DNA from: Bacteroidia bacterium | GTDB taxonomy: Bacteria > Bacteroidota > Ignavibacteria > SZUA-365 | Direction: 5' to 3' | Length of the DNA: 64,000 nucleotides | NCBI GenBank assembly: GCA_027493955.1 | Contig: JAOSJT010000001.1 | Location: 2,901,131 to 2,965,130 of the forward strand | Shown: positions 1-64,000 of the stretch, piece by piece | Numbering within the stretch: the first letter of the stretch is position 1 | How the letters are laid out: every line of letters starts with the position of its first letter | The notes under the pieces: model-generated | Told to the model about the DNA's origin: nothing | Databases searched by the model: none | The model's input: the letters and a program-made list of their open reading frames with translations, nothing else | Translations under genes and position numbers: made by a program

Positions 1-7
1 TTTTCTG

Positions 8-1639
8 ATGAAATCATTTCTTCTGCGTTTTTCGGTCATGATTCTGCTCGTTCTGCCGAATGTGCCCGGCAATAGTCATGCACAGTTACGAACCGTCATC
101 GATTCCGTGAATGTCACTGGTTTTCCTGAGGTGGTTCTGCAATTACGTGTCATGCAGGGAGACAACAGCGTCATGGGCCTGCGCTTGCAGGACTTCACCC
201 TCCTTGAAAACGGGCTGGTGCTGCCCATCACCGGCGGCTACTGCGAAGATACCGTAACCCGCGGTCCCGTGTCGGTTCTCCTCGTCATAGACGCCAGCGG
301 GAGCATGGGCGGCTGGCCACTGGGTACCATGGCCATCAACGATGCCAAGCGGGCTGCGAAAAATTTCATCGATCGCCTCTCCACAGAGGACGAAGCCGCT
401 CTGATGGTATTCAACAGCGAGATATACTATACACAAAGCTGGACCACAAATTGGCCGCTCCTCAAATCGCGCATTGATAATATCGATCCCTGGGGTTCAA
501 CGCGCCTATGGGACGCCGTTCTCGCCGGTGTCAATGTCACCCGCTCCCGCAGCAAGAAGAAGGTGATGATTGTGCTTACCGACGGCGAGGACACGGGATC
601 GACAACGCCCTTCAGTACTGCCCGCGACGCCGCGGTTGCTGACGACGTTATGGTCTATACCATCGGGCTCGGCAATAATATCGAAGAGAATCGTCTTCGT
701 CAGCTTGCACAGGATACCGGCGGAAAATTCTTCAAGGCACCGCAGGCGTCCGATCTCGATCAGATTTACGCGGAAATCAATCTCTCTCTCATCAGCACTG
801 GCATCTGCGAGCTCCGCTATTTCTCGCCCATTGATTGCTGGAACGGCGACGAGGTAACGGTGGATGTGCGCGCCAACACCACGCAGGGTGTGGCCGCCGG
901 CACGGCACGTTACACTCTGCCGTACGACACGTCCACATTCTCCTACGTCACCCTCTCGATGGAGCGCGAGTACGCCGTGCAAAGCGGCAAACGCCTTACC
1001 GTACCTCTCGAGCTGTCTCGCGTCTCGGCCAATCGCGCCCCGTCCGTTTTCGATTTCAGTGTAAACTTCGACGGCAATCTGCTGACCTTCGTAGACGCGC
1101 GACCCACGGGCCTCAGCACCGGCTATATCGTGACAACCACTCCTACGCAGCGCGGCGTTGACGTCAAACTGCAAGGGGCCACACCGCTCACAGAAGCCGG
1201 GACACTGCTCGAGCTCACGTTTGAAGCCCGGCCGACGTTCTACAGCGGCAAAACGGAGATCTCCGTATCGCCGCCGGCCGTGCAACAGTTCTGCACCGAG
1301 GCATCCTCGTTCAACGGATTGATAACCGTGAGCGGCACATGCGAGCATGCTCTCGGCGCGCCGGCTCCAACAACTCCGCAAGTGCGGCTCATTGCCGTAT
1401 CACCCAATCCGTTCAATCCGGAAGCGCGCATCCGCTACACCGTCTCGGAGTATGCGGACATCACACTCGAACTCCACGACGTGCTCGGTCGCCGGTTGCG
1501 GACTCTCTATAACGGTCCCGTCAATGCCGGCGAGCATCAGTATATCTTGGACGCAACGGATTTCAGCGGAGGCGTTTACATGATCGCCATATCCGCCGGG
1601 AGCAGCCGGGATTATCGCCGTGTCATGCTGGTCAAATAG
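8..1639 (+). CDS. exported VWA-domain protein with T9SS C-terminal sorting domain
   Basis: The 543-residue product begins with a signal peptide (about residues 1-25, ending SHA-Q). A von Willebrand factor A domain follows (about 90-260), with the MIDAS motif DASGSMG near 94-100 and a second acidic motif TDGED near 192-196. The middle (about 300-430) looks like beta-sandwich, cohesin-like material. The last 80 residues form a T9SS type A sorting domain, with SPNPFNPEARIRY, the LHDVLGRRLRTL strand and GVYMI near the end. It is therefore probably secreted or attached to the cell surface and may bind metal-dependent protein ligands; the ligand cannot be read. The start lies at the window edge, so its ribosome site is not visible, but the signal peptide supports it. 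A strong terminator follows. Confidence 0.85.
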   Translation: MKSFLLRFSVMILLVLPNVPGNSHAQLRTVIDSVNVTGFPEVVLQLRVMQGDNSVMGLRLQDFTLLENGLVLPITGGYCEDTVTRGPVSVLLVIDASGSMGGWPLGTMAINDAKRAAKNFIDRLSTEDEAALMVFNSEIYYTQSWTTNWPLLKSRIDNIDPWGSTRLWDAVLAGVNVTRSRSKKKVMIVLTDGEDTGSTTPFSTARDAAVADDVMVYTIGLGNNIEENRLRQLAQDTGGKFFKAPQASDLDQIYAEINLSLISTGICELRYFSPIDCWNGDEVTVDVRANTTQGVAAGTARYTLPYDTSTFSYVTLSMEREYAVQSGKRLTVPLELSRVSANRAPSVFDFSVNFDGNLLTFVDARPTGLSTGYIVTTTPTQRGVDVKLQGATPLTEAGTLLELTFEARPTFYSGKTEISVSPPAVQQFCTEASSFNGLITVSGTCEHALGAPAPTTPQVRLIAVSPNPFNPEARIRYTVSEYADITLELHDVLGRRLRTLYNGPVNAGEHQYILDATDFSGGVYMIAISAGSSRDYRRVMLVK

Positions 1640-1694
1640 CATTACGCCACTTTTCGCAGCCCTTCCGCAGTGAAGGTGGCGGTGATTAACGCAC

Positions 1695-1730
1695 AAGGGC
1701 AAAGATTTCCGATCTTTGCCCTTTTCATTT
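1695..1730 (+). terminator. rho-independent terminator after the VWA gene
   Basis: A 12-bp perfect stem (AAGGGCAAAGAT / ATCTTTGCCCTT) with a 5-nt loop is followed by a T-rich tail. It sits 55 bp downstream of the VWA gene stop codon. Confidence 0.85.
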
Positions 1731-1756
1731 GATCACAAGAAGCACGCATAAAAAAA

Positions 1757-1853
1757 GGCCAAGCTACCCCCCGTCACATGATCCGATACCGGCCGTTGCT
1801 TCCTTCCGGACCTGGCGGGGTTGGGTACGACATCATTGCGGAGGACTTGGCCT
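1757..1853 (-). ncRNA. ffs: signal recognition particle RNA (bacterial small SRP RNA)
   Basis: Read on the minus strand, the segment carries the conserved SRP domain IV core CAGGTCCGGAAGGAAGCA. Flanking arms pair: AGGCCAAG at the 5' end with CTTGGCC at the 3' end, giving a hairpin of about 97 nt. A run of T residues follows directly and should end transcription. Length and core match the short 4.5S-type RNA that binds Ffh and targets nascent membrane and secreted proteins to the translocon. Exact ends are inferred from the outer stem. Confidence 0.92.
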
Positions 1854-1939
1854 ACACTCTGCGCATCGCAAGCGATGCAGACAGATAATGTATCGAAAAT
1901 TCAGGCATCGAACAAATGGATTTGCGACTTATGAGTGCT

Positions 1940-2061
1940 GGTAAAGGGTGAAGGGTAAAGGGTAAAGGGTGAAGGGTGAAGGGTGAAGGGTGAAGGGTAA
2001 AGGGTGAAGGGTGAAGGGTGAAGGGTAAAGGGTAAAGGGTGAAGGGTGAAGGGTGAAGGGC
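1940..2061. repeat. 7-bp tandem repeat array (GAAGGGT / AAAGGGT)
   Basis: About 17 head-to-tail copies of a 7-bp unit alternate between TAAAGGG and TGAAGGG. Apparent open frames across it are only repeat translation (PFTLHPS-type). It lies between the SRP RNA promoter side and recX. Confidence 0.95.
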
Positions 2062-2357
2062 GTGTACGGCTGAGGTGGACCGTTTGACGATTTGAAGAGC
2101 CGTTGCATTGTGCAGAGATCGGGAGTGCGCAAGTTCTTGAGCGCACGATCAGCGGGTCGTCGGGGCGCACCGGTGACAAGCGAAGGCTGCTCGTTTCAGG
2201 AGTGATGACGCTGCGCGAAAATCCGCTTTTTTCCTCTTGTTTCGCCGCGGAGCTTCGATGTTCGGGACAAAGCATAAAGCGCCGCGCATGGTCGCGGTTG
2301 ATGCAATGTACCCGCAATAACCGATTGTGTAACCTTTGATCTTTTGACGCTTCCCGA
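2062..2357. other. intergenic region without recognised feature
   Basis: This 296-bp stretch lies between the 7-bp array and the recX stop codon. It shows no convincing gene, RNA or terminator. Short frames on both strands lack family similarity and ribosome sites. Confidence 0.5.
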
Positions 2358-2999
2358 TCACTCCTCGTCCCCTCTGTCGTAACCCAATGTCTCGGTCAAT
2401 ACATCGTAGATGACGGAAGGCGAAAAACCCCGGCGTTGGAGGAAACCGGCAAGGCGGCGCTTTGCGGTCGGGATATCCGGGGTACGATGCCGCGACAACC
2501 ATTGCGCGGCAAGGTTATGAGCGATACCGGCGTCTTCGGGCTTCTCCTCCGCGAGCACTGCTTCCACGATGTCACGCGCAATTCCCTTGGCTGAGAGTTC
2601 CCGACGCAACAGGGAGGAGGACTTGGGTTTGAGGCGAAGTCTGTCGCGGACAAAGGCGCGGGCGTACTCTTCATCGTTCAGCAGATGCACTCTGCGGAAG
2701 GTGATTATCGTTTCTTCAATGACATCATCGGGAAGGTCTTTACGGGAGAGATAGCGGCGCAGCTCGTACTCCGAACGCATGCGCGTGGCGAGATGACGCT
2801 CGGCGAGACGCTTTGCCTGAACGCGAAGGTCGAATGCGTACAGTTGCGCGGACAGGGATTCGTCCATTTCTGTTCCGGGCCGCAGTCCGAAGTACACGGC
2901 GGTTTCCTCGTTCAATCCGAAGGAAAATTCCCCATCGATGAACACCGACACTCTGCCGCGCTGACGCTTTTGACGTTCGAGTCGTGTGATTGTTGCCAT
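2358..2999 (-). CDS. recX: RecX family regulatory protein
   Basis: The 213-residue product has the three-helix repeat architecture of RecX: a basic N-terminal beta region (ATITRLERQKRQRGRVSVFIDGEFSFGL), then repeats with YELRRYLSRK, DEEYARAFVRDRL and LRRELSAKGIARDIVEAVL. RecX binds RecA filaments and modulates recombination and SOS activity. It is the last gene of a minus-strand cluster containing recA, but two lipoprotein genes stand between them. The start chosen (MATITRLE) matches the usual family N-terminus. A longer frame reaches 3032, but neither start has a strong ribosome site. Confidence 0.88.
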   Translation of the reverse strand: MATITRLERQKRQRGRVSVFIDGEFSFGLNEETAVYFGLRPGTEMDESLSAQLYAFDLRVQAKRLAERHLATRMRSEYELRRYLSRKDLPDDVIEETIITFRRVHLLNDEEYARAFVRDRLRLKPKSSSLLRRELSAKGIARDIVEAVLAEEKPEDAGIAHNLAAQWLSRHRTPDIPTAKRRLAGFLQRRGFSPSVIYDVLTETLGYDRGDEE

Positions 3000-3064
3000 G
3001 TCATTCTGCTCAAACTGCGCCTGTCCGCCCATGTACGGCGGGAGCTGCCTGCGGGTAGTTCCCG

Positions 3065-3949
3065 TTACTGAATAACCGCGTTGTACCGTGTGCGCAGCGA
3101 GTCGGTGTACATCGAACCGAAGATTCCAACACCGTTGGTGATATTGGAAATGTCCGGACGGTCGAGCCGGTAGGAAGTCGGATCATCGAAACCGCGAACG
3201 AGCTGGAAATAGCTGTACAGGTACTGATCCAATGAATAAGCGGTGGCCACCACATCTTGTCCCGTTACGCCATCCTGCCCCTGTAACTGCCCCTGCGCGT
3301 ACACGAGATTGGAAGTGGGAAATACGGTAAGAGTCTGACGCGAGGGACTCGCAAATTCATAGACGCCCGTCGCAACATTGAAGCGTTGGGGTACTTCACG
3401 CCGGACCTCCACCTCGGTCCCGCCTTCCACACGCTTGCCGACAACCCACATACGGAAAAGAAACGCCGTGGCGGGAGCAGCGACATTTGTCACGGATGTG
3501 AGCCGGACACCCAGATCCGAAGTCTGGAGCTGCAAATATGCGCGGCTCGGAACGGTGGTCTGCGCCGTGATGCGCTCGAAACCTGGCACGTCCACCCACA
3601 GCGTGTACGTCCGTCCCTCGGTCGGCACCAGCGTCCGGTTGATCCAGATGCGCTTCATGGATCCGTCCGGATTCGCCACGAGTGTATCGCGGAACAAATG
3701 GACGCCCTGCTCGTTGCGTATGCTCACTGTGGCGGTCTCGATGTCTTTTTTGCCGATGGGCTTGTCCGGACTCGTGAGTTCGGCGTCATAGGTGCTTTCC
3801 AGCCGCACGGTCTGATAGGGAGCGCTCTTATCGAGAATGCAGAACACCACCACACGATCTTCGTACGTCGTCTTCGGCGAAAATGTATTGTCGCAAGCCA
3901 CAAGCGGCAGCAGAAACAGCGTCAACAACAGCAGGCGTGATGGGATCAC
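3065..3949 (-). CDS. DUF4249-type outer-membrane lipoprotein (copy 1)
   Basis: About 294 residues. The N-terminus is a lipoprotein signal peptide with lipobox LVAC, and the mature protein starts CDNTFSPKT. A GTG start at 3949 is preferred because GAGG lies six bases upstream and the signal peptide then begins directly; an ATG frame reaches 4009. The C-terminus contains LYSYFQLVRGFDDPTSYRLDRPDI and NGVGIFG, typical of DUF4249 proteins of Bacteroidota, whose function is unknown. It is a clear paralogue of the next gene upstream. Both share the FSPKT, VVFC and ITNG/IDGALGVFG-type blocks. It stands between recA and recX in one transcription direction. Confidence 0.78.
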   Translation of the reverse strand: MIPSRLLLLTLFLLPLVACDNTFSPKTTYEDRVVVFCILDKSAPYQTVRLESTYDAELTSPDKPIGKKDIETATVSIRNEQGVHLFRDTLVANPDGSMKRIWINRTLVPTEGRTYTLWVDVPGFERITAQTTVPSRAYLQLQTSDLGVRLTSVTNVAAPATAFLFRMWVVGKRVEGGTEVEVRREVPQRFNVATGVYEFASPSRQTLTVFPTSNLVYAQGQLQGQDGVTGQDVVATAYSLDQYLYSYFQLVRGFDDPTSYRLDRPDISNITNGVGIFGSMYTDSLRTRYNAVIQ

Positions 3950-4032
3950 TTCAACCTCGAAAGCAGATACAACGTAAGCCGGCAGGGCCGAAGGCACTGT
4001 CGGATGCAATCTGATAAAATACGCATCCCGGA

Positions 4033-4935
4033 TTATTTCACGAAACGACTTAACGGAAATGTCGCCGAATCCGGCAGCGCGGCGCCAAACACGCCGAGCG
4101 CACCATCTATGAAGGCGATATCGGGTTTGTCGAGACGCATGGTAACGGGATCGTCGAATCCCCTGACGACCTTGTAATAAGAATACAGTTCATTGTTCAT
4201 GGTATATCCCCGCGTGATGATCTGCTTGGTCACCACTTCCTCCGTTTCGTCGAAGAGCAGGTTGGCTATACGCCGGATAATACGGATGTCGAAAAAGACC
4301 TCGTCCTCCTTCGCGGGCGAGGGATATACCCATTGATCGCGGTCCGTCGCCATGTGCAGCGGGATTTCCGCGCGTCGTTCGTTGACGACACCGTTTTCGC
4401 GCACCGTGACGACAAGCCATGCGCGGAAATAGAATCCGCCCGGACGTACTTTGTAATTGCTGATGCCGCTGCTCAGCCGCATCCATCCCTCACCGGTATC
4501 GGCCTTGACTCCTTCGGCGGAAACGTACATACGCGAGGGTGTGGTGAGTGCATGCGTGACCCGGGGATATCCCGGAACGCTCACCTCAAGACGATGCTCC
4601 GTCTCGTTCTTCGGTTTCAATTCGCGTGAAATCCACGTGCGCACCAGGCTTCCGTCGGCGGCAGTGAGCACCGTATCGGTAAACCGATAGGGGTTACCTC
4701 CCTGACGTATGAACACGGCGGCCTCCCCGACCTCGACGGGTGTCAGCGGCCGGAGAGGGACACCGATATCGGCATCGTACGACCACGCAAGCCGTACGAC
4801 CTGCATGTCCTGCGTCGGTTCGAGAACACAGAACACCACGAGCTTGCGCTCGAAGTCCGTCTTGGGTGAGAAGTCGTTGTCGCAGGCGATGACGAGCATA
4901 CCGGCGGCAATGAGCAGCAGGGCGGATTTGCCCAT
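4033..4935 (-). CDS. DUF4249-type outer-membrane lipoprotein (copy 2)
   Basis: The 300-residue product starts MGKSALLLIAAGMLVIAC, a lipoprotein signal with Cys18 as the acylation site, followed by DNDFSPKTDFERK. The rest is beta-rich, with YPRVTHALTTPSRMYV, RGYTMNNELYSYYKVVRGFDDPVTMRLDKPDI and DGALGVFG near the C-terminus. These match the paralogue immediately downstream block by block, so the two arose by tandem duplication. The start codon lies 12 bp after the recA stop, so co-transcription with recA is very likely. No function can be assigned beyond an outer-membrane or periplasmic lipoprotein of the DUF4249 type. Confidence 0.78.
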   Translation of the reverse strand: MGKSALLLIAAGMLVIACDNDFSPKTDFERKLVVFCVLEPTQDMQVVRLAWSYDADIGVPLRPLTPVEVGEAAVFIRQGGNPYRFTDTVLTAADGSLVRTWISRELKPKNETEHRLEVSVPGYPRVTHALTTPSRMYVSAEGVKADTGEGWMRLSSGISNYKVRPGGFYFRAWLVVTVRENGVVNERRAEIPLHMATDRDQWVYPSPAKEDEVFFDIRIIRRIANLLFDETEEVVTKQIITRGYTMNNELYSYYKVVRGFDDPVTMRLDKPDIAFIDGALGVFGAALPDSATFPLSRFVK

Positions 4936-4947
4936 TGTGGCTCCGTG

Positions 4948-6018
4948 CTATTTTTTCTTTGCCGCGGGTGCCGGCTCGTCTGCCGGAAGAGCCCCGTCGC
5001 CCTGGCTTGCGACCAGAGGAACGCCGATTCCCAACTCGCGCTTGACATGCGCTTCGAGGGTGCTGAGAACTTCCGGATTGTCCTTGAGAAATTTCTTGAC
5101 GCCTTCGCGGCCCTGGCCCAGACGCTCCTCGCCGTAGGAGAACCATGAGCCGCTCTTCTGTACCACGCCGCATTCCACGCCCATGTCCAGCAGATCGCCG
5201 ATCTTGGAGATGCCTTCATTGTACAGGATGTCGAACTCCGTTTCCCTGAACGGCGGGGCCATTTTGTTCTTCACGACCTTGATGCGGACGCGATTGCCGA
5301 TGATGTTCGCGGCGTCTTTGATGACGTCTTTCCTGCGAATGTCGAGGCGGATCGAGGCATAGAATTTCAGGGCGTTGCCGCCGGTTGTCGTTTCGGGATT
5401 ACCGAACATGATGCCGATTTTCGAGCGCAACTGATTGGTGAAGATCACCGTGGTCTTGCTTTTGCTGATGGCCGCGGTGAGCTTGCGCAAGGCCTGTGAC
5501 ATGAGGCGCGCGTGCGTCCCCATGGTGGGATCGCCCATCTCGCCTTCGATCTCCGCGCGCGGTACCAGCGCGGCCACGGAGTCAATGATAATGACGTCCA
5601 CCGCGTTGCTCCGTACCAGAGTCTCGCAGATCTCGAGCGCCTGCTCGCCGTTCTCCGGCTGCGACACGAGGAGGTTGTTGACGTCCACACCGATTTTCCG
5701 GGCGTAGCCTACGTCCAGCGCATGTTCGGCGTCGATGAAGGCGGCGAGGCCGCCGGCTTTTTGCGCTTCGGACACGATGTGCAGACAGATCGTGGTCTTG
5801 CCCGACGATTCGGGACCGTAGATTTCCAGAATGCGCCCGCGCGGCACACCGCCGATACCGAGCGCGGCGTCGAGCGAAATGGAGCCGGTGGGTATGGTTT
5901 CGACAGGTGCGATCACGCCGTCTCCCATGCGCATGATCGAGCCCTTGCCGAAGGTTTTTTCGATCTGCTGCATGGCGAGATCGAGGGCTTTCAGTTTGCC
6001 ATCCTTTTCTTCTGACAT
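4948..6018 (-). CDS. recA: recombinase RecA
   Basis: The 356-residue protein has the full RecA core. The Walker A motif GPESSGKTT is at 68-76, the Walker B strand [12 protein letters not shown] follows, and loop L1/L2 sequences [23 protein letters not shown] and [29 protein letters not shown] are present. The C-terminal tail is lysine- and alanine-rich (PAPAAKKK) rather than strongly acidic. It catalyses strand exchange and LexA-type cleavage stimulation. It follows thpR by 34 bp and precedes the DUF4249 pair, with recX last in the cluster. No LexA box could be identified in the short upstream gap. Confidence 0.98.
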
Positions 6019-6052
6019 GATGATCTCCAGTGAAGTGAATGATTCCCCGCTG

Positions 6053-6631
6053 TCATTCTCCGGGTGTCAATATAATGGAAGCTCTCTCCCGGTGTATGGC
6101 ACCTTTCGGAGTGAGCGTACTTTCCATAATGCGTATCGAAGTGCAGCGCACAGGTACAGCACGAAAGCTACATGCATGCAGCACATTTTCCAAATCCCCT
6201 CCGCGTCCGCGCTGTCTGACTCTGCCGATGGTAAAATGCGGGGTGAATTTCTTTCTTTCGCGATCGAGACCCGCCTGGGCGCAGACATTCTCCACGATAT
6301 TCCGCAACGCGATGAAGCGTTCCGCGGCCGTCGAAAAGCCGAGCCACAGTACTCCCGGATCACGGAAATTCGGGAATGCTCCCACCGTATCAATGCGTCC
6401 AATTGCTTCCCCGGTCGCGCGACACGACGTCTCCAATGCCGCTGCAATGGCATCGAGCGCTTGGGGTTCCATATCGCCAAGGAATTTCAGCGTGATATGC
6501 ACCTGCCCCGGCTTTTCCCATCTGACGCTGCGATCCCGGGCAGTGAGGCAGTGAATGTACATGGCGATATGCTCCAATGCCTCGGCATCGGGATACAGCG
6601 CGATGAAGGAACGAACGAGCGAGTGATTCAT
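6053..6631 (-). CDS. thpR: RNA 2',3'-cyclic phosphodiesterase (LigT/ThpR family)
   Basis: The 192-residue product has the two HxTx catalytic motifs of the 2H phosphoesterase superfamily, HITL and HFTI, about 90 residues apart. The spacing and the family block RSFIALYPD at the start fit ThpR. The enzyme opens 2',3'-cyclic phosphates on RNA ends. The start MNHSLVRSF was chosen because it gives the family length; a longer frame to 6781 adds 50 residues with no family similarity. recA begins 34 bp downstream, so thpR probably heads the recA cluster. Confidence 0.87.
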
Positions 6632-6660
6632 GGACAGCTCATGGGCCGTAACGTCCTTGT

Positions 6661-6667
6661 AAACTAG
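6661..6667 (-). promoter_or_regulatory. candidate promoter element CTAGTTT upstream of thpR
   Basis: On the minus strand GGTGCTAGTTT lies 30 bases upstream of the thpR start. The same GGTGCTAGTTT string precedes dnaJ at 10653-10663. The element resembles the TAnnTTTG -7 box of Bacteroidota promoters. No good -33 element is seen. Confidence 0.3.
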
Positions 6668-6881
6668 CACCGTGTGCGATCTCCGACAATGGTTACCCGG
6701 TCGAAAATTCTTGTACGCATGGGGAAATGACCGCTTCCGGCGGAATTCCGCATATTCTCGCTTTACGCGAGAATGCGGCAATTCTACTATATGTGAATTT
6801 TGTTCTGGTGACGTCGTGGTCCGGCTGAGAGCGTGGCATTCCGGCCACAGCCCTCCGCGTTCCGTAGACCACCGGCCAGAC

Positions 6882-9500
<2,619 letters not shown>

Positions 9501-9536
9501 GATCGTGTCCTGTATCTTCGTAGACTTTCTATTTTC

Positions 9537-9615
9537 GTTAATCGGGAATCGGGAATCGGGAATCGGGAATCGGGAATCGTTAATCGTTAATCGGGAATCG
9601 TTAATTGATAATCGG
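9537..9615. repeat. 7-bp tandem repeat array (CGGGAAT / CGTTAAT)
   Basis: About eleven copies of a 7-bp unit, mainly TCGGGAA with TCGTTAA variants, sit 37 bp upstream of the clpB start. It has the same unit length as the array at 1940-2061 but a different sequence. Confidence 0.93.
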
Positions 9616-9757
9616 TCCGCCTGAGACAGAGTGAATCGAAGAGCATTCAACGTACACGTGTCGCGATTCACTCCTCACGTGCAAGCGCTTGCGCAGCGCG
9701 TCTTTCCTCATTCGGCGGCAATGCTTCCTCACGTTTTTCTTTCCGTCCTCATTATTC

Positions 9758-9859
9758 CTTTTTTTCTGTTTTTTCTGTGTTTTTCTGCGTTTTTTCTGTG
9801 GTTTTCTGTGTCTTCTGTGGTTTTCTGTGTCTTCTGTGGTTTTCTGTGTCTTCTGTGTT
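9758..9859. repeat. T-rich imperfect repeat with 19-bp unit abutting the dnaJ stop
   Basis: The plus strand is pyrimidine-rich, with TTTTCTGTG-type units. At 9799-9855 three near-perfect copies of a 19-bp unit (TTCTGTGGTTTTCTGTGTC) run directly up to the minus-strand dnaJ stop codon. Confidence 0.88.
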
Positions 9860-10609
9860 TCAGTGACGAAGGTGGAGACTCTCCGCGAGCTTCCGTACCA
9901 GTTGCTGTTGCTCTTCGTTCAGTGCCGCGGGGATGGAGAGCTGTGTTCTTATATACAGATCGCCGTTTCCGCCGGCTGAGGGATAGCCGAGTCCGCGAAG
10001 CCGTAACACCGCGCCCGGTTGCGTGCCCGGTTGAATGCGCACGTTTACTTTTTTTCCGCCCGGTGTACGCACGCGCAGTGTGGAGCCGAGCAGCGCCTGC
10101 GCGATGTTGAGCGTGACGTCCACATACGCGTCGTTGCCCTGGCGTTTGAAAAAAGCATCGGCTGTTGGCTGTGGTCCTTGCGCATCCGCGCGGAAATCCT
10201 TTTGTGTAAAGGGCCCGCTGCCGCCGCGAGGTGATTTCCGGCGCTCGCTGCCGCCGAAGAGATTCGCGAAGATATCGTTGAGACTGCCGCCGTCGAAGCC
10301 CCAGGTGAATTCGCGGGCGTTTTCCGTGCGGAAGCCCCCGAAGCGGCTGCTGAAATCTTCCCAGGACATCGAATCCCGCGCGCCGCCCGTGCCGTATTTG
10401 CGGAGCTCGTCATAACGCCGGCGTTTTTCGGTATCACCCAGAACCTCATACGCCTCGCTGATTTCCTTGAAGCGGCCTTCGGCGGAGGAGTCTCCTGGAT
10501 TCCTGTCGGGATGCCACTTTTTCGCAAGATTGCGATAGGCCTGCTTGATCTCGTGTTCTTCGGCGGATTCCTTGACGCCGAGAATTTGATAATAATCCTT
10601 CTGTTTCAT
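9860..10609 (-). CDS. DnaJ-family co-chaperone lacking the zinc-finger domain (CbpA-like)
   Basis: The 249-residue product has an N-terminal J domain (1-70) with the HPD triad at 33-35. A Gly/Phe-rich linker follows (about 75-135, [21 protein letters not shown]). A single C-terminal beta-domain region has [20 protein letters not shown] and [10 protein letters not shown]. No CxxCxGxG zinc fingers are present, so it is CbpA/DnaJ type II rather than classical DnaJ, and shorter than E. coli CbpA. It should stimulate DnaK ATPase. AAGGAG lies eight bases before the ATG. clpB follows on the same strand after a 360-bp repeat-filled gap. Confidence 0.9.
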
Positions 10610-10652
10610 GGTGTCTTCTCCTTCCGGCGATACGGGCGCATGTGTTTCTTAG

Positions 10653-10663
10653 CTCAAAACTAG
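10653..10663 (-). promoter_or_regulatory. candidate promoter element CTAGTTTTGAG upstream of dnaJ-like gene
   Basis: The minus strand reads GGTGCTAGTTTTGAG about 44 bases before the dnaJ start. TAGTTTTG fits the Bacteroidota -7 consensus TAnnTTTG. The identical 11-mer occurs at 21570-21580, upstream of the TonB receptor. Confidence 0.35.
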
Positions 10664-10731
10664 CACCGCCGGATGATTAATCAGAATACTTCAAATTCTG
10701 TACCATTATTGAAATCAGAAGGAACGTCGCC

Positions 10732-10757
10732 ATTTTGGCAGGCCTATGCGCCAAATT
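10732..10757. promoter_or_regulatory. inverted repeat upstream of hsp20 (possible activator or repressor site)
   Basis: ATTTTGGC and GCCAAATT form an imperfect dyad (7 of 8 positions) with a 10-bp centre, about 110 bp upstream of a sigma-54-like box and between the divergent dnaJ and hsp20 genes. Its role is inferred only from symmetry and position. Confidence 0.3.
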
Positions 10758-10844
10758 GTCCTTGCTGCTGGACGTCGACAATTCTCAGCACGGTATTCGA
10801 GCCATAATGACATAAATACACGTCATAATGACGCATAATTTCAA

Positions 10845-10861
10845 TTGGCACGGGAGTTGAG
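10845..10861 (+). promoter_or_regulatory. sigma-54-like -24/-12 promoter of hsp20
   Basis: TTGGCACGGGAGTTGAG matches the RpoN consensus YTGGCACGrNNNTTGCW in the whole -24 block and in spacing, with one mismatch: the C of the -12 GC dinucleotide is A. It lies 58 bp before the hsp20 start. The upstream CATAATGAC direct repeats (10803-10832) could be regulator sites. Confidence 0.4.
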
Positions 10862-10918
10862 ACGAAGAACGGTGTATGAATGAATCACAAAACAACTCTC
10901 AATAAGGAGGTAACAGCC

Positions 10919-11359
10919 ATGACAATCACACGTTGGAATCCGATCAATGATCTGATGACCCTGCAGCGCGAGATGAATCGCGTGTTCAACGGCATCGCGC
11001 CCAAGACAGCCCGCGACGAGGATTACGAGTCCGCAGTGTGGAGTCCCATGGTGGACATCGTCGAGGACGCCGACAAGTACGTGCTGTCCTTCGACATCCC
11101 CGGTGTGTCGCGCGAGGACATCAAGATGAATTTCGCCGAGAACACGCTGAAGATTTCCGGCGAGCGCAAGAGTGTGGAGGAGAGCAAGGACGCTACCTGC
11201 CACCGTGTGGAGCGCGTGTTCGGCAAGTTCTACCGCTCCTTCAACTTCCCCACCATGGTGAGCGCCGATAAGATCTCCGCGAACTACAAGGATGGCGTGC
11301 TGCACGTCACCGTTCCCAAGGCCGAGGAAGTCAAGCCCAAAGAAATCCAGATATCGTAA
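10919..11359 (+). CDS. small heat-shock protein, Hsp20/alpha-crystallin family
   Basis: The 146-residue protein begins MTITRWNPINDLMTLQREMNRVF, the usual bacterial Hsp20 N-terminus. The alpha-crystallin domain (about 38-135) contains PMVDIVEDADKYVLSFDIPGVSREDIK and ENTLKISGERK, and the terminal block GVLHVTVPKAEEVKPKEIQIS includes the I-x-I type tail. It binds unfolding proteins as an ATP-independent holdase and hands them to the DnaK/ClpB system encoded nearby. The start was chosen because AAGGAGG lies nine bases upstream; an in-frame ATG at 10880 has none. A sigma-54-like promoter precedes it. Confidence 0.95.
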   Translation: MTITRWNPINDLMTLQREMNRVFNGIAPKTARDEDYESAVWSPMVDIVEDADKYVLSFDIPGVSREDIKMNFAENTLKISGERKSVEESKDATCHRVERVFGKFYRSFNFPTMVSADKISANYKDGVLHVTVPKAEEVKPKEIQIS

Positions 11360-11378
11360 CTAACTCAACACCCAGCAG

Positions 11379-11408
11379 AACAGCCGCTCCCTTCCGGGGG
11401 CGGCTGTT
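11379..11408. terminator. hairpin between convergent hsp20 and AI-2E permease genes
   Basis: AACAGCCGC / GCGGCTGTT pairs around a short loop, 20 bp after the hsp20 stop. The downstream T-run is weak on the plus strand, so termination efficiency is uncertain. Confidence 0.6.
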
Positions 11409-11466
11409 GTATTTGCAGGAGAAGTGTCATGATCCCGTCGCTGTGAGCTGCGTGTGGACGCGTGGC

Positions 11467-12519
11467 TTACTTCCCATCCACGCTGCCGCTCATCAGTGCG
11501 GCGACCGGCTTGAGCGAGTCCACATTTTCGCAGATGATCTTGATGGTGGACATGATAGGCACGGACAGTATCATGCCCCAGATACCCCAGATCCAGCCCC
11601 AAAAAAGCAGCGCGACGAGCACGAGCAGCGGACTGAGATTGAGACTGTGCGCGAGGTAACGGGGTTCCAGAACATTGCCAATCGTGTTCTGGGCAACCGA
11701 GAGAAGGATAAGCGTGAGCAACGGAACGGTGAAGGTATCGAACTGCAGGAGGGAGAACAAAAACGGAAAGAACACCGCGACGATGGATCCCACCGTCGGG
11801 ATGAAATTGAGTAAGAACGTGAGAAAGCCCCAGAGCAGCGCGAAATCCACGCCGAGGATGAGCAATATCAACGAAGTAACCGCTCCCGTGAGCAAACTGA
11901 TCAGCGTTTTCGCGATCAGGTAGCGGCGCACTTTCAGGTCCACGGTTTCAATCATCGTTGCCAGAGTGCTGGCCTGTTTGAGCGAAACCGCCGTTTTGAG
12001 TTTCGCGATGACGTCACCGCTGCCGGCAAGAATAAAAAACATGAACAGCAGCACAAGAACGAGATTGCTGAGCAAGCTCACGAACGATCCCGCGCTGCTG
12101 CTGACGATGGAACCAATGGCTGATACGTCAATGACATCCGTGAGCGTCATGCCGTCGAGCCGTATACCCGCGTCCGCGGCGAGGCTCTCGATGATGCGGC
12201 TACCCTCGTACACGAGCAGGGTGAGGCGGTCCTGATACCGGGGAAACGCCTTCACAAAAGTATTGACAGTGGAGTAGAGTATCGAGCCGAAGCCGAAGAA
12301 CAGCCCCGCGATCACCAGAAACACGACCACGAGCGCCAGCGCATTCGGCACACGCTTGGTCCGTAGAAACAACACGACCGGCTTGAAGATGTAGGACAGC
12401 AGCACCGCAATAACCAGCGGCAGCACAACGGACTGCATCCATACCAGCACACCGCCGAGAGCGATGAGCACCAGAATGCCCAGAAAAACCGTCGCAATTT
12501 TCCGATCCTTGTCCGCCAT
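11467..12519 (-). CDS. AI-2E family (PerM/TqsA-type) membrane transporter
   Basis: The 350-residue protein has about eight hydrophobic segments: two at the N-terminus (TVFLGILVLIALGGVLVW, LVIAVLLSYIFKPVVLFL) and a dense set after residue 130. It shows the family blocks near FSLLQFDTFTVPLLTLILLSVAQNTIGNVLEPRYLAHSLNLSPLLVLVALLFWGWIWGIWGMILSVPIM. NxLEPR with SLNLSPL is characteristic of the AI-2E exporter/PerM family. Members export quorum signals or act as sodium/proton antiporters; the substrate here is unknown. The start MADKDRKI is chosen because upstream residues read into the promoter of the divergent barrel gene. Confidence 0.85.
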   Translation of the reverse strand: MADKDRKIATVFLGILVLIALGGVLVWMQSVVLPLVIAVLLSYIFKPVVLFLRTKRVPNALALVVVFLVIAGLFFGFGSILYSTVNTFVKAFPRYQDRLTLLVYEGSRIIESLAADAGIRLDGMTLTDVIDVSAIGSIVSSSAGSFVSLLSNLVLVLLFMFFILAGSGDVIAKLKTAVSLKQASTLATMIETVDLKVRRYLIAKTLISLLTGAVTSLILLILGVDFALLWGFLTFLLNFIPTVGSIVAVFFPFLFSLLQFDTFTVPLLTLILLSVAQNTIGNVLEPRYLAHSLNLSPLLVLVALLFWGWIWGIWGMILSVPIMSTIKIICENVDSLKPVAALMSGSVDGK

Positions 12520-12600
12520 GTACGCACCAGTGTCAATGATGAATGGTGCAAAATAGAAAAGACAGAGGAACTGCGAAATAGCGGAGGAGACATTCCTCCG

Positions 12601-12608
12601 TATATTGC
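12601..12608 (+). promoter_or_regulatory. candidate -10 box TATATTGC for the Omp85-like gene
   Basis: TATATTGC lies 22 bp before the start codon of the barrel gene. TATATTG boxes recur before several genes here (35094, 41893). No convincing -35 is seen; an inverted repeat GGAGGA/TCCTCC (12583-12599) is adjacent. Confidence 0.35.
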
Positions 12609-12630
12609 GAAAGACACATCGGAGTCCTGT

Positions 12631-13764
12631 ATGCCCGCCTGCATCCCCGACACAGAGAACGCCTCCCCGGTTACCCCACGTTGGCACCTGACCGCCGTAT
12701 GGACACGGTGTGTCGTCTGCGCGATCTGTCTGCTTTCGGCGACGGAGACGCTTCATTCGCAGACCGCGGAAGACAGCCTGAAATTCGAATACTTCCCCTT
12801 TGCGCTGTACGACACCGACGTGGGCTTCGGTGCGGGAGCCAATGCCGTGCTGCGCAGCGCTCTCGGGAGCAGGGAGCGTTTCGAGCTGATGCTCTTCGCA
12901 AGCAGCAAGGGCGAACGCCTCCTGCGGCTGGACTTCTCGATGGAAGCGGAGGAATTACGCCAGGGGACCGAGTACGACTTCGCCGTGGATCTGCGCTTCG
13001 AATACGACAAAATGATACAGACCAGCTTTTTCGGCACCGGCAGCGGCTCGCGCTACGAGGACAAGGAAAGCTACGTGCACGAGCCCGTACTGCTGCAGGC
13101 CGTATTCAGCCGCGGCTTTACACCCACACTCGTCGCGCAGTTGCAGATGAAATTCAAACGCATGTGGTCCTACGGCTTCGAGGAAACAAGTCGGCTGCGC
13201 GACCGCGCGGACAACGCCACCACATCGGACCTCTCCTCGCTCGCCTTGCGGGTGCGTCACGACACACGCGACAACACCTTGCACACCAGCGCGGGACATG
13301 TGTTGCAGGGCGAGGTCGAGCAGGCGCTGTCGCTGACGCGGCATGGCAGTGTCTGGACACGACTCGGCGTCACCGCGCATTGGTATCGAATGCTTGCGGG
13401 CATGGTATTTGCAACGCGCGGCATGCTGCAGCACATCACCGGCGACGCGGTACCGGTGCAGCAGATGCTGGCGGTGGGCGGGAACAGGACGCTGCGGGGT
13501 CAGCCGGAGAACCGCTTTCTCGATCGCGCCTCCGCCGTAGGCAATGCCGAACTGCGCATCCCGCTCTATCGGCGTCTTGGCCTGCTGTTGGGCGTGGACG
13601 CGGGAGCCGTGAGCGCGACTCTGCCCGGGGTGCTCGATGCCCGATGGTCCGCGGCACCCGTCATCGGATTGCGTTTCGCCTTCGACACCTTTATTGTGCG
13701 CGGCGACGTGGGCCGGAGCAGCGACGCGGTGGGAGTGTACTTCAATGTGGGGCAAGTGTTTTGA
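12631..13764 (+). CDS. BamA/TamA-family (Omp85-like) outer-membrane beta-barrel protein
   Basis: The 377-residue protein has a signal anchor or signal peptide (about 23-45, VVCAICLLSATETLHSQ). The remainder is alternating beta-strand sequence. It fits the surface-antigen (Omp85) barrel: YDTDVGFGAGANAVLRS near the first strand, VRHDTRDNTLHTSAGHVLQGEVE, LAVGGNRTLRGQPENRF (the conserved L6 VRGF-like region, here TLRGQ) and a terminal aromatic residue (GQVF). No POTRA domains precede the barrel, so it is not BamA itself but a shorter single-barrel member. Its role is probably membrane-protein insertion, secretion or lipid handling; the substrate is unknown. Confidence 0.8.
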   Translation: MPACIPDTENASPVTPRWHLTAVWTRCVVCAICLLSATETLHSQTAEDSLKFEYFPFALYDTDVGFGAGANAVLRSALGSRERFELMLFASSKGERLLRLDFSMEAEELRQGTEYDFAVDLRFEYDKMIQTSFFGTGSGSRYEDKESYVHEPVLLQAVFSRGFTPTLVAQLQMKFKRMWSYGFEETSRLRDRADNATTSDLSSLALRVRHDTRDNTLHTSAGHVLQGEVEQALSLTRHGSVWTRLGVTAHWYRMLAGMVFATRGMLQHITGDAVPVQQMLAVGGNRTLRGQPENRFLDRASAVGNAELRIPLYRRLGLLLGVDAGAVSATLPGVLDARWSAAPVIGLRFAFDTFIVRGDVGRSSDAVGVYFNVGQVF

Positions 13765-13998
13765 GCGGAGCGGAGAGCATAGAGCAGAGAGATTATCCGT
13801 GCCGAGTAACGCAATCCGCAAGAAGGATTGACGGTGGTTATTTTGTGTATAACTCGTACGCCCGGGCTGTACACACACTCTTCCGGCTCAACACCGCGCT
13901 GTGGACGTCGGGATTGTATGTTGTCAAACATATACTCGGCGCGGAAGTACTGACGCAAAAACTGTTGTTGACTCACTAGACAGGCCATGGAGCGCACT

Positions 13999-15678
13999 AT
14001 GCATACATACAGACAATTCACACTCTCCGCGGCACTGGCATACTTCGTCGTAGTCGCCGCGATCTACCTTCTCATTCCCACCCCGCTGCCCGCCCAGGAG
14101 GCGGGCGGCGGCGGGCAGCCGCCGGAGATTATGCTGGGTGAAATGAAGGAGATTGCTCGCGTCCGGCCGCAAAACCATCCGGGTCTGGGACGATGGTCGG
14201 CCGAATTGGGGGATATCAATGGTGATGGATACGACGACTTTGCGGTGAGTAGTTATTTCGACACAACCTTCGTTTTTTTAGGCGGAGACACCGTAGGGTG
14301 GCTGCCATTGACGTTTCTCCTGGGTGGTTGTGCCGGCCTCCGCGCGGCAGATGTAAACGGAGACGGTCTCATCGATATCGTAACATCTGAATGTACCGAC
14401 CTTCATCCTGGTCCGCTTGGTCGACCGCCTGGACGAATTCGTTTCTACCTCAACAAGGGCAGAGATGCATATTTTTCTGATCCTCCCGACTTTGTCCTCG
14501 AAGGGAATGCGGTTAGTAGTGGATATTGGGGAGATAATTTACATGGGAAGCGTCAGAGTATCGAGCTTATTGACTTCAATGGAGATGATCAGATTGACCT
14601 GCTCTATCCTTTTGCGCACTGGGAAACATACCTCTCGGGGTATGCACTCCGCACGACTCTCGATCCAAAAATCCCTGCAAAAGGTTTCGCATTTTACAAT
14701 TATTGGATGTCTCCCGTTTTCAGACCATGGTGGCAGCATTTGGTCGGTGATATCAATGGAGACGGCAGAACGGATGTTATGATCTGGAACATTAATGACA
14801 GAAACCTTCGGGATACGATCCGCGCATGGGATATTTTCCTTGGCCGTGCGAACGTACAGTATGCGCCTGCCGAGTTTAAGTTGCGCAGCGACAGTAGCTG
14901 GTATTTCGACATGTACTACCCAGCTATCGCGGATATAAATAACGATGGCTGCGCCGATATTTTCTCGAATCAGTTATCACATGAATACGGCAATCTGCCA
15001 TTCTTTCGCGGACGAAGGGAATTGGCGAGTATCGAACCAGATGATTCACTGATGAATCCGAACTCCTCAACCTACCAGCACGTTGTTTCCGTCAATCCGG
15101 TTGGAGATATAAATGGTGATGGCACTAATGATATTATGGTGGGATACACTCGTAATCCGTATCAGAAGACCACCGCGTTCTATTGCTATCCCAACAGACA
15201 AGGATCCCTGTACCGGTTCAGCACGGGTGGTTTCGCTGTCGATACCGATTGGCATCATGTCGATGTAACACAAGTATTTCCCGCAGGCGACGTCAATGGA
15301 GATGGTTATGACGACGTTCTGGTCTTGGCTCGTGGTTGGTCCCTCGCGAGTAAAAACGGTTTTATAGTTTTTTCCGGGAGTCCTAAACTGCTGGGTGTAT
15401 CCCCGCCGGCCTTGCCGCCCGGTCCGGAACTGGAGGTCTATCCCAATCCCGTGCATGCGGGCAGCGGCGAGCTGCACATACGCCTCACAGCCCAAGTTGC
15501 GGAACAGAGCACACTCGAGATCCACGACATCACCGGCCGCCGCGTGTACAGCAGGCAGCACACGCTCGTACCCGGCGCGCAGCAGATCACAATACAGGAT
15601 GTGACGCTGCAGCCCGGCTATTACACCATCGTACTCACGGGCAGCACGCGCAGCGCGGCGGGGGTGGTGTGTCACTGA
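13999..15678 (+). CDS. FG-GAP/VCBS repeat protein with T9SS sorting domain
   Basis: About 559 residues. A signal peptide (TLSAALAYFVVVAAIYLL...PLPAQ) is followed by at least six calcium-binding DxNGDGxxD repeats, for example DINGDGYDDFAV, DVNGDGLIDIV, DINGDGRTDVMI, DINNDGCADIF, DINGDGTNDIMV and DVNGDGYDDVLV. These form an integrin-alpha-like beta-propeller. The C-terminal domain (PELEVYPNPVHAGSG, LEIHDITGRRVYS, PGYYTIVL) is a T9SS type A sorting signal. The ATG at 13999 has GGAG eight bases upstream; an in-frame ATG at 13987 is possible. The middle of the gene is markedly more AT-rich than its ends and neighbours. Extracellular adhesion or binding is inferred. Confidence 0.82.
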   Translation: MHTYRQFTLSAALAYFVVVAAIYLLIPTPLPAQEAGGGGQPPEIMLGEMKEIARVRPQNHPGLGRWSAELGDINGDGYDDFAVSSYFDTTFVFLGGDTVGWLPLTFLLGGCAGLRAADVNGDGLIDIVTSECTDLHPGPLGRPPGRIRFYLNKGRDAYFSDPPDFVLEGNAVSSGYWGDNLHGKRQSIELIDFNGDDQIDLLYPFAHWETYLSGYALRTTLDPKIPAKGFAFYNYWMSPVFRPWWQHLVGDINGDGRTDVMIWNINDRNLRDTIRAWDIFLGRANVQYAPAEFKLRSDSSWYFDMYYPAIADINNDGCADIFSNQLSHEYGNLPFFRGRRELASIEPDDSLMNPNSSTYQHVVSVNPVGDINGDGTNDIMVGYTRNPYQKTTAFYCYPNRQGSLYRFSTGGFAVDTDWHHVDVTQVFPAGDVNGDGYDDVLVLARGWSLASKNGFIVFSGSPKLLGVSPPALPPGPELEVYPNPVHAGSGELHIRLTAQVAEQSTLEIHDITGRRVYSRQHTLVPGAQQITIQDVTLQPGYYTIVLTGSTRSAAGVVCH

Positions 15679-15923
15679 TTTACGCAGAATTTGCAGAACG
15701 CTGACCGCGGAGCGCAGAACAAGCAAAAAAAGCAGAATTCGCAGAAATAGTATTGACTAAACGAGTACGGAAAGCGAAGACGAGAGCATGTCCGGGCCGG
15801 ATGGCCAAATCTGAAAAAGTGCCCAGCGGCGGTTATCGCACGCTCCATGGACACGATTCCAGATCACATTCTTTTCTGCGCATTCTGTCTTTTCTGCGAA
15901 TTCTGCGTTCCGAAGGGGAGGGG
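15679..15923. other. intergenic region with degenerate CTGCG/GCAGAA repeats
   Basis: This segment joins the FG-GAP gene to the 113-bp repeats. It holds imperfect GCAGAA and TTCTGCG stretches that look like decayed members of the same repeat family on both strands. No gene is seen. Confidence 0.6.
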
Positions 15924-16350
15924 AATTAACGCAAAGACGCCAAGGCGCAAAGACGCAGAGGGAAGCTCTTTTTTCTGCGTGTTCTGTCTATTCTGCGTGT
16001 TCTGCGTTCCGTGTTCCGCATTCCGCTGGGGAGGGGAATTAACGCAAAGACGCCAAGGCGCAAAGACGCAGAGTGAAGCTCTTTTTTCTGCGTGTTCTGT
16101 CTATTCTGCGTGTTCTGCGTTCCGTGTTCCGCATTCCGCTGGGGAGGGGAATTAACGCAAAGACGCCAAGGCGCAAAGACGCAGAGTGAAGCTCTTTTTT
16201 CTGCGTGTTCTGTCTATTCTGCGTGTTCTGCGTTCCGTGCTCTGCGTTCCGTGTTCCGCGTTCCGCTGGGGAGGGGAATTAACGCAAAGACGCCAAGGCG
16301 CAAAGACGCAGAGGGAAGCTCTTTTTTCTGCGTGTTCTGTCTATTCTGCG
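15924..16350. repeat. 113-bp tandem repeat, about 3.6 copies
   Basis: Copies start at AATTAACGCAAAGACGCC at positions 15924, 16037, 16150 and 16277. Periods are 113, 113 and 127, the last carrying one extra 14-bp subunit. Each copy contains an AACGCAAAGACGCCAAGGCG block, a TTTTTTCTGCGTGTTCTG block and a GCTGGGGAGGGG end. Apparent long frames here are repeat translations. Confidence 0.95.
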
Positions 16351-16475
16351 TGTTCTGCGTTCCGTGTTCTGCGTTCCGTGTTCTGCGTTCCGTGTTCTGC
16401 GTTCCGTGTTCTGCGTTCCGTGTTCTGCGTTCCGTGTTCTGCGTTCCGTGTTCTGCGTTCCGTGTTTTTGCTTTT
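16351..16475. repeat. 14-bp minisatellite (TGTTCTGCGTTCCG)n
   Basis: Eight perfect consecutive 14-bp units run from 16351 to 16462 and decay into a TTTTCTGTG-rich tail that reaches the stop codon of the PDZ gene at 16500. The unit also occurs inside the 113-bp repeats. Confidence 0.96.
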
Positions 16476-16499
16476 CTGTGTTTTCTGCAAATTCTGTGG

Positions 16500-17630
16500 T
16501 CAGATTTGCGTGGCGCGGATTTTTACTTTTTTCTCGACGGACTCGCTCTCGCCTTCGCGCAGTTCTTCCATGTGACTCTTCACATCTTCCATGATGCCAC
16601 GCAGGGATTCGTTCACATTGTCGAGTTCAAGCTCTTTGCCATCGATGATGATGCGCATTTTACGCATGCCCTCTTTCATTTCGTCCATATCGATATCGAT
16701 GTCGATATCCTTGAGGACGTCTTCATAGCGTTTGAGAGCGTCTTCGTACTGATCGTCGGCGCCGTCGGAGCGGAAACGGAACACGCCGCCCAGACCGGGT
16801 GCGCCGTGGAAGCTCAGGTCCTTTTCCGGCTCCTTCGCGGTAAGTTCGATGGTCTGCTTCGCGCCTTTGCGGATAATGTTCACGGGGATTTTCTCGCCCG
16901 CGTCGTAGGCACCGAGCACACTGCGGAAATCGCTGACGGTGACGACGGTTTTCTTTCCGGCGCGGAGAATCACATCGCCGGCTTTGAAGCCCGCCTTGGC
17001 GGCGTCGCTGTTTTCATCCACTTTCTCGACGAGCACACCTTTGCCGTCCGGCGCACCGAAATACTCCCCGAGTTGTTTGTTCAGTGTACTGAGGGAGAGC
17101 CCATAGCTTGCGGACTTACCGTGCCAGAGCATAGGAGCCGACGGCGGCAGAGGCGAGCGCGGCGCGCGTGGTGCGCGTATACTGCGGCGTACGACGCGCT
17201 TCTCTTCATCGCGTGACGGAGACTCGGCCAGTTCCACATTCACGGTGCTCTTTTTGCCGTCGCGCAGAGTTGTGAGAGCGATGCTGCTGCCCGGAGTGGC
17301 TTCGCGCACCGCATCCATCAGGGCTTCTGCGGTTGTAATATCCTTGCTCCCGAACGCGGTGATGACATCGCCTTTTTTCAGACCGGCCTTCTCGGCGGGA
17401 CTGTCTTTCACCACTCCCTCCACCACGGCGCCGTTGTTGGCATTTTCCCTGATTTCGGTTTTGCCGTCGCTCTCGATTTCGATTTTCTCCACCTTGAGGC
17501 GCACGCCCAGCCAGGCGCCGGTCTTTTTTTCCTTGCCGGCGATGGACTGCGCATCGGCCTGCACATGAATGAACGACGCGGCAAGCATGAGTATCAGCAT
17601 AGCGGCGAAAAAGCTGTTGATCCTTTTCAT
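16500..17630 (-). CDS. exported protein with two PDZ domains, no protease domain
   Basis: The 376-residue product has a signal peptide (MKRINSFFAAMLILMLAASFIHVQADA). PDZ1 (about 30-130) shows GAVVEGVVKDSPAEKAGLKKGDVITAFG. PDZ2 (about 165-260) shows GVLVEKVDENSDAAKAGFKAGDVILRAG. The C-terminal region (about 290-376) is acidic and predicted helical or coiled coil (DIDIDIDMDEMKEGMRKM). There is no trypsin-like GNSGG motif, so it is a PDZ scaffold or sensor rather than DegP. The start follows GGAG by eight bases; an upstream in-frame ATG at 17642 is less likely. It is divergent from an ECF sigma factor gene and may belong to the same envelope-stress regulon. Confidence 0.83.
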   Translation of the reverse strand: MKRINSFFAAMLILMLAASFIHVQADAQSIAGKEKKTGAWLGVRLKVEKIEIESDGKTEIRENANNGAVVEGVVKDSPAEKAGLKKGDVITAFGSKDITTAEALMDAVREATPGSSIALTTLRDGKKSTVNVELAESPSRDEEKRVVRRSIRAPRAPRSPLPPSAPMLWHGKSASYGLSLSTLNKQLGEYFGAPDGKGVLVEKVDENSDAAKAGFKAGDVILRAGKKTVVTVSDFRSVLGAYDAGEKIPVNIIRKGAKQTIELTAKEPEKDLSFHGAPGLGGVFRFRSDGADDQYEDALKRYEDVLKDIDIDIDMDEMKEGMRKMRIIIDGKELELDNVNESLRGIMEDVKSHMEELREGESESVEKKVKIRATQI

Positions 17631-18064
17631 GAATAGCTCCAATTTCTTTATGTGACTCGCATTCAGGAAGCTTTAGACGGAAGCCGGGCCGTAATGTTCC
17701 AGGCCATCCCGCGATCTGAGTAATGCACAAGGATTTTTGACGGATGCCGGCGAACGTCCGGACACTTCCATCGCAGACGACGTTTGCCCCTGACTCCTGC
17801 GTGTGCAATATTTCCTTCTTCATGTAAAAGAATCGTGATTCAGACACTGCCAGGCACCGAAACGGATCGTTCGCATTTCTCACATTTTCACGTAATTCGT
17901 ACAAGGACATGTTGCGAGCAACCCGATGACCATGAAACGCAACTTCAGCCCCTGCGAAATAATCGTCCACCGCAAGGCAACCCTTTTTCCACTCCGTGCG
18001 TCAAAGCTTCCGTGTGGTAGCCATGAGCGCGGAATACATCCATAGTGCCATCGAGGAAACTCTC
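17631..18064. other. divergent intergenic region between PDZ and ECF sigma genes
   Basis: This 434-bp region has no convincing gene. It should contain the promoters of both the PDZ gene and the sigma factor operon, but I could not assign -35/-10 boxes or an ECF GGAAC motif with confidence. Confidence 0.4.
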
Positions 18065-18643
18065 ATGATCGAGGAGCAGAACGCCCCGGGCACGGGCGAA
18101 TACGCGCTTGTTGAGCGTTGCCGGGACGGCGACATTCTGGCGTTCAAGGCGCTGTACGAGCGCTACCGACGTCCGCTGTATTCACTCGCCTGCCGCTTTC
18201 ACGGCAATACGCAGGATGCCGAAGATAGCCTGCAGGAGGCTTTCATACGCATTTACAAGGCGCTGCCGGAATTCCGCTTTGAGTCCCGTCTGGAAACCTG
18301 GCTGTATCGCGTGGTAATGAACACCTGCATCAGCGGCACTCGCGCGAAGCGCAATCGTGAAGAGCGGTTGGATCCGGGAATCGCAGACAACCTGCACTCC
18401 GGCAACAGTGCGGAGCCCGACGCGCTGCTGCGCGACATTCTGGAGCAGGCTATCGGACGGCTGCCGCAGCAACAACGCGCCGTGTTTCTGCTGCACGCGG
18501 TACACGGACAGACGCATACGGACATCGCCGACACGCTGAGCATCAGCGTCGGCACGTCGAAATCCCAGTATCACAAGGCAAAAGAAACATTAAAGGAACG
18601 ACTGGCGGATTACGGAATCGAGCGATCGGAGATGTTGACATGA
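18065..18643 (+). CDS. ECF-type RNA polymerase sigma factor
   Basis: About 192 residues. Region 2 (about 25-95) contains ALYERYRRPLYSLACRFHGNTQDAEDSLQEAF, and region 4 (about 135-185) contains LPQQQRAVFLLHAVHGQTHTDIADTLSISVGTSKSQYHKAKETLKERL, the classic ECF helix-turn-helix. No region 3 is present. The ATG at 18065 has GAGGA seven bases upstream and gives a typical ECF length; longer in-frame starts at 17996 and 18023 have no ribosome site. The stop overlaps the next gene by 4 bp (ATGA), the usual sigma/anti-sigma coupling. Confidence 0.92.
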   Translation: MIEEQNAPGTGEYALVERCRDGDILAFKALYERYRRPLYSLACRFHGNTQDAEDSLQEAFIRIYKALPEFRFESRLETWLYRVVMNTCISGTRAKRNREERLDPGIADNLHSGNSAEPDALLRDILEQAIGRLPQQQRAVFLLHAVHGQTHTDIADTLSISVGTSKSQYHKAKETLKERLADYGIERSEMLT

Positions 18644-19236
18644 CAAGCGAACGACAGGACAACGAAGAGCGCGACGAGCTGGAGCGCCTTGCCTCGTCCC
18701 TGCACGGCATGGATCCACCGGACACACTGTGGCAGCGCATTGAAAGCGACCTCCGCGAAATGCAACAGCGCGACGCCGAGAAGCGGGACCGGAGCGTGCT
18801 CGAACACATCGGGCGTCTTTTCCGGCGTCCCGCGCTGCGCTTTGCCGTCTACGCCCTGCTGCTTCTGAGCGGTTCGGGCATGGGCTGGTATCTGTTGCAG
18901 GATTACGGCGAGCGGCATGCACTGTTTTCGGCGTCCGAAACAGAGAGTTCCGGCGACATCTTGCAGGATGCGAAGGCGGACATCGAACAGGCAATGTTTT
19001 ACTATGAACGCGCAATCGAGAAGTTGTCGGTTGCGGCGCGGGAGCGCGAGAACGAGCTCGATCCGGAGTTCGTCGCACTGCAGAAGGAAAAAATCCGTCT
19101 CCTGCGCGAATCCATCGACGAATGCAAAACGACGTTGCGCGATAACGGATTGCACCCGCGCGTGCAGCACTATCTGCTCGCGGCATACAGCGACCTGCAG
19201 TCCACTCTGCAGGAAATGCTGGCGCAGCAGCAATAA
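18640..19236 (+). CDS. single-pass membrane protein, probable anti-sigma factor
   Basis: The 198-residue protein has a charged cytoplasmic N-terminus (1-63) and one transmembrane helix (about 65-85, LRFAVYALLLLSGSGMGWYLL). A periplasmic helical segment (about 100-198) contains DIEQAMFYYERAIEKLSVAA. It starts inside the stop of the ECF sigma gene (ATGA overlap). Topology and coupling are those of an anti-sigma factor that holds the sigma at the membrane. No zinc-binding HxxxCxxC ASD motif is present, so the assignment rests on context and topology. The downstream DUF4097 gene begins 14 bp later, in the same operon. Confidence 0.7.
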   Translation: MTSERQDNEERDELERLASSLHGMDPPDTLWQRIESDLREMQQRDAEKRDRSVLEHIGRLFRRPALRFAVYALLLLSGSGMGWYLLQDYGERHALFSASETESSGDILQDAKADIEQAMFYYERAIEKLSVAARERENELDPEFVALQKEKIRLLRESIDECKTTLRDNGLHPRVQHYLLAAYSDLQSTLQEMLAQQQ

Positions 19237-19250
19237 AAGGAGCGCCTGAC

Positions 19251-20177
19251 ATGAAACGAACAGCATGCATATTCATCACACTGCTGCTTGCGGCCGCGCT
19301 GCCACTCGCAGCCCAGAAACATGAACGCCTGGTGAAACAGCGCTTCCAGACCCCCGCGGATCCCGAAGTGACTGTGGACGTGCGCTTCGGCGACGTCACG
19401 GTCACGCAGTCCGAAGACAACGCGGTGGACGCAATGGTGCGCGTTGCGGTGAGCAAGGGCTCGAAGGAGGATGCGAAGCGTCTCGCGGAGAGCGTCACCG
19501 TGGATCTGCGCCAGGAAGGCAACCGCGTGCTGGTGCGCGCCGGTCTCCCGAAAAAGCAGGGCGGCATGGACAACAGCAACCTTGAAATCAACGTCACCGT
19601 TTCCGTACCATCGCGCGCACGTCTGCTTTGCGAAACCAAGTTCGGCGACGTACGCGCCAGCGGCGTGCAGGGACGCGTGAAAGTCGTGAGTAGCTTCGGC
19701 GATGTCGAAGTGACCCGATGCTCCAATGTGGAGGTGTACTCCTCCTACGGCGAAGTGTCCGTCGGTGACATTGGCGGCAGCATGCGGCTGAAGTCCTCCA
19801 TGGGCGGCATCAAGGCATTCAGCGTGCCGGGTGGACGCATCGAATCGTCCTACGGTGATCTGAACGTGACGCGTCCCGCCGGTCCGGTAGAAATCACCTC
19901 ATCCATGGGGGAGATTACCGTGAAAGAATGCCGCGGCGGAGCAATCAAGAACGCCTACGGCGATGTGGATATCACGCTCTCGTCCGCGTTCAGCGGTACG
20001 GTGGAAGCTGAAACATCGTTTGGGGACATCGACGGCGACGTAGATTTCGATGATCTCGGGAAAAAGAACAAATACGGGCCCACGGCCGAAAAAAAGCGCG
20101 CGACCATGGGTAGCGGCAACGATCGCCTGCAGATCAACAGCAGTTTCGGCGACATCACGGTCGAAAGGGCACGATAG
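19251..20177 (+). CDS. exported DUF4097-type beta-repeat protein
   Basis: The 308-residue product has a signal peptide (MKRTACIFITLLLAAALPLAAQ). A regular beta-solenoid-like repeat follows, built from short FGDVTV / YGEVSV / MGEITV / YGDVDI units every 20-25 residues from about 45 to 305. This pattern is typical of DUF4097/putative adhesin proteins, which often lie next to ECF sigma factor genes. AAGGAG precedes the ATG. Surface or periplasmic location is inferred; the function is unknown. It is third in the sigma/anti-sigma operon, so it may be an output or a sensor of that module. A hairpin follows the gene. Confidence 0.8.
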   Translation: MKRTACIFITLLLAAALPLAAQKHERLVKQRFQTPADPEVTVDVRFGDVTVTQSEDNAVDAMVRVAVSKGSKEDAKRLAESVTVDLRQEGNRVLVRAGLPKKQGGMDNSNLEINVTVSVPSRARLLCETKFGDVRASGVQGRVKVVSSFGDVEVTRCSNVEVYSSYGEVSVGDIGGSMRLKSSMGGIKAFSVPGGRIESSYGDLNVTRPAGPVEITSSMGEITVKECRGGAIKNAYGDVDITLSSAFSGTVEAETSFGDIDGDVDFDDLGKKNKYGPTAEKKRATMGSGNDRLQINSSFGDITVERAR

Positions 20178-20238
20178 ACAAGAATCATCGCCGCCCGGGA
20201 GAACCGTGCGTGGCGATTGCGGCAGACATTTTCACAGG

Positions 20239-20267
20239 ACGGGTGCGGCTTGCCGTGCCCGTTTTTC
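20239..20267 (+). terminator. terminator after the sigma-factor operon
   Basis: ACGGG, GGC / GCC and CCCGT pair as an interrupted stem and are followed by TTTTTC, 62 bp after the DUF4097 gene stop. Confidence 0.6.
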
Positions 20268-20393
20268 ATTATCGAGGGAAGAACCGACGGAAAGTTTTCG
20301 CGCAGACTCGCAACAAATCGGTCCACGATCCGTACACCGGTTGTTGGACCCGCCAGTCCATTCTTCGTCGTCATCAATCTGGAGTATACCCGC

Positions 20394-21305
20394 ATGAAAC
20401 GTACAGTTTTCGCATCATTGTTGATGCTCGTCTGTCTTGTTCATTTTTCCCCGGCACAGAATGTGTATGGAGAAATGAAGCTCACGTTTGACCGGGGATA
20501 TCTTTTCGCATCGTCCACTATGCCCGACGGGAGCGACGCATGGTTTGCCGTGGATCTCGCGGTTGCCACCACCAGCGTGAGCAAAGCCTGGCTGGGTGAC
20601 AGGGCGCGGATTCAGAAATATCAGGGTCGCGCCGACATGGAAGAGGTTCGCAGCTACTTTGCGCTGGGCGGCGTCGGATTTTCAGGTGATGTCGCCGGCA
20701 AGGCGACCCTGCCGAAACTCACACTCGGAGGGCTGATATTCCCTGACGCCAATGTCGCGGTTCTGGAGCAGACACCGGAAATCGCCGGACGCCGCATAGC
20801 CGGCATTATCGGGACGGATCTGCTGCGTCGCGCGGAGATCGCGGTATTCTACTACGGCGCGAAGCCGCGCTTATTGCTTAAAAGCAAGGGCGGCTCCACA
20901 GCGGGGTCCGTGGAGCTTCCGATGAAGGTTGTGAACGGGTATGCGTTTGTTCAGGGATCGATCAACAATACCGCCGTGGACGTATTGCTGGACACCGGAT
21001 CGCCGGAATCCTGGTTCCCGGTCAAAACCTTGCGACTGATCGGCGCTTCCGCAACACCGAACTCCACTCGTGAGCTGCAGACCCTGGATGGGCATGCACT
21101 GAAGGTTCGCGGCTCCAACGTGCAGGACATCACATTCGGAGCGTCAAGCTTCGGGAAGCAGAGCTTCGGGATCGCGGAGCTTGGGGTGTTCTCGCAGATT
21201 CCCGAGAACCTCGTACCCGTGCTGCTCGGAAACAGCTTTTTCTCGACGCTCGACTATGTGGAAATCAATTTCGCCGATAACGTGGTGAGGCTGAAGGCTT
21301 CGTGA
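20394..21305 (+). CDS. exported retropepsin-like aspartic protease
   Basis: The 303-residue protein has a signal peptide (MKRTVFASLLMLVCLVHFSPAQ). Its C-terminal half carries the retropepsin active-site loop VDVLLDTGSPESWFP (near 195-210), a flap-like region and LLGNSFFSTLDYVEINFADNVVRL, which fit aspartyl proteases of the gag-pol/PerP type. The N-terminal half contains a second, degenerate copy (WFAVDLAVATTSV), in which the DTG is replaced by DLA, and GIIGTDLLRRAEI. So there is one intact catalytic Asp, and activity would need dimerisation or a non-canonical pair. GGAG lies nine bases before the ATG. It follows the sigma operon but probably has its own transcript. Confidence 0.75.
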   Translation: MKRTVFASLLMLVCLVHFSPAQNVYGEMKLTFDRGYLFASSTMPDGSDAWFAVDLAVATTSVSKAWLGDRARIQKYQGRADMEEVRSYFALGGVGFSGDVAGKATLPKLTLGGLIFPDANVAVLEQTPEIAGRRIAGIIGTDLLRRAEIAVFYYGAKPRLLLKSKGGSTAGSVELPMKVVNGYAFVQGSINNTAVDVLLDTGSPESWFPVKTLRLIGASATPNSTRELQTLDGHALKVRGSNVQDITFGASSFGKQSFGIAELGVFSQIPENLVPVLLGNSFFSTLDYVEINFADNVVRLKAS

Positions 21306-21337
21306 GCTTCGACTCCCTCTCTCGTTGATCAACAGAG

Positions 21338-21367
21338 GCCGCGGGGAACCGCGGCTTCTGTTTTTTT
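21338..21367 (+). terminator. rho-independent terminator after the aspartic protease gene
   Basis: GCCGCGG / CCGCGGC forms a perfect 7-bp stem with a GGAA tetraloop, followed by TTCTG and seven T residues. Confidence 0.9.
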
Positions 21368-21569
21368 CGCATTCCGCAACCCGCTGTTTCCCTTCCTCAC
21401 TCCCGTTCGTCCCTCCTTCCACATGTCCTTCTCCCTGTGCGACGCCGCAGCTTCCCCGTTTTCCATACTTCTGGCAACGGGACTCCGCCTCGCACTCCCC
21501 GGCCAATCACTGGCGCAGTTCCTGAACACAGATCGAATGCAGACCTCATAAAGAGCTAACACACGGGAT

Positions 21570-21580
21570 CTAGTTTTGAG
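21570..21580 (+). promoter_or_regulatory. candidate promoter element CTAGTTTTGAG upstream of TonB receptor
   Basis: It is identical to the 11-mer before the dnaJ-like gene and fits TAnnTTTG. It lies 108 bp before the receptor ATG, in a 380-bp intergenic region that otherwise shows no gene. No Pho-box-like repeats were recognised. Confidence 0.35.
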
Positions 21581-21687
21581 AATGCAACCGGATGACCCTC
21601 AGGTCAGGGCCAAAGGAAGCATTTATTCAATTCCAACTCGAATGCTACACCGTACCATTCCATTATGAACAGTGACATGAGGACCTC

Positions 21688-24450
21688 ATGAAACATGTGA
21701 CGTTATGTATTCTCGCACTTGCCATGCTGGCAGAGATAAGCGCGGCGCAATCTGTCGGCACGATTCGCGGCAGGATCAGCGACGAAGGCACCATGCCGTT
21801 GGCAGGAGCGAATATTTTCATTCGCGAACTCCGCATCGGAACCGCCGCAGACGACAACGGTGGTTTTACCCTGCTGCGCGTACCCGCCGGAACACATCAG
21901 GTAGCGGTCTCCTACATCGGGTATCGACCTGAGACCGTGGCTGTCGACGTCAAGGCGGGGCAAACCGTCGTGCTGAATATTCGTATGCAATCCGGCGTTA
22001 TCGTCGGGGAGGAGGTCGTCGTGCTTGGTGAGCGTCTGAAGGGGCAGGCGAAAAGTCTCAGTCAGCAACGCAGCAATCCGAACATCACGAACATCATTTC
22101 CAGCGATCAGGTCGGTCGCTTCCCGGATGCGAATATCGGCGACGCGTTGAAGCGTGTTCCCGCCATTACCGTGAATTACGATCAGGGCGAGGCGCGTTTT
22201 GCGAATATTCGCGGAACCGAACCCCGCCTGAATTCAGTCATGATTAACGGCGAGCGCATCCCCTCCGCCGAGGGAGAGCGTCGCGCAGTGCAGGTGGATC
22301 TGATTCCCTCCGACGCTGTGCAGTCCATCGAAGTCAACAAAGCGGTGACACCGGACATGGATGCCGATGCCATCGGGGGGTCGGTCAATCTGATCACGCG
22401 CGGAACACCGAACCGCCTGCGCCTTTCCGCCACGCTGGGCAGCGGCTACAACATGCTTTCCGAAAAGGCGATGTGGACGGGATCGGCAGTGGCGGGTACG
22501 CGACTGCTGGACAGCAAGCTCGGTATCACGCTCAGCGGTTCGTATCATGACCATCATCTCGGATCGGACAACACCGAAGGGATCTGGAGCAAAGACGATG
22601 ACGGGAACGTGTTCGCCGAGGAGTGGGAAGTCCGCGCGTACGATGTGCATCGTATCCGCCGCAGCGTCTCGTCCGCGCTGGATTTCCGTCTGGATGCCTC
22701 AAACACTCTCTATGCCAGTGCCATGTACAATCATCGGGACGACTGGGAGAACCGCTTGCGTTTGCGCTACCGACTGGAGCCCACGGATGCCAGCGGCATT
22801 TCCCAATCGACGGAAATCCGTCGGCAGGTAAAGGGAGGAATCAACAACGACATCAATGACAATGCCCGGCTTGAGGATCAGAGAGCATGGACGGCCTCGT
22901 TGGGTGGTGACCATGTGTTCGCAAACCTGATCAAGGCAAACTGGTCCGTCGCATGGTCGAAAGCCAGCGAGGACAGACCCAATGAGCGATATCTGGGCTG
23001 GCGCGTACGCCGCGTTCCGGTGCGCATGGACCTCTCGGATCCCAAGACGCCCTACCCTTCACCCGTGGATGCTTCACTGGTCACCCTCGACAAGTACACG
23101 CTGCATGAACTGACGGAAGAACATCAGTATACCGAGGAGAAGGATTTCAATTCCCGTCTGGATCTCGAACTGCCATTACTTACCGCCGGCGATTACAAGA
23201 ACAGCGTGAAATTTGGCGGGCGGTACAAGGTAAAGGACAAACTGCGTGACAACGAATTCTTTGAATACGAGCCGCTGTCCGGCTTCGACAATCTGGCCTC
23301 CGTTGCAAACGCCGATTACACGGACGATGACTTTCTGGCCGGTGACTACCGCATCGGATCCTTCGCGACGCCGGAATTCCTCGGTTCGCTCGATCTCGAT
23401 AATCCCGCGTTGTTCGAAAAATCCGACGTCCCGGCCGAGTACGCCGCGGCGAATTTCAACGCCAATGAGACGGTGACCGCCGGCTACGTTCAACTCAATC
23501 AGAACATCGGCGACAGAATGCATGTCATTGCCGGTGTGCGCCTGGAGCAGACCAAGGTTGACTACAAGGGGTACGAATTTAACGACGACACGGAGGAAAT
23601 CACCCCGACCGCGGGAACTTCCGACTACAGCAACGTGCTGCCCGGTCTGCATGTGAAGTACGACATCAACGAAAACACGATACTCCGCTTTGCGTGGACG
23701 AACACGCTCGCACGGCCGAACTACTATGACATCGTACCGTATCGCAACATAGCTGTGGAGGATGAGGAACTGTTCCTGGGTAACTCCACCTTGAAACCGA
23801 CCACCTCCATGAACTTTGACGTGATGGCCGAACAGTACTTCGCTTCCGTCGGAATCGTGTCCGCGGGGGTGTTTTACAAGGACATCAGCGACTTCATCTA
23901 CATCTACAATCAGAAGGGTTTTGTCGATCCGGCGACCGGTGAGACGTACAATCTGTTCCAACCGCGCAACGGTGCCAAGGCGACGCTGACAGGCGTGGAA
24001 TTCGCCTTCCAGCGGCAGTTGGATTTCCTGCCCGGCTTCCTCTCCAGGCTCGGACTGTACACCAACTACACCTTCACGTCCTCGACCACCGACAATCCTG
24101 ATTTCGGAGACCGCGATCTCGATCTTCCCGGCGCCGCGCCGCATTCTCTCAACGCGTCCCTGACCTGGCAGGACAGCCGTTTCGTCATGGGTGTGTCGTT
24201 CAATTACACCAGCCCGTACATGGATCCCGACGAACTGGATTTGACTCCCGGTCTCGAGCGTTACTATGACAAGGTCACGCATCTGGATCTGAACGCGTCG
24301 TATGCGTTGACTCCTCAATTGCGGATCTTTTTTGAGGCGAACAACCTGCTCGATCAACCGCTGCGTTATTATGCCGGCGAGAGCAGCCGCACCTATCAGG
24401 CAGAGTACTACAACCGTCGCTTCAGCGCCGGCGTCAAATTCGATCTCTGA
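21688..24450 (+). CDS. TonB-dependent outer-membrane receptor
   Basis: The 920-residue protein has a signal peptide (about 1-20). A carboxypeptidase-regulatory-like domain follows (about 24-100, GTIRGRISDEGTMPLAGANIFI). The plug domain (about 120-235) contains GRFPDANIGDALKRVPAI, NIRGTEPRLNSVMINGERIPS and DADAIGGSVNLITRG. The barrel ends in an aromatic/hydrophobic strand (FSAGVKFDL). This plug pattern belongs to the Xanthomonas/Caulobacter-type TonB receptor family. It imports a substrate across the outer membrane using ExbBD-TonB energy. The next gene encodes a phytase-like lipoprotein, so phytate breakdown products or inositol phosphates are the likely ligand, by inference. Confidence 0.9.
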   Translation: MKHVTLCILALAMLAEISAAQSVGTIRGRISDEGTMPLAGANIFIRELRIGTAADDNGGFTLLRVPAGTHQVAVSYIGYRPETVAVDVKAGQTVVLNIRMQSGVIVGEEVVVLGERLKGQAKSLSQQRSNPNITNIISSDQVGRFPDANIGDALKRVPAITVNYDQGEARFANIRGTEPRLNSVMINGERIPSAEGERRAVQVDLIPSDAVQSIEVNKAVTPDMDADAIGGSVNLITRGTPNRLRLSATLGSGYNMLSEKAMWTGSAVAGTRLLDSKLGITLSGSYHDHHLGSDNTEGIWSKDDDGNVFAEEWEVRAYDVHRIRRSVSSALDFRLDASNTLYASAMYNHRDDWENRLRLRYRLEPTDASGISQSTEIRRQVKGGINNDINDNARLEDQRAWTASLGGDHVFANLIKANWSVAWSKASEDRPNERYLGWRVRRVPVRMDLSDPKTPYPSPVDASLVTLDKYTLHELTEEHQYTEEKDFNSRLDLELPLLTAGDYKNSVKFGGRYKVKDKLRDNEFFEYEPLSGFDNLASVANADYTDDDFLAGDYRIGSFATPEFLGSLDLDNPALFEKSDVPAEYAAANFNANETVTAGYVQLNQNIGDRMHVIAGVRLEQTKVDYKGYEFNDDTEEITPTAGTSDYSNVLPGLHVKYDINENTILRFAWTNTLARPNYYDIVPYRNIAVEDEELFLGNSTLKPTTSMNFDVMAEQYFASVGIVSAGVFYKDISDFIYIYNQKGFVDPATGETYNLFQPRNGAKATLTGVEFAFQRQLDFLPGFLSRLGLYTNYTFTSSTTDNPDFGDRDLDLPGAAPHSLNASLTWQDSRFVMGVSFNYTSPYMDPDELDLTPGLERYYDKVTHLDLNASYALTPQLRIFFEANNLLDQPLRYYAGESSRTYQAEYYNRRFSAGVKFDL

Positions 24451-24458
24451 CATCAATA

Positions 24459-24486
24459 CCGGCGCTCCCTTTTCAGGGGGCGCCGG
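24459..24486 (+). other. intercistronic stem-loop
   Basis: CCGGCGCTCCCT pairs with AGGGGGCGCCGG around a TTTC loop (one mismatch) between the receptor and the phytase-like gene. It lacks a T-run, so it probably stabilises or partly attenuates a shared transcript rather than ending it. Confidence 0.55.
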
Positions 24487-24506
24487 CCCTTATCCGGAAT
24501 CAACAC

Positions 24507-25589
24507 ATGAAATCACACTTCATCATACTTGCCTTCGTGCTGAGCGCAGTTGTGCAAACGGGCTGCGGTTCAGGACAGAAGGACACCGGGCAGACGCCAC
24601 AGAATAGCATCGAGCGTATTCTGGTCACTGAAGCATGGAACTCGCCGCGGAACGAGACGGACAATGTGGATTCGCCCGCATTCTGGTATGCGCCCGACGG
24701 CAACCATATCGTCATAGCCACAGCGAAATCCACGGATCGCTTGCTGGTGTATGATGCGAAATCGGGAAAGTTGCTCCGCACCATCGGGACGAGCGGAAGC
24801 GGCATCGGACAACTGAAGCGACCGAATGGGATTGCCATCGTTGATGATCTGGCGATTATCGTCGAACGCGACAACCACCGCATTCAGGTATTCCGCCTCC
24901 CTGACGGAAAGCCGCTCGGATACTTCGGTGCGGATCAACTCATCAAACCATACGGCATTGCTGTGATCCGCATGGACAAAGGTTTTTCCTTGTATGTCAC
25001 CGACAACTATGAAACCGCTGACGAAATGGTACCGCCTGCTTCGGAGCTCGGCAGACGCGTCAAGCGCTTTTCGCTCACCGTTACGGGCGACGTGGCTGAG
25101 GGGAATTACCTCGGGAGCTTCGGCGAGACCACCGGTGCCGGGGTGCTTCAGATCGTGGAATCCATCTGTGCCGACACCGTTCACAACGTCTTGCTCATCG
25201 CGGATGAAGATTCAGCACGGAATGATGTAAAGGTCTATGATCTCGACGGGCGTTTTACGGGAGACATCGTCGGCAAGGGACTCTTCAAATCTCAGCCGGA
25301 GGGTATCGTACTGTACGAGTGCCCCGATGGTGGCGGCTATTGGGTCATGACGGATCAGGGGAAAACCGAAAACAATTTTCTCGTCTTCGACCGCGTGACC
25401 TTCGAATTCGTCGGCATGTTCCATGGTTCCGCGACTCGCAACACAGACGGTATCGTGCTTACGCAACGCAGCTTCGATTCCTTTGCGGCAGGTGCATTTT
25501 TCGCGATCCATGACGACGGCAATGTTTCCGCATTCGATTGGTCCGAGATCGCAAAAGCTCTGAAACTCGCGCGGACCTGCGTGCAATAA
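24507..25589 (+). CDS. beta-propeller phytase-like lipoprotein
   Basis: The 360-residue protein has a lipoprotein signal peptide with acylated Cys20 (VVQTGC-GSG). The mature part is a six-bladed propeller with blocks typical of beta-propeller phytases. These are an acidic first-blade motif DNVDSPAFW (family form DxxDDPAxW), VIATAKSTDRLLVYD, PNGIAIVDDLAIIVERDNHRIQVFRL, ESICADTVHNVLLIADED, QPEGIVLYECPDGGGYWVMTDQG and NNFLVFDR. Such enzymes remove phosphates from calcium-bound phytate. One Asp of the first motif is Ser here, so substrate use may differ. It lies 56 bp after the TonB receptor. The alternative is a general NHL/propeller protein. Confidence 0.75.
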   Translation: MKSHFIILAFVLSAVVQTGCGSGQKDTGQTPQNSIERILVTEAWNSPRNETDNVDSPAFWYAPDGNHIVIATAKSTDRLLVYDAKSGKLLRTIGTSGSGIGQLKRPNGIAIVDDLAIIVERDNHRIQVFRLPDGKPLGYFGADQLIKPYGIAVIRMDKGFSLYVTDNYETADEMVPPASELGRRVKRFSLTVTGDVAEGNYLGSFGETTGAGVLQIVESICADTVHNVLLIADEDSARNDVKVYDLDGRFTGDIVGKGLFKSQPEGIVLYECPDGGGYWVMTDQGKTENNFLVFDRVTFEFVGMFHGSATRNTDGIVLTQRSFDSFAAGAFFAIHDDGNVSAFDWSEIAKALKLARTCVQ

Positions 25590-25676
25590 ACGGCACCCTC
25601 GCGTCAGTGAAGCCTTCCGTTCGGATCAGCCGATCGATACACTTCTTCCCTGTCTCTCTGCCATCGCAGACCGCAC

Positions 25677-25710
25677 TTCAGGCACCGATACACCGGTGCC
25701 TGAATTTTTT
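25677..25710 (+). terminator. rho-independent terminator after the phytase-like gene
   Basis: TTCAGGCACCG / CGGTGCCTGAA forms an 11-bp stem around a short loop, followed by TTTTTT. Confidence 0.92.
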
Positions 25711-25845
25711 CTGAGCATGTTGAGGGGGAGGCGGAAACCGGAACACTGCGCGTGTGGCGTTCTGTCAATTCTCCATTGACAGGGAGACGCGAGGACGATA
25801 CGGCGTCCGTCTCGTGCGGTATCAGTGTGCGTTATAAGCGCACTC

Positions 25846-25874
25846 TTTACATATATCAACACAATGCGTATATT
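25846..25874 (+). promoter_or_regulatory. promoter of tRNA-His
   Basis: A -35 TTTACA and a -10 TATATT are separated by 17 bp, and the -10 ends 12 bp before the tRNA 5' end. Confidence 0.65.
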
Positions 25875-25886
25875 ATAATTCTCTAC

Positions 25887-25960
25887 GGTGAGCGTAGCTC
25901 AGTTGGCAGAGCATCAGATTGTGGCTCTGAGGGTCGCGGGTTCAAGCCCCGTCGCTCACC
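25887..25960 (+). tRNA. tRNA-His (anticodon GTG)
   Basis: The sequence folds as a cloverleaf. The acceptor stem is GTGAGCG/CGCTCAC, with the extra G-1 (25887) opposite C73 that marks histidine tRNA. The D-arm is AGCTCAGTTGGCAGAGC, the anticodon arm CAGATTGTGGCTCTG has GTG at 25921-25923, and the T-arm is GCGGGTTCAAGCCCCGT. CCA is not encoded. A terminator hairpin follows. Confidence 0.97.
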
Positions 25961-25967
25961 CCGGAAC

Positions 25968-25998
25968 AAGCGGACACCCCAGTGGTGTCCGCTTTCTG
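25968..25998 (+). terminator. terminator after tRNA-His
   Basis: AAGCGGACACC / GGTGTCCGCTT forms an 11-bp perfect stem followed by a short T-rich tail (TCTGTT). Confidence 0.8.
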
Positions 25999-26090
25999 TT
26001 TGTCGCACGCATTGGTCGTAACGCCAGGCGTGTGAGAAACGGAAGGGACAAGCGCGTCAAAGGACGTTGATCCTCCACGTACCGTAATGG

Positions 26091-26119
26091 TAAAAAAAGG
26101 ACGGCCCGGTGGCCGTCCT
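26091..26119 (-). terminator. rho-independent terminator after nrfA
   Basis: On the minus strand AGGACGGCC / GGCCGTCCT (sharing the central loop CACCG) is followed by seven T residues, 25 bp downstream of the nrfA stop. Confidence 0.9.
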
Positions 26120-26143
26120 CTGACTGTTGATCTGTGCAGGTTG

Positions 26144-27613
26144 TCAGTATTTCGCCTGCCGGGCTTTGGCCGCCGCATCCCATTCAGGAATGATTTTGCT
26201 CAGGAAGTCCTGTTTCTCTGTATTCAGCACCGCCATGTCGAGTCCGATAAATGCCTGCGCCTTTGCCTTCGTGCTGATGTCGGGCAGGGGAATGGCGTCC
26301 GTATAGCCGCGCTTGGCGAGGACACGGACGATCTGCGCCCGTGCGGCTTCAGCCTTTTGAATCGCATTCGCCATAGTGCGGCTGGCCTCTACCGGGGAGT
26401 GGAAACCGAGGCCGTTGGCGGCGGCCACCCAGTCCCAGCGCCACTGTGCCTGACGGATGAGCTTGAGCACGGGTGCCATCTCGCTTTCCGTGGCGCCCTT
26501 GTCCCAGGCAAACTTGGCTTCGATATGCGCCTTGGCGAGCGCATCCTCGGCCAGCTTGCGCATTTCCTCCATTTTGTCCTGACGTTCATACACATCGCGG
26601 AGCAGATTCTGCTCACTTTCGCGGTGGCAGACCTGGCAGGAATTGGCGATGTTCGCGAGCGGGCTCTGAATCTTGTGGTCGGTGAACTTCACGCCGCCTT
26701 CGCTGCGGTAGGGCATGTGACAATCCGCACAAGATACTCCGCGCTTAGCGTGAATGCCCGTCATGTACAGCTCATAATCGGGATGCTGTGCTTTGATGAT
26801 CGGCGCACGACTGAGTTTGTGGACAAAATCCACATGCTCGATTTCGTCGTAGTAGGCTTCCATTTCCTCCGCGGAAAAGCCCTTATCCCAAGGGAAGGTG
26901 AGGTATTTCTCTTCCTTGCCCTTGAAGTAATACTCCACATGGCATTGCGCGCACACGAGCGAGCGCATTTCCTGATGGGTCGCCTTGCTGATGTCTTTGC
27001 CCTGGCGCTGGAAGGCCTCGATGAGCGCCGGGCGCGTGATACGAAGATTCATTGACTTGGGATCGTGGCAATCCTGACAACCGATGTTGTTGACGATTTC
27101 CGGACCCATGTTGGCCCAGGTGTCCTTGTAAAATTCGGCGACGCCTTTCTGATTCATCATACGCGGGACGTCCGTACTTTTGCAACTCCAGCAGGTTGCA
27201 GGTTGCGGGACGGCTGTGCGCAGCGTATTGCGCACATCGTCTACCGCGTGATAATGACCGCGGCCCTGCTTGTAATCGCGCGAAAACGCATACCCTGCCC
27301 AGAGAACCACCAGATTGGGGTAATGTTCGAGGTAGTCGATTTCGGCGGAACCGCCGTGTTTACTCGAAAAGCTGCCGTCGGCGGTTTCAGCATAGCGTTC
27401 GTATTGCCGGGGATAATTTTCGCCCCAGACCTCGTTGCGCGGCTCCCAGTCCGCGATGGGTTTTACCTGCACCACGAGTTGCGATTCGCCGCGTCGTTCC
27501 ATAATGGAAGCGCCAAGCAAACCGATGAGGAAGACAACAACGACGGTGCCGAGAAACAGCGTCCAACCCAGCCAGGGCTTTTCCTGAACGATGTCCATGA
27601 TTCGACGTTTCAT
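26144..27613 (-). CDS. nrfA: ammonia-forming cytochrome c nitrite reductase NrfA
   Basis: The 489-residue protein carries the diagnostic CxxCK catalytic haem site (CWSCK, 141-145) and four CxxCH sites (179-183, 221-225, 295-299, 326-330), making it a pentahaem enzyme. The active-site block CAQCHVEYYF and the KAQHPDYE histidine match known NrfA. The N-terminus has one membrane helix (about 15-36) rather than a clear cleavable signal, so the enzyme may be membrane-anchored with its catalytic part in the periplasm. It reduces nitrite to ammonium with six electrons. nrfH lies 21 bp upstream. It is last of a five-gene minus-strand operon. Confidence 0.97.
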   Translation of the reverse strand: MKRRIMDIVQEKPWLGWTLFLGTVVVVFLIGLLGASIMERRGESQLVVQVKPIADWEPRNEVWGENYPRQYERYAETADGSFSSKHGGSAEIDYLEHYPNLVVLWAGYAFSRDYKQGRGHYHAVDDVRNTLRTAVPQPATCWSCKSTDVPRMMNQKGVAEFYKDTWANMGPEIVNNIGCQDCHDPKSMNLRITRPALIEAFQRQGKDISKATHQEMRSLVCAQCHVEYYFKGKEEKYLTFPWDKGFSAEEMEAYYDEIEHVDFVHKLSRAPIIKAQHPDYELYMTGIHAKRGVSCADCHMPYRSEGGVKFTDHKIQSPLANIANSCQVCHRESEQNLLRDVYERQDKMEEMRKLAEDALAKAHIEAKFAWDKGATESEMAPVLKLIRQAQWRWDWVAAANGLGFHSPVEASRTMANAIQKAEAARAQIVRVLAKRGYTDAIPLPDISTKAKAQAFIGLDMAVLNTEKQDFLSKIIPEWDAAAKARQAKY

Positions 27614-27634
27614 GAGTGCTCCTTCTGCGTACTG

Positions 27635-28225
27635 TTATTTTTCGGATTGTTCAATGAAAGTTTCCAGCCAGGAGGGCATGACCGCTCCCGGAATTGGCAC
27701 GCGCGCGTGTGGCGTGGACGCAAGACTTTTCACACGTCCATGCGGAACTTCGCGGTGGCAGTCCCAGCACAGCAGGCCCTCACCCGCGGCTGCGGACGTG
27801 GCGGTAACGCTGCGCGACGAGACCTTATGAATCAGATCGCTGTGACAGCGTATGCAGTTTTCCTGCACCACACCGACACCAGCGTCTTTGATTTGAATCA
27901 CCTGCGGTTCCAGACGCAGTGTAAACATCGTTGCATGACGCAATCCGTCACTCGCTTTGAAAGCGTAGGTGCGGACGATGTTGTCATGCGGCACATGACA
28001 GTCGTTGCAGGTCGTCACACGCCCGTGGCTGCCATGTTGCCAGGTGGCGTACTGAGGCGTCATGACATGGCAGTTGACGCATGCCAGCGGATCGTCGGAC
28101 ATGTACGACACCGCATTGCTGATGTAGAGCGTCAGCGCCCCGAGACCGCCGAGCACGCCGAGCAGCAGTATCACGGGCAAACGCCACTGCGGCGGGGGGA
28201 TAAGAAAACGAATGATTCTATTCAT
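27635..28225 (-). CDS. nrfH: cytochrome c nitrite reductase membrane subunit NrfH
   Basis: The 196-residue NapC/NirT-family protein has an N-terminal membrane anchor (about 16-37) and four CxxCH haem sites (49-53, 73-77, 124-128, 153-157). The first is followed by Met (CVNCHVM), the NrfH haem-1 ligand pattern. It takes electrons from menaquinol and passes them to NrfA. The porin gene lies 16 bp upstream and nrfA 21 bp downstream. Confidence 0.95.
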   Translation of the reverse strand: MNRIIRFLIPPPQWRLPVILLLGVLGGLGALTLYISNAVSYMSDDPLACVNCHVMTPQYATWQHGSHGRVTTCNDCHVPHDNIVRTYAFKASDGLRHATMFTLRLEPQVIQIKDAGVGVVQENCIRCHSDLIHKVSSRSVTATSAAAGEGLLCWDCHREVPHGRVKSLASTPHARVPIPGAVMPSWLETFIEQSEK

Positions 28226-28241
28226 GGCTCTCGCCTGTGGT

Positions 28242-29495
28242 TCAGAAATTGACCGTCGTCATAACATAGCCCCATGTGCTGCTCTCTGTCGTCGTTCCGA
28301 TGGCGCGAAGTACGGGGCGGTCGGCATTCGCGCTGAACATGGAGAAGCCTGCCGTCATTCCGACAACTTCCGCCAGTTTCCATTTGGCCGTCACATCTAT
28401 TTCGGTGCCGATGCTGGACGACCACTCCGGATCGCGCGTGGGCAGGGCTTTCACCGGATCGGTGACTGTGCTGAACAGATGCACGTCCACAGCGAAAACG
28501 ACATCCTTTACCGGCACGATGCTCACCTGGCCGATGATATCCATCAGTCCCAGATTGCTTGTGTGTGTCGGAATGTTCGTGAAGTAATCCATAAAGCCGT
28601 AGAATTTGTGATTCGTGCCGTACAGCGTATTGAAGACGCCATAGGTGTCCGTTTTTTCCGGATCGCTGCCGGACAAGCGATCAATACCTGCGCCGATACG
28701 CAATCCCAGCGCATCCGGGAAGCGATAGCCCACCCGTGCACCGATCATATTCGCGGAGATATGATGTTTCTCCTCGTTCTGCACCATGATATGATCGCCG
28801 AACTGCATCGCACCTTCGATCTCGTAATCCAGCATGCCTATATGCCCACCCGCGACGACACCGGCGGTATGCCGGTTCTGCCGGACGAGGGAGCCGGCGG
28901 GAGTATCGAAAAGCCAGAAGGCATTGACGCTGTTCCTGCTTCCTTCCGGCGTCCAGACTCCCCAGAGACCGGTAAGGAAGACGTCGCGCGCATAGTCGAT
29001 ATTGATGGGATTGCGGGCGATGGCCGCACCGATCGCGTCCACCCGTACGTCACCGAGATGCACACGCAGCACGCCGGCGTCGAAGGACTGCCCGAAGTTG
29101 CTCCAGTCGATGCCGCCGAGCAGGCGTTCATTGGCATAGGAGAGCACCTGACGCCCGAGTTTGAAACTGACATAGCCGTCCGCGCAGCCGGTGACTTCGA
29201 CATATCCCTGTCGCAAATCGAACGCCGACGCGCCGATATTCTGGGTGCTTGCGCTCCCTCCAAAGAAGCGGGCGTCCTGCACTTCCACCACGACGTTTAC
29301 GCGATCAGTGATGGTGGCTTTGGCCCCCAGGCGTGCACGAAGCAGATGAAAGGCATCCATGTGTGCATTCTCGAGGAAAATCTTGTCGCTGAATTCGCTC
29401 CGCTCACGAAGCTGTCCGGTAACGGTGATCGTCTGCGCATGCACCAATGTCGTGGTAATGAGCAGCAGAATACCGACAGTGAGAGATCTCAACAT
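28242..29495 (-). CDS. outer-membrane porin-like beta-barrel protein (alginate-export-like)
   Basis: The 417-residue protein has a signal peptide (MLRSLTVGILLLITTTLVHAQ) and a beta-barrel sequence with VTGQLRERSEF, HLLRARLGAKATITDRVNVVVEVQDARFFG and YVSFKLGRQVLSYANERLLGGIDWSNFGQSFDAG, the pattern of the alginate export/porin family. It ends in a phenylalanine (TTVNF), a usual barrel C-terminus. TTGGAGG precedes the ATG, which rules out the longer frame. Its place between the ferredoxin protein and nrfHA suggests it admits nitrite or a related anion, but that is inference from context. Confidence 0.78.
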   Translation of the reverse strand: MLRSLTVGILLLITTTLVHAQTITVTGQLRERSEFSDKIFLENAHMDAFHLLRARLGAKATITDRVNVVVEVQDARFFGGSASTQNIGASAFDLRQGYVEVTGCADGYVSFKLGRQVLSYANERLLGGIDWSNFGQSFDAGVLRVHLGDVRVDAIGAAIARNPINIDYARDVFLTGLWGVWTPEGSRNSVNAFWLFDTPAGSLVRQNRHTAGVVAGGHIGMLDYEIEGAMQFGDHIMVQNEEKHHISANMIGARVGYRFPDALGLRIGAGIDRLSGSDPEKTDTYGVFNTLYGTNHKFYGFMDYFTNIPTHTSNLGLMDIIGQVSIVPVKDVVFAVDVHLFSTVTDPVKALPTRDPEWSSSIGTEIDVTAKWKLAEVVGMTAGFSMFSANADRPVLRAIGTTTESSTWGYVMTTVNF

Positions 29496-29772
29496 ACGGC
29501 CTCCAATTGGTGAGAAATGAAACTCGTGTGTAGGAAAAGAGTCGATCGTGTCGTGCGGAAACGTAGGCAACGGGGAATGGGCCACGGAGAGGAGGCACTC
29601 GCGCGCGGCACGGGCAAGACCGCAGAGCCGTCCCCGGAGTACACCGATCCGCTTCCCGTGCATGAGATGATGCGCGAGGATGAGAACAGACTGTTCTGTT
29701 GGTTACGGACGAAACAGATCGCCCGTATTCGTGCAAGGTGCAAACTGGCTCCTTGACGCGCCTTACGCGTCG

Positions 29773-30894
29773 TTAGGGAGTGGAGGTGCGGTTTCCGTTT
29801 GTTCCGGCGCCGTGTTGCGTGCCATAAGGATAGTCCTCGGGTTCCGCTGGCGCGCTGCCCTGATTGTGCTGATAGATGGGATTGTCTATGTCCTTGATAC
29901 GTCTGGAAAATTCCTGCTCGCTCACATTGCTGTGCCAGTTGCCCGTAAGCATGCCGATGCCGGTTACGAGCATGAACGTGCCTATCACCGCCGCGGCCAC
30001 CCAAAGCGGCTTCCATTCGAAGCGGCTTTTTTTCGACGCTTTGAGCTGCAGGGTGTTTATTACAGGACACACATCCACGCAAGCCATGCAGCTGGTGCAT
30101 TCGTCTGACATGACGACACGCAGACGATCCACCGCGATATTGTTGGGGCAGACCTTGCTGCACTTCGCGCAGTCGATGCAGCTCTCGGCATTGCGGGTAA
30201 TGCGGAAGGGACTTAGCAGTCCGATAAAGCCAAGCAGCGCACCGTATGGACAAAGATAGCGGCACCAGAAATTCCTGATGAACAGTGAGAATAGGACCAG
30301 TAAAGCGATAACTGTGAGCGAAAAGCGCGATATGTCCACAAAAAACAAAAGCATTTTGACATCTGCAACCTTATTGTACGGGCTGTCCAGAAACATGCGC
30401 AGGGACAATGCGTCCATCTGGAAAAACACCACCCAAATCAGGAACAACAGCATGATGTATTTAAGAGAGCGCAACGGATAATCGAGCCATTTCCAGACGC
30501 GGAAATTCCGGCCGAAGATTTTTTTTCCGAATTCGCCGATATTTTCCGACAGCGTTCCGACGGGACAAAACCAGCTGCAGAAGGATTTTTTCAGCAGAAT
30601 GGACATCACCACGATGGCGAGGAGGATAAACAGCCCCGCGGGGTGCACGCCATGGATTTCGCCGCTGAGAAGCAGATACCACAGACTCATCAGCGATGAG
30701 ATCGGGAGGAAGCCCTCAACGCCCGGTGGACGAGTGATCGCGAGAGTAGCGCTCCCTTCGTGCAGGTAAAACCAGAGGATGAACTCCACCCCTATCCAGA
30801 GGCAGAGAGCGAGAAAGGCGAATTGCACCCAGAAACGGATTTGCTGTCCGTTCGTGCTTTGCCGTTTCTCCAGGTGCTTCGTGACGTCGCGCAT
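29773..30894 (-). CDS. NapH/NosR-like membrane protein with 4Fe-4S ferredoxin domain
   Basis: The 373-residue protein has several membrane helices (about 22-45, 85-105, 150-170, 190-215, 300-320). Two CxxxCP motifs (CSWFCPVG, CRYLCPYG) lie on the cytoplasmic side. A ferredoxin pair of 4Fe-4S sites follows (CIDCAKCSKVCP and CTSCMACVDVCP). This is the NapH/CcoG/YccM-type layout that moves electrons between quinol and redox partners. It follows the Rrf2 gene by 39 bp and precedes the porin by about 277 bp. Probable role: electron transfer or maturation in nitrite/NO respiration. It lacks the NosR FMN domain. Confidence 0.85.
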   Translation of the reverse strand: MRDVTKHLEKRQSTNGQQIRFWVQFAFLALCLWIGVEFILWFYLHEGSATLAITRPPGVEGFLPISSLMSLWYLLLSGEIHGVHPAGLFILLAIVVMSILLKKSFCSWFCPVGTLSENIGEFGKKIFGRNFRVWKWLDYPLRSLKYIMLLFLIWVVFFQMDALSLRMFLDSPYNKVADVKMLLFFVDISRFSLTVIALLVLFSLFIRNFWCRYLCPYGALLGFIGLLSPFRITRNAESCIDCAKCSKVCPNNIAVDRLRVVMSDECTSCMACVDVCPVINTLQLKASKKSRFEWKPLWVAAAVIGTFMLVTGIGMLTGNWHSNVSEQEFSRRIKDIDNPIYQHNQGSAPAEPEDYPYGTQHGAGTNGNRTSTP

Positions 30895-30933
30895 AATGTA
30901 GACTTTCTTGTCGATGATATAGGCAAAAAAAAA

Positions 30934-31383
30934 TCAGCTCATTTGGGCGTAGCGGTTGATGACATTGGCGATTTTCTCACGGGACAGGGGAAGCAGGTCC
31001 GCGAGACTGTCGTTGGACAGCATGGCGCGGAAGCGCTCGCGCACTTCGCCCCAGTGGTCATGTACGGGGCAGGGTTTGCCGGTGCCGCAGCCGGGGAAGC
31101 CGAGAATGCAGGTATCGAAAAAATCGAGTCCATCAATGGCACCGACAATATCAATGATGTGGATGTCGGATGCGTCCCGTTGCAGGGTAAATCCCCCGTG
31201 CACACCCTTATAGGAGGTGAGAACGTGTTTTTCGCTCAGCGATTGTAATATTTTCGCCAGAAAATGAACAGGGATATGCAATTCCGAGGCGATTTCCTTG
31301 ATCCCGACGCGCCGGTCGCCGCGCGTGGCGATATAGAGCGTCGCCTGTATTCCGTATTCGCATGCTTTGGAGAAAAATGCCAT
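30934..31383 (-). CDS. Rrf2-family Fe-S transcriptional regulator (NsrR-like)
   Basis: The 149-residue protein has the Rrf2 winged helix (1-80; FFSKACEYGIQATLYIA, VGIKEIASELHIPVHFLAKILQSL, GVHGGFTL). A loop carries three cysteines at 92, 99 and 105, spaced as in cluster-binding Rrf2 regulators such as NsrR and IscR. It heads the operon with the ferredoxin protein, porin and nrfHA, so nitric-oxide or nitrite-linked autoregulation is likely. A good promoter lies upstream. Whether it senses NO, redox or Fe-S status cannot be read from sequence alone. Confidence 0.88.
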   Translation of the reverse strand: MAFFSKACEYGIQATLYIATRGDRRVGIKEIASELHIPVHFLAKILQSLSEKHVLTSYKGVHGGFTLQRDASDIHIIDIVGAIDGLDFFDTCILGFPGCGTGKPCPVHDHWGEVRERFRAMLSNDSLADLLPLSREKIANVINRYAQMS

Positions 31384-31422
31384 ACTTTCAATTGCCGAAT
31401 GTCGAGTCGATTATCTATGATC

Positions 31423-31451
31423 AATGTACACCGTAATCATGCGAAAGTCAA
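31423..31451 (-). promoter_or_regulatory. promoter of the rrf2-nrf operon
   Basis: The minus strand shows -35 TTGACT, a 17-bp spacer and -10 TACATT, 40 bases before the regulator start. The downstream TTGATCATAGATAAT is a candidate operator, but it does not fit the FNR consensus. Confidence 0.6.
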
Positions 31452-31669
31452 GACTCCGGATGGCGCACGCGGGCCAGCGCACCCAGGCCGGCATGTTCAA
31501 GAGGCCGAGCACATTCGGATGTGCTCCGGTGGTCATTCCATGCAGACGTCATCGCACGCATATCAACCACCCGAGACACGCGGCATTCAGGTTTCCGCGA
31601 TCCGGCGTACGAAGCTCCTAATGTTCTCTGCGAATTCTGTTCGCTCGGTGGTCTCTCTGTCCGCACCCT

Positions 31670-32695
31670 TCAAAGCTCTTCATCCACCATGCGAAAAATC
31701 GCGTGATCGAGAGTCAAGGCGAAGACGCGGACGGGGTAGCCGGGTGCGATACGAACACGCATGATGTTGCCGGTCGGAAGGCCCTCGGACGCCCGCACCC
31801 ACGTTGCGCCGCCATCTCGCGAGCGCCATACGCCGGTACCGATGGCCGAAATGTACAGTACGCGTTCATCGTCCGGATATACGGCGATTTCGGAAATCTC
31901 GGAGACCTCATTGAGCCGGCTCCAGTGTTGCCCCGCATCCGTCGAACGGTAGAGCCCACGACCGGTGCCCGTAACCCCGGCATAGATCGTGGCCGGGTCG
32001 GAGGGGCTGAAGGTGATAGCCCGTACACCACTTTGCGTCGGATCCGGTAGCCCCGATTGCACGCCGCTCCAGTTCAATCCGCCATCCGTCGAGCGATGCA
32101 TCGCGTGGAACGCCGCGCTGCCGGCGAAGAGCAAGTGCGGATTCGCCGGGTGCGCGGCAATGACCTGAATACCTTGCTGCGTCAATCGGTGCTCCCAACT
32201 CTTGCCTTCGTCGGAACTGACGAAAATACCGTACGCATGCCCGAGTCCGCAGACGAGTCGCGATGGTGAAGTCCCCGTTTTGAGTACGTGTAACACACCA
32301 CGGTATTTCCAGTCTTCCGGTGTGACTATCGCGGTCCAGAGTTGACCTCTGTTCGAAGAGCGGAAAAGATTGTCCGCACTTTGCCGTCCTCCGAAACCGG
32401 CGTACAGTTCATTTGTGTTGTTCTTGTCCAGAAACAGCGCCGTCACCCTCTCATTGGAGTAGGTCGTCGGAATTCCTTCGGTTATCAGAGACCAGTTGAA
32501 GCCACCGTCCGTCGAAGTGTACAGATTGCCATAGTCGGTTCCGCAGTACATGCGTAGTGAATCCACGGGATCGATTTCGATGGTGTATACGAGCGTGTGG
32601 AGCAGTCCCCTGTTCATCGGTTCCCAGGGTGAAAGCTGCGCGTGCAACGACATGGTTGACAAAAAAAGCAGGATGCCGAGAGCAATGCGTTTCAT
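31670..32695 (-). CDS. exported BNR/Asp-box repeat (sortilin/sialidase-fold) protein
   Basis: The 341-residue product has a signal peptide (MKRIALGILLFLSTMSLHAQ). Repeated Asp-box units STDGGFNW, SSNRGQLW, SSDEGKSW, STDGGLNW, STDAGQHW and SRDGGATW recur about every 45-50 residues. These make a beta-propeller of the Vps10/YCF48 type. No sialidase catalytic residues are obvious, so an enzyme function is not claimed. No T9SS domain is present. It lies 15 bp downstream of the VIT/VWA gene and is probably co-transcribed with it. Confidence 0.83.
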   Translation of the reverse strand: MKRIALGILLFLSTMSLHAQLSPWEPMNRGLLHTLVYTIEIDPVDSLRMYCGTDYGNLYTSTDGGFNWSLITEGIPTTYSNERVTALFLDKNNTNELYAGFGGRQSADNLFRSSNRGQLWTAIVTPEDWKYRGVLHVLKTGTSPSRLVCGLGHAYGIFVSSDEGKSWEHRLTQQGIQVIAAHPANPHLLFAGSAAFHAMHRSTDGGLNWSGVQSGLPDPTQSGVRAITFSPSDPATIYAGVTGTGRGLYRSTDAGQHWSRLNEVSEISEIAVYPDDERVLYISAIGTGVWRSRDGGATWVRASEGLPTGNIMRVRIAPGYPVRVFALTLDHAIFRMVDEEL

Positions 32696-32710
32696 GTTGA
32701 TATCCTCCTT

Positions 32711-34786
32711 TCACCGCAGCAGCGTCATGGAAATACGTGAGGTACCGTGGGCAGAGCTCATGAGACAATAATACAGTCCGGAAGGCAGCGGCCGGCCCAT
32801 GTCATCGCTCCCGTCCCATTCAAGAGTAGTGGTGCCGGGACCGGGACGTCCTTCGTACAGCTTTCTTACCAGGCGACCCTGCTGGTCGTAAATAGTCAGT
32901 CTGACAACCGCTACGGACGCGGCGGCATCGTGCATGGTGAAGCGGATGACGGTCGAAGGATTGAAGGGATTCGGAAAATTCTGATGCAGTGTATATCCGA
33001 CGGGAGTCCTGAGTTCCGCCAAGGCCTCCGTGGAGCTTTCCTTCTGCCGGTACACAAGAAACGCGGTGAAGGGACTCAGTATCATGTACTTCTCGCTGAG
33101 TCGTATGATTTCTTCCCGCATGACGGTGGAATCCGTGACATCCGCGAGCCGCAGCAGCAAATCAGAGATGCGTTTCGACGCCCAGAAACGGGCCACCTGC
33201 AGCGGATCGGTCGTGTCAGGGAAGAGGCGGAGTGTTCGAGGCGGAGAGTATGGCGTGCTGTTACCCGAGCTGCGCAACGATATACCGCACTCTCCTTCCC
33301 CAGCGTCCGTGAACAATCCCGTTGCGCTGACGTGCAGCATGTCTCTGCCAATTTTCCGATAATCCACATATGTTTCCCTCGCAAACGCGGGTAGTGTGAG
33401 CAGATAGTCCCGAAGGCCCTGGCTTCCGAAAGTGAAGGTGATGCGCTGGAGCACATCCTCCAGATTGTCGCCCTGCTCCAACGGCGCATACACGCCATCG
33501 GAAAGCTGTGCTATCGTCTCCAGCACCGCCGAAGGCTGCGACCATGCCGTAAGCGGGAAAAAACGCACTTGTCCGTGCGCGGTTTGCAGCATCCCAAGTA
33601 GTTCGCTGGCTTTGCGAGGGCCGTCAATGGGCAAACCGTCTGAAATGAAAATGCACCGGAGATCGCCGCTAGCACGGAAGGCGGTACCGGCTAATGATCG
33701 CAGCACCTCATCGAAACGGGTAATGCCGCGCGGATTGTATTCCGCCGATAAAAAGTCCTGTGCATACGTGACATTCTCCGCCGTCGCGAACGCCATCGCC
33801 GTGTCTGCGGGAAATGCCGTTAACCTGTCGTTGAAGAGCACGATGCGGAATCTGTCATACGGCCGCAGTGCCGCAAGCAACGTCGTTAACGACGCTCGCA
33901 CGACATCCGCTCGCAAACCGGTCATGGATCCCGAGGCATCCACTGCGAATACGACATCCATTGTGCCGGACGCTGCGACGGGCAAGGTGTCCGGATACCA
34001 GAGCATGAAGAATCCGGTGTCGCTCGCCGTTTCGGTATGCCGGAGAACGTAAAGTGTGTCGGTCCAGTCGCTTACCGTGATTTCTATCCAGAAATCGCTG
34101 TTTTCCAGAATGTCTTCCCCGCCGAAGCTCGCCGTCACATGGGCGTCGGATAATTCCGTATACGCGATACGAGGCAAGCGGCTGTCGGGCGAGATGGTCA
34201 GATCGGCGATGGAGGAGCCCATCTCAATATCCAGAGTGAGTTGCAGCTTCTCTACCGGTGAAGTCTGATAGCCGCTCATATTAACAGGGTAGACGTAGCG
34301 TATTACGCCTCCCTCCTGCACAGGAAGTTGCAGAAAATACTGCAGCTCTATGCGACGCGACTCAGCAGGACCGATATTCGCCAATCGCAGTTGGAAACGA
34401 TTCGCGCCGAGCGTCTGCAGCATCGCCGGATCGGCGTAGGGGGTTTTTGCAAGAGAATCATAGATTTGCTGCGCCACTTCGCGGCGCTTGACGACGAAGG
34501 TCTCGCGCTTGCCGTCTATCCACAGCCAGAGACCATCCACCACCGCGCCCTCAGGAAGCTGGAATACGTACCACGCCTCCACTTCGCGGCTTTGCGTGTT
34601 CAGAAAGGTTTCATCCACGTGCGTGACCGCGAGCAAATCCCTGATGGTAACGGTGGTATTGACGATAGTCTGGCAAAGATTGTAGATCGGCGAGGCTGTG
34701 CCCGCCGCGCGCGCGAAGAGTTTTCCGGCTTCCACCCTTTGCGCGCAGGGCAGCAGCAGGAGCAACAGGAGCAGTATTCTTTTCAC
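32711..34786 (-). CDS. exported VIT and VWA domain protein with T9SS sorting domain
   Basis: About 691 residues from a GTG start with GGAGG four bases upstream; the signal peptide (KRILLLLLLLLPCAQRVEA) begins directly there. A VIT domain (about 30-160) contains VEAWYVFQLPEGAVVDGLWLWIDGK, REVAQQIYDSL and NRFQLRLANIGP. The VWA domain (about 270-440) contains VFAVDASGSMTG. The C-terminal T9SS type A domain has FPNPFNPSTVIRF, LTIYDQQGRLVRKL and PSGLYYCLM. This VIT-VWA order resembles inter-alpha-trypsin inhibitor heavy chains, often metal-dependent adhesion or matrix proteins. The function is inferred only at that level. The BNR gene follows 15 bp downstream. Confidence 0.87.
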   Translation of the reverse strand: MKRILLLLLLLLPCAQRVEAGKLFARAAGTASPIYNLCQTIVNTTVTIRDLLAVTHVDETFLNTQSREVEAWYVFQLPEGAVVDGLWLWIDGKRETFVVKRREVAQQIYDSLAKTPYADPAMLQTLGANRFQLRLANIGPAESRRIELQYFLQLPVQEGGVIRYVYPVNMSGYQTSPVEKLQLTLDIEMGSSIADLTISPDSRLPRIAYTELSDAHVTASFGGEDILENSDFWIEITVSDWTDTLYVLRHTETASDTGFFMLWYPDTLPVAASGTMDVVFAVDASGSMTGLRADVVRASLTTLLAALRPYDRFRIVLFNDRLTAFPADTAMAFATAENVTYAQDFLSAEYNPRGITRFDEVLRSLAGTAFRASGDLRCIFISDGLPIDGPRKASELLGMLQTAHGQVRFFPLTAWSQPSAVLETIAQLSDGVYAPLEQGDNLEDVLQRITFTFGSQGLRDYLLTLPAFARETYVDYRKIGRDMLHVSATGLFTDAGEGECGISLRSSGNSTPYSPPRTLRLFPDTTDPLQVARFWASKRISDLLLRLADVTDSTVMREEIIRLSEKYMILSPFTAFLVYRQKESSTEALAELRTPVGYTLHQNFPNPFNPSTVIRFTMHDAAASVAVVRLTIYDQQGRLVRKLYEGRPGPGTTTLEWDGSDDMGRPLPSGLYYCLMSSAHGTSRISMTLLR

Positions 34787-35124
34787 GAGCCCTCCGAATG
34801 CGATGTTATACAGAGGGATGACACATGAAACAGAGAAACGTTCCTCCGTCAGGGAAAAAAAAATCACGTACCCAAGTACCTGCACGGACGTTCGCTTACG
34901 AAATCTCAACCGTGCGAGGCGCGCATCTCGATAACACCTCAGTCTGTTTGACGAAGGACCGTCCCCGAGCGCGATCATTTCCTGATACGGCAAGATACTG
35001 ATACACATTCTCGTGCGGGTCTTCCAGCGCGTTGCACCCCCGCTTCACTGTGCTCAGTTTTCTGTGTGCGCTCTGTTTATGCCTGGTGTTCCATATATTG
35101 CACCATCATTACCATGGAACGACA
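34787..35124. other. divergent intergenic region with TATATTG box
   Basis: The 338-bp region separates the VIT/VWA gene from the MgtC-like gene. A TATATTG box at 35094-35100 lies 24 bp before the latter's start. Open frames through it continue the flanking genes upstream of their signal or ribosome sites and are not supported. Confidence 0.45.
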
Positions 35125-36432
35125 ATGGACTCGACCGCCTCAATGCTCACGCAGATTCATAGTGCAGCCGGAGCACTGGATCTTTCGGTGCCAGGTCTTT
35201 TTCAGAAAATCGCCATTGCTCTGCTCGTGGGCGCGCTGGTCGGTATCGAGCGCGAGCGCGCCGTGGAAGAGCATCGCCGCTTGTTCGCGGGCATACGCAC
35301 CTACCCATTGATCGGTCTGCTGGGTTGCCTCAGCGCGTTGCTGGGCCATGCTGCCGGTGCATGGATGCTGGGCGTCCTGAGCATCGGATTTATAGCGCTC
35401 GTGGTCAGCTCGTACATGCTGGAAGCGCGGTCGGGATATCATGGAGCGACGAGCGAAGTGGCGGCCATACTGGTATTCGTACTCGGCGCTCTCATTTTTG
35501 AGGAATGGTATGCCGTTTCGATAGCGAGCGGTGTGGTACTGACGCTGTTCCTCTCCATGAAACAACCCTTGCAGCGCCTGATTGCGCGTGTTTCCGAGGA
35601 AGACATTTACGCGACGCTGAAATTCGCGATAATCACCGCTATTGTGCTGCCGGTATTGCCCAACGAGACCATGGGTCCGCTGGATGTGCTGAATCCCCGA
35701 CAGGTCTGGTACATGGTGGTGCTGATCGCCGGCATCAGTTTCGCGGGGTATGTCCTGGTGAAGGTGTTTGGTTCAAAGCGCGGACTGGCGATAACGGGAA
35801 TGATGGGCGGACTCGTCTCGAGCACCGCGGTGACGCTGTCGTTCTCCCAGAAGAGCCGGGAGGTTCCGGATCTCAGCCGGACTTTCGCCTCGGCCATCAT
35901 TCTCGCATGCAGCATCATGTATCCGAGAATTCTTGTCGAAATCGCCGTCGTAAATCAATCTCTGCTCTCTTTCATGTGGCCGTTGCTGAGCATTCTTTTG
36001 GCTTCCGGTATTGCCGCGAGCCTGTTGCTTCTTTTCGGAAAAAAATCAGACACCATCACCGACGTTTCCCTGCAGAATCCCTTCGAATTGACGTCGGCCA
36101 TCAAGTTCGGCCTGATTTTCGCCGTCATCCTGTTCATATCCAAAGCGGCGCAAATCTACCTCGGCGAAAGCGGGGTGTACATGGCGGCCGCACTGGCGGG
36201 GGTGTCCGATGTGGATGCGATTACGCTTTCCATGGCCAATTTGTCACGAAGCGGTGCGGTCGCGGAAAACACTGCGGCGGTTTCCATTCTCATTGCCGTC
36301 GTGGTCAATACTATCGTCAAAGCGGGCATCGCCTGGACTCTGGGCGCCACGGCACTGCGGCGCTTTACGTTGCCGGGTTTCGGTCTCGTGCTGCTTACGG
36401 GCCTCCTCCTTATCGGATGGTTGTTGCTGTGA
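35125..36432 (+). CDS. MgtC/SapB-DUF4010 membrane protein
   Basis: The 435-residue integral membrane protein has an N-terminal MgtC-like part (about 15-140: LLVGALVGIERER, RTYPLIGLLGCLSALLG). A DUF4010 part follows (about 170-400: GLAITGMMGGLVSSTAVTLSFSQKSR, AAALAGVSDVDAITLSMA). About twelve hydrophobic segments are seen. The family is linked to magnesium or phosphate adaptation and membrane-potential control; transport has not been shown for most members. The start follows GGAA by six bases, and a longer frame to 35032 lacks a ribosome site. The response regulator gene begins at or just after its stop. Confidence 0.85.
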   Translation: MDSTASMLTQIHSAAGALDLSVPGLFQKIAIALLVGALVGIERERAVEEHRRLFAGIRTYPLIGLLGCLSALLGHAAGAWMLGVLSIGFIALVVSSYMLEARSGYHGATSEVAAILVFVLGALIFEEWYAVSIASGVVLTLFLSMKQPLQRLIARVSEEDIYATLKFAIITAIVLPVLPNETMGPLDVLNPRQVWYMVVLIAGISFAGYVLVKVFGSKRGLAITGMMGGLVSSTAVTLSFSQKSREVPDLSRTFASAIILACSIMYPRILVEIAVVNQSLLSFMWPLLSILLASGIAASLLLLFGKKSDTITDVSLQNPFELTSAIKFGLIFAVILFISKAAQIYLGESGVYMAAALAGVSDVDAITLSMANLSRSGAVAENTAAVSILIAVVVNTIVKAGIAWTLGATALRRFTLPGFGLVLLTGLLLIGWLLL

Positions 36433-36440
36433 GTGGGTAC

Positions 36441-37052
36441 ATGTATCGGATTGGCGTGGTGGAGGATCATGCCCAATGGCGTCAGGCGCTCACACAGGCG
36501 CTGTGCACGGAAGAGGAATACCAGCTCCGGGCCTTCGGCGACCTGGAGACCTTTCTCGAAGCGTTTCGCATCGCCCCCGATGATCTCGTGATCATGGACA
36601 TTCATCTTCCCGGTGCATCGGGCATCGACGGCGTCCGCGGGATCAAAGCTCTCGCTCCGGAAACGGACGTCATCATGTGTACCGCTTTCGAGGATGACCA
36701 AAACGTCTTCGCATCGCTCAAAGCCGGTGCCTGCGGGTATTTGCTCAAGAGATCGTCACTGGATGAAATTCTGGCCGCCGTGGCGCAGGTCCGCTCCGGC
36801 GGTGCACCGATGACTCCTTCGGTCGCACGACGTGTGCTCGCTTCACTGCACCGACCGTCTTTGCGCGTACCTGCCACGGAACTAACCGGGCGCGAACAGG
36901 AAATTCTCGATTTACTGGGAGAAGGAAAAGCGTACAAAGACATCGCCGCGCAACTCTGTGTGGCGTTGAGCACGGTACAGACGCATGTGAAAAGTATCTA
37001 CAGGAAACTCCATATCACCTGCCGCGCGGAAATCGCCGGGCGCAGCCGGTAA
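36441..37052 (+). CDS. NarL/FixJ-family response regulator
   Basis: The 203-residue protein has a receiver domain (1-120) with acidic pocket VVEDH, phosphorylatable Asp in LVIMDIHLPG (about Asp53), T in MCTAFED and K in YLLKRS. It ends in a LuxR-type HTH (about 140-200, LTGREQEILDLLGEGKAYKDIAAQLCVALSTVQTHVKSIYRKL). A GTG at 36429 overlapping the stop of the MgtC-like gene (GTGA) is an alternative, translationally coupled start. No histidine kinase gene is adjacent. Its proximity suggests it may report on the same condition as the MgtC protein. Confidence 0.9.
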   Translation: MYRIGVVEDHAQWRQALTQALCTEEEYQLRAFGDLETFLEAFRIAPDDLVIMDIHLPGASGIDGVRGIKALAPETDVIMCTAFEDDQNVFASLKAGACGYLLKRSSLDEILAAVAQVRSGGAPMTPSVARRVLASLHRPSLRVPATELTGREQEILDLLGEGKAYKDIAAQLCVALSTVQTHVKSIYRKLHITCRAEIAGRSR

Positions 37053-37112
37053 AAAAATACCTTTTACTGTTTTCCTGTGCTTCGTGGTGGAGTAGAAATC
37101 CGCAGTGCTCCA

Positions 37113-38723
37113 TCACAGCGTAGCATCGCGGTCTCGGTCGCCGCCTGCCCGGAGCGGCAAATCTATATGCATGACGGACGCGTGCAGGGATGTGCGGAAT
37201 TCGGTGCTGGTGATATTCTCCCATGCGGGGAGGACGGTGGAGAGCAGGCGGTGTTTTTCGGCCTGACGAATGGCGAGATAATGGAGCAATGGCGCGGGAT
37301 TGATGCGCTCGGTGAACGTGACATCCAGTTGACGACGCTCGAGATCATCCACGAAAGCGGAGATGAGTTGTCCCGCTGTCTGTGCATCCTGGATCTCGCC
37401 AAGTAAATCCTGCATCGCAATTGTATGGTGAAGCAGAATCCGCGCCTCAGCGCCAAGAAGGCCACGGAAGAACTCCACCGTGTAACGCAGTTTCTTACAG
37501 TGAATCCTGAGCGCGTGAAGCACATCGAGCGTCGCAGTTTCCAGATAGGGCCCGAATGCGATGATATCCGCATAGCGGCGCATGATCATGATGGGCGCGA
37601 TGGCCCCGATGCGCAGCGGCAATCCGGCGTCATTTGTCATTTCCCTGGCATCGCCTTTCTCCGGATGCGCAAGAAAATCCAGCATGCCCTGCTCGAAAAC
37701 GACGAAGCTGTCGGACTGTATGTGTTCGATCAAGGCGTTCAGGTGGAGCGCCTGTTCTTCCCGCCAGATTGCGACAAGAGGGAAAAATGCCTGCTGTTCG
37801 TTCTCGTCGAGCGTATCGACATGCCGTTGCATGTGCAAGAGCAACACGTCGAGGTCCCGCACATTGCCGAGCAGGCGTGCCAGGCGACGCAACGCTTTTC
37901 GCAGTACCGTGATGTGTTTTGCCTTGAATGCGTCCTCGAACAGGACAAACGCCGACCGCAATCTTCGCGTAGCGACGCGCATGCGGTGCACAACTTCGGG
38001 ATCAGCACCGAGCGTTTTCCTTTTGGATTGCCGCAACAAGATATCCAGCTGCTGTCCGCAGATTCGACGAGCAACGGTGGAAAGCGGCAGCATCGGGTCG
38101 AGTGTGTCGTTCTCCTTCGGGGCCTTCCGCCTTGTTGGCGTTGGCGTCGTCCGCGGTTGAGGAGACGCACTTCCGGATGCGTCTTCCCTGTCGGCGCGGG
38201 TCGGCCGGATATTGGGGGTCGCCGTTTGGAACAAGGCGACTCCCTGCCGCAACACCGCATTGCGCCAATAGCGTGTCCGGCTCTCGGAAAGTCCCACCTC
38301 GCGAGCGATGATACTGGTCGAGCGACCGTCGGCATAGCCCAGCGCAATCCGCAGGGCCGTACGGCGAGTTTCATCCAGCCTCGCCCCATCCACCTCGCGC
38401 AACGCATGCAGCAATGCCTCCGGAAACGCGTTGCCGTTCGAAGAACGGGGGGATGACCGCACGCGCTTGCCCCGCCGCTTTTCCGATGAGAAGTCGGGCT
38501 CGAAAATCCTCATTCCGTGCTCCTGGTACATTTTTCTCCAGAAGCGGACACGGCTCGGCGAAAGGCCGCAATCGTGCGCGATGAATGACGTATCGAATCC
38601 CTGCACGTAGAGCAAAAGGACGCGCGCGACGCGTTGCCGCTCTGATGGCAGCGCGGGGTCATCGGCCAGTTGGACCAGCCGTTGCGCCGCATTGCCATTC
38701 GATTCGACATCATTCATCGTCAT
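37113..38723 (-). CDS. CHAD-domain protein with two N-terminal helix-turn-helix modules
   Basis: The 536-residue protein begins with two related HTH modules. The first (about 31-66) has RVARVLLLYVQGFDTSFIAHDCGLSPSRVRFWRK and the second (about 121-156) has RTALRIALGYADGRSTSIIAREVGLSESRTRYWRN, both like homeodomain/transposase-type DNA-binding units. A disordered Pro/Thr/Lys-rich linker (about 165-208) leads to a CHAD domain (about 212-520) with the conserved VVHRMRVATRRLRSAF and HALRIHCKKLRYTVEFF helices. CHAD domains bind polyphosphate. The combination suggests a DNA-binding protein tuned by polyphosphate, but this is inference. It is convergent with the response regulator. Start choice is uncertain: no ribosome site is seen, and ATG codons lie at 38723 and 38717. 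Confidence 0.82.
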   Translation of the reverse strand: MTMNDVESNGNAAQRLVQLADDPALPSERQRVARVLLLYVQGFDTSFIAHDCGLSPSRVRFWRKMYQEHGMRIFEPDFSSEKRRGKRVRSSPRSSNGNAFPEALLHALREVDGARLDETRRTALRIALGYADGRSTSIIAREVGLSESRTRYWRNAVLRQGVALFQTATPNIRPTRADREDASGSASPQPRTTPTPTRRKAPKENDTLDPMLPLSTVARRICGQQLDILLRQSKRKTLGADPEVVHRMRVATRRLRSAFVLFEDAFKAKHITVLRKALRRLARLLGNVRDLDVLLLHMQRHVDTLDENEQQAFFPLVAIWREEQALHLNALIEHIQSDSFVVFEQGMLDFLAHPEKGDAREMTNDAGLPLRIGAIAPIMIMRRYADIIAFGPYLETATLDVLHALRIHCKKLRYTVEFFRGLLGAEARILLHHTIAMQDLLGEIQDAQTAGQLISAFVDDLERRQLDVTFTERINPAPLLHYLAIRQAEKHRLLSTVLPAWENITSTEFRTSLHASVMHIDLPLRAGGDRDRDATL

Positions 38724-38758
38724 GATGACGGAGACAGAACTACTGTGACAGTATGAGA

Positions 38759-38788
38759 AATATACCTGTCGTACGCGACCTTTCCCAA
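38759..38788 (-). promoter_or_regulatory. candidate promoter of the HTH-CHAD gene
   Basis: The minus strand has TTGGGA, an 18-bp spacer and TATATT, ending 36 bp before the start codon. Confidence 0.5.
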
Positions 38789-38826
38789 TGTGTCCGCCGC
38801 CGGTGTCACTGCGCACCGCATGCACG

Positions 38827-38855
38827 TTGTGAATCGCGCGGCATTGGCGTACATT
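38827..38855 (+). promoter_or_regulatory. candidate promoter of the M16 peptidase operon
   Basis: TTGTGA, a 17-bp spacer and TACATT lie 44 bp upstream of the first M16 gene. Confidence 0.5.
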
Positions 38856-38898
38856 TACGATGCAGCAGTCCTTAACAGCGGCGTGAACCTCCGGAAGC

Positions 38899-40236
38899 AT
38901 GGTTACCGTACTGATCCCTCTTCTTATCGCAGCTGGTCTCGCCGTCGGGCGTATGCACGCAACATCGGCGGAAGAGATACTTCCGTTTCGTTTCACCGAG
39001 TACCGCCTCGAAAACGGTTTGCGCGTCATTCTCATTCCCCGCCCGGGAGGCGGGCTCATGACCTACTACAGCATCGTGCGAACGGGAAGCAGAGACGAGG
39101 TCGAGGAAGGCACGACCGGCTTTGCGCATTTTTTCGAACACATGATGTTTCGCGGCTCGAAAAACTTTCCCGCAGCCAGATACGACAGCATGATTACGAC
39201 CATGGGCGCAAATGCCAACGCCTACACCACGGACGACTACACCGCTTATCACCTGTCCTTTGCGAGCGAGGATCTGGAGACGGTGGTCATGCTGGAAAGC
39301 GATCGCTTCCAGTTTCTTGCGTACGACGAGGAAGCATTTCAAACCGAAGCTGCGGCGGTATACGGCGAGTATCGCAAAGGCAGAAGCGATCCGTGGGAAT
39401 CTCTCTCCGAAGCACTGCACCGAACCGCGTACGACCAGCATACCTACCGGCATACGACCATCGGTTTCGAGGCGGACATCAAAACCATGCCAGGGCTGTT
39501 CGAATACAGCAAAGAGTTTTATCAACGTCATTACCGACCCGAAAACACCGTCCTGCTGCTCACCGGCGATTTTGACCCCGAAGAAGCGCGCTCACTGATC
39601 GATACATACTACGGCTCATGGCCATCCGGATATGTCGAGCCGGCCATCCCCGCGGAGCCCGAACAGCGCCAACGGCGTCGCGTGGATGTGACCTATGATG
39701 GCCAGACCCAGCCGCTTCTGGCTGTTGCGTGGATGGGGGAGGCTCTGAAGCCCTCCAGTAAACGCATGGCGGCGGGACACATGCTCGGCGAGTGGCTTTT
39801 TGGCGAAGGAAGCGCCCTGTATAAAAAACTGGTTCTCAAAGAGCAAAAAGTCCGGCACCTGGCTGTGGATTTCGGCTTGAATCGGGATCCCGGACTCTGG
39901 AGCGTGATGGCCAGCGTGAAGGATAAGAGGGACATCCGCTATGTGTTGTCGGAAATCGAAAAAACTGTTGCACTCTCCATACAAACAGCTCCTGCAAAAG
40001 AGGATCTCACACGGCTCAAGCGCCGGCTTCGTTACTCGTTTCTGATGGAGCTGGACACACCGGATCACATCGCCGCCAACCTCGCGCGCTATGCAGGGAT
40101 AACGGGCGGTATTGACGCCGTCGAGCAGCTCTTCGCCTGCTATGCGGATGTGACGGCGACCGACCTGCGCGATGCCGCCTCCGCGCTGCTCGGGAAAGAG
40201 CGGAGTACGATAGCTGTCCTGACCGGGAGGAGATGA
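38899..40236 (+). CDS. M16-family zinc metallopeptidase (catalytic)
   Basis: The 445-residue protein has an N-terminal signal or anchor (MVTVLIPLLIAAGLAVG). The inverted zinc motif HxxEH is present as HFFEH (77-81), and the distal glutamate lies in EAAAVYGEYRKG about 75 residues later. Family blocks TGFAHFFEHMMFRGSKNFP, YTAYHLSFASEDLE and HYRPENTVLLLTGDFDPEE follow. It is a periplasmic or secreted processing peptidase of the pitrilysin/PqqL type. The next gene, starting 1 bp after the stop, encodes a second M16 chain without the metal motif, so the two likely form a heterodimer like other two-gene M16B systems. Confidence 0.92.
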   Translation: MVTVLIPLLIAAGLAVGRMHATSAEEILPFRFTEYRLENGLRVILIPRPGGGLMTYYSIVRTGSRDEVEEGTTGFAHFFEHMMFRGSKNFPAARYDSMITTMGANANAYTTDDYTAYHLSFASEDLETVVMLESDRFQFLAYDEEAFQTEAAAVYGEYRKGRSDPWESLSEALHRTAYDQHTYRHTTIGFEADIKTMPGLFEYSKEFYQRHYRPENTVLLLTGDFDPEEARSLIDTYYGSWPSGYVEPAIPAEPEQRQRRRVDVTYDGQTQPLLAVAWMGEALKPSSKRMAAGHMLGEWLFGEGSALYKKLVLKEQKVRHLAVDFGLNRDPGLWSVMASVKDKRDIRYVLSEIEKTVALSIQTAPAKEDLTRLKRRLRYSFLMELDTPDHIAANLARYAGITGGIDAVEQLFACYADVTATDLRDAASALLGKERSTIAVLTGRR

Positions 40237-40237
40237 C

Positions 40238-41740
40238 ATGTCCTCTTACGTCCGGCCGCTGGCGAAAATGATACTGTCTGCGATTCTGCTTGCGGGTTGT
40301 ACCCCTCCAGCATCCGAACACCTTATCCCGTTCCCCGATAAGGATGATCCCATCGTGTCGTTACGACTGTGGATCAAGACCGGATCGCAGTGCGACCCGA
40401 CAGGCAGGGAGGGGCTCGCCGCACTTACCGCCGCAATGCTGACCCGGGCCTCGACAAAGGTGCATTCGTATTCGGAGATACTCGATCTCCTCTATCCCAT
40501 GGCTACGTCGTATCAGGCGACGGTGGATAAGGAGATGACGGTAATTACCGCGAGAGTACATGTCGACAATCTCGAGGAGTTCTATCCGCTGCTGATCAAC
40601 GCTGTTCTGCATCCGGCGCTTCTCGAGGATGACTTCAGGAGAATTCGTACGGACATGATCAATGCGATAGAAAAAGGTCTGCGGTACTCCGACGACGAAG
40701 AACTTGGCAAGGCGGCCTTGCACACATTTGTTTTCGAGGATACACCGTACGCACATCCTGTCGTCGGTCGCGTGGCGTCGTTGAAAAAAATCACCGTGGA
40801 CGATGTCCGTTCATTCTACAAGCGTTGGTACACCGGAGACAACATCGTGATCGGCATCGCAGGCGGCTATGATGATGCGCTGATCGAACGTCTCCAGCTC
40901 GATATCGCCAAGCTTCCGGTCGGAGCGCCGACACCGCCGGGGATGCCCGCACCGAATGAGATTCAGGGGCTGCAATTCCTTCTGGTGGAAAAGGACTGCA
41001 AAGCCACGTCCATCAGCATGGGCGTCCCCATCGACGTGCTGCGCGGGCAGGACGATTTCTGGCCGTTATTCCTGTTCAATTCCTGGTTTGGTGAACACAG
41101 AAACTCTTCTTCACATCTGTATCAGGTACTACGGGAAGCGCAGGGCATGAATTACGGCGCATATTCATATATCGAGTTCTTTCCGAATGGCGGCCACACG
41201 CACATGCCAACCCCGAATCATGCACGCCGTCAGCAGTTGTTTGAGATATGGCTGCGACCGGTGCGGCATGAACACCGGCATTTCGCGCTTCGTGCCGCGC
41301 TGCGTGAATTGCAGATGGCCGTGGATAGCGGTATGACGCAGGAACAGCTCGATCTCACCAAGCGCTTTCTGGATAAATACGTTCGTCACTATGCCAAAAC
41401 CGCCTTCGATCGCCTCGGCTACGCCATGGACAGCAGATTCTACGGATTACGAGGCGATTATCTCGATGTATTGCGTAAGCGCTTGCGGCGGGTGTCTCTT
41501 GACGAGGTGAATACCGCCATACGAACGTATCTTCAACCCGCGAACCTGAAAATCGCCGTAGTGACGAAAGGCGCACGCGCATTCGCGGACTCATTGGTGA
41601 CCGATGCGCCGAGTCCCGTTATCTATGACGCTCCCAAGTCCGTGAAGGTCATCGAGGACGATGCCTTCATTCAGGTGTATCCCCTCGCTGTGCGCCGGGA
41701 GAACATACGCATCGTTCCAGTCGGACAGATGTTCCGCTGA
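40238..41740 (+). CDS. M16-family lipoprotein, non-catalytic partner
   Basis: The 500-residue protein has a lipoprotein signal peptide ending LLAGC (acylated Cys about 21). It carries M16-like folds (VSLRLWIKTGSQCDPTGREGLAALTAAMLTRAS; FYKRWYTGDNIVIGIAGGYDDA), but the HxxEH position reads GLAAL and the zinc ligands are absent. It also has the C-terminal M16 region with EAQGMNYGAYSYIEFFPNGG. As in M16B pairs, it probably supplies the substrate-binding half to the catalytic chain encoded just upstream. The lipid anchor may fix the complex to a membrane. Confidence 0.87.
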   Translation: MSSYVRPLAKMILSAILLAGCTPPASEHLIPFPDKDDPIVSLRLWIKTGSQCDPTGREGLAALTAAMLTRASTKVHSYSEILDLLYPMATSYQATVDKEMTVITARVHVDNLEEFYPLLINAVLHPALLEDDFRRIRTDMINAIEKGLRYSDDEELGKAALHTFVFEDTPYAHPVVGRVASLKKITVDDVRSFYKRWYTGDNIVIGIAGGYDDALIERLQLDIAKLPVGAPTPPGMPAPNEIQGLQFLLVEKDCKATSISMGVPIDVLRGQDDFWPLFLFNSWFGEHRNSSSHLYQVLREAQGMNYGAYSYIEFFPNGGHTHMPTPNHARRQQLFEIWLRPVRHEHRHFALRAALRELQMAVDSGMTQEQLDLTKRFLDKYVRHYAKTAFDRLGYAMDSRFYGLRGDYLDVLRKRLRRVSLDEVNTAIRTYLQPANLKIAVVTKGARAFADSLVTDAPSPVIYDAPKSVKVIEDDAFIQVYPLAVRRENIRIVPVGQMFR

Positions 41741-41892
41741 TCACGACGGCGGGCGGAGAATGGTGCTGTCGCGAGGCTCCGCACCTTCCGGGTGTCCGTG
41801 TCCCCAGTCTGTGCCGTGCACGCTCTGCCCTTGTCCATCGCAGAAGACATTCTGGCCACATCGGCGAAGCCGGCACCCGATGCGGCATTTCG

Positions 41893-41899
41893 TATATTG
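41893..41899 (+). promoter_or_regulatory. candidate -10 box TATATTG upstream of the AroB-AroA gene
   Basis: TATATTG lies 29 bp before the start codon. No good -35 was found at 16-18 bp spacing. Confidence 0.35.
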
Positions 41900-41927
41900 A
41901 TGATTTCAGACAGACTGTTGCAACTGC

Positions 41928-44231
41928 ATGACCACCCATGATGTGATTCTCAAACCTGAACGCGTGCGCACCGTCGCGGATATAGGCGCCGACAACCGCT
42001 GCATCGTTATTGCGGACAGCGCGTTGCCCGTGGACGTCCTGCGCGCACTGCCGAATCCTTTGCTGGTACGTGCGGGAGAGGAGTTGAAGACGCTCCATTC
42101 TGTCGGCGATCTTGCCTCCGAGGTTTTACGCCGGAGGTCATCGCGACCGATGACCCTTGTGGCTGTCGGAGGCGGATCTGTCGGTGACGCGGTGGGCTTT
42201 CTTGCGAGCATTCTGTGGCGCGGCGTAGAGCTGTGGCATGTTCCTACGACGCTGATCGCCATGGTGGATTCCGCGCACGGAGGAAAAACCGCCGTCAATC
42301 TCGGTGAGGCAAAGAATCAGCTTGGGACCTTCCATCTGCCCTCAAGAACGATCATCGTTGAACAGCTTGTCGAAACCCTGTCGCACGATCTGCGCCGCGA
42401 AGGTATGGCTGAAGTGCTCAAGGCGCTCTGGCTCGGCGATAGCGACGCCGCCCGCGCACTCGATCCGTTCGATGTGGAACGCTGTGTGTACGCGCCGGGA
42501 CAGGAAGCCGCAGCAGTCCTCTTCCCTCTGCTCGAAAAGGCCATTGCCGTCAAGCTTCGTATCGTCCGGGAAGATGTCCGAGAGGAGCGGGGGATTCGCA
42601 CGGTGCTGAATCTTGGACACACAGTGGCCCATGCGCTGGAGCTGACCGCCGGGCTGCGACACGGAAACGCCGTCGCATGGGGTCTTGCAGCCGCGCTGCG
42701 CTTCTCGTCCGAATTCGGGCTCCCGCCGGATGACCTGGGGCTCATGCAAAAGCAGCTCTTTTCCTTGCTCCTTCCCCTTCAGCAACTACCGGAAAGATTC
42801 GCCCTTCTCGGAGCAATGAGCCGCGATAAGAAACATGTCCACGACCAGCTCCGCTCCGTGTTCCTGCAGCGGCTGGGACAACCGATAATCCGTACGGGAA
42901 TATCGGCATCGGAATGGATAGACGCTTTCCATGACGCATACCGGACATTCATCCATCACCCCATCGAGGTTCGGCAGTGCACGCAACGCGCCGTACGCAT
43001 TACCGCAGAAGCCGGGAAATCGGAACTGAACCGGGCTCTGATCATAGCGGCACAGCGTATCGGCAAAACCACCATAGTCGGCCGCAGCAGCGCGGACGAT
43101 GTGCGTTCCATGGTGACTGCGCTCCGCGCTCTCGGTTATCCTCTGCAAGAAACGACCGACGGATTCTGTGTTGATAACCTCAATCGCGGCCTGGAACACT
43201 ATGATGCCCCGGAGCTGCGACGCATCAACGCGGGTGAAGGCGGTACAACGTTCCGCTTCCTGACGGCATTGGCCTGCACGTCATCGAAACCCACAAAAAT
43301 CATCGCCGCAGACCGTTTGCTCGAACGGCCGCACGAAGCCCTGTTCCGCTCGCTGCGCAGTGGCGGAGCAGACATCCGGCCCTTCGACGACAGCAGCGGT
43401 CGCGGCATCGTCGTCACCGGCTGGAAGGAAGCGCCTGCGATGTTTTCGGTGGAGGCCGATCAATCCTCACAATTCGCCTCGGCGATCGCACTGCTCTCCG
43501 TGGGTATGGAGCATCCGTTCACGTTGCGGCTGCTTTCGACGCCGGTCAGTGCACCGTATCTGGACATGACACTGCGTATGCTGCGCACGGCTGGTGTGGA
43601 CATCATCGCGCATGGAGACCTCATCGCCTTCAATCAGACAGAGCGTCTGAATGAAGCTCTGTCGCTCAGCATCGAGGAGGATGCCAGCTCCGTCGCCGTG
43701 TGGCATGCTGCCGCAGCGCTCGGGCATCCCCTACAGCCTTCGATACCCGGCACCGACTCCCGGCAGCCGGACAGCGCGGTCGGTGAACTACTCGCCCGTC
43801 TGCGCAACGATGTCGCCTCCGAGCTGCCTTTGACGTTAACCGACACCCCGGACCTGCTCCCCGTACTTGTCGCCGTCGCCATTCGCTTGCGACGCCGGGT
43901 GCGCTTCACCGGCCTGCAGGCCTTGCGGCACAAAGAATCCGACCGTCTCGTCGTATTTGCCGACACACTTACCGCGGCGGGCGTCGTTGCCCGTGTGGAG
44001 GGTGACGCATTGCTCATTGATGGCGCAAGCTCAAGCATCCCGCGCGGGGCAAGAATACGCACCTTCGGAGATCATCGCATCGTGATGGCCGCCGCATTAC
44101 TGGCGGGTGATGATACGCCGCTGATCATCGATCATCCCTCGAGTATCAGCAAATCGTATCCCTCTTTCTGGAACGATGCACGACGGGCCGGCTGGAGCCT
44201 GCGGCCGCATTATGACGGAGTTGCCGAATGA
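41928..44231 (+). CDS. bifunctional 3-dehydroquinate synthase / EPSP synthase fusion (AroB-AroA)
   Basis: One uninterrupted 767-residue frame contains two shikimate enzymes. Residues 1 to about 340 are 3-dehydroquinate synthase: NAD-binding GGGSVGD (81-87), VPTTLIAMVDSAHGGKTAVN, KNQLGTFHLP, and metal ligands Glu162 (REGMAEVLK), His231 (LGHTVAHALE) and His245 (LRHGNAVAWG). Residues about 348-767 are EPSP synthase: AGKSELNRA (362-370), AGEGGTTFRFLTA (435-447), DQSSQFASA (511-519), Asp642, RHKESDR (667-673), GDHR (714-717) and SKSYPSF. All recognised catalytic residues are present in both halves. The order equals the first two domains of fungal AROM. No ribosome site is visible. The next gene overlaps by 4 bp. 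Confidence 0.93.
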   Translation: MTTHDVILKPERVRTVADIGADNRCIVIADSALPVDVLRALPNPLLVRAGEELKTLHSVGDLASEVLRRRSSRPMTLVAVGGGSVGDAVGFLASILWRGVELWHVPTTLIAMVDSAHGGKTAVNLGEAKNQLGTFHLPSRTIIVEQLVETLSHDLRREGMAEVLKALWLGDSDAARALDPFDVERCVYAPGQEAAAVLFPLLEKAIAVKLRIVREDVREERGIRTVLNLGHTVAHALELTAGLRHGNAVAWGLAAALRFSSEFGLPPDDLGLMQKQLFSLLLPLQQLPERFALLGAMSRDKKHVHDQLRSVFLQRLGQPIIRTGISASEWIDAFHDAYRTFIHHPIEVRQCTQRAVRITAEAGKSELNRALIIAAQRIGKTTIVGRSSADDVRSMVTALRALGYPLQETTDGFCVDNLNRGLEHYDAPELRRINAGEGGTTFRFLTALACTSSKPTKIIAADRLLERPHEALFRSLRSGGADIRPFDDSSGRGIVVTGWKEAPAMFSVEADQSSQFASAIALLSVGMEHPFTLRLLSTPVSAPYLDMTLRMLRTAGVDIIAHGDLIAFNQTERLNEALSLSIEEDASSVAVWHAAAALGHPLQPSIPGTDSRQPDSAVGELLARLRNDVASELPLTLTDTPDLLPVLVAVAIRLRRRVRFTGLQALRHKESDRLVVFADTLTAAGVVARVEGDALLIDGASSSIPRGARIRTFGDHRIVMAAALLAGDDTPLIIDHPSSISKSYPSFWNDARRAGWSLRPHYDGVAE

Positions 44232-45484
44232 CAAAATCCTTCACCGAGTATTATGATGAGGAACGCCGCCGCTCGTCGGGTCAGCCTGCGCGACTTCCGC
44301 CCGGTAGCTGCGTCACGCCCGATGGAAGACGCTGCCGCCTTTGCCACGCTCCTTCCATGGAGTATGCGAAGGAGCTGAAGGTGAAAGACACGGCCTTCCG
44401 GCGCTTTTGGGCCTCCTTCGCATCGGAAAACGTCGTGGACAGGCTGCGACCATCCCCTTCGGGTCGCGGATATCGCGTGGTCACGAAGCGCAAGGTGCAC
44501 GTGACACGCGCCGGTTTCTCCATGGGCTTGATCGATCCTGTCGGAAGGAAGCTGCTCGATGTTGACAGTTGTGCTATCGAACCCGCGTCGCACGCCGCGC
44601 TGTACGCACGCATTGCCGCATTGTTACGACATCGCGCCGCGAATCCGTTGGTCGCGGCGCTGCAATACGTCATACTCAAAGGCAACTACGAAACGACAGC
44701 GGTCATTTTCAATCTCTCGGAAATTTCCCAACACGCTGTCAAGGCTGCGAACACCGTTTCCAAACTGCTGACGCGCGAGTTTCCTTCGGTACAGGGAGTG
44801 TTCCTTTTTGAAGATGACAGTGGCGACCGCTATTACATGGGGGGGAACACCGCAGCGGCGGCGGCATTCCGTCGACTCTACGGTGAACGTGAAATCTCTC
44901 TGCGCATGGATGATCTCCGTCTGGTTTACGATGTACAGGCGTTTTCCCAGGTGAATCTTTCCGTCATGCCTACGTTGCTCGCCACAGCACGGGAGATGCT
45001 CGGCCAGCGCGGTGCCTCGCTCTTCGATTTGTACAGCGGGTACGGACTTTTTTCGATCGGACTCGCTTCGGGTTACTCCGTGGTACGCGGCCTCGAGGTG
45101 TCGCAGCAGGCCGTTGCTTCCGCCATGAACAACGCGCGCCGGCTCAAGCTCTCTCATGTCCGATTCAATCGCTCAGATATTTCCCCGGAAAGTCTGATCC
45201 GTACCTTACCCATGCTCGGACCAGACGACGCTGTCGTGATGGATCCCCCGCGCAACGGTGCGGCCGATGGGGTGATCGAGGCTGTGGCGGACAGAGGGCC
45301 GGGGCGAATTCTGCATGTATTCTGCAACACCGAGCGTCTCAAACCCGATATTGCCGCATGGGCGCGTTGCGGGTATGCCGTGCGCCGCGCGATTCCGGTC
45401 GACAATTTCCCGGGGACCGACCATCTGGAAGTTTTGCTGTTGCTGACACCGGAGCAGCGGAGACACAATGACACGGCACACTGA
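44228..45484 (+). CDS. TrmA/RlmC/RlmD-family RNA (uracil-5-)-methyltransferase-like protein
   Basis: The 418-residue protein has the class I methyltransferase core with motif I LFDLYSGYGLFSIGLA (about 264-279). The substrate motif AFSQVN, DPPRNG, the catalytic-cysteine motif VFCNTE and the terminal base motif DNFPGTDHLEVL with its Glu all fit 5-methyluridine methyltransferases. The N-terminal TRAM domain is missing, and the usual 4Fe-4S cysteines are reduced to CRLCH. The target, tRNA or 23S rRNA, cannot be decided. It overlaps the shikimate fusion gene by ATGA and is probably translated with it. Confidence 0.83.
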   Translation: MTKSFTEYYDEERRRSSGQPARLPPGSCVTPDGRRCRLCHAPSMEYAKELKVKDTAFRRFWASFASENVVDRLRPSPSGRGYRVVTKRKVHVTRAGFSMGLIDPVGRKLLDVDSCAIEPASHAALYARIAALLRHRAANPLVAALQYVILKGNYETTAVIFNLSEISQHAVKAANTVSKLLTREFPSVQGVFLFEDDSGDRYYMGGNTAAAAAFRRLYGEREISLRMDDLRLVYDVQAFSQVNLSVMPTLLATAREMLGQRGASLFDLYSGYGLFSIGLASGYSVVRGLEVSQQAVASAMNNARRLKLSHVRFNRSDISPESLIRTLPMLGPDDAVVMDPPRNGAADGVIEAVADRGPGRILHVFCNTERLKPDIAAWARCGYAVRRAIPVDNFPGTDHLEVLLLLTPEQRRHNDTAH

Positions 45485-45586
45485 AGCACACCGAATGACA
45501 AAGCGACAACTGCGGGCGTGGAGCGGGTGCCGTCTTCCAAGCAGGGATGAATCCGCTGCGGCCAAGAGACGTGTTCGGGATGGAAT

Positions 45587-46477
45587 GTGACGCACAGCAT
45601 CGTCATCATTACCATGAACAGGCAGCGGGAGCTGCAACGCCTCCTCGCGTCGCTCCGGCAGCAGACACACCCGGCAGAAGAAATTCTCATCATAGATGCA
45701 GGCAATGCGGAACTCACCGAAGAATGTTCGGACACGGTGCTCCGTATTCGGCGCATCCGGGTACGTCCCGGCATCTCCGCCCAGCGCAACCGCGGGCTCG
45801 ACGAAGCGCACTGCGACATCCTCACCTTCATCGATGACGATGCGGAACTCACGCCACGGTACTCGGAAACCGTGCTGCGTCGTTTCCGTGATGAAGCGGA
45901 TCTCGTGGCTCTCGCGGGGAGCAACCGCGCGGCGACGTGTCCCGGCCCCGTCGAGCTTGCTCTGAGACGGTTGCTGGGGGTACAGACCGGTTGCGGATCT
46001 TTTCGGATGCGTTTTTCCGGTTTCCCCGACGTCGCTGCTGCCGTACCGCGGCGCATTGCGGCGGAGGTCCTTCCCTCAACGGTGCTTTCACTTCGCCGTG
46101 AGGTCTGCCGTGGTCTCCGTTTCGAGGAATACTGGCTAAGCGGCGCACCCCTGGGCTTGACTACCGGCCGCTGCTTCGGTGAGGATTTGTATTTCACACA
46201 TCAACTCGCGAAACGGGGCAGAATGACGGTTCTTGACGATGCGGAGTATTCACACATCGAAAGTCCGGTCAACCGCGAATCGCTGTGGACCACCCAGGCC
46301 TTGTACGTCTTCGCGATGCGCTGGATCAGTGACCAGACCGCCGCCGGCACGGGCAGGGCAGCCCGCCTGTGGGCCTTGTTCGGGCAGTTGTTGATCAACA
46401 CCGCCCAGAGCATTCGTTACCGTGAGAGTGGGTACCTGCGTGGATACGTCCGGGCACTGCGCGCGAAATTGAAGTAA
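45587..46477 (+). CDS. family 2 glycosyltransferase
   Basis: The 296-residue product starts at a GTG with GGAT upstream. The GT-A fold opens with HSIVIITMNRQRELQRLLASLRQQT. The metal/nucleotide-sugar motif is FIDDDAEL (about 80-87), and SAQRNRGLDEA precedes it. The C-terminal part has an acceptor-site-like GEDLYFTHQLAKRG. There is no membrane helix of note. It transfers a sugar from an activated donor, probably in cell-surface polysaccharide synthesis. No other glycan genes are adjacent, so the pathway is unknown. Confidence 0.85.
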   Translation: MTHSIVIITMNRQRELQRLLASLRQQTHPAEEILIIDAGNAELTEECSDTVLRIRRIRVRPGISAQRNRGLDEAHCDILTFIDDDAELTPRYSETVLRRFRDEADLVALAGSNRAATCPGPVELALRRLLGVQTGCGSFRMRFSGFPDVAAAVPRRIAAEVLPSTVLSLRREVCRGLRFEEYWLSGAPLGLTTGRCFGEDLYFTHQLAKRGRMTVLDDAEYSHIESPVNRESLWTTQALYVFAMRWISDQTAAGTGRAARLWALFGQLLINTAQSIRYRESGYLRGYVRALRAKLK

Positions 46478-46507
46478 AAAAAAGGCCGCGGTGCACTACC
46501 CGCGGCC
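46477..46507 (-). terminator. rho-independent terminator after glyA
   Basis: On the minus strand a GGCCGCGG / CCGCGGCC stem with a GTAGTGCA-type loop is followed by eight T residues, about 20 bp after the glyA stop. Confidence 0.93.
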
Positions 46508-46528
46508 CTGGACTGCGTCGGGAGGAGT

Positions 46529-47827
46529 TCAATCCACGAGATCGGTGTAGAGCGGGAATCGCGAACAGTACTCGCGTACGCTTTCGCGTATGTCGTCGAG
46601 CTTCGCTTCGTCGCCGATATTGCTGATGACGGAATCCACCACGTTCGCGACAAATTCCATATCCGCTTCGCGGAAACCGCGCGTGGTTATTGCCGCGGTG
46701 CCCATGCGGATACCGCTGGTGACGAAGGGCGACCGATCATCGAAGGGAACCATGTTCTTGTTCAGCGTGATACCGGCGCGCTCCATGGCTGCTTCGGCCT
46801 CCTTGCCCGTCACATTCTTGTTGTGCAGATCGATGAGCATGAGATGATTGTCCGTACCGCCGGAAATCAGATTGAACTCCTTCGCAACAAGAAGCTCCGC
46901 CAGGCGCGCGGCATTGGCCTTGACCTGTTTCGTATAGGTGGCGAAAGTCGGCTGCAGGGCCTCGCCGAAAGCGACGGCTTTGGCCGCGATAATGTGCATC
47001 AACGGCCCGCCCTGAATACCGGGCATCACGACACTGTCAATGATTTCGGACATCATTTTCTTGCGTCCCGATTTTGGTGCGACCAGGCCGAACGGATTTT
47101 CCGTATCCTTGCCCAGCAGTATCATACCGCCGCGCGGACCGCGAAGCGTTTTATGCGTCGTGGACGTCACCACATCGCAATACGGCAACGGATTGTTCAA
47201 TAAACCCGTGGCGATGAGGCCGGCCGGATGGGCCATGTCGGCCCACAGGAAAGCGCCGACTTTGTCGGCTATGGCACGAAAGGCCTGATAATCGATATTC
47301 CGCGAGTAGGAACTGGCTCCCACGATTATCATTTTCGGTTTCTCGCGCAGGGCGGTGGCTTCCACCTCGTCAAGGTCAATCATACCGGTTTCGCGGTGCA
47401 CGCCGTACGACACGATGTTGTAGAGCTTGCCGGAGAAGTTGACCGGTGACCCATGGGTGAGATGTCCACCATGTGCGAGGTCCATACCGAGCACGGTGTC
47501 GCCGGGTTGCACGTAGGTGAAATACACCGCTTGATTCGCCGTGGCGCCGGAATGCGGCTGCACATTGGCATATTCCGCACCGTACAGTTTCATGAGCCGC
47601 TGACGGGCGAGGTCTTCCGCCTGATCGACGAATTCGCAGCCGCCGTAATACCGTTTTCCGGGATATCCCTCGGCGTATTTGTTTGTCAGCACACTGCCAG
47701 CGGCTTCGAGAACGGAGGGACTCGCATAATTCTCGGACGCAATGAGCTGGAGCTTGGTAATCTGGCGTTCGGTTTCCTGCTGGATGATCTGATGAAGCTG
47801 GGGATCGGTAGTGGCGAGGTGAGACAT
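46529..47827 (-). CDS. glyA: serine hydroxymethyltransferase
   Basis: The 432-residue protein contains the full SHMT signature, including [36 protein letters not shown]. The PLP-binding lysine is Lys226 in [14 protein letters not shown], and the substrate block is [12 protein letters not shown]. It interconverts serine and glycine with tetrahydrofolate in the cytoplasm and supplies one-carbon units. The start [10 protein letters not shown] was chosen as the family N-terminus. A TATATTTC box lies about 50 bp upstream and a strong terminator follows. It appears monocistronic. Confidence 0.97.
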
Positions 47828-47875
47828 GAGGATTTCTCGGATATGTGTATGCGGTTCTTTCAACCCGAAAAGTAC

Positions 47876-47883
47876 GAAATATA
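47876..47883 (-). promoter_or_regulatory. candidate -10 box TATATTTC for glyA
   Basis: On the minus strand TATATTTC lies 49 bases before the glyA start. The same octamer shape precedes the HTH-CHAD gene. Confidence 0.4.
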
Positions 47884-48130
47884 CCACGCTCCCCCAAAAC
47901 GGCGCGTTGGGAATGACGCTTTACGACGTATCCGCCAAAGGCGCGACGGTTGACATTTCAACATACGATGCGCGATGTCCGGTTTTTGACCTTCGACATA
48001 CAACCGTGCATAATTCACGATTTGCAAGTAGCTCAGCGCCATAATCTTCCTTCTCGCGTCGCCGTTCTGCGTTGCGTTCGCAGCAGATACACGCCCGAGT
48101 CCACCGGATGGGCGTTGTGCACGAGCACCC

Positions 48131-48158
48131 AAAAAAAACGGCGGGGAAACCCCGCCGT
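48131..48158 (-). terminator. rho-independent terminator after the T9SS protein gene
   Basis: ACGGCGGGG / CCCCGCCGT pairs with a three-base loop and, read on the minus strand, is followed by a run of T residues. Confidence 0.93.
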
Positions 48159-48182
48159 ATTACGACCTGATAGGATCAAAAC

Positions 48183-49406
48183 TTAACGAACGAGGAATAT
48201 CTGCCGCATCCCACGGATGGTTTCCTTACCCATGGCGGCCTCAAAGCGTACAAAATAGCTTCCGGACGGCAGGGACTGACCAAACTCGTCAAAGGTATTC
48301 CACGTCACTACATGGCGCCCGGGCTGTCTGTCGCTCTGATCCTGGAGGAGGGCGACGCGCCTGCCGAGAGCATCGTACACATGTAACGTAATCGTTGCGG
48401 GCACGGCGAGGGAATACGGAATCGAAACACTCGCGCCGGATGAGGAAGGATTCGGATAGACCGCTTCCAGACCAACATACCCCGGCATGATCTGCGTGGA
48501 GTGAATATCGCTGTACGCGTATGTCCCGTCAAAATCCACCTGCTTGAGGCGATAGAATACCAGGCGGTCTTCGCGTGTGGAGACGGGCTTGTCGTCGATG
48601 AACGTATAGTCGTGGGGTTGCGTGCTTGTCCCGCGACCGGACACAAAACCGATGCGCTCGAAGTGCACACCATCCCCACGCTCCACCTCGAAACCGAGAT
48701 TTTCCGTCTCGGTTTCCGTCCGCCAGGTCAGCATGGAGCTGCCGTCCGGCCGCCCAGTGACGTTGAACGCAACCAGTTCCACAGGGATGATGAGATTGGT
48801 GGCGAGGCGTACCGAATCGTTGAGATTGGTCTGGAGATTCGGACTGAAAATCGCCGTCATCTGCACTTCCTGGAGATACATGCTTGTGTTGTACGGTTGA
48901 ATGTCGTAGAGACCAAGATCAACCGTACCATTCGCGGTGGGCATAATGGTCATGGTATAGCGCATTATCTCAAAAAAACCGTCCTGCAGCGGATTCCCTG
49001 TGCAATCCGTGCTTTGTGAGAAATACTGGCTTTCGACGGGCAGGGCGTTGTTGACATTGCCTGTGCTGGCATGCTGACTGAACCATGCGGATGAGCCGAA
49101 GGCCGCGCTGCGGAAAGCGCCGCCCCAATAGTTCGGATTGTAGCGCTGCTGAGCGCCGTTAAACACGAGCTTCGCTGAGGTAAACGTGAAAACCACCGAA
49201 AAGCCACCAATACGGCCGTAATTCGGTGGCCACATATTCGTACGGGGTTGGATTTCGAATGCCGCAGAGAGCGTTCCGCCATTCCCCTGATTACAGACCT
49301 GGCGGACGCGCATGATGATGTTGTCGGCTGGCAAAATCTGTGCCTCGGCCGTAAAGCAGGACAGCAGGATGCATGCCAGGACCAGCAGAGTAGCAGGAAT
49401 GCGCAT
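48183..49406 (-). CDS. exported protein with T9SS C-terminal sorting domain
   Basis: The 407-residue product has a signal peptide (MRIPATLLVLACILLSCFTAEA). The N-terminal half is beta-rich and has no recognised family. A short FNVTGRPDGSSMLTWRTETETENLGFEVERG block (fibronectin-like, common before T9SS domains) follows. The last 80 residues are a T9SS type A domain: AVYPNPSSSGASVSIPYSL, LHVYDALGRRVALL and LPSGSYFVRFEA. It should be secreted through the outer membrane and processed at the surface. The cargo function is unknown. It has its own terminator. Confidence 0.83.
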   Translation of the reverse strand: MRIPATLLVLACILLSCFTAEAQILPADNIIMRVRQVCNQGNGGTLSAAFEIQPRTNMWPPNYGRIGGFSVVFTFTSAKLVFNGAQQRYNPNYWGGAFRSAAFGSSAWFSQHASTGNVNNALPVESQYFSQSTDCTGNPLQDGFFEIMRYTMTIMPTANGTVDLGLYDIQPYNTSMYLQEVQMTAIFSPNLQTNLNDSVRLATNLIIPVELVAFNVTGRPDGSSMLTWRTETETENLGFEVERGDGVHFERIGFVSGRGTSTQPHDYTFIDDKPVSTREDRLVFYRLKQVDFDGTYAYSDIHSTQIMPGYVGLEAVYPNPSSSGASVSIPYSLAVPATITLHVYDALGRRVALLQDQSDRQPGRHVVTWNTFDEFGQSLPSGSYFVRFEAAMGKETIRGMRQIFLVR

Positions 49407-49950
49407 ATAGACCTCCGGTAGATTAACGTCTGTGTATTACTGCTTCAATATCCGTCTTTTTCCAATGATCCGCCATAGCGTGATACAGATTTTTTCACAC
49501 CGTCCTATTTTGTCCATCCTGACAACACGCATCCCATCTGCGGATTTCCAATCCCCTGGAATCCTGAAATCCTCAATCGGATCATCTCACTGAGGAGGGA
49601 AGCAGGACATCTCCTTACAATAGTGCCGGGTGAACAGTGAATCCACGTGGGTATTTCTTCCGATTGAATTTGCAGAAACAGAGGACCTCACGAGGAAAAG
49701 TCCGCGAAATGACTTTTTCTGCTATCGGATACAGAGCCGGTCGGGAGCCCACATCGAACAGTGCGAAAAATTCACGGAATGGCCCATATTTTCACGCCTC
49801 GGAAAGCGCTATTGCTGTTTACGTTACGCATAAGTTAAAAAAAAATCGGCCTGATTTTTGCTATGTACTCCCCGTCGTGTTGTTCGGGATGTCTTATCCG
49901 AGGGGGGATAGGCATGTCCTCCCTGTGCCACGAATCATCCAGAGGAACGC
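49407..49950. other. intergenic region without recognised feature
   Basis: This is a 544-bp, comparatively AT-rich stretch between divergent genes. Short frames have no ribosome site or family similarity. No RNA gene or riboswitch was recognised. Confidence 0.5.
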
Positions 49951-51165
49951 ATGGACAATGTGTTATCGTCCAGACTCGCAAATTCATTGATCCTGAGCAA
50001 TGCCGATTTTGAGTTCAAACTGCTGCGGCAGTTCGGTCTCATCACCTATGGGGGAGCAACCTTCGGGGAGTGCTACAAGGCAGCCCGGACGATGGTCGAT
50101 TGGAATTTGTCCGAGTGGGTCAGGGAATGGGCGACTCTGGCGGAAGACGTTGAGAGAACCGCCGTCTCGAGTCGGGAACGAGGCCATTCCGTCAGTGCGT
50201 GCGAGGCGTACCTCAGGGCCTCCAACTACTACCATGCTGCCGAGTACTATGCGCTCGTCGCAAACAGGGATCACGTTACCTATGGCTTGAAATGCAAAGA
50301 GTGCTTTGAGCAGGCAATGCCGTTGCTTCCCTACCACGCCGAAGTCGTAAATCTCAAGGCGCTGGACAGAACCTACCCCTGCTATTTTTTCAAGCCCGAC
50401 GGAGGTGATGCGCCGAGACGCACCGTCATCCTTGTCCCCGGTATCGAAAGCTGCGGAGAGGAACAATACTTCTACCATGCGGTCAGCGCCCTCCAGCGCG
50501 GCTATGCCGTATTCATTTTCCAGGGCCCGGGGCAGACAGGTATGTTCCGAACCGATCCCACCTGCTTTCTCCGGCATGACTTCGAGGTACCGCTGCTGGT
50601 AGGCATGGATTATCTTGAAAAACGCCCCGACGTGGATATGTCCACGATTACCGCGATCGGCAGTGGATTGGGGAGCTACTTCGTCTCCCGCCTCGCCGTC
50701 TTCGATCCGCGAATCAAAGCACTCGTGGTCAACCCTCCGTTTGTTGACATGCAGAAGATTTTCATCGGACTGCTCGGCCCGCGCGCGACGTACGTGGATT
50801 TCTCCCTTGAGGATCTCAACGAACTGCCCGACACTATTCTCCGCGTTCCGCTGAAACTGTTCATTCTCAACATGTGCCGCCGTTTCGGCGTAAACCGCCT
50901 GCAGCAGTTCATTAAGGCGACCGAACAATACTCGATAAGCGACCGTCTGTACCGCATTCACTGTCCCACGCTTTGCATTCACGGCGATACCGCCTACCCG
51001 GAACTCGAGGTGCAGTCACGCTTCTATTTCGAAGGGATCAGCAGCGAGGTCAAGTCCCTTCGCACCGTACAATCCATCCACGAGGCCGATGCCCACGATC
51101 ACGTCTCCAATCTCGCGACGTTGAACCAAATCATCTTCGATTGGCTCGACGAACTCTATCCCTGA
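49951..51165 (+). CDS. alpha/beta-hydrolase-fold protein with altered catalytic residues
   Basis: The 404-residue protein has a helical N-terminal cap (1-135) and an alpha/beta-hydrolase core. The oxyanion region is ILVPGIESCGEE, then FQGPGQTG, then the nucleophile elbow IGSGLGSYFVSR. In relatives (FrsA/dihydroxypseudooxynicotine-hydrolase/Ayg1 type) the elbow is GxSxG; here the nucleophile position is Gly. The expected acid site after HG reads HGDTAYPE, without the usual HGxxD. A histidine remains in EADAHDHVSN. It is thus probably a non-catalytic or mechanistically different member. AGAGGA precedes the ATG, and a terminator follows. Confidence 0.75.
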   Translation: MDNVLSSRLANSLILSNADFEFKLLRQFGLITYGGATFGECYKAARTMVDWNLSEWVREWATLAEDVERTAVSSRERGHSVSACEAYLRASNYYHAAEYYALVANRDHVTYGLKCKECFEQAMPLLPYHAEVVNLKALDRTYPCYFFKPDGGDAPRRTVILVPGIESCGEEQYFYHAVSALQRGYAVFIFQGPGQTGMFRTDPTCFLRHDFEVPLLVGMDYLEKRPDVDMSTITAIGSGLGSYFVSRLAVFDPRIKALVVNPPFVDMQKIFIGLLGPRATYVDFSLEDLNELPDTILRVPLKLFILNMCRRFGVNRLQQFIKATEQYSISDRLYRIHCPTLCIHGDTAYPELEVQSRFYFEGISSEVKSLRTVQSIHEADAHDHVSNLATLNQIIFDWLDELYP

Positions 51166-51230
51166 CAGAAATACGTAATAAACCTGCGCGCGCAGAATCA
51201 AACGGAAAAGACGCGACGGGTTACTGCTTG

Positions 51231-51260
51231 ACGCGCGGGTTCTTCCCGCGCGTTTTGTTT
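51231..51260 (+). terminator. terminator between convergent hydrolase and trkH genes
   Basis: ACGCGCGGG / CCCGCGCGT with a TTCTT loop is followed by TTTGTTT on the plus strand. Confidence 0.85.
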
Positions 51261-51261
51261 C

Positions 51262-52860
51262 CTACCGCCACACAGAAGGTCGGAGCAAGACAAGAATGGT
51301 GAAGATTTCCAGACGTCCAAGCAGCATGGTCAGAATCAGGATCCACTTTCCGGGGAGAGGTATCCACGCGAAGTTTTCGATTGCGCCTACACCGGCCAGA
51401 CCGGGACCAATATTCGCGATACAGGCAACAACCGCTGTCACGCTGGTCGTCAGATCCGGCACATACAGCGACAGGAGCAAGGCGGCTGCAACGGTGATAA
51501 AGAGAAACAACAGGAGAAAAGAAACGATGTTTCCCACGCGCGTTTCTTCTATGGAATCATTCCCGATACGGATGGGCCGCACAATCCGGGGCCGGGCCAT
51601 GCGGATGATTTCCCGCCAGGCCGCCTTGATAACCACCAGAATCCGTATCACCTTTATACCCCCGCCCGTGGAACCGGCGCAGCCGCCGATGAACATCAAC
51701 AGCACCAGCAGCAACTTGACCATCGCCGGCCAGAGGTCGAAATCCGCTGTACAGAACCCCGTCGTCGTGATAATGGAAACCACCTGAAAAGCCGAAGCCC
51801 GAAAGCTCCCGTACAACGTCCCGACCAGATCCTCCTGCCGTTCCACATGTTCCGCAAAATCCTCGTATGGCATCGGAGCGCTCCGGAAGCTGCTTCTCGA
51901 AGCCTCCGTCGACGGCAAACCGTCAATCGTGAGAACGAGCGTCGAGACGGTGATGGCCGCCAGAATGATATACACATAAAAACGGAATTCTACATCCCGT
52001 AACATGAGACGACCATTCCCGCGCAATACATTATAGTGCAGCAGGAAATTTGCTCCGGCCAGGAACATGAATACGACCACGACCCAATGGATCACCTCTG
52101 AATCGAAGGCCGCAATCGAAAGGTTTTTCGTGCTGAATCCGCCCGTCGCCATGGTGGCAAAGCTGTGGCAGCAGGCGTCAAACCAGTCCATGCCGCCGAT
52201 CAACAAGAGAATGATCTCGATCAGTGTGAGCAGTGCATACACCCCCCAGAGAACATTCGCCGTACCGGCCAGCCGTGTGTGCGCGCGCTCTTTCGACGGA
52301 CCCGGCACCTCGCCCTTGAACATGTGATACCCGGAAACACCCAACGCGGGGAAAATGACCAGCGCAAGCGTGACGATTCCCATCCCTCCCAGCCAATGTG
52401 TCAGTGCGCGCCAGAACAGAATCCCCCGAGGCACCGATTCGATGTCGCGCAAAATGGTCGAGCCGGTCGTGGTGAAGCCGGACATGATCTCGAATACGGC
52501 GTCGGTGAAACTTTCTGCAATAATGACTGCATCGAGCACCGCGTGTTGCGAGAGGAAATACACGAACAGGGGTATGGATCCGAAGAGCGCCAGCACCATC
52601 CATCCGATGCCGACAATGGCGAAGCCCTCGCGCACGGTCTGTTGATGATGTGTTCTCCGTAATGCGATGGTGACGACCGTCCCCACCGTAAGCGTGAGCA
52701 CAATGGCACTCCAGAATCCCGCGACATCGGGCTGAAACATACGCTGCGCGAATGTCGCTTCGGTACTGTCGCTGATGGCGATCACCAGGGGTGCGAAAAG
52801 CGACAGCCCCATGACCTGCAGGAGGCGCGCCACACCAAAGAGCACCGTTCGTTTATGCAT
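51262..52860 (-). CDS. trkH: TrkH-family potassium uptake channel subunit
   Basis: The 532-residue membrane protein has the four-fold membrane-pore-membrane layout. Filter-loop regions are SGFTTTGSTIL, ATGGFSTKN, ITTTGFCTADFDLWP and a final one near ANIGPGLAGVG; CAGSTGGGIKVIR is also conserved. It forms the K+-conducting pore and works with TrkA, whose gene lies directly upstream and overlaps by 8 bp (the ATG sits inside the trkA end). The first domain and core are intact, so it is complete. Confidence 0.93.
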   Translation of the reverse strand: MHKRTVLFGVARLLQVMGLSLFAPLVIAISDSTEATFAQRMFQPDVAGFWSAIVLTLTVGTVVTIALRRTHHQQTVREGFAIVGIGWMVLALFGSIPLFVYFLSQHAVLDAVIIAESFTDAVFEIMSGFTTTGSTILRDIESVPRGILFWRALTHWLGGMGIVTLALVIFPALGVSGYHMFKGEVPGPSKERAHTRLAGTANVLWGVYALLTLIEIILLLIGGMDWFDACCHSFATMATGGFSTKNLSIAAFDSEVIHWVVVVFMFLAGANFLLHYNVLRGNGRLMLRDVEFRFYVYIILAAITVSTLVLTIDGLPSTEASRSSFRSAPMPYEDFAEHVERQEDLVGTLYGSFRASAFQVVSIITTTGFCTADFDLWPAMVKLLLVLLMFIGGCAGSTGGGIKVIRILVVIKAAWREIIRMARPRIVRPIRIGNDSIEETRVGNIVSFLLLFLFITVAAALLLSLYVPDLTTSVTAVVACIANIGPGLAGVGAIENFAWIPLPGKWILILTMLLGRLEIFTILVLLRPSVWR

Positions 52861-54229
52861 GCGTCCCGCTCGACGTGAGGTTCTCGATACCAAACATTTT
52901 CCGCAGTTTCCTCACCCCGGCGCTCCGCGCAAACACAAGCACCAGATCCCCGGGAAGCAGAAGCGTGTCTCCACGCGGTACGAGCATTTCACCGTCACGC
53001 AGGATGGCACCGACAATGGACGATCCCACCATCCGCTTCCACGAATCTTTCAATGGTCGGTGGGCTACCGCCGTTCGCTCGCGCACCGGTAAACGGAGTA
53101 CATCGATATCCGATTTCTGTATGTGCAACGAAGTGCCGACAAAGCCCGGCAACACGGCGTTCAGAATGCCCGCCGCCGTCAGCTGCCGCGGATTGATCAC
53201 ATGGTTGATGCCGATGGATTGAAACAGATCTATGTGCTTTTCGTCCGTAAGTACCGCAACGACTTCTTTCGCTCCCTCGGATTTGGCTAGCAGGCAACTC
53301 AGAATGTTCCGGTCATTTTGTTCCGTTGCCGCGATGAAGAAATCCGTATAGCGTACATTCGCTTCGATGAGCACATCAATGTCGTTCGCATCGCCGTGCA
53401 GCACATCGCTCCCCCGCAGTCGTGCCGCCGCTTCGTCCGCGTGCTTCGGGTCGGGATCGATGAAGGTGACGCGCTCGACCTCTGATTCCAGTGTCGACGC
53501 GATATTGATCGCGGTGAGTGTGTCGCCAAACACGATCACCCTTCTCTTCGCGGTACTGTCTACGCCCATGAGGCCCAGTACGTCGCGTCGCGCGCTGTTG
53601 GGAAAAATGCACAGCAGCTTGTCGCCCGGACGCAGAATGCTTTCCCCGCGCGGGATAATAACCTCCTCGCCACGAATAATCGCCACGACGAGAAGCATTC
53701 TCCCGGCGGGATCGGTGTTCAGCTCGCGTAAGTCCCTGTCCACGATGGGCATGCCCTCCGTGAGCAGGAAACTCCGCAGAAGCACGGCATGTTGCTGAAA
53801 GTCCTGGACATCTATGGCGCCGGGAGTTTCCACAATATTGAGGACGGCGTCTTGCGTGCTCTGCTCCGGGTAAATCACCTGTGTTATACCGAAATCCTCC
53901 GGACGCACGTGCTCTCCGGAAAAAATGTCTGTCCGGATACGAGCGATACGGTGCGCCACATCGTACTGCTTTGCAATGCTGCAGCAGACAAGATTTACTT
54001 CGTCAATCGGAGTTGCGGCGATAACCATATCCGCATCGGCGATACCCGCGCGCTCCAGATCCTTCGGATTGCTCCCTGATCCGTGTATTGCCAAAACATC
54101 CATCGTATCGGCGATGAGCGCGCATCGCGGTGCACTCCGTTCGATGATGGCAATGTCGTGCCCGTTGGCGCGCAGGGTCTCGCCCAGGCTGGTGCCCACA
54201 AGACCGGCACCGATGATCACAACATTCAT
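52853..54229 (-). CDS. trkA: Trk potassium uptake system regulatory protein TrkA
   Basis: The 459-residue cytoplasmic protein has two RCK (TrkA-N plus TrkA-C) units. The first NAD-binding motif is MNVVIIGAGLVGTSLGE with acidic SAPRCALI further on. The second begins RRVIVFGDTLTAINIASTLE (near 230) with a less perfect glycine motif. The TrkA-C parts include RGEEVIIPRGESILRPGDKLLCIF and DGEMLVPRGDTLLLPGDLVLVFA. It gates TrkH in response to nucleotides. The second half has lost the canonical GxGxxG, so NAD may bind only the first unit. trkH overlaps its 3' end. Confidence 0.92.
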   Translation of the reverse strand: MNVVIIGAGLVGTSLGETLRANGHDIAIIERSAPRCALIADTMDVLAIHGSGSNPKDLERAGIADADMVIAATPIDEVNLVCCSIAKQYDVAHRIARIRTDIFSGEHVRPEDFGITQVIYPEQSTQDAVLNIVETPGAIDVQDFQQHAVLLRSFLLTEGMPIVDRDLRELNTDPAGRMLLVVAIIRGEEVIIPRGESILRPGDKLLCIFPNSARRDVLGLMGVDSTAKRRVIVFGDTLTAINIASTLESEVERVTFIDPDPKHADEAAARLRGSDVLHGDANDIDVLIEANVRYTDFFIAATEQNDRNILSCLLAKSEGAKEVVAVLTDEKHIDLFQSIGINHVINPRQLTAAGILNAVLPGFVGTSLHIQKSDIDVLRLPVRERTAVAHRPLKDSWKRMVGSSIVGAILRDGEMLVPRGDTLLLPGDLVLVFARSAGVRKLRKMFGIENLTSSGTHA

Positions 54230-54612
54230 ATGGACTCGCGATGGTGAGACACGTGCATGCGTAAGATACACTCCCGCAAGGCAATAATCGAGAGTGAAAG
54301 GGAATGAAGGCGGAAGCTACGGACCAACAGATCCGGAAGCGCTAATGGATGCCCTGCGGGTCAAGGCCTCCGAGAGAGTGTGCGTACGGGTAGTTCACAG
54401 TCTCTGCGGCAGGTTGCGGGCCGAAGATCCGGCGATTGGTGAATGGACTTCGGCCCCGCGGGTAAACCAATCGATTCATGCATCGCAATCCCTGCACACT
54501 GAATCAGAAGATCGATTCATGAAGGTGTTCAAGAGCTGGTGTCGCTTCCTCCGTGCATGGCAATGGACGACGTACTATCTTACTTCCTATCGGAAATCCT
54601 TCACACAGGTGC
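54230..54612. other. divergent intergenic region between trkA and M24 peptidase
   Basis: This 383-bp region contains two copies of ATCGATTCATG (54472-54482 and 54511-54521) as a direct repeat, 39 bp apart. An open frame crosses it without a ribosome site or family similarity. Promoters for both genes must lie here but were not assigned. Confidence 0.4.
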
Positions 54613-55797
54613 ATGATGACTATGATCAAGGAAAAAATCGCTCAGGCAATCGACATTCTCCGTGAGAAACGCATTGACATGTGGCTCACGTTTGTGCGCG
54701 AAAGCGCCTCCATGCCCGATCCTGCGCTCGACGTCGTCGTCGGGCAGCATGCCACGTGGCAAACGGCCTGGATCATAACGCGCGAGGGTGAGACGATTTG
54801 CATCGCGGGCAGTCTGGATGTCGCGAGTATCGAAAAGAATGGACTGTACACAACGGTGATCCCGTATGTTCAAGGTATTCGCGAGCCGTTACTCGAGGTG
54901 CTGCGCACGCGTAAACCGAAAAAAATTGCCATCAATTATTCCACCGATTCCGTCATGGCAGATGGTCTCACCCACGGCATGTTCCTGCTGCTGCAGAATA
55001 TGCTCAGGGATACGCCCTATGCCTCGCGCCTCGTACCCTCCCAGGACGTGCTTTCCGCACTCCGCGGGCGCAAAACGTCCGCCGAAATTCGCAGCATCCG
55101 CAAGGCGATCAAACAGACTCTCGAAATCTATGACATGGTCACCGGCTTCCTGGCGCCCGGAAAATCTGAAAAAGACGTCGCGGATTTTATTCTTGCCGAG
55201 GTCGCGCGACGGGGACTCGCTCTCGCATGGGATCGCGATCACTGTCCGGCCGTGTTCACCGGCCCCGAGCACGCGGGCGCACATTTCGGACCGACGAAAC
55301 GCAAGATCCGCCCCGGTCATGTCGTGAATCTGGACTTCGGGGTGAAAGTCGACGGCTACTGCTCCGACTTGCAACGCACCTGGTATGTGCGGAAGAAAGG
55401 TGAAACAACGGCTCCGACTGAAGTACAGCGCGGCTTCACGGTCATACGCGACAGCATTCGGCTCGCAGCGGATGCGATACGACCCGGCGTCGTATCATGG
55501 AAGGTGGACGACACAGCGCGATCCTTCATTGTCGCCAATGGCTATCCGGAATATCCGCATGCCCTCGGGCATCAGGTCGGTCGCGCCGCCCATGACGGCG
55601 GTGTCGGCCTGCTACCGCGCTGGGAACGATACGGTGATCTTCCATACGGAAAAATCGAAGCCGGACAGGTTTTCACCATCGAGCCCCGTCTGCCTGTCGA
55701 GGGTTACGGTGTTGCCACTATTGAGGAAATTGTCTGGGTTACGGAAAACGGCGTGGAATTTCTCTCCAAACCCCAACGCGAAATTTTCCTGGTCTGA
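54613..55797 (+). CDS. M24-family metallopeptidase (Xaa-Pro aminopeptidase-like)
   Basis: About 394 residues. An N-terminal creatinase-like domain (1-150) is followed by a pita-bread M24 domain (about 170-390). Metal ligands are visible in order: Asp in VVNLDFGV, Asp in YCSDLQRT, His in ALGHQVGRAAHDGG, Glu in TIEPRL and Glu in TIEEIVWV. It removes N-terminal residues, likely before proline, in the cytoplasm; no signal peptide is seen. The start is one of three close ATGs (54613, 54616, 54622) without a strong ribosome site. Confidence 0.88.
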   Translation: MMTMIKEKIAQAIDILREKRIDMWLTFVRESASMPDPALDVVVGQHATWQTAWIITREGETICIAGSLDVASIEKNGLYTTVIPYVQGIREPLLEVLRTRKPKKIAINYSTDSVMADGLTHGMFLLLQNMLRDTPYASRLVPSQDVLSALRGRKTSAEIRSIRKAIKQTLEIYDMVTGFLAPGKSEKDVADFILAEVARRGLALAWDRDHCPAVFTGPEHAGAHFGPTKRKIRPGHVVNLDFGVKVDGYCSDLQRTWYVRKKGETTAPTEVQRGFTVIRDSIRLAADAIRPGVVSWKVDDTARSFIVANGYPEYPHALGHQVGRAAHDGGVGLLPRWERYGDLPYGKIEAGQVFTIEPRLPVEGYGVATIEEIVWVTENGVEFLSKPQREIFLV

Positions 55798-55864
55798 GCG
55801 GTGTTGAATCCTTGTCGTACCTCACGGCATCGAATGAAAGATGCATGAACAGCACGGATGATAC

Positions 55865-56104
55865 ATGAACACACTCGCAATTGCCAGGAAAATGCTCCCC
55901 GTGGTCATCGGTACGGGCGCAGGATACGCCTACTGGTATTTCATCGGCTGCCTTAACGGCAGTTGTCCGATTACCGGTACCTGGTACACCAGTACGCTCT
56001 ACGGAGCCCTGGTAGGCGCTACCTGGCTGCTCCCGGGAAAGAAGAAAACGAAGAACACGACAACGGAACACATACCATCAGATCAGCAACCTGAACAGAG
56101 GTAA
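55865..56104 (+). CDS. small membrane protein, DUF6132 type
   Basis: The 79-residue protein has two hydrophobic segments (about 9-27 and 44-57). The conserved Cys pair lies in YFIGCLNGSCPITGTWYTSTLYGALVGATW, the pattern of the DUF6132 family of Bacteroidota. The tail is Lys/Thr-rich and polar. It lies 3 bp before the FmdB-like gene and close to a rhodanese gene, so the three probably form an operon. The cysteines suggest a redox or sulfur link, by inference. Confidence 0.75.
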   Translation: MNTLAIARKMLPVVIGTGAGYAYWYFIGCLNGSCPITGTWYTSTLYGALVGATWLLPGKKKTKNTTTEHIPSDQQPEQR

Positions 56105-56107
56105 TAC

Positions 56108-56356
56108 ATGCCCATTTTCGAATATCGCTGCAATGACTGCGCAAATACGTTTGACATTCTGCACAAGGGCGCGGAGAATCAGGATCTGATTCAATGCCCC
56201 GAATGTCACTCGAAAAATGCCGTAAAAAAATTCTCCACCTTCGCCGCTTCCGTCGGAAGCACCGCCTCCTCGTTCGATGCCGGATGCGCCACCGGATCTT
56301 GTGGCGTTCCGAGCTACGGCGGTGGCTGCGCGAACGGCATGTGTGGACTGGGATAG
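56108..56356 (+). CDS. FmdB-family zinc-ribbon protein
   Basis: The 82-residue protein begins MPIFEYRCNDC and has two CxxC pairs (Cys8/11 and Cys30/33, IQCPECHSK), a single zinc ribbon of the FmdB type. The C-terminus is unusual in carrying four further cysteines in a Gly/Ser-rich tail (GCATGSCG, GCANGMCG), which could bind another metal. It sits between the DUF6132 and rhodanese genes. Confidence 0.85.
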   Translation: MPIFEYRCNDCANTFDILHKGAENQDLIQCPECHSKNAVKKFSTFAASVGSTASSFDAGCATGSCGVPSYGGGCANGMCGLG

Positions 56357-56363
56357 ACCACCG

Positions 56364-56783
56364 ATGAAAGTCCCCTCTTCCCTGAAATCGGTGGCGCTCC
56401 TCCTGACCGTCATCGCCGTAGTAAGTTACGCCTCCGCCTGCGCACAGCAGGGCGGTATCCCATCCTCCACGGTGACACAAATGCGGGATGCCATCGCGAA
56501 AAAGGGCCCGGGCAAAGTGATTGTGTTGGACGTCCGCACCGCTCCCGAACTCACGAGTGAACTCGGCAAACTGGATGGCATTGTGCATATCCCATTGAGT
56601 GAACTGTCTTCGCGCGTCAACGAACTCGCAAAATACAAATCCTCCGAAATCCATGTGATCTGCCGCAGCGGGAATCGCTCGGTCGCCGCCACCCAGATCC
56701 TTCGCCAGAAGGGCTACACCGCCTTCAACGTGCAGGGAGGGATGCTGTCCTGGCGCAGCACCTTCGGATCGGTAAACAAATAA
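56364..56783 (+). CDS. exported rhodanese-domain protein
   Basis: The 139-residue product has an N-terminal hydrophobic signal with a possible lipobox (SYASAC-AQ, Cys about 27). A single rhodanese domain (about 35-135) contains VIVLDVRTAPELTSE, the active-site loop CRSGNRS and GGMLSW. It should carry persulfide sulfur, outside the cytoplasm if the signal is used. It begins 8 bp after the FmdB-like gene. The start ATG is consistent with the signal sequence; in-frame residues upstream overlap the FmdB gene. Confidence 0.88.
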   Translation: MKVPSSLKSVALLLTVIAVVSYASACAQQGGIPSSTVTQMRDAIAKKGPGKVIVLDVRTAPELTSELGKLDGIVHIPLSELSSRVNELAKYKSSEIHVICRSGNRSVAATQILRQKGYTAFNVQGGMLSWRSTFGSVNK

Positions 56784-56847
56784 GCGCACACCCCGTATCG
56801 GGCAGCCGGCTCCCGGAAAGGACGGCAATGACAGAAGAAAAAAGATA

Positions 56848-56879
56848 ACGGGCGGAACGATGCACAACGTTCCGCCCGT
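56848..56879. terminator. bidirectional terminator between rhodanese and DUF6599 genes
   Basis: ACGGGCGGAACG / CGTTCCGCCCGT forms a 12-bp perfect stem with an 8-nt loop between convergent genes. The A-rich side gives a T-run on the minus strand. Confidence 0.85.
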
Positions 56880-56939
56880 CTGCTTGCTGTGAACCCGCTA
56901 TCGGTTGACCGCTGCCTCCGGCGGCCAATCCGGCAATGG

Positions 56940-57791
56940 TCAGAGGATTTTCACCAGACGTTCGATATCATTTCCGCCTTCGAGAAACCACACCGTGGTC
57001 GCGTCGCTGAGCTTCAGCGCACGTTTTTTCCCGGCATTCACGTTCCACTTCTTCCGCACATCCTCTTTGCGAAAACCGGCCGCCGCGATGAACGTATCCA
57101 CATCGCGGGGGGAGCGGAAGCGAAGCATGCCCACATCGGTGGCGGACTTCCCGGCCCCGCTGCGCGTGTGAAAAACGTCGCAGCGTGCGATACCCTCGAG
57201 CAATCCGGACCAGTCCGCAAGTGAGCCCTGTATGGCAAGTGGTCCTTGCATCAAACGGAGCTCGTTCTTCTGCCTGGAGAGTGCGCCGGTCGTGAACACT
57301 TCAGGAGGCATAAAGTCCTTCCCTTCGATGCGCTTCAGCAATGCGACAGCGGCTTTCCGGGCGGCACTTCTGCTCTCTTCACTCTTGTCGTAGATGGTAA
57401 TGTTCACAAGTACGGAACCGCGGGTAAACAGAATCTGATTCGACGTCACGCAACTCCACATCGCTCCGTCCAGTGTGGACGTACAGTTTCTCCGGGAGAT
57501 GGACCACATGCCGAAAGCGGCGGCGGGGGTGGCCATCTCATACACATCGGCCACAAATTCCTGCTTCCCCTTCTGACAGCGCCAGGCCGTTACCATCCTG
57601 AATCCGTACTCCAAATACAATTCCGCCCCGCCGTTTATATAGCCGAAGAGCTGCTTGTCGTTATAGCGGTCCGGTTGTTCGATGCTCCAGCCGGGTATGT
57701 CGGCAGTATTGAGTGAAGGTGCGCCCTTTTGCGCAGCACACGGTTCGATTATTGCAAGAACTGCCCACGTGAAATACAGCACGAATTTCAT
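56940..57791 (-). CDS. exported DUF6599-type protein
   Basis: The 283-residue protein has a signal peptide (MKFVLYFTWAVLAIIEPCAAQ). The block DIPGWSIEQPDRYNDKQLFGYINGGAELYLEYGF, with the GGAELY core, is typical of DUF6599 proteins. Two cysteines (ISRRNCTST, MWSCVTS) could form a disulfide in the periplasm. The function is unknown. It starts 3 bp after the stop of the DUF362 gene and is co-transcribed with it. Confidence 0.78.
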   Translation of the reverse strand: MKFVLYFTWAVLAIIEPCAAQKGAPSLNTADIPGWSIEQPDRYNDKQLFGYINGGAELYLEYGFRMVTAWRCQKGKQEFVADVYEMATPAAAFGMWSISRRNCTSTLDGAMWSCVTSNQILFTRGSVLVNITIYDKSEESRSAARKAAVALLKRIEGKDFMPPEVFTTGALSRQKNELRLMQGPLAIQGSLADWSGLLEGIARCDVFHTRSGAGKSATDVGMLRFRSPRDVDTFIAAAGFRKEDVRKKWNVNAGKKRALKLSDATTVWFLEGGNDIERLVKIL

Positions 57792-57794
57792 GGT

Positions 57795-58967
57795 CTAGCC
57801 TTTCAAAGAAGTTTTCACATGCGTGATGCGGGCGGGATCCGCGACACCGAGCTTGTAACTTTCGGCCATGGTCATGAAACCGATGGCGCGGGGGGATTCC
57901 TGTTTCTGCACCCCTTCGGCGATGCGCTTGGCAAGGACAATGTCATATCCAACGCGGTCTGTGGCCACGGGGTCGCTCCCAACGAGAATGCGTTTGAATT
58001 CAGTGATGAATTGCGGATTCGCCGCCGGTCCGCCGTTGTAACACCCGATCATTCCATCCACAATGTTGAGCACGGTCTTGTCGCGGAGGGGTTCGAAACA
58101 GGGCACCTGCGCGCAGGTCTCGGCCCAGAGCTGCTTGTGCAGGCGGGCTGTGTTGGAAATGGCTCCGTAGGCGAGGTTTTTCATGCAGAGTGTGACGGAG
58201 CTGCCGGCATTTTTCAGAATGGGGATGTTGATCACTTTCGTGAGCTCCTGTGTGAGCAATGAGTGGAAGTACGAGAACTTCCCTTCGTTGATCATGTACG
58301 GAAGTGTTTCCTCATCATAGCTCTCCTCGCAGTCGGCCCAGTAATACACGCTTTCATCGATGCGGTCGAGGCTGTACAGCATTTTCCGCTCATCGTAGAA
58401 TGATCCGGAAGCGTCTTTGCATTCCGCGCCCCAGATACGAATGCCGGGATAGGCCTCACGCGTGAAACCGGTTTCATGCAATTCGAATTCGCGTCTGTCC
58501 CAGATCACGATACGGTCGCGCGGGATGCCGGCCTGTTCCAATTGCGCGATCACCGCGAGGGTAATGGCATGGCTGGTGCTCAACAACTTACCGGCGACGG
58601 GATTCACCTTCAGGCCGATGTAGTCTTCCGGTGTGACGAAGCGCAGCCACGCCTCTTTCAGCGATGCCGCACCCGTGAGTTCCAGCATCGCCCGTTCGAG
58701 CATTTTCATCGCGCGCTCGTTGTCCGGAACGCCATTGGCGACGCAGGTGTCGTCCTGCACGTCCACGACGCGCCCCGGGTACAGTCCCGGCATCGATTGC
58801 GCTGTGCGGGGTACGGCGAGCGCTTCGGCAATATTCGTTTTCGGCGTGAGAGGCGGATCTTCCGCGTGAAGAAAGCCCGATGGGATGTGCGGCAGTACTG
58901 TAGCGACGAAGCCCCCGAGTGCAAGGGTCCGGAGAAAGTCGCGTCTGTCCGTATCATGGTGTTGCAT
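57795..58967 (-). CDS. DUF362-domain protein with Tat signal
   Basis: The 390-residue protein has a twin-arginine signal (RRDFLRTLALGGFVATVLP, residues 8-26), so a folded, possibly cofactor-bearing protein is exported. The body matches DUF362: YIGLKVNP, STSHAITLAVIAQLEQAGIPRDRIVIWDRRE, VINIPILKNAGSSVTLCMKNLAYG, NIVDGMIGCYNGGP and ILVGSDPVATDRVGYDIV. No 4Fe-4S ferredoxin motif is present. Function in the family is unclear. Neighbour: the DUF6599 gene, 3 bp downstream. Confidence 0.85.
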   Translation of the reverse strand: MQHHDTDRRDFLRTLALGGFVATVLPHIPSGFLHAEDPPLTPKTNIAEALAVPRTAQSMPGLYPGRVVDVQDDTCVANGVPDNERAMKMLERAMLELTGAASLKEAWLRFVTPEDYIGLKVNPVAGKLLSTSHAITLAVIAQLEQAGIPRDRIVIWDRREFELHETGFTREAYPGIRIWGAECKDASGSFYDERKMLYSLDRIDESVYYWADCEESYDEETLPYMINEGKFSYFHSLLTQELTKVINIPILKNAGSSVTLCMKNLAYGAISNTARLHKQLWAETCAQVPCFEPLRDKTVLNIVDGMIGCYNGGPAANPQFITEFKRILVGSDPVATDRVGYDIVLAKRIAEGVQKQESPRAIGFMTMAESYKLGVADPARITHVKTSLKG

Positions 58968-59092
58968 ACCGAAATCTCCTTTGTTTTGATATTCTATCTA
59001 CGATGTTTCGCGGACAAAGGCAAACGGCGCGACCGGACGCCGCGCCGACGGCATGCGTTGCGGAGGATGTGGTCAGGACGGGAACACAAGTG

Positions 59093-59125
59093 AAAAAAAA
59101 AGCGGAAAGATCGCTCTTTCCGCTT
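59093..59125 (-). terminator. terminator of small secreted protein gene, copy 1
   Basis: On the minus strand AAGCGGAAAGA / TCTTTCCGCTT with a 4-nt loop is followed by T residues. It is near-identical to the hairpin at 59779-59809. Confidence 0.9.
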
Positions 59126-59145
59126 GAGAATCCGAGGGGGATGGA

Positions 59146-59598
59146 TCAGATCATGCTTTTGACTTCCACCAGAAGATCCGTGCCGTCGCCGCTCTTGGTC
59201 TCCCAGGATCTCACCAGCGCGGCGCAGTGCTTGGCGACGCGTTCCGAGGAGTCGTATTTCGCGCGGCGCTCGACGGCGAAGCGGCCGAGATCGGAGTCGA
59301 GATGGTACAGCGCCAAAGCGGCAAGAATGCGGAATTCGGGTTTCTCGTCGCTTTTCAGCGTTTCGAGCATCGGGAGCACGGCATAGCTGAGATCCATCTG
59401 CGGCTTTTCTTTCTTCATGTCGATCAGCAGCTGCATTGTTCCGGCGCGGACTTCAAGCGACGGATGTTGCAGGTTCGCGATGACGTTGGTTTCGATCAGC
59501 TTCGCCTGCCTCTCACCCGGGGAGGACGGTTGCTGAGCAAAGGCGTTCGTACCAAGGAAGGCGAGACAAATGGCAAGGGCGGTTAGCGTCGTTTTCAT
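59146..59598 (-). CDS. small secreted HEAT-like helical protein, copy 1
   Basis: The 150-residue product has a signal peptide (MKTTLTALAICLAFLGTNAFAQ). Helical pairs resembling two or three HEAT repeats follow (LQHPSLEVRAGTMQLLIDMKKE, YAVLPMLETLKSD, EFRILAALALYHLDSDLG). The ATG has AGGAGAT nine bases upstream. It is a tandem duplicate of the gene 686 bp further on. The copies share ribosome site, coding sequence and terminator, and differ mainly in the signal peptide and near positions 60-68 and 138-145. The function is unknown. Confidence 0.82.
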   Translation of the reverse strand: MKTTLTALAICLAFLGTNAFAQQPSSPGERQAKLIETNVIANLQHPSLEVRAGTMQLLIDMKKEKPQMDLSYAVLPMLETLKSDEKPEFRILAALALYHLDSDLGRFAVERRAKYDSSERVAKHCAALVRSWETKSGDGTDLLVEVKSMI

Positions 59599-59778
59599 GA
59601 CGTCATCTCCTGTATTCAATACGTTGTTGATTGCGTGCGTAAGAGTGTGTACGCGATCGCGAGGGAGATGTTACAAAAGAAAAATTTTCTTTTTCTTTTT
59701 TACGGTCCGCGTCCTATCTCTCCATCGATCATCAAACGGCCCGTGCGAACAGCGCTGTTCGGGAGCGGTAGCTCGCTC

Positions 59779-59809
59779 AAAAAAAAAGCGGAAAGATTGC
59801 TCTTTCCGC
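59779..59809 (-). terminator. terminator of small secreted protein gene, copy 2
   Basis: GCGGAAAGA / TCTTTCCGC with a TTGC loop, followed on the minus strand by nine T residues. Confidence 0.9.
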
Positions 59810-59831
59810 CTCCCATCCGGGGTGTGATGGT

Positions 59832-60284
59832 TCAGTTCATGCTGTGTACTTCGGCCATAAGATTGGTACCGTAGCTGCTCTTGTTGTCCCAGGATTTCAC
59901 CAGCGCGGCGCAGTGCTTGGCGACGCGTTCCGAAGAGTCGTATTTCGCGCGGCGTTCGACGGCAAAGCGGCCGAGATCGGAGTCGAGATGGTACAGCGCC
60001 AAAGCGGCAAGGATACGGAATTCAGGCTTCTCGTCACTTTTCAACGTCTCGAGCATCGGAAGGACGGCATAGCTGAGATCCTGCTGCGGCCATTCCTTTT
60101 TCATATCGATGAGCAGCTGCATGGTGCCGGCGCGGACTTCAAGCGACGGGTGCTGCAGGTTTGCGATGACGTTGGTTTCGATCAGCTTCGCCTGCCGCTC
60201 GCTCGGGGCGACGGGTTGCTGGGCGTGGACGGTAGTACTGAGAAAGGCGAGGCAAAGAATAAGGGCGGTCAGCGTCGTTTTCAT
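59832..60284 (-). CDS. small secreted HEAT-like helical protein, copy 2
   Basis: The 150-residue paralogue of the gene at 59146-59598 has signal peptide MKTTLTALILCLAFLSTTVHAQ and the same helical repeats (IETNVIANLQHPSLEVRAGTMQLLI, FAVERRAKYDSSERVAKHCAALV). It has the same AGGAGAT ribosome site. The two copies align without gaps over their whole length, and each is its own transcription unit ending in a matching hairpin. A longer frame to 60356 is not supported by a ribosome site. Confidence 0.82.
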   Translation of the reverse strand: MKTTLTALILCLAFLSTTVHAQQPVAPSERQAKLIETNVIANLQHPSLEVRAGTMQLLIDMKKEWPQQDLSYAVLPMLETLKSDEKPEFRILAALALYHLDSDLGRFAVERRAKYDSSERVAKHCAALVKSWDNKSSYGTNLMAEVHSMN

Positions 60285-60445
60285 GACGTCATCTCCTGTA
60301 TGCAAAGTGTGTTTGTTTTCGCGTTCGTAGGAGAGTGTACGAGGGCGCTGATTCAAAGTTGCGGCGAGGGGAAACTATTTTCTACGACAGACGATGGCTG
60401 CACGTTCCTGCTGCCGTGAATTCGTCGTCTGGAAGGGCACGGACC

Positions 60446-61414
60446 TCAGCGACCGGGCCTTCGCGTCATGTACTGTAACGGTAAGGCGTTCCCTTCAGTG
60501 GCGAGAAATATACCCCGAGAATCTTTATCGTAACACACCGCTTCCGCCTGTGGCTGGACGGGAGCGCCATGCACCGCCCGCGGGGTGCTTTGCAGCAACT
60601 GCAGCGGTGACCCGATCCCCCGGTATTCGTACAGGGCGGCGTAGGTCCGCAGGAGCACGGCTGAACGGTCGGCGGCCAGATCCGCGGCGGTCACCAGACG
60701 CAGCGGCGAGAAGGGCGACGGGATGCGCAGTACGCCTACGGCTTCGAGTACGATAGTCGTATCACCGGCTTTCCAGGGGGCCCGGTACACACCGCAGCTT
60801 TCCTCACCGCTTTTCGCGATAAGGTACAGTATTTCGCCGACGGGATCCACGAACAGGGCCTCGCTATCGCGCGCACCGTCCGGATAGCGCAGATGCATGC
60901 GCTCGGCGCCGACCGTATACACGGACTCCGGCGCCGCGGGATCCACTGCGGGTTCCGTACAGCGGTACACCGTGACAGTCTGCCTCGTGGCGCCGTTGTC
61001 GCCTACGTCGGCGATGTACAGACGCGGAATCCCGTCGATTTTCGCGGAGGCCATATCCTCCCAATCAATGGCCATGGCGCCGTTCACGTTCACGACCGCA
61101 ATCAACCGTCCTGTCGAATCGATGGCGTACAGGCGCGCTTTGTCTCCACTGTCGTTATGCGCCCAGAGCACATCGCCGCGGAGGCGCGACGCGGCGATAC
61201 CCGAAATTTCCGTCAGCCGCGCATCAGCGATCACACCGGTGGGTCTGGACGCGAGGTACAGTGTATCCCCGGAAATCGGAACCTTCGTCGTGTCCACCGG
61301 CACCGGGTCGGGTGTCGCTGGTGTCGGCTCACTGCAACCCGAATGCAGGGCAAAAAGCGCGGCGAACGCGAGACGGGAAGTCCTCAGAAGAAACGTGTGT
61401 ATTCGGAGCATCAT
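60446..61414 (-). CDS. beta-propeller lipoprotein of unknown function
   Basis: The 322-residue product starts at tandem ATG codons preceded by GGAAGG. A lipoprotein signal ends HSGC (acylated Cys about 26). A Pro/Thr-rich linker (PTPATPDPVPVD) leads to a propeller-like domain with LTEISGIAASRLRGDVLWAHNDSGDKARLYAIDSTG, AIDWEDMASAKIDGIPRLYIADVGDNGA and DSEALFVDP. The ExSGIA...WxxNDSG...DWEDxA...IADxGDN pattern recurs in uncharacterised bacterial propeller proteins. No enzymatic residue set was recognised. Confidence 0.78.
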   Translation of the reverse strand: MMLRIHTFLLRTSRLAFAALFALHSGCSEPTPATPDPVPVDTTKVPISGDTLYLASRPTGVIADARLTEISGIAASRLRGDVLWAHNDSGDKARLYAIDSTGRLIAVVNVNGAMAIDWEDMASAKIDGIPRLYIADVGDNGATRQTVTVYRCTEPAVDPAAPESVYTVGAERMHLRYPDGARDSEALFVDPVGEILYLIAKSGEESCGVYRAPWKAGDTTIVLEAVGVLRIPSPFSPLRLVTAADLAADRSAVLLRTYAALYEYRGIGSPLQLLQSTPRAVHGAPVQPQAEAVCYDKDSRGIFLATEGNALPLQYMTRRPGR

Positions 61415-61782
61415 GCGCCCTTCCAATTCATCATTCAAAGTACAAAATCCTGAGCAGCATCGTAAGCGGGTGCGGAGAGCGAAGAGCAGAGAGCACGTAT
61501 CCGCGAGACGCACGTATGCGCAAGCACCGGAACTCCGCTACCGGTGCGATTCCTCCTCCCCACGTAATACTCCTCTGCGCCTCCTGAGCGTAGTCGAAGG
61601 GGCGCCTCTGCGTTACCCTCCCCTCCTCTGCGTCTCTGCGTTTGCTACTTACGGATACGGCAGGATGTGGGGCGCCTTGGAATTCGGAGCAACTCTGGAT
61701 ATTTTTAAAGATTGACCGTTCGTGGCATTTTCCTCTTCGATGCACCCGGAGGGGCCGTGTTGCCGCGGCAAGTGGAGCCTGG
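61415..61782. other. divergent intergenic region with degenerate repeat sequences
   Basis: The 368-bp region contains GCGGAGAGCGAAGAGCAGAG (61472 onward), nearly the same as a segment after the Omp85-like gene at 13770. It also has CTCTGCGT-rich stretches at 61585-61640 that resemble the inverse of the AACGCAAAGACGC block at 15926. No gene is seen. Confidence 0.5.
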
Positions 61783-62973
61783 ATGAAGCGTACACCGCTG
61801 ACGATAATATTTCTCATTGTGTTCATCGACCTGCTCGGCTTCGGGGTGGTGATTCCCATCATCCCGTCCTATGCCGAGCATGGGTTCAGGGCGGACGATT
61901 TCACCATCGGTTTGCTTGTCGCATCCTTCTCCTTTGCGCAACTGCTGTTTACGCCGGTGTGGGGACGCTTGTCCGATCGCTACGGACGAAAACCGATTCT
62001 GCTGATCGGACTGTGCATCACTGTGGTCAGCTATATCATGTTCGGCATGGCCGAATCTCTGACCGTGCTGTTCGTGTCACGGCTTCTCGGGGGCATAGGC
62101 GGCGCGAACATCTCTGCGGCGCAGGCCTATATCGCGGACGTCACGCGTCCCGAGGAGCGCGCCAAGGGCATGGGCATGATCGGCGCCGCGTTCGGTTTGG
62201 GCTTTGTATTCGGTCCCGTCATCGGCGGGGTTCTTGTCGGCTACGGCTACTCCGTCCCGGGTTATGCGGCCGCCATACTCAGCGCACTCGCGCTCGTCAC
62301 CGCCGCCATTGCTCTGCCCGAATCGCTTCAGCGGAAGGGAGCGGTCGCGGAGGCCGCTTCCGCGGAATTCAGCTTTGCCTTGCTCTTCGATGCGCTGAAG
62401 CGCCCTCTGGTCGGTCCCCTGTTGCTGCTCTTCTTTCTGGTCACCTTCGCGTATGCGAACATTTATGCCACCTTCCCCATGATTTCCACCCGGGAATTCG
62501 GCATGACGGACAGAGAAGTCGGGTATCTCTTCGGCTTCATCGGTCTTGTCGGCGCTTTTACGCAGGGGTGGCTCATTCGTATTCTGGCACCGAAAATCGA
62601 GGAACGCCTGCTGTTCATCGGAGGCGCGGTACTGGCAGCCATCGGCCTCGCGCTGATTCCGTTTTCCGTTTCTACGACGACACTGCTGATCATTCTCGCG
62701 GTGCTCTCCCTGGGAACAGGCGTCATGACGCCCAGTTGCCTCGGGATGATTTCGCGTCACGCCGATCCGTCCCAACAGGGCGGCGTGCTCGGCATCAATC
62801 AGGCGCTCGGAGCGCTGGGTCGCGTACTCGGTCCGATTTGGGGGGCCTTCGTGTTTGACGCCGCCGGAACATCGTGGCCGTTTCTCACCGGCGGTATCGT
62901 CATGAGCCTTGTCGTCATTCTCGCATGGATCAGTCTCAGAGTACCGTCGCGAGACGGTGTTGTACAGCTCTGA
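61783..62973 (+). CDS. MFS transporter, TetA/multidrug-resistance type
   Basis: The 396-residue protein has twelve predicted membrane helices. MFS motif A GRLSDRYGRKP (61-71) lies between helices 2 and 3, and LLGGIGGANISAAQAYIADVTRPEERAKGMGMIGAAFGLGFVFGPVIGG covers the helix 4-5 region typical of DHA1 drug/proton antiporters and TetA. GGAG lies before the ATG. The substrate is unknown; homology alone does not prove drug efflux. A SpoIIE-type phosphatase gene follows 33 bp later. Confidence 0.88.
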   Translation: MKRTPLTIIFLIVFIDLLGFGVVIPIIPSYAEHGFRADDFTIGLLVASFSFAQLLFTPVWGRLSDRYGRKPILLIGLCITVVSYIMFGMAESLTVLFVSRLLGGIGGANISAAQAYIADVTRPEERAKGMGMIGAAFGLGFVFGPVIGGVLVGYGYSVPGYAAAILSALALVTAAIALPESLQRKGAVAEAASAEFSFALLFDALKRPLVGPLLLLFFLVTFAYANIYATFPMISTREFGMTDREVGYLFGFIGLVGAFTQGWLIRILAPKIEERLLFIGGAVLAAIGLALIPFSVSTTTLLIILAVLSLGTGVMTPSCLGMISRHADPSQQGGVLGINQALGALGRVLGPIWGAFVFDAAGTSWPFLTGGIVMSLVVILAWISLRVPSRDGVVQL

Positions 62974-63006
62974 CGTGATCACCATTTATCGCATTCAGGA
63001 TATTCC

Positions 63007-64000
63007 ATGACACAGCGCACTCTGTACAGATTGATCGAGGATATTGGACGTCGGGATTTCGACAACGAAGACGATCTCCTCAAGGCGATTCTCAATGAAA
63101 TCGTGCAGAACGAACGCATCAGCATCACAGGGGGACGCATCTGGAAACTGCTTCCGGAAAAGCGGCGGTACACGTTGATGCACGAAAGCGGCAACATCGA
63201 GTCCGTCGGTATCGGCTTCACTATCAGTCTCAAGGGCTACCCGGTATTCGAGCAGGTGGCGCGTAAGGGTACCGTGCTCGCCGATGAAACCAATGCCGCT
63301 CTGAAGAAAAAAGGCATCGTGCGCTATTCCGCCACAGGTATCGGCGACCGAGTGACTATCGGGGTTCTGTCGTTCTATGAATATCTGATGGCGTTCAATA
63401 CCGTCTCCGTCGACAACGAGCTGCGTTACATGCTCGGTATTGCCGGGCAGGCGGTGACACAGCTTCTTTCCGGCCGGCGCAGCGAGAAGCAGCGCATGGA
63501 ATTGCTCACGGAAATGGAGCATGCGCGCGATCTTCAGCGACGCATTCTTCCGCAGCACGAGTATTCCTTCGGGCGCTACGAACTGTACGGTGTGAGTGTG
63601 CCGGAGAAAACCGTCGGCGGAGATTTTTTCAACTACTATGAAATTCCGGGTGATCACGATCGCCTGGCCATCGCCGTGGGTGACGCCGCGAGCAAGGGTT
63701 TTCCCGCCGCGGTACAGGCGCTGTTCGTTTCCGGCGCGCTGATGATGAGTGTCGAAGCGGAGAGCAAGATCTCCTCCATGCTGCGACGCATCAACACGAT
63801 CAACAGGAAAATTTTTCCACAGGAGCGCTTTCTCACACTCTGCTACTGTGAGCTGTTTGACGGCGACGAGGGTCTGATGCTCTACTCCAACGCAGGGCAC
63901 CCCAAGCCGATGCACTATCACGCCGCCAGCGCTTCCTGCACAGAGCTCAGCGTTACCGGTCCGGTGATCGGCCTGCTGCCGGATGCCCATTTCTCCGTCA
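63007..64000 (+). CDS. PP2C/SpoIIE-type serine phosphatase, truncated by the window end
   Basis: The first 331 residues are visible. A GAF-like N-terminal domain (about 15-150, RISITGGRIWKLLPEKRRYTLMHESG) is followed by a helical linker (EKQRMELLTEMEHARDLQRRILP, about 165-190). The SpoIIE domain has VPEKTVGGDFFNYYE, AIAVGDAASKGFPAAVQALF and LMLYSNAGHPKPMHY; the acidic metal ligands Asp are in place. The layout matches RsbU/IcfG-like phosphatases that control anti-sigma/anti-anti-sigma switches. The C-terminus lies outside the window. Confidence 0.88.
   Translation, partial: MTQRTLYRLIEDIGRRDFDNEDDLLKAILNEIVQNERISITGGRIWKLLPEKRRYTLMHESGNIESVGIGFTISLKGYPVFEQVARKGTVLADETNAALKKKGIVRYSATGIGDRVTIGVLSFYEYLMAFNTVSVDNELRYMLGIAGQAVTQLLSGRRSEKQRMELLTEMEHARDLQRRILPQHEYSFGRYELYGVSVPEKTVGGDFFNYYEIPGDHDRLAIAVGDAASKGFPAAVQALFVSGALMMSVEAESKISSMLRRINTINRKIFPQERFLTLCYCELFDGDEGLMLYSNAGHPKPMHYHAASASCTELSVTGPVIGLLPDAHFSV

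Follow-up and report, generated by a model that had tools for sequence, protein, structure and literature searches.

The fused gene and its active sites

A single open frame on the plus strand of the window (the whole 64 000 nt stretch of DNA that was analysed) runs from an ATG at 41928 to a TGA at 44229–44231 with no internal stops and encodes a 767 aa protein. This CDS (41928..44231) was annotated as a predicted bifunctional AroB–AroA protein (3-dehydroquinate synthase and EPSP synthase, AroBA) on the basis of the open frame, Pfam, NCBIfam and full-length conservation in the family and in the Myxococcota. Pfam domains were detected in the order DHQ_synthase (residues 46–154, 3.7e-32), DHQS_C (159–302, 6.4e-24) and EPSP_synthase (358–749, 1.3e-47), and the best NCBIfam families were aroB (240 bits) and aroA (219 bits). 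An earlier note on this DNA had described one uninterrupted frame holding two shikimate enzymes in the order of the first AROM domains, and both statements hold. The curated cut-offs of TIGR01357 (aroB, 305 bits) and TIGR01356 (aroA, 287 bits) were not reached by either domain, indicating that both are divergent; the aroB match was also truncated N-terminally, beginning at profile position 54.

The AroB core (residues 45–325, 42060..42902, plus strand), delimited by the HMM envelope and the NCBIfam start, has a shorter N-terminal part than single AroB proteins. It is followed by an inter-domain junction (residues 326–355, 42903..42992, plus strand) without a long linker, as seen in a junction alignment of 28 bacterial fusions and two AROM proteins, and by the AroA (EPSP synthase) domain (residues 356–750, 42993..44177, plus strand), placed by HMM envelope, Pfam and fold match. 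The best fold match of the AlphaFold model of AroBA (pLDDT 86.5, pTM 0.87) was AROM (PDB 6hqv), spanning both domains, and the AroA domain matched the EPSP synthases of E. coli and Vibrio with TM 0.82–0.85 (normalised by target). AroBA was the sole AroB and the sole AroA found in the closed window genome (a single 5.24 Mb contig), where a second match to the AroA profile was weak (40.7 bits) and is probably MurA. Two M16-family peptidase genes lie in tandem immediately upstream (38899–41740). Downstream, according to the ORF calls, the fusion overlaps via ATGA with an RNA (uracil-5-)-methyltransferase-like gene (44228..45484, plus strand), which is not a shikimate gene and is possibly translationally coupled to it.

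Thirty-eight active-site or motif positions were compared in a residue table across the 28 bacterial fusions and AROM; in the bacterial fusions they were kept with few exceptions, mainly in one Myxococcota copy (L045). The NAD, metal and substrate residues of AroB were all present in the window protein (D114, K120, K129, N130, E162, K165, K209, R224, N228, H231, H235, H245, K301 and K302). In the motif DSAHGGKTAVNLGEAKN (residues 114–130, 42267..42317, plus strand) A116–H117 replaces the usual S–V/I, so that the fusions carry DSAHGGKT as against the usual DSSxGGKT, and D114, K120, K129 and N130 were invariant among the Bacteroidota copies. Catalytic E162 and K165 (42411..42422, plus strand) were kept in 28 of 28 bacterial fusions and in AROM. 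The metal and substrate site formed by R224, N228, H231, H235 and H245 (42597..42662, plus strand) showed a replacement of N228 by E in L045.

The shikimate-3-phosphate and PEP site of AroA was likewise complete (K364, S365, R369, R467, S513–Q515, Y544, D642, K669, E670, R673, H716, R717 and K742). K364, S365 and R369 of the KSELNR motif (residues 364–369, 43017..43034, plus strand) were invariant in the 28 fusions and AROM; K669, E670 and R673 of RHKESDR (667–673, 43926..43946, plus strand) were kept except in L045; and D715, H716 and R717 of GDHR (714–717, 44067..44078, plus strand) were invariant. Most fusions have Glu at the position of E. coli Asn94. The residues named in the earlier note (E162, H231 and H245 of AroB and these three motifs of AroA) are thus all in place, and the 767 aa protein is a real AroB–AroA fusion whose two active sites are predicted from their residues to be intact.

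Residue 439 of the AroA domain, the position of E. coli Gly96, is Ala in some Myxococcota fusions; going by the title of PDB entry 1mi4, the G96A change renders the E. coli enzyme glyphosate-insensitive. L045 (L045:5989-8226) is a second AroBA copy of the Myxococcota genome G101 and, carrying K120Q, N130D, N228E and R673C, looks like a degenerate paralogue in which several catalytic residues have been replaced. In two other genomes (L136:1351-3501 in G212 and L137 in G179) the AroBA copies are very divergent, carrying a DSSIGGKT motif and an AroA part that is shortened and of uncertain activity.

Distribution of the AroBA fusion

Among 100 relatives scanned, AroBA occurred as a single frame in all 12 genomes of the family (window genome included) and in one genome of the sister family, one of these copies being cut by a contig end; the homologues in these 12 further genomes of the order shared 48–56 % identity with the window protein and, apart from the cut copy, were full-length. 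It was not found in the third family of the order (G013–G015). These three genomes also lacked detectable AroB, shikimate kinase, AroC and chorismate-binding enzymes, with a DAHP/KDO8P-type synthase still present, which indicates that the pathway is missing there and not rearranged. The remaining members of the class have AroB and AroA as single proteins. No further AroB–AroA fusion was detected across 395 Bacteroidota genomes; two families (f32 and f45) that appeared to carry one proved to have adjacent, separate aroB and aroA genes.

The earlier note had proposed searching bacteria for the same domain order, and a scan in which each species was represented by one genome returned AroBA from Ignavibacteria/Bacteroidetes MAGs and, unexpectedly, from Myxococcota, namely Lujinxingiaceae, ‘Myxococcales’ MAGs and the isolate Lujinxingia vulgaris TMQ2 (Bradymonadales). 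Bradymonabacteria have been assigned to the Myxococcota (PMC11509652). About 20 of 284 Myxococcota genomes (Bradymonadales and relatives) carried the fusion, with 38–46 % identity to the window protein and as one frame of ~740–790 aa where no contig end cuts it. This distribution rules out a fusion confined to the window genome, and the AroBA fusion is an old event common to two phyla, not a local one. A single-chain bacterial AROM was looked for by open-frame lengths in 395 Bacteroidota and 284 genomes of the phylum of G101; none was seen, with no frame above 1100 aa among the matches listed for the ~780 genomes searched with AroBA.

A second fusion and the route to chorismate

Where the remaining enzymes are, a question raised by the earlier note, was answered by a shikimate-kinase search, which identified in the same genome an AroK–AroD–AroE fusion (AroKDE) of 618 aa (C1:3613735-3615591, minus strand), its domains arranged as in the second half of AROM. 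AroKDE frames of ~590–690 aa were present in the family of the window genome and in Myxococcota. Pfam detected the kinase and the shikimate dehydrogenase N-domain and gave no match for the dehydroquinase (AroD) domain. The middle domain possesses E213, R215, R234, H275, the Schiff-base K308 and R349, which we take to be the type I dehydroquinase signature. All six were invariant in the 12 sequences compared, as were the catalytic positions of AroKDE as a whole, and the putative AroD assignment rests on these residues, the modelled fold and position. The AroE domain is divergent and below the NCBIfam cut-off. The best fold matches of the AroKDE model (pLDDT 88.6, pTM 0.89) were AROM (6hqv), Candida Aro1 SK–DHQD–SD (7tbv) and plant DHQD–SDH; the AROM domain orientation was not reproduced (TM 0.3), so the fold match is by domains. 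In the AroKDE-bearing genomes examined there was no type II dehydroquinase and, apart from short weak matches, no second AroE candidate. As judged from residues and models, the two chains jointly hold the five predicted AROM activities in AROM order (B–A / K–D–E).

DHQ synthase is step 2 of the pathway and EPSP synthase step 6, and AroK, AroD and AroE are steps 5, 3 and 4. AroBA would accordingly be expected to catalyse steps 2 and 6, and AroKDE, encoded elsewhere directly before aroC, steps 5, 3 and 4. For step 1 there is a B. subtilis-type DAHP synthase (TIGR01361) and for step 7 AroC, so that the seven steps to chorismate would be supplied by four polypeptides. In the window genome the AroC frame starts ~10 bp downstream of AroKDE, and AroBA lies ~0.67 Mb from AroKDE, a distance at which a physical complex is not implied. 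The genes are clustered as AroKDE–AroC–AroBA in G001, G004 and G012 and as AroBA–AroKDE–AroC in the Myxococcota genome G100, and G101 has a DAHPS–AroBA–AroKDE–AroC operon with overlapping starts.

Other shikimate arrangements were seen in the Myxococcota phylum. A locus in G365 (L138:424-5121) encodes an AroK–AroB fusion with DSAHGGK, AroA and AroC as separate proteins, and an AroD–AroE-like frame that is divergent, and is possibly a pre-fusion or rearranged relative. A locus in G262 (L143:1486-4176) encodes an 896 aa AroD–AroE–AroA fusion followed by AroC.

The DAHP synthase gene adjoins menaquinone genes both in the window genome (UbiE/MenG, MenE, MenC, MenA, MenB, MenD–MenH and isochorismate synthase) and in L. 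vulgaris (MenA, MenD, isochorismate synthase and MenB confirmed). The MenD–MenH protein of the window-genome cluster is an 894 aa fusion (L211:12044-14728, G000 C1). Prephenate dehydratase was not found in 10 of 10 genomes of the order (window genome included) or in six of eight Myxococcota, with 14 of 14 controls positive; G101 has prephenate dehydratase together with chorismate mutase/prephenate dehydrogenase. Only two chorismate-binding enzymes were identified in the window genome, isochorismate synthase and a PabB-like enzyme adjoining an aminodeoxychorismate-lyase-like gene. The latter scored almost equally as PabB (329.6 bits) and as TrpE (325.8 bits), so a tryptophan branch may also be present. 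The position of the DAHP synthase beside men genes and the lack of a detectable prephenate dehydratase suggest that most of the chorismate in the window genome probably ends up in menaquinone and folate rather than in phenylalanine. In Bradymonabacteria the tryptophan, tyrosine and phenylalanine pathways have been reported to be incomplete (PMC7460792). In L. vulgaris AroBA, AroKDE, AroC and a DAHP synthase were all present, and the core pathway as far as chorismate appears intact there, apparently to supply menaquinone and folate.

Relationship to AROM and origin of the fusions

The AROM architecture has been described from fungi and protists. The fungal and protist proteins (Aro1; PDB 6hqv, 7u5s) resemble AroBA/AroKDE in their five activities, domain order and short AroB–AroA junction, and AROM was the top fold match of both bacterial chains. 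They differ in that AROM is one chain, whereas the bacterial system has two separate frames, AroBA with 767 aa and AroKDE with 618 aa, so that the order DHQS–EPSPS–SK–DHQD–SD is found only across two chains; the bacterial domains are also divergent and separate from AROM in the AroB and AroA trees. AroK–AroB fusions (PRK13951, PRK14021), exemplified in Herbaspirillum (PMC7311316), share a fused AroB with the window protein and differ in their kinase partner and domain order; the window protein scored far below their cut-offs (134 of 560 and 124.5 of 565 bits). It was also far below the cut-offs of the AroA–cytidylate kinase and TyrA–AroA fusions (PRK11860, PRK14806), in which EPSP synthase has other partners. 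Plant DHQD–SDH (TM 0.55 to AroKDE) and bacterial AroD–AroE fusions have the arrangement of the AroD–AroE part of AroKDE without AroK. A literature search, with most subscription journals outside it, returned nothing on bacterial two-chain AROM systems or AroB–AroA fusions.

Separate AroB and AroA trees including AROM, as the earlier note had suggested, placed AROM outside the bacterial-fusion clade in both cases; the sampling covered two fungal AROM sequences and single enzymes from few phyla, and PDB sequences were limited to the stretch matched in the search. In the AroB tree the fusions of both phyla formed one clade (96/90), which the AroB of the L138 AroK–AroB protein joined (100/98), and AROM fell among single bacterial AroB proteins behind a 100/98 branch. 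Forcing AROM together with the fusions was rejected by the AU test (p 0.009); with the long-branched L138 inside the held clade the result was not significant (p 0.079). The AroA fusions also formed a clade (98/94), with AROM adjoining E. coli and the forced grouping rejected (p 0.011). In the AroE tree, built on 151 columns, the bacterial AroKDE proteins formed one clade (100/99), and AROM was not separated from the fusions. The Bacteroidota fusions were a clade in the concatenated tree (98/100), in which Myxococcota as the source were neither supported nor excluded. Fungal AROM as the closest relative was unsupported by profile scores and by either the AroB or the AroA tree.

The reading that we consider likely is that AroBA is an active bifunctional enzyme forming half of a two-chain AROM-like system with AroKDE, assembled once in bacteria and most likely independently of AROM. 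The domains, residues, gene content, distribution and trees were observed directly; catalysis, co-assembly, the metabolic rationale and the independent origin are inferred from them. After a single assembly the fusion would have moved between the Bacteroidota order and Bradymonadales-type Myxococcota, in either direction. That AroBA or one of its domains is non-catalytic, with a structural, regulatory or redundant role, is very improbable: the domains are divergent and below curated cut-offs, and catalytic residues have been lost in the L045 paralogue, but no other AroB or AroA was found in the closed genome, which retains AroC, AroKDE and DAHP synthase, and the catalytic residues are kept across two phyla. 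The chance that a frameshift or assembly error joined adjacent genes, a possibility raised in the earlier note together with absence from relatives, is negligible. Separate adjacent aroB–aroA genes do exist in other Bacteroidota, but the full-length single frame recurs in ~30 independently assembled genomes belonging to two phyla, which rules out such an error as well as chance.

Common ancestry with eukaryotic AROM, whether AROM reached eukaryotes from such bacteria through a joining of the two chains or was acquired by bacteria from a eukaryote and then split, is quite improbable. In its favour, all five domains occur in AROM order across the two chains, a partition and order expected by chance in ~1 in 120 cases if all arrangements were equally likely; AroBA (A1) aligns to AROM in a single stretch across the junction; and neither the AroE tree nor the AroB test including L138 separates the two. 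However, aroB and aroA genes stand side by side elsewhere, and AroD–AroE units occur in plants and L138, so this order is less improbable and the true odds are better than 1 in 120. With two fungal AROM sequences sampled, common descent was not supported for AroA or for AroB, although the AroB test lost significance once L138 was included. In profile scores the AroB and AroA domains are at least as close to monofunctional bacterial enzymes as to AROM domains, and AroE scores 70 bits with Aquifex AroE as against 36 with AROM. Because the AroB and AroA fusion clades stand away from fungal AROM (AU p ~0.01), assembly of the bacterial fusion independently of AROM is favoured by these sequence comparisons. 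Of the two origins offered in the earlier note, an independent event is thus favoured, albeit as an old one common to two phyla, and a relic relevant to AROM origins is not supported.

Within the preferred reading of one independent bacterial assembly, the best supported picture is that AroBA and AroKDE would be two active multifunctional enzymes whose dosage is set by fusion and which may associate; the fusion would keep the stoichiometry constant and might bring the enzymes close together. That the chains form a stable two-chain particle, a functional bacterial AROM of independent origin whose order is structurally or kinetically favoured, seems rather unlikely. The two-chain bacterial system, found in two phyla and a cultured isolate, is a second case of the AROM domain order. 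It allows one to ask whether the non-pathway order of AROM (steps 2–6–5–3–4) is a historical accident or a constraint, a separate origin, if so, making the reason for that order testable, and it bears on whether the role of fusion is channelling or just a constant dosage. The system is relevant to annotation too, as domains lay below curated cut-offs and the AroD domain was missed by Pfam.
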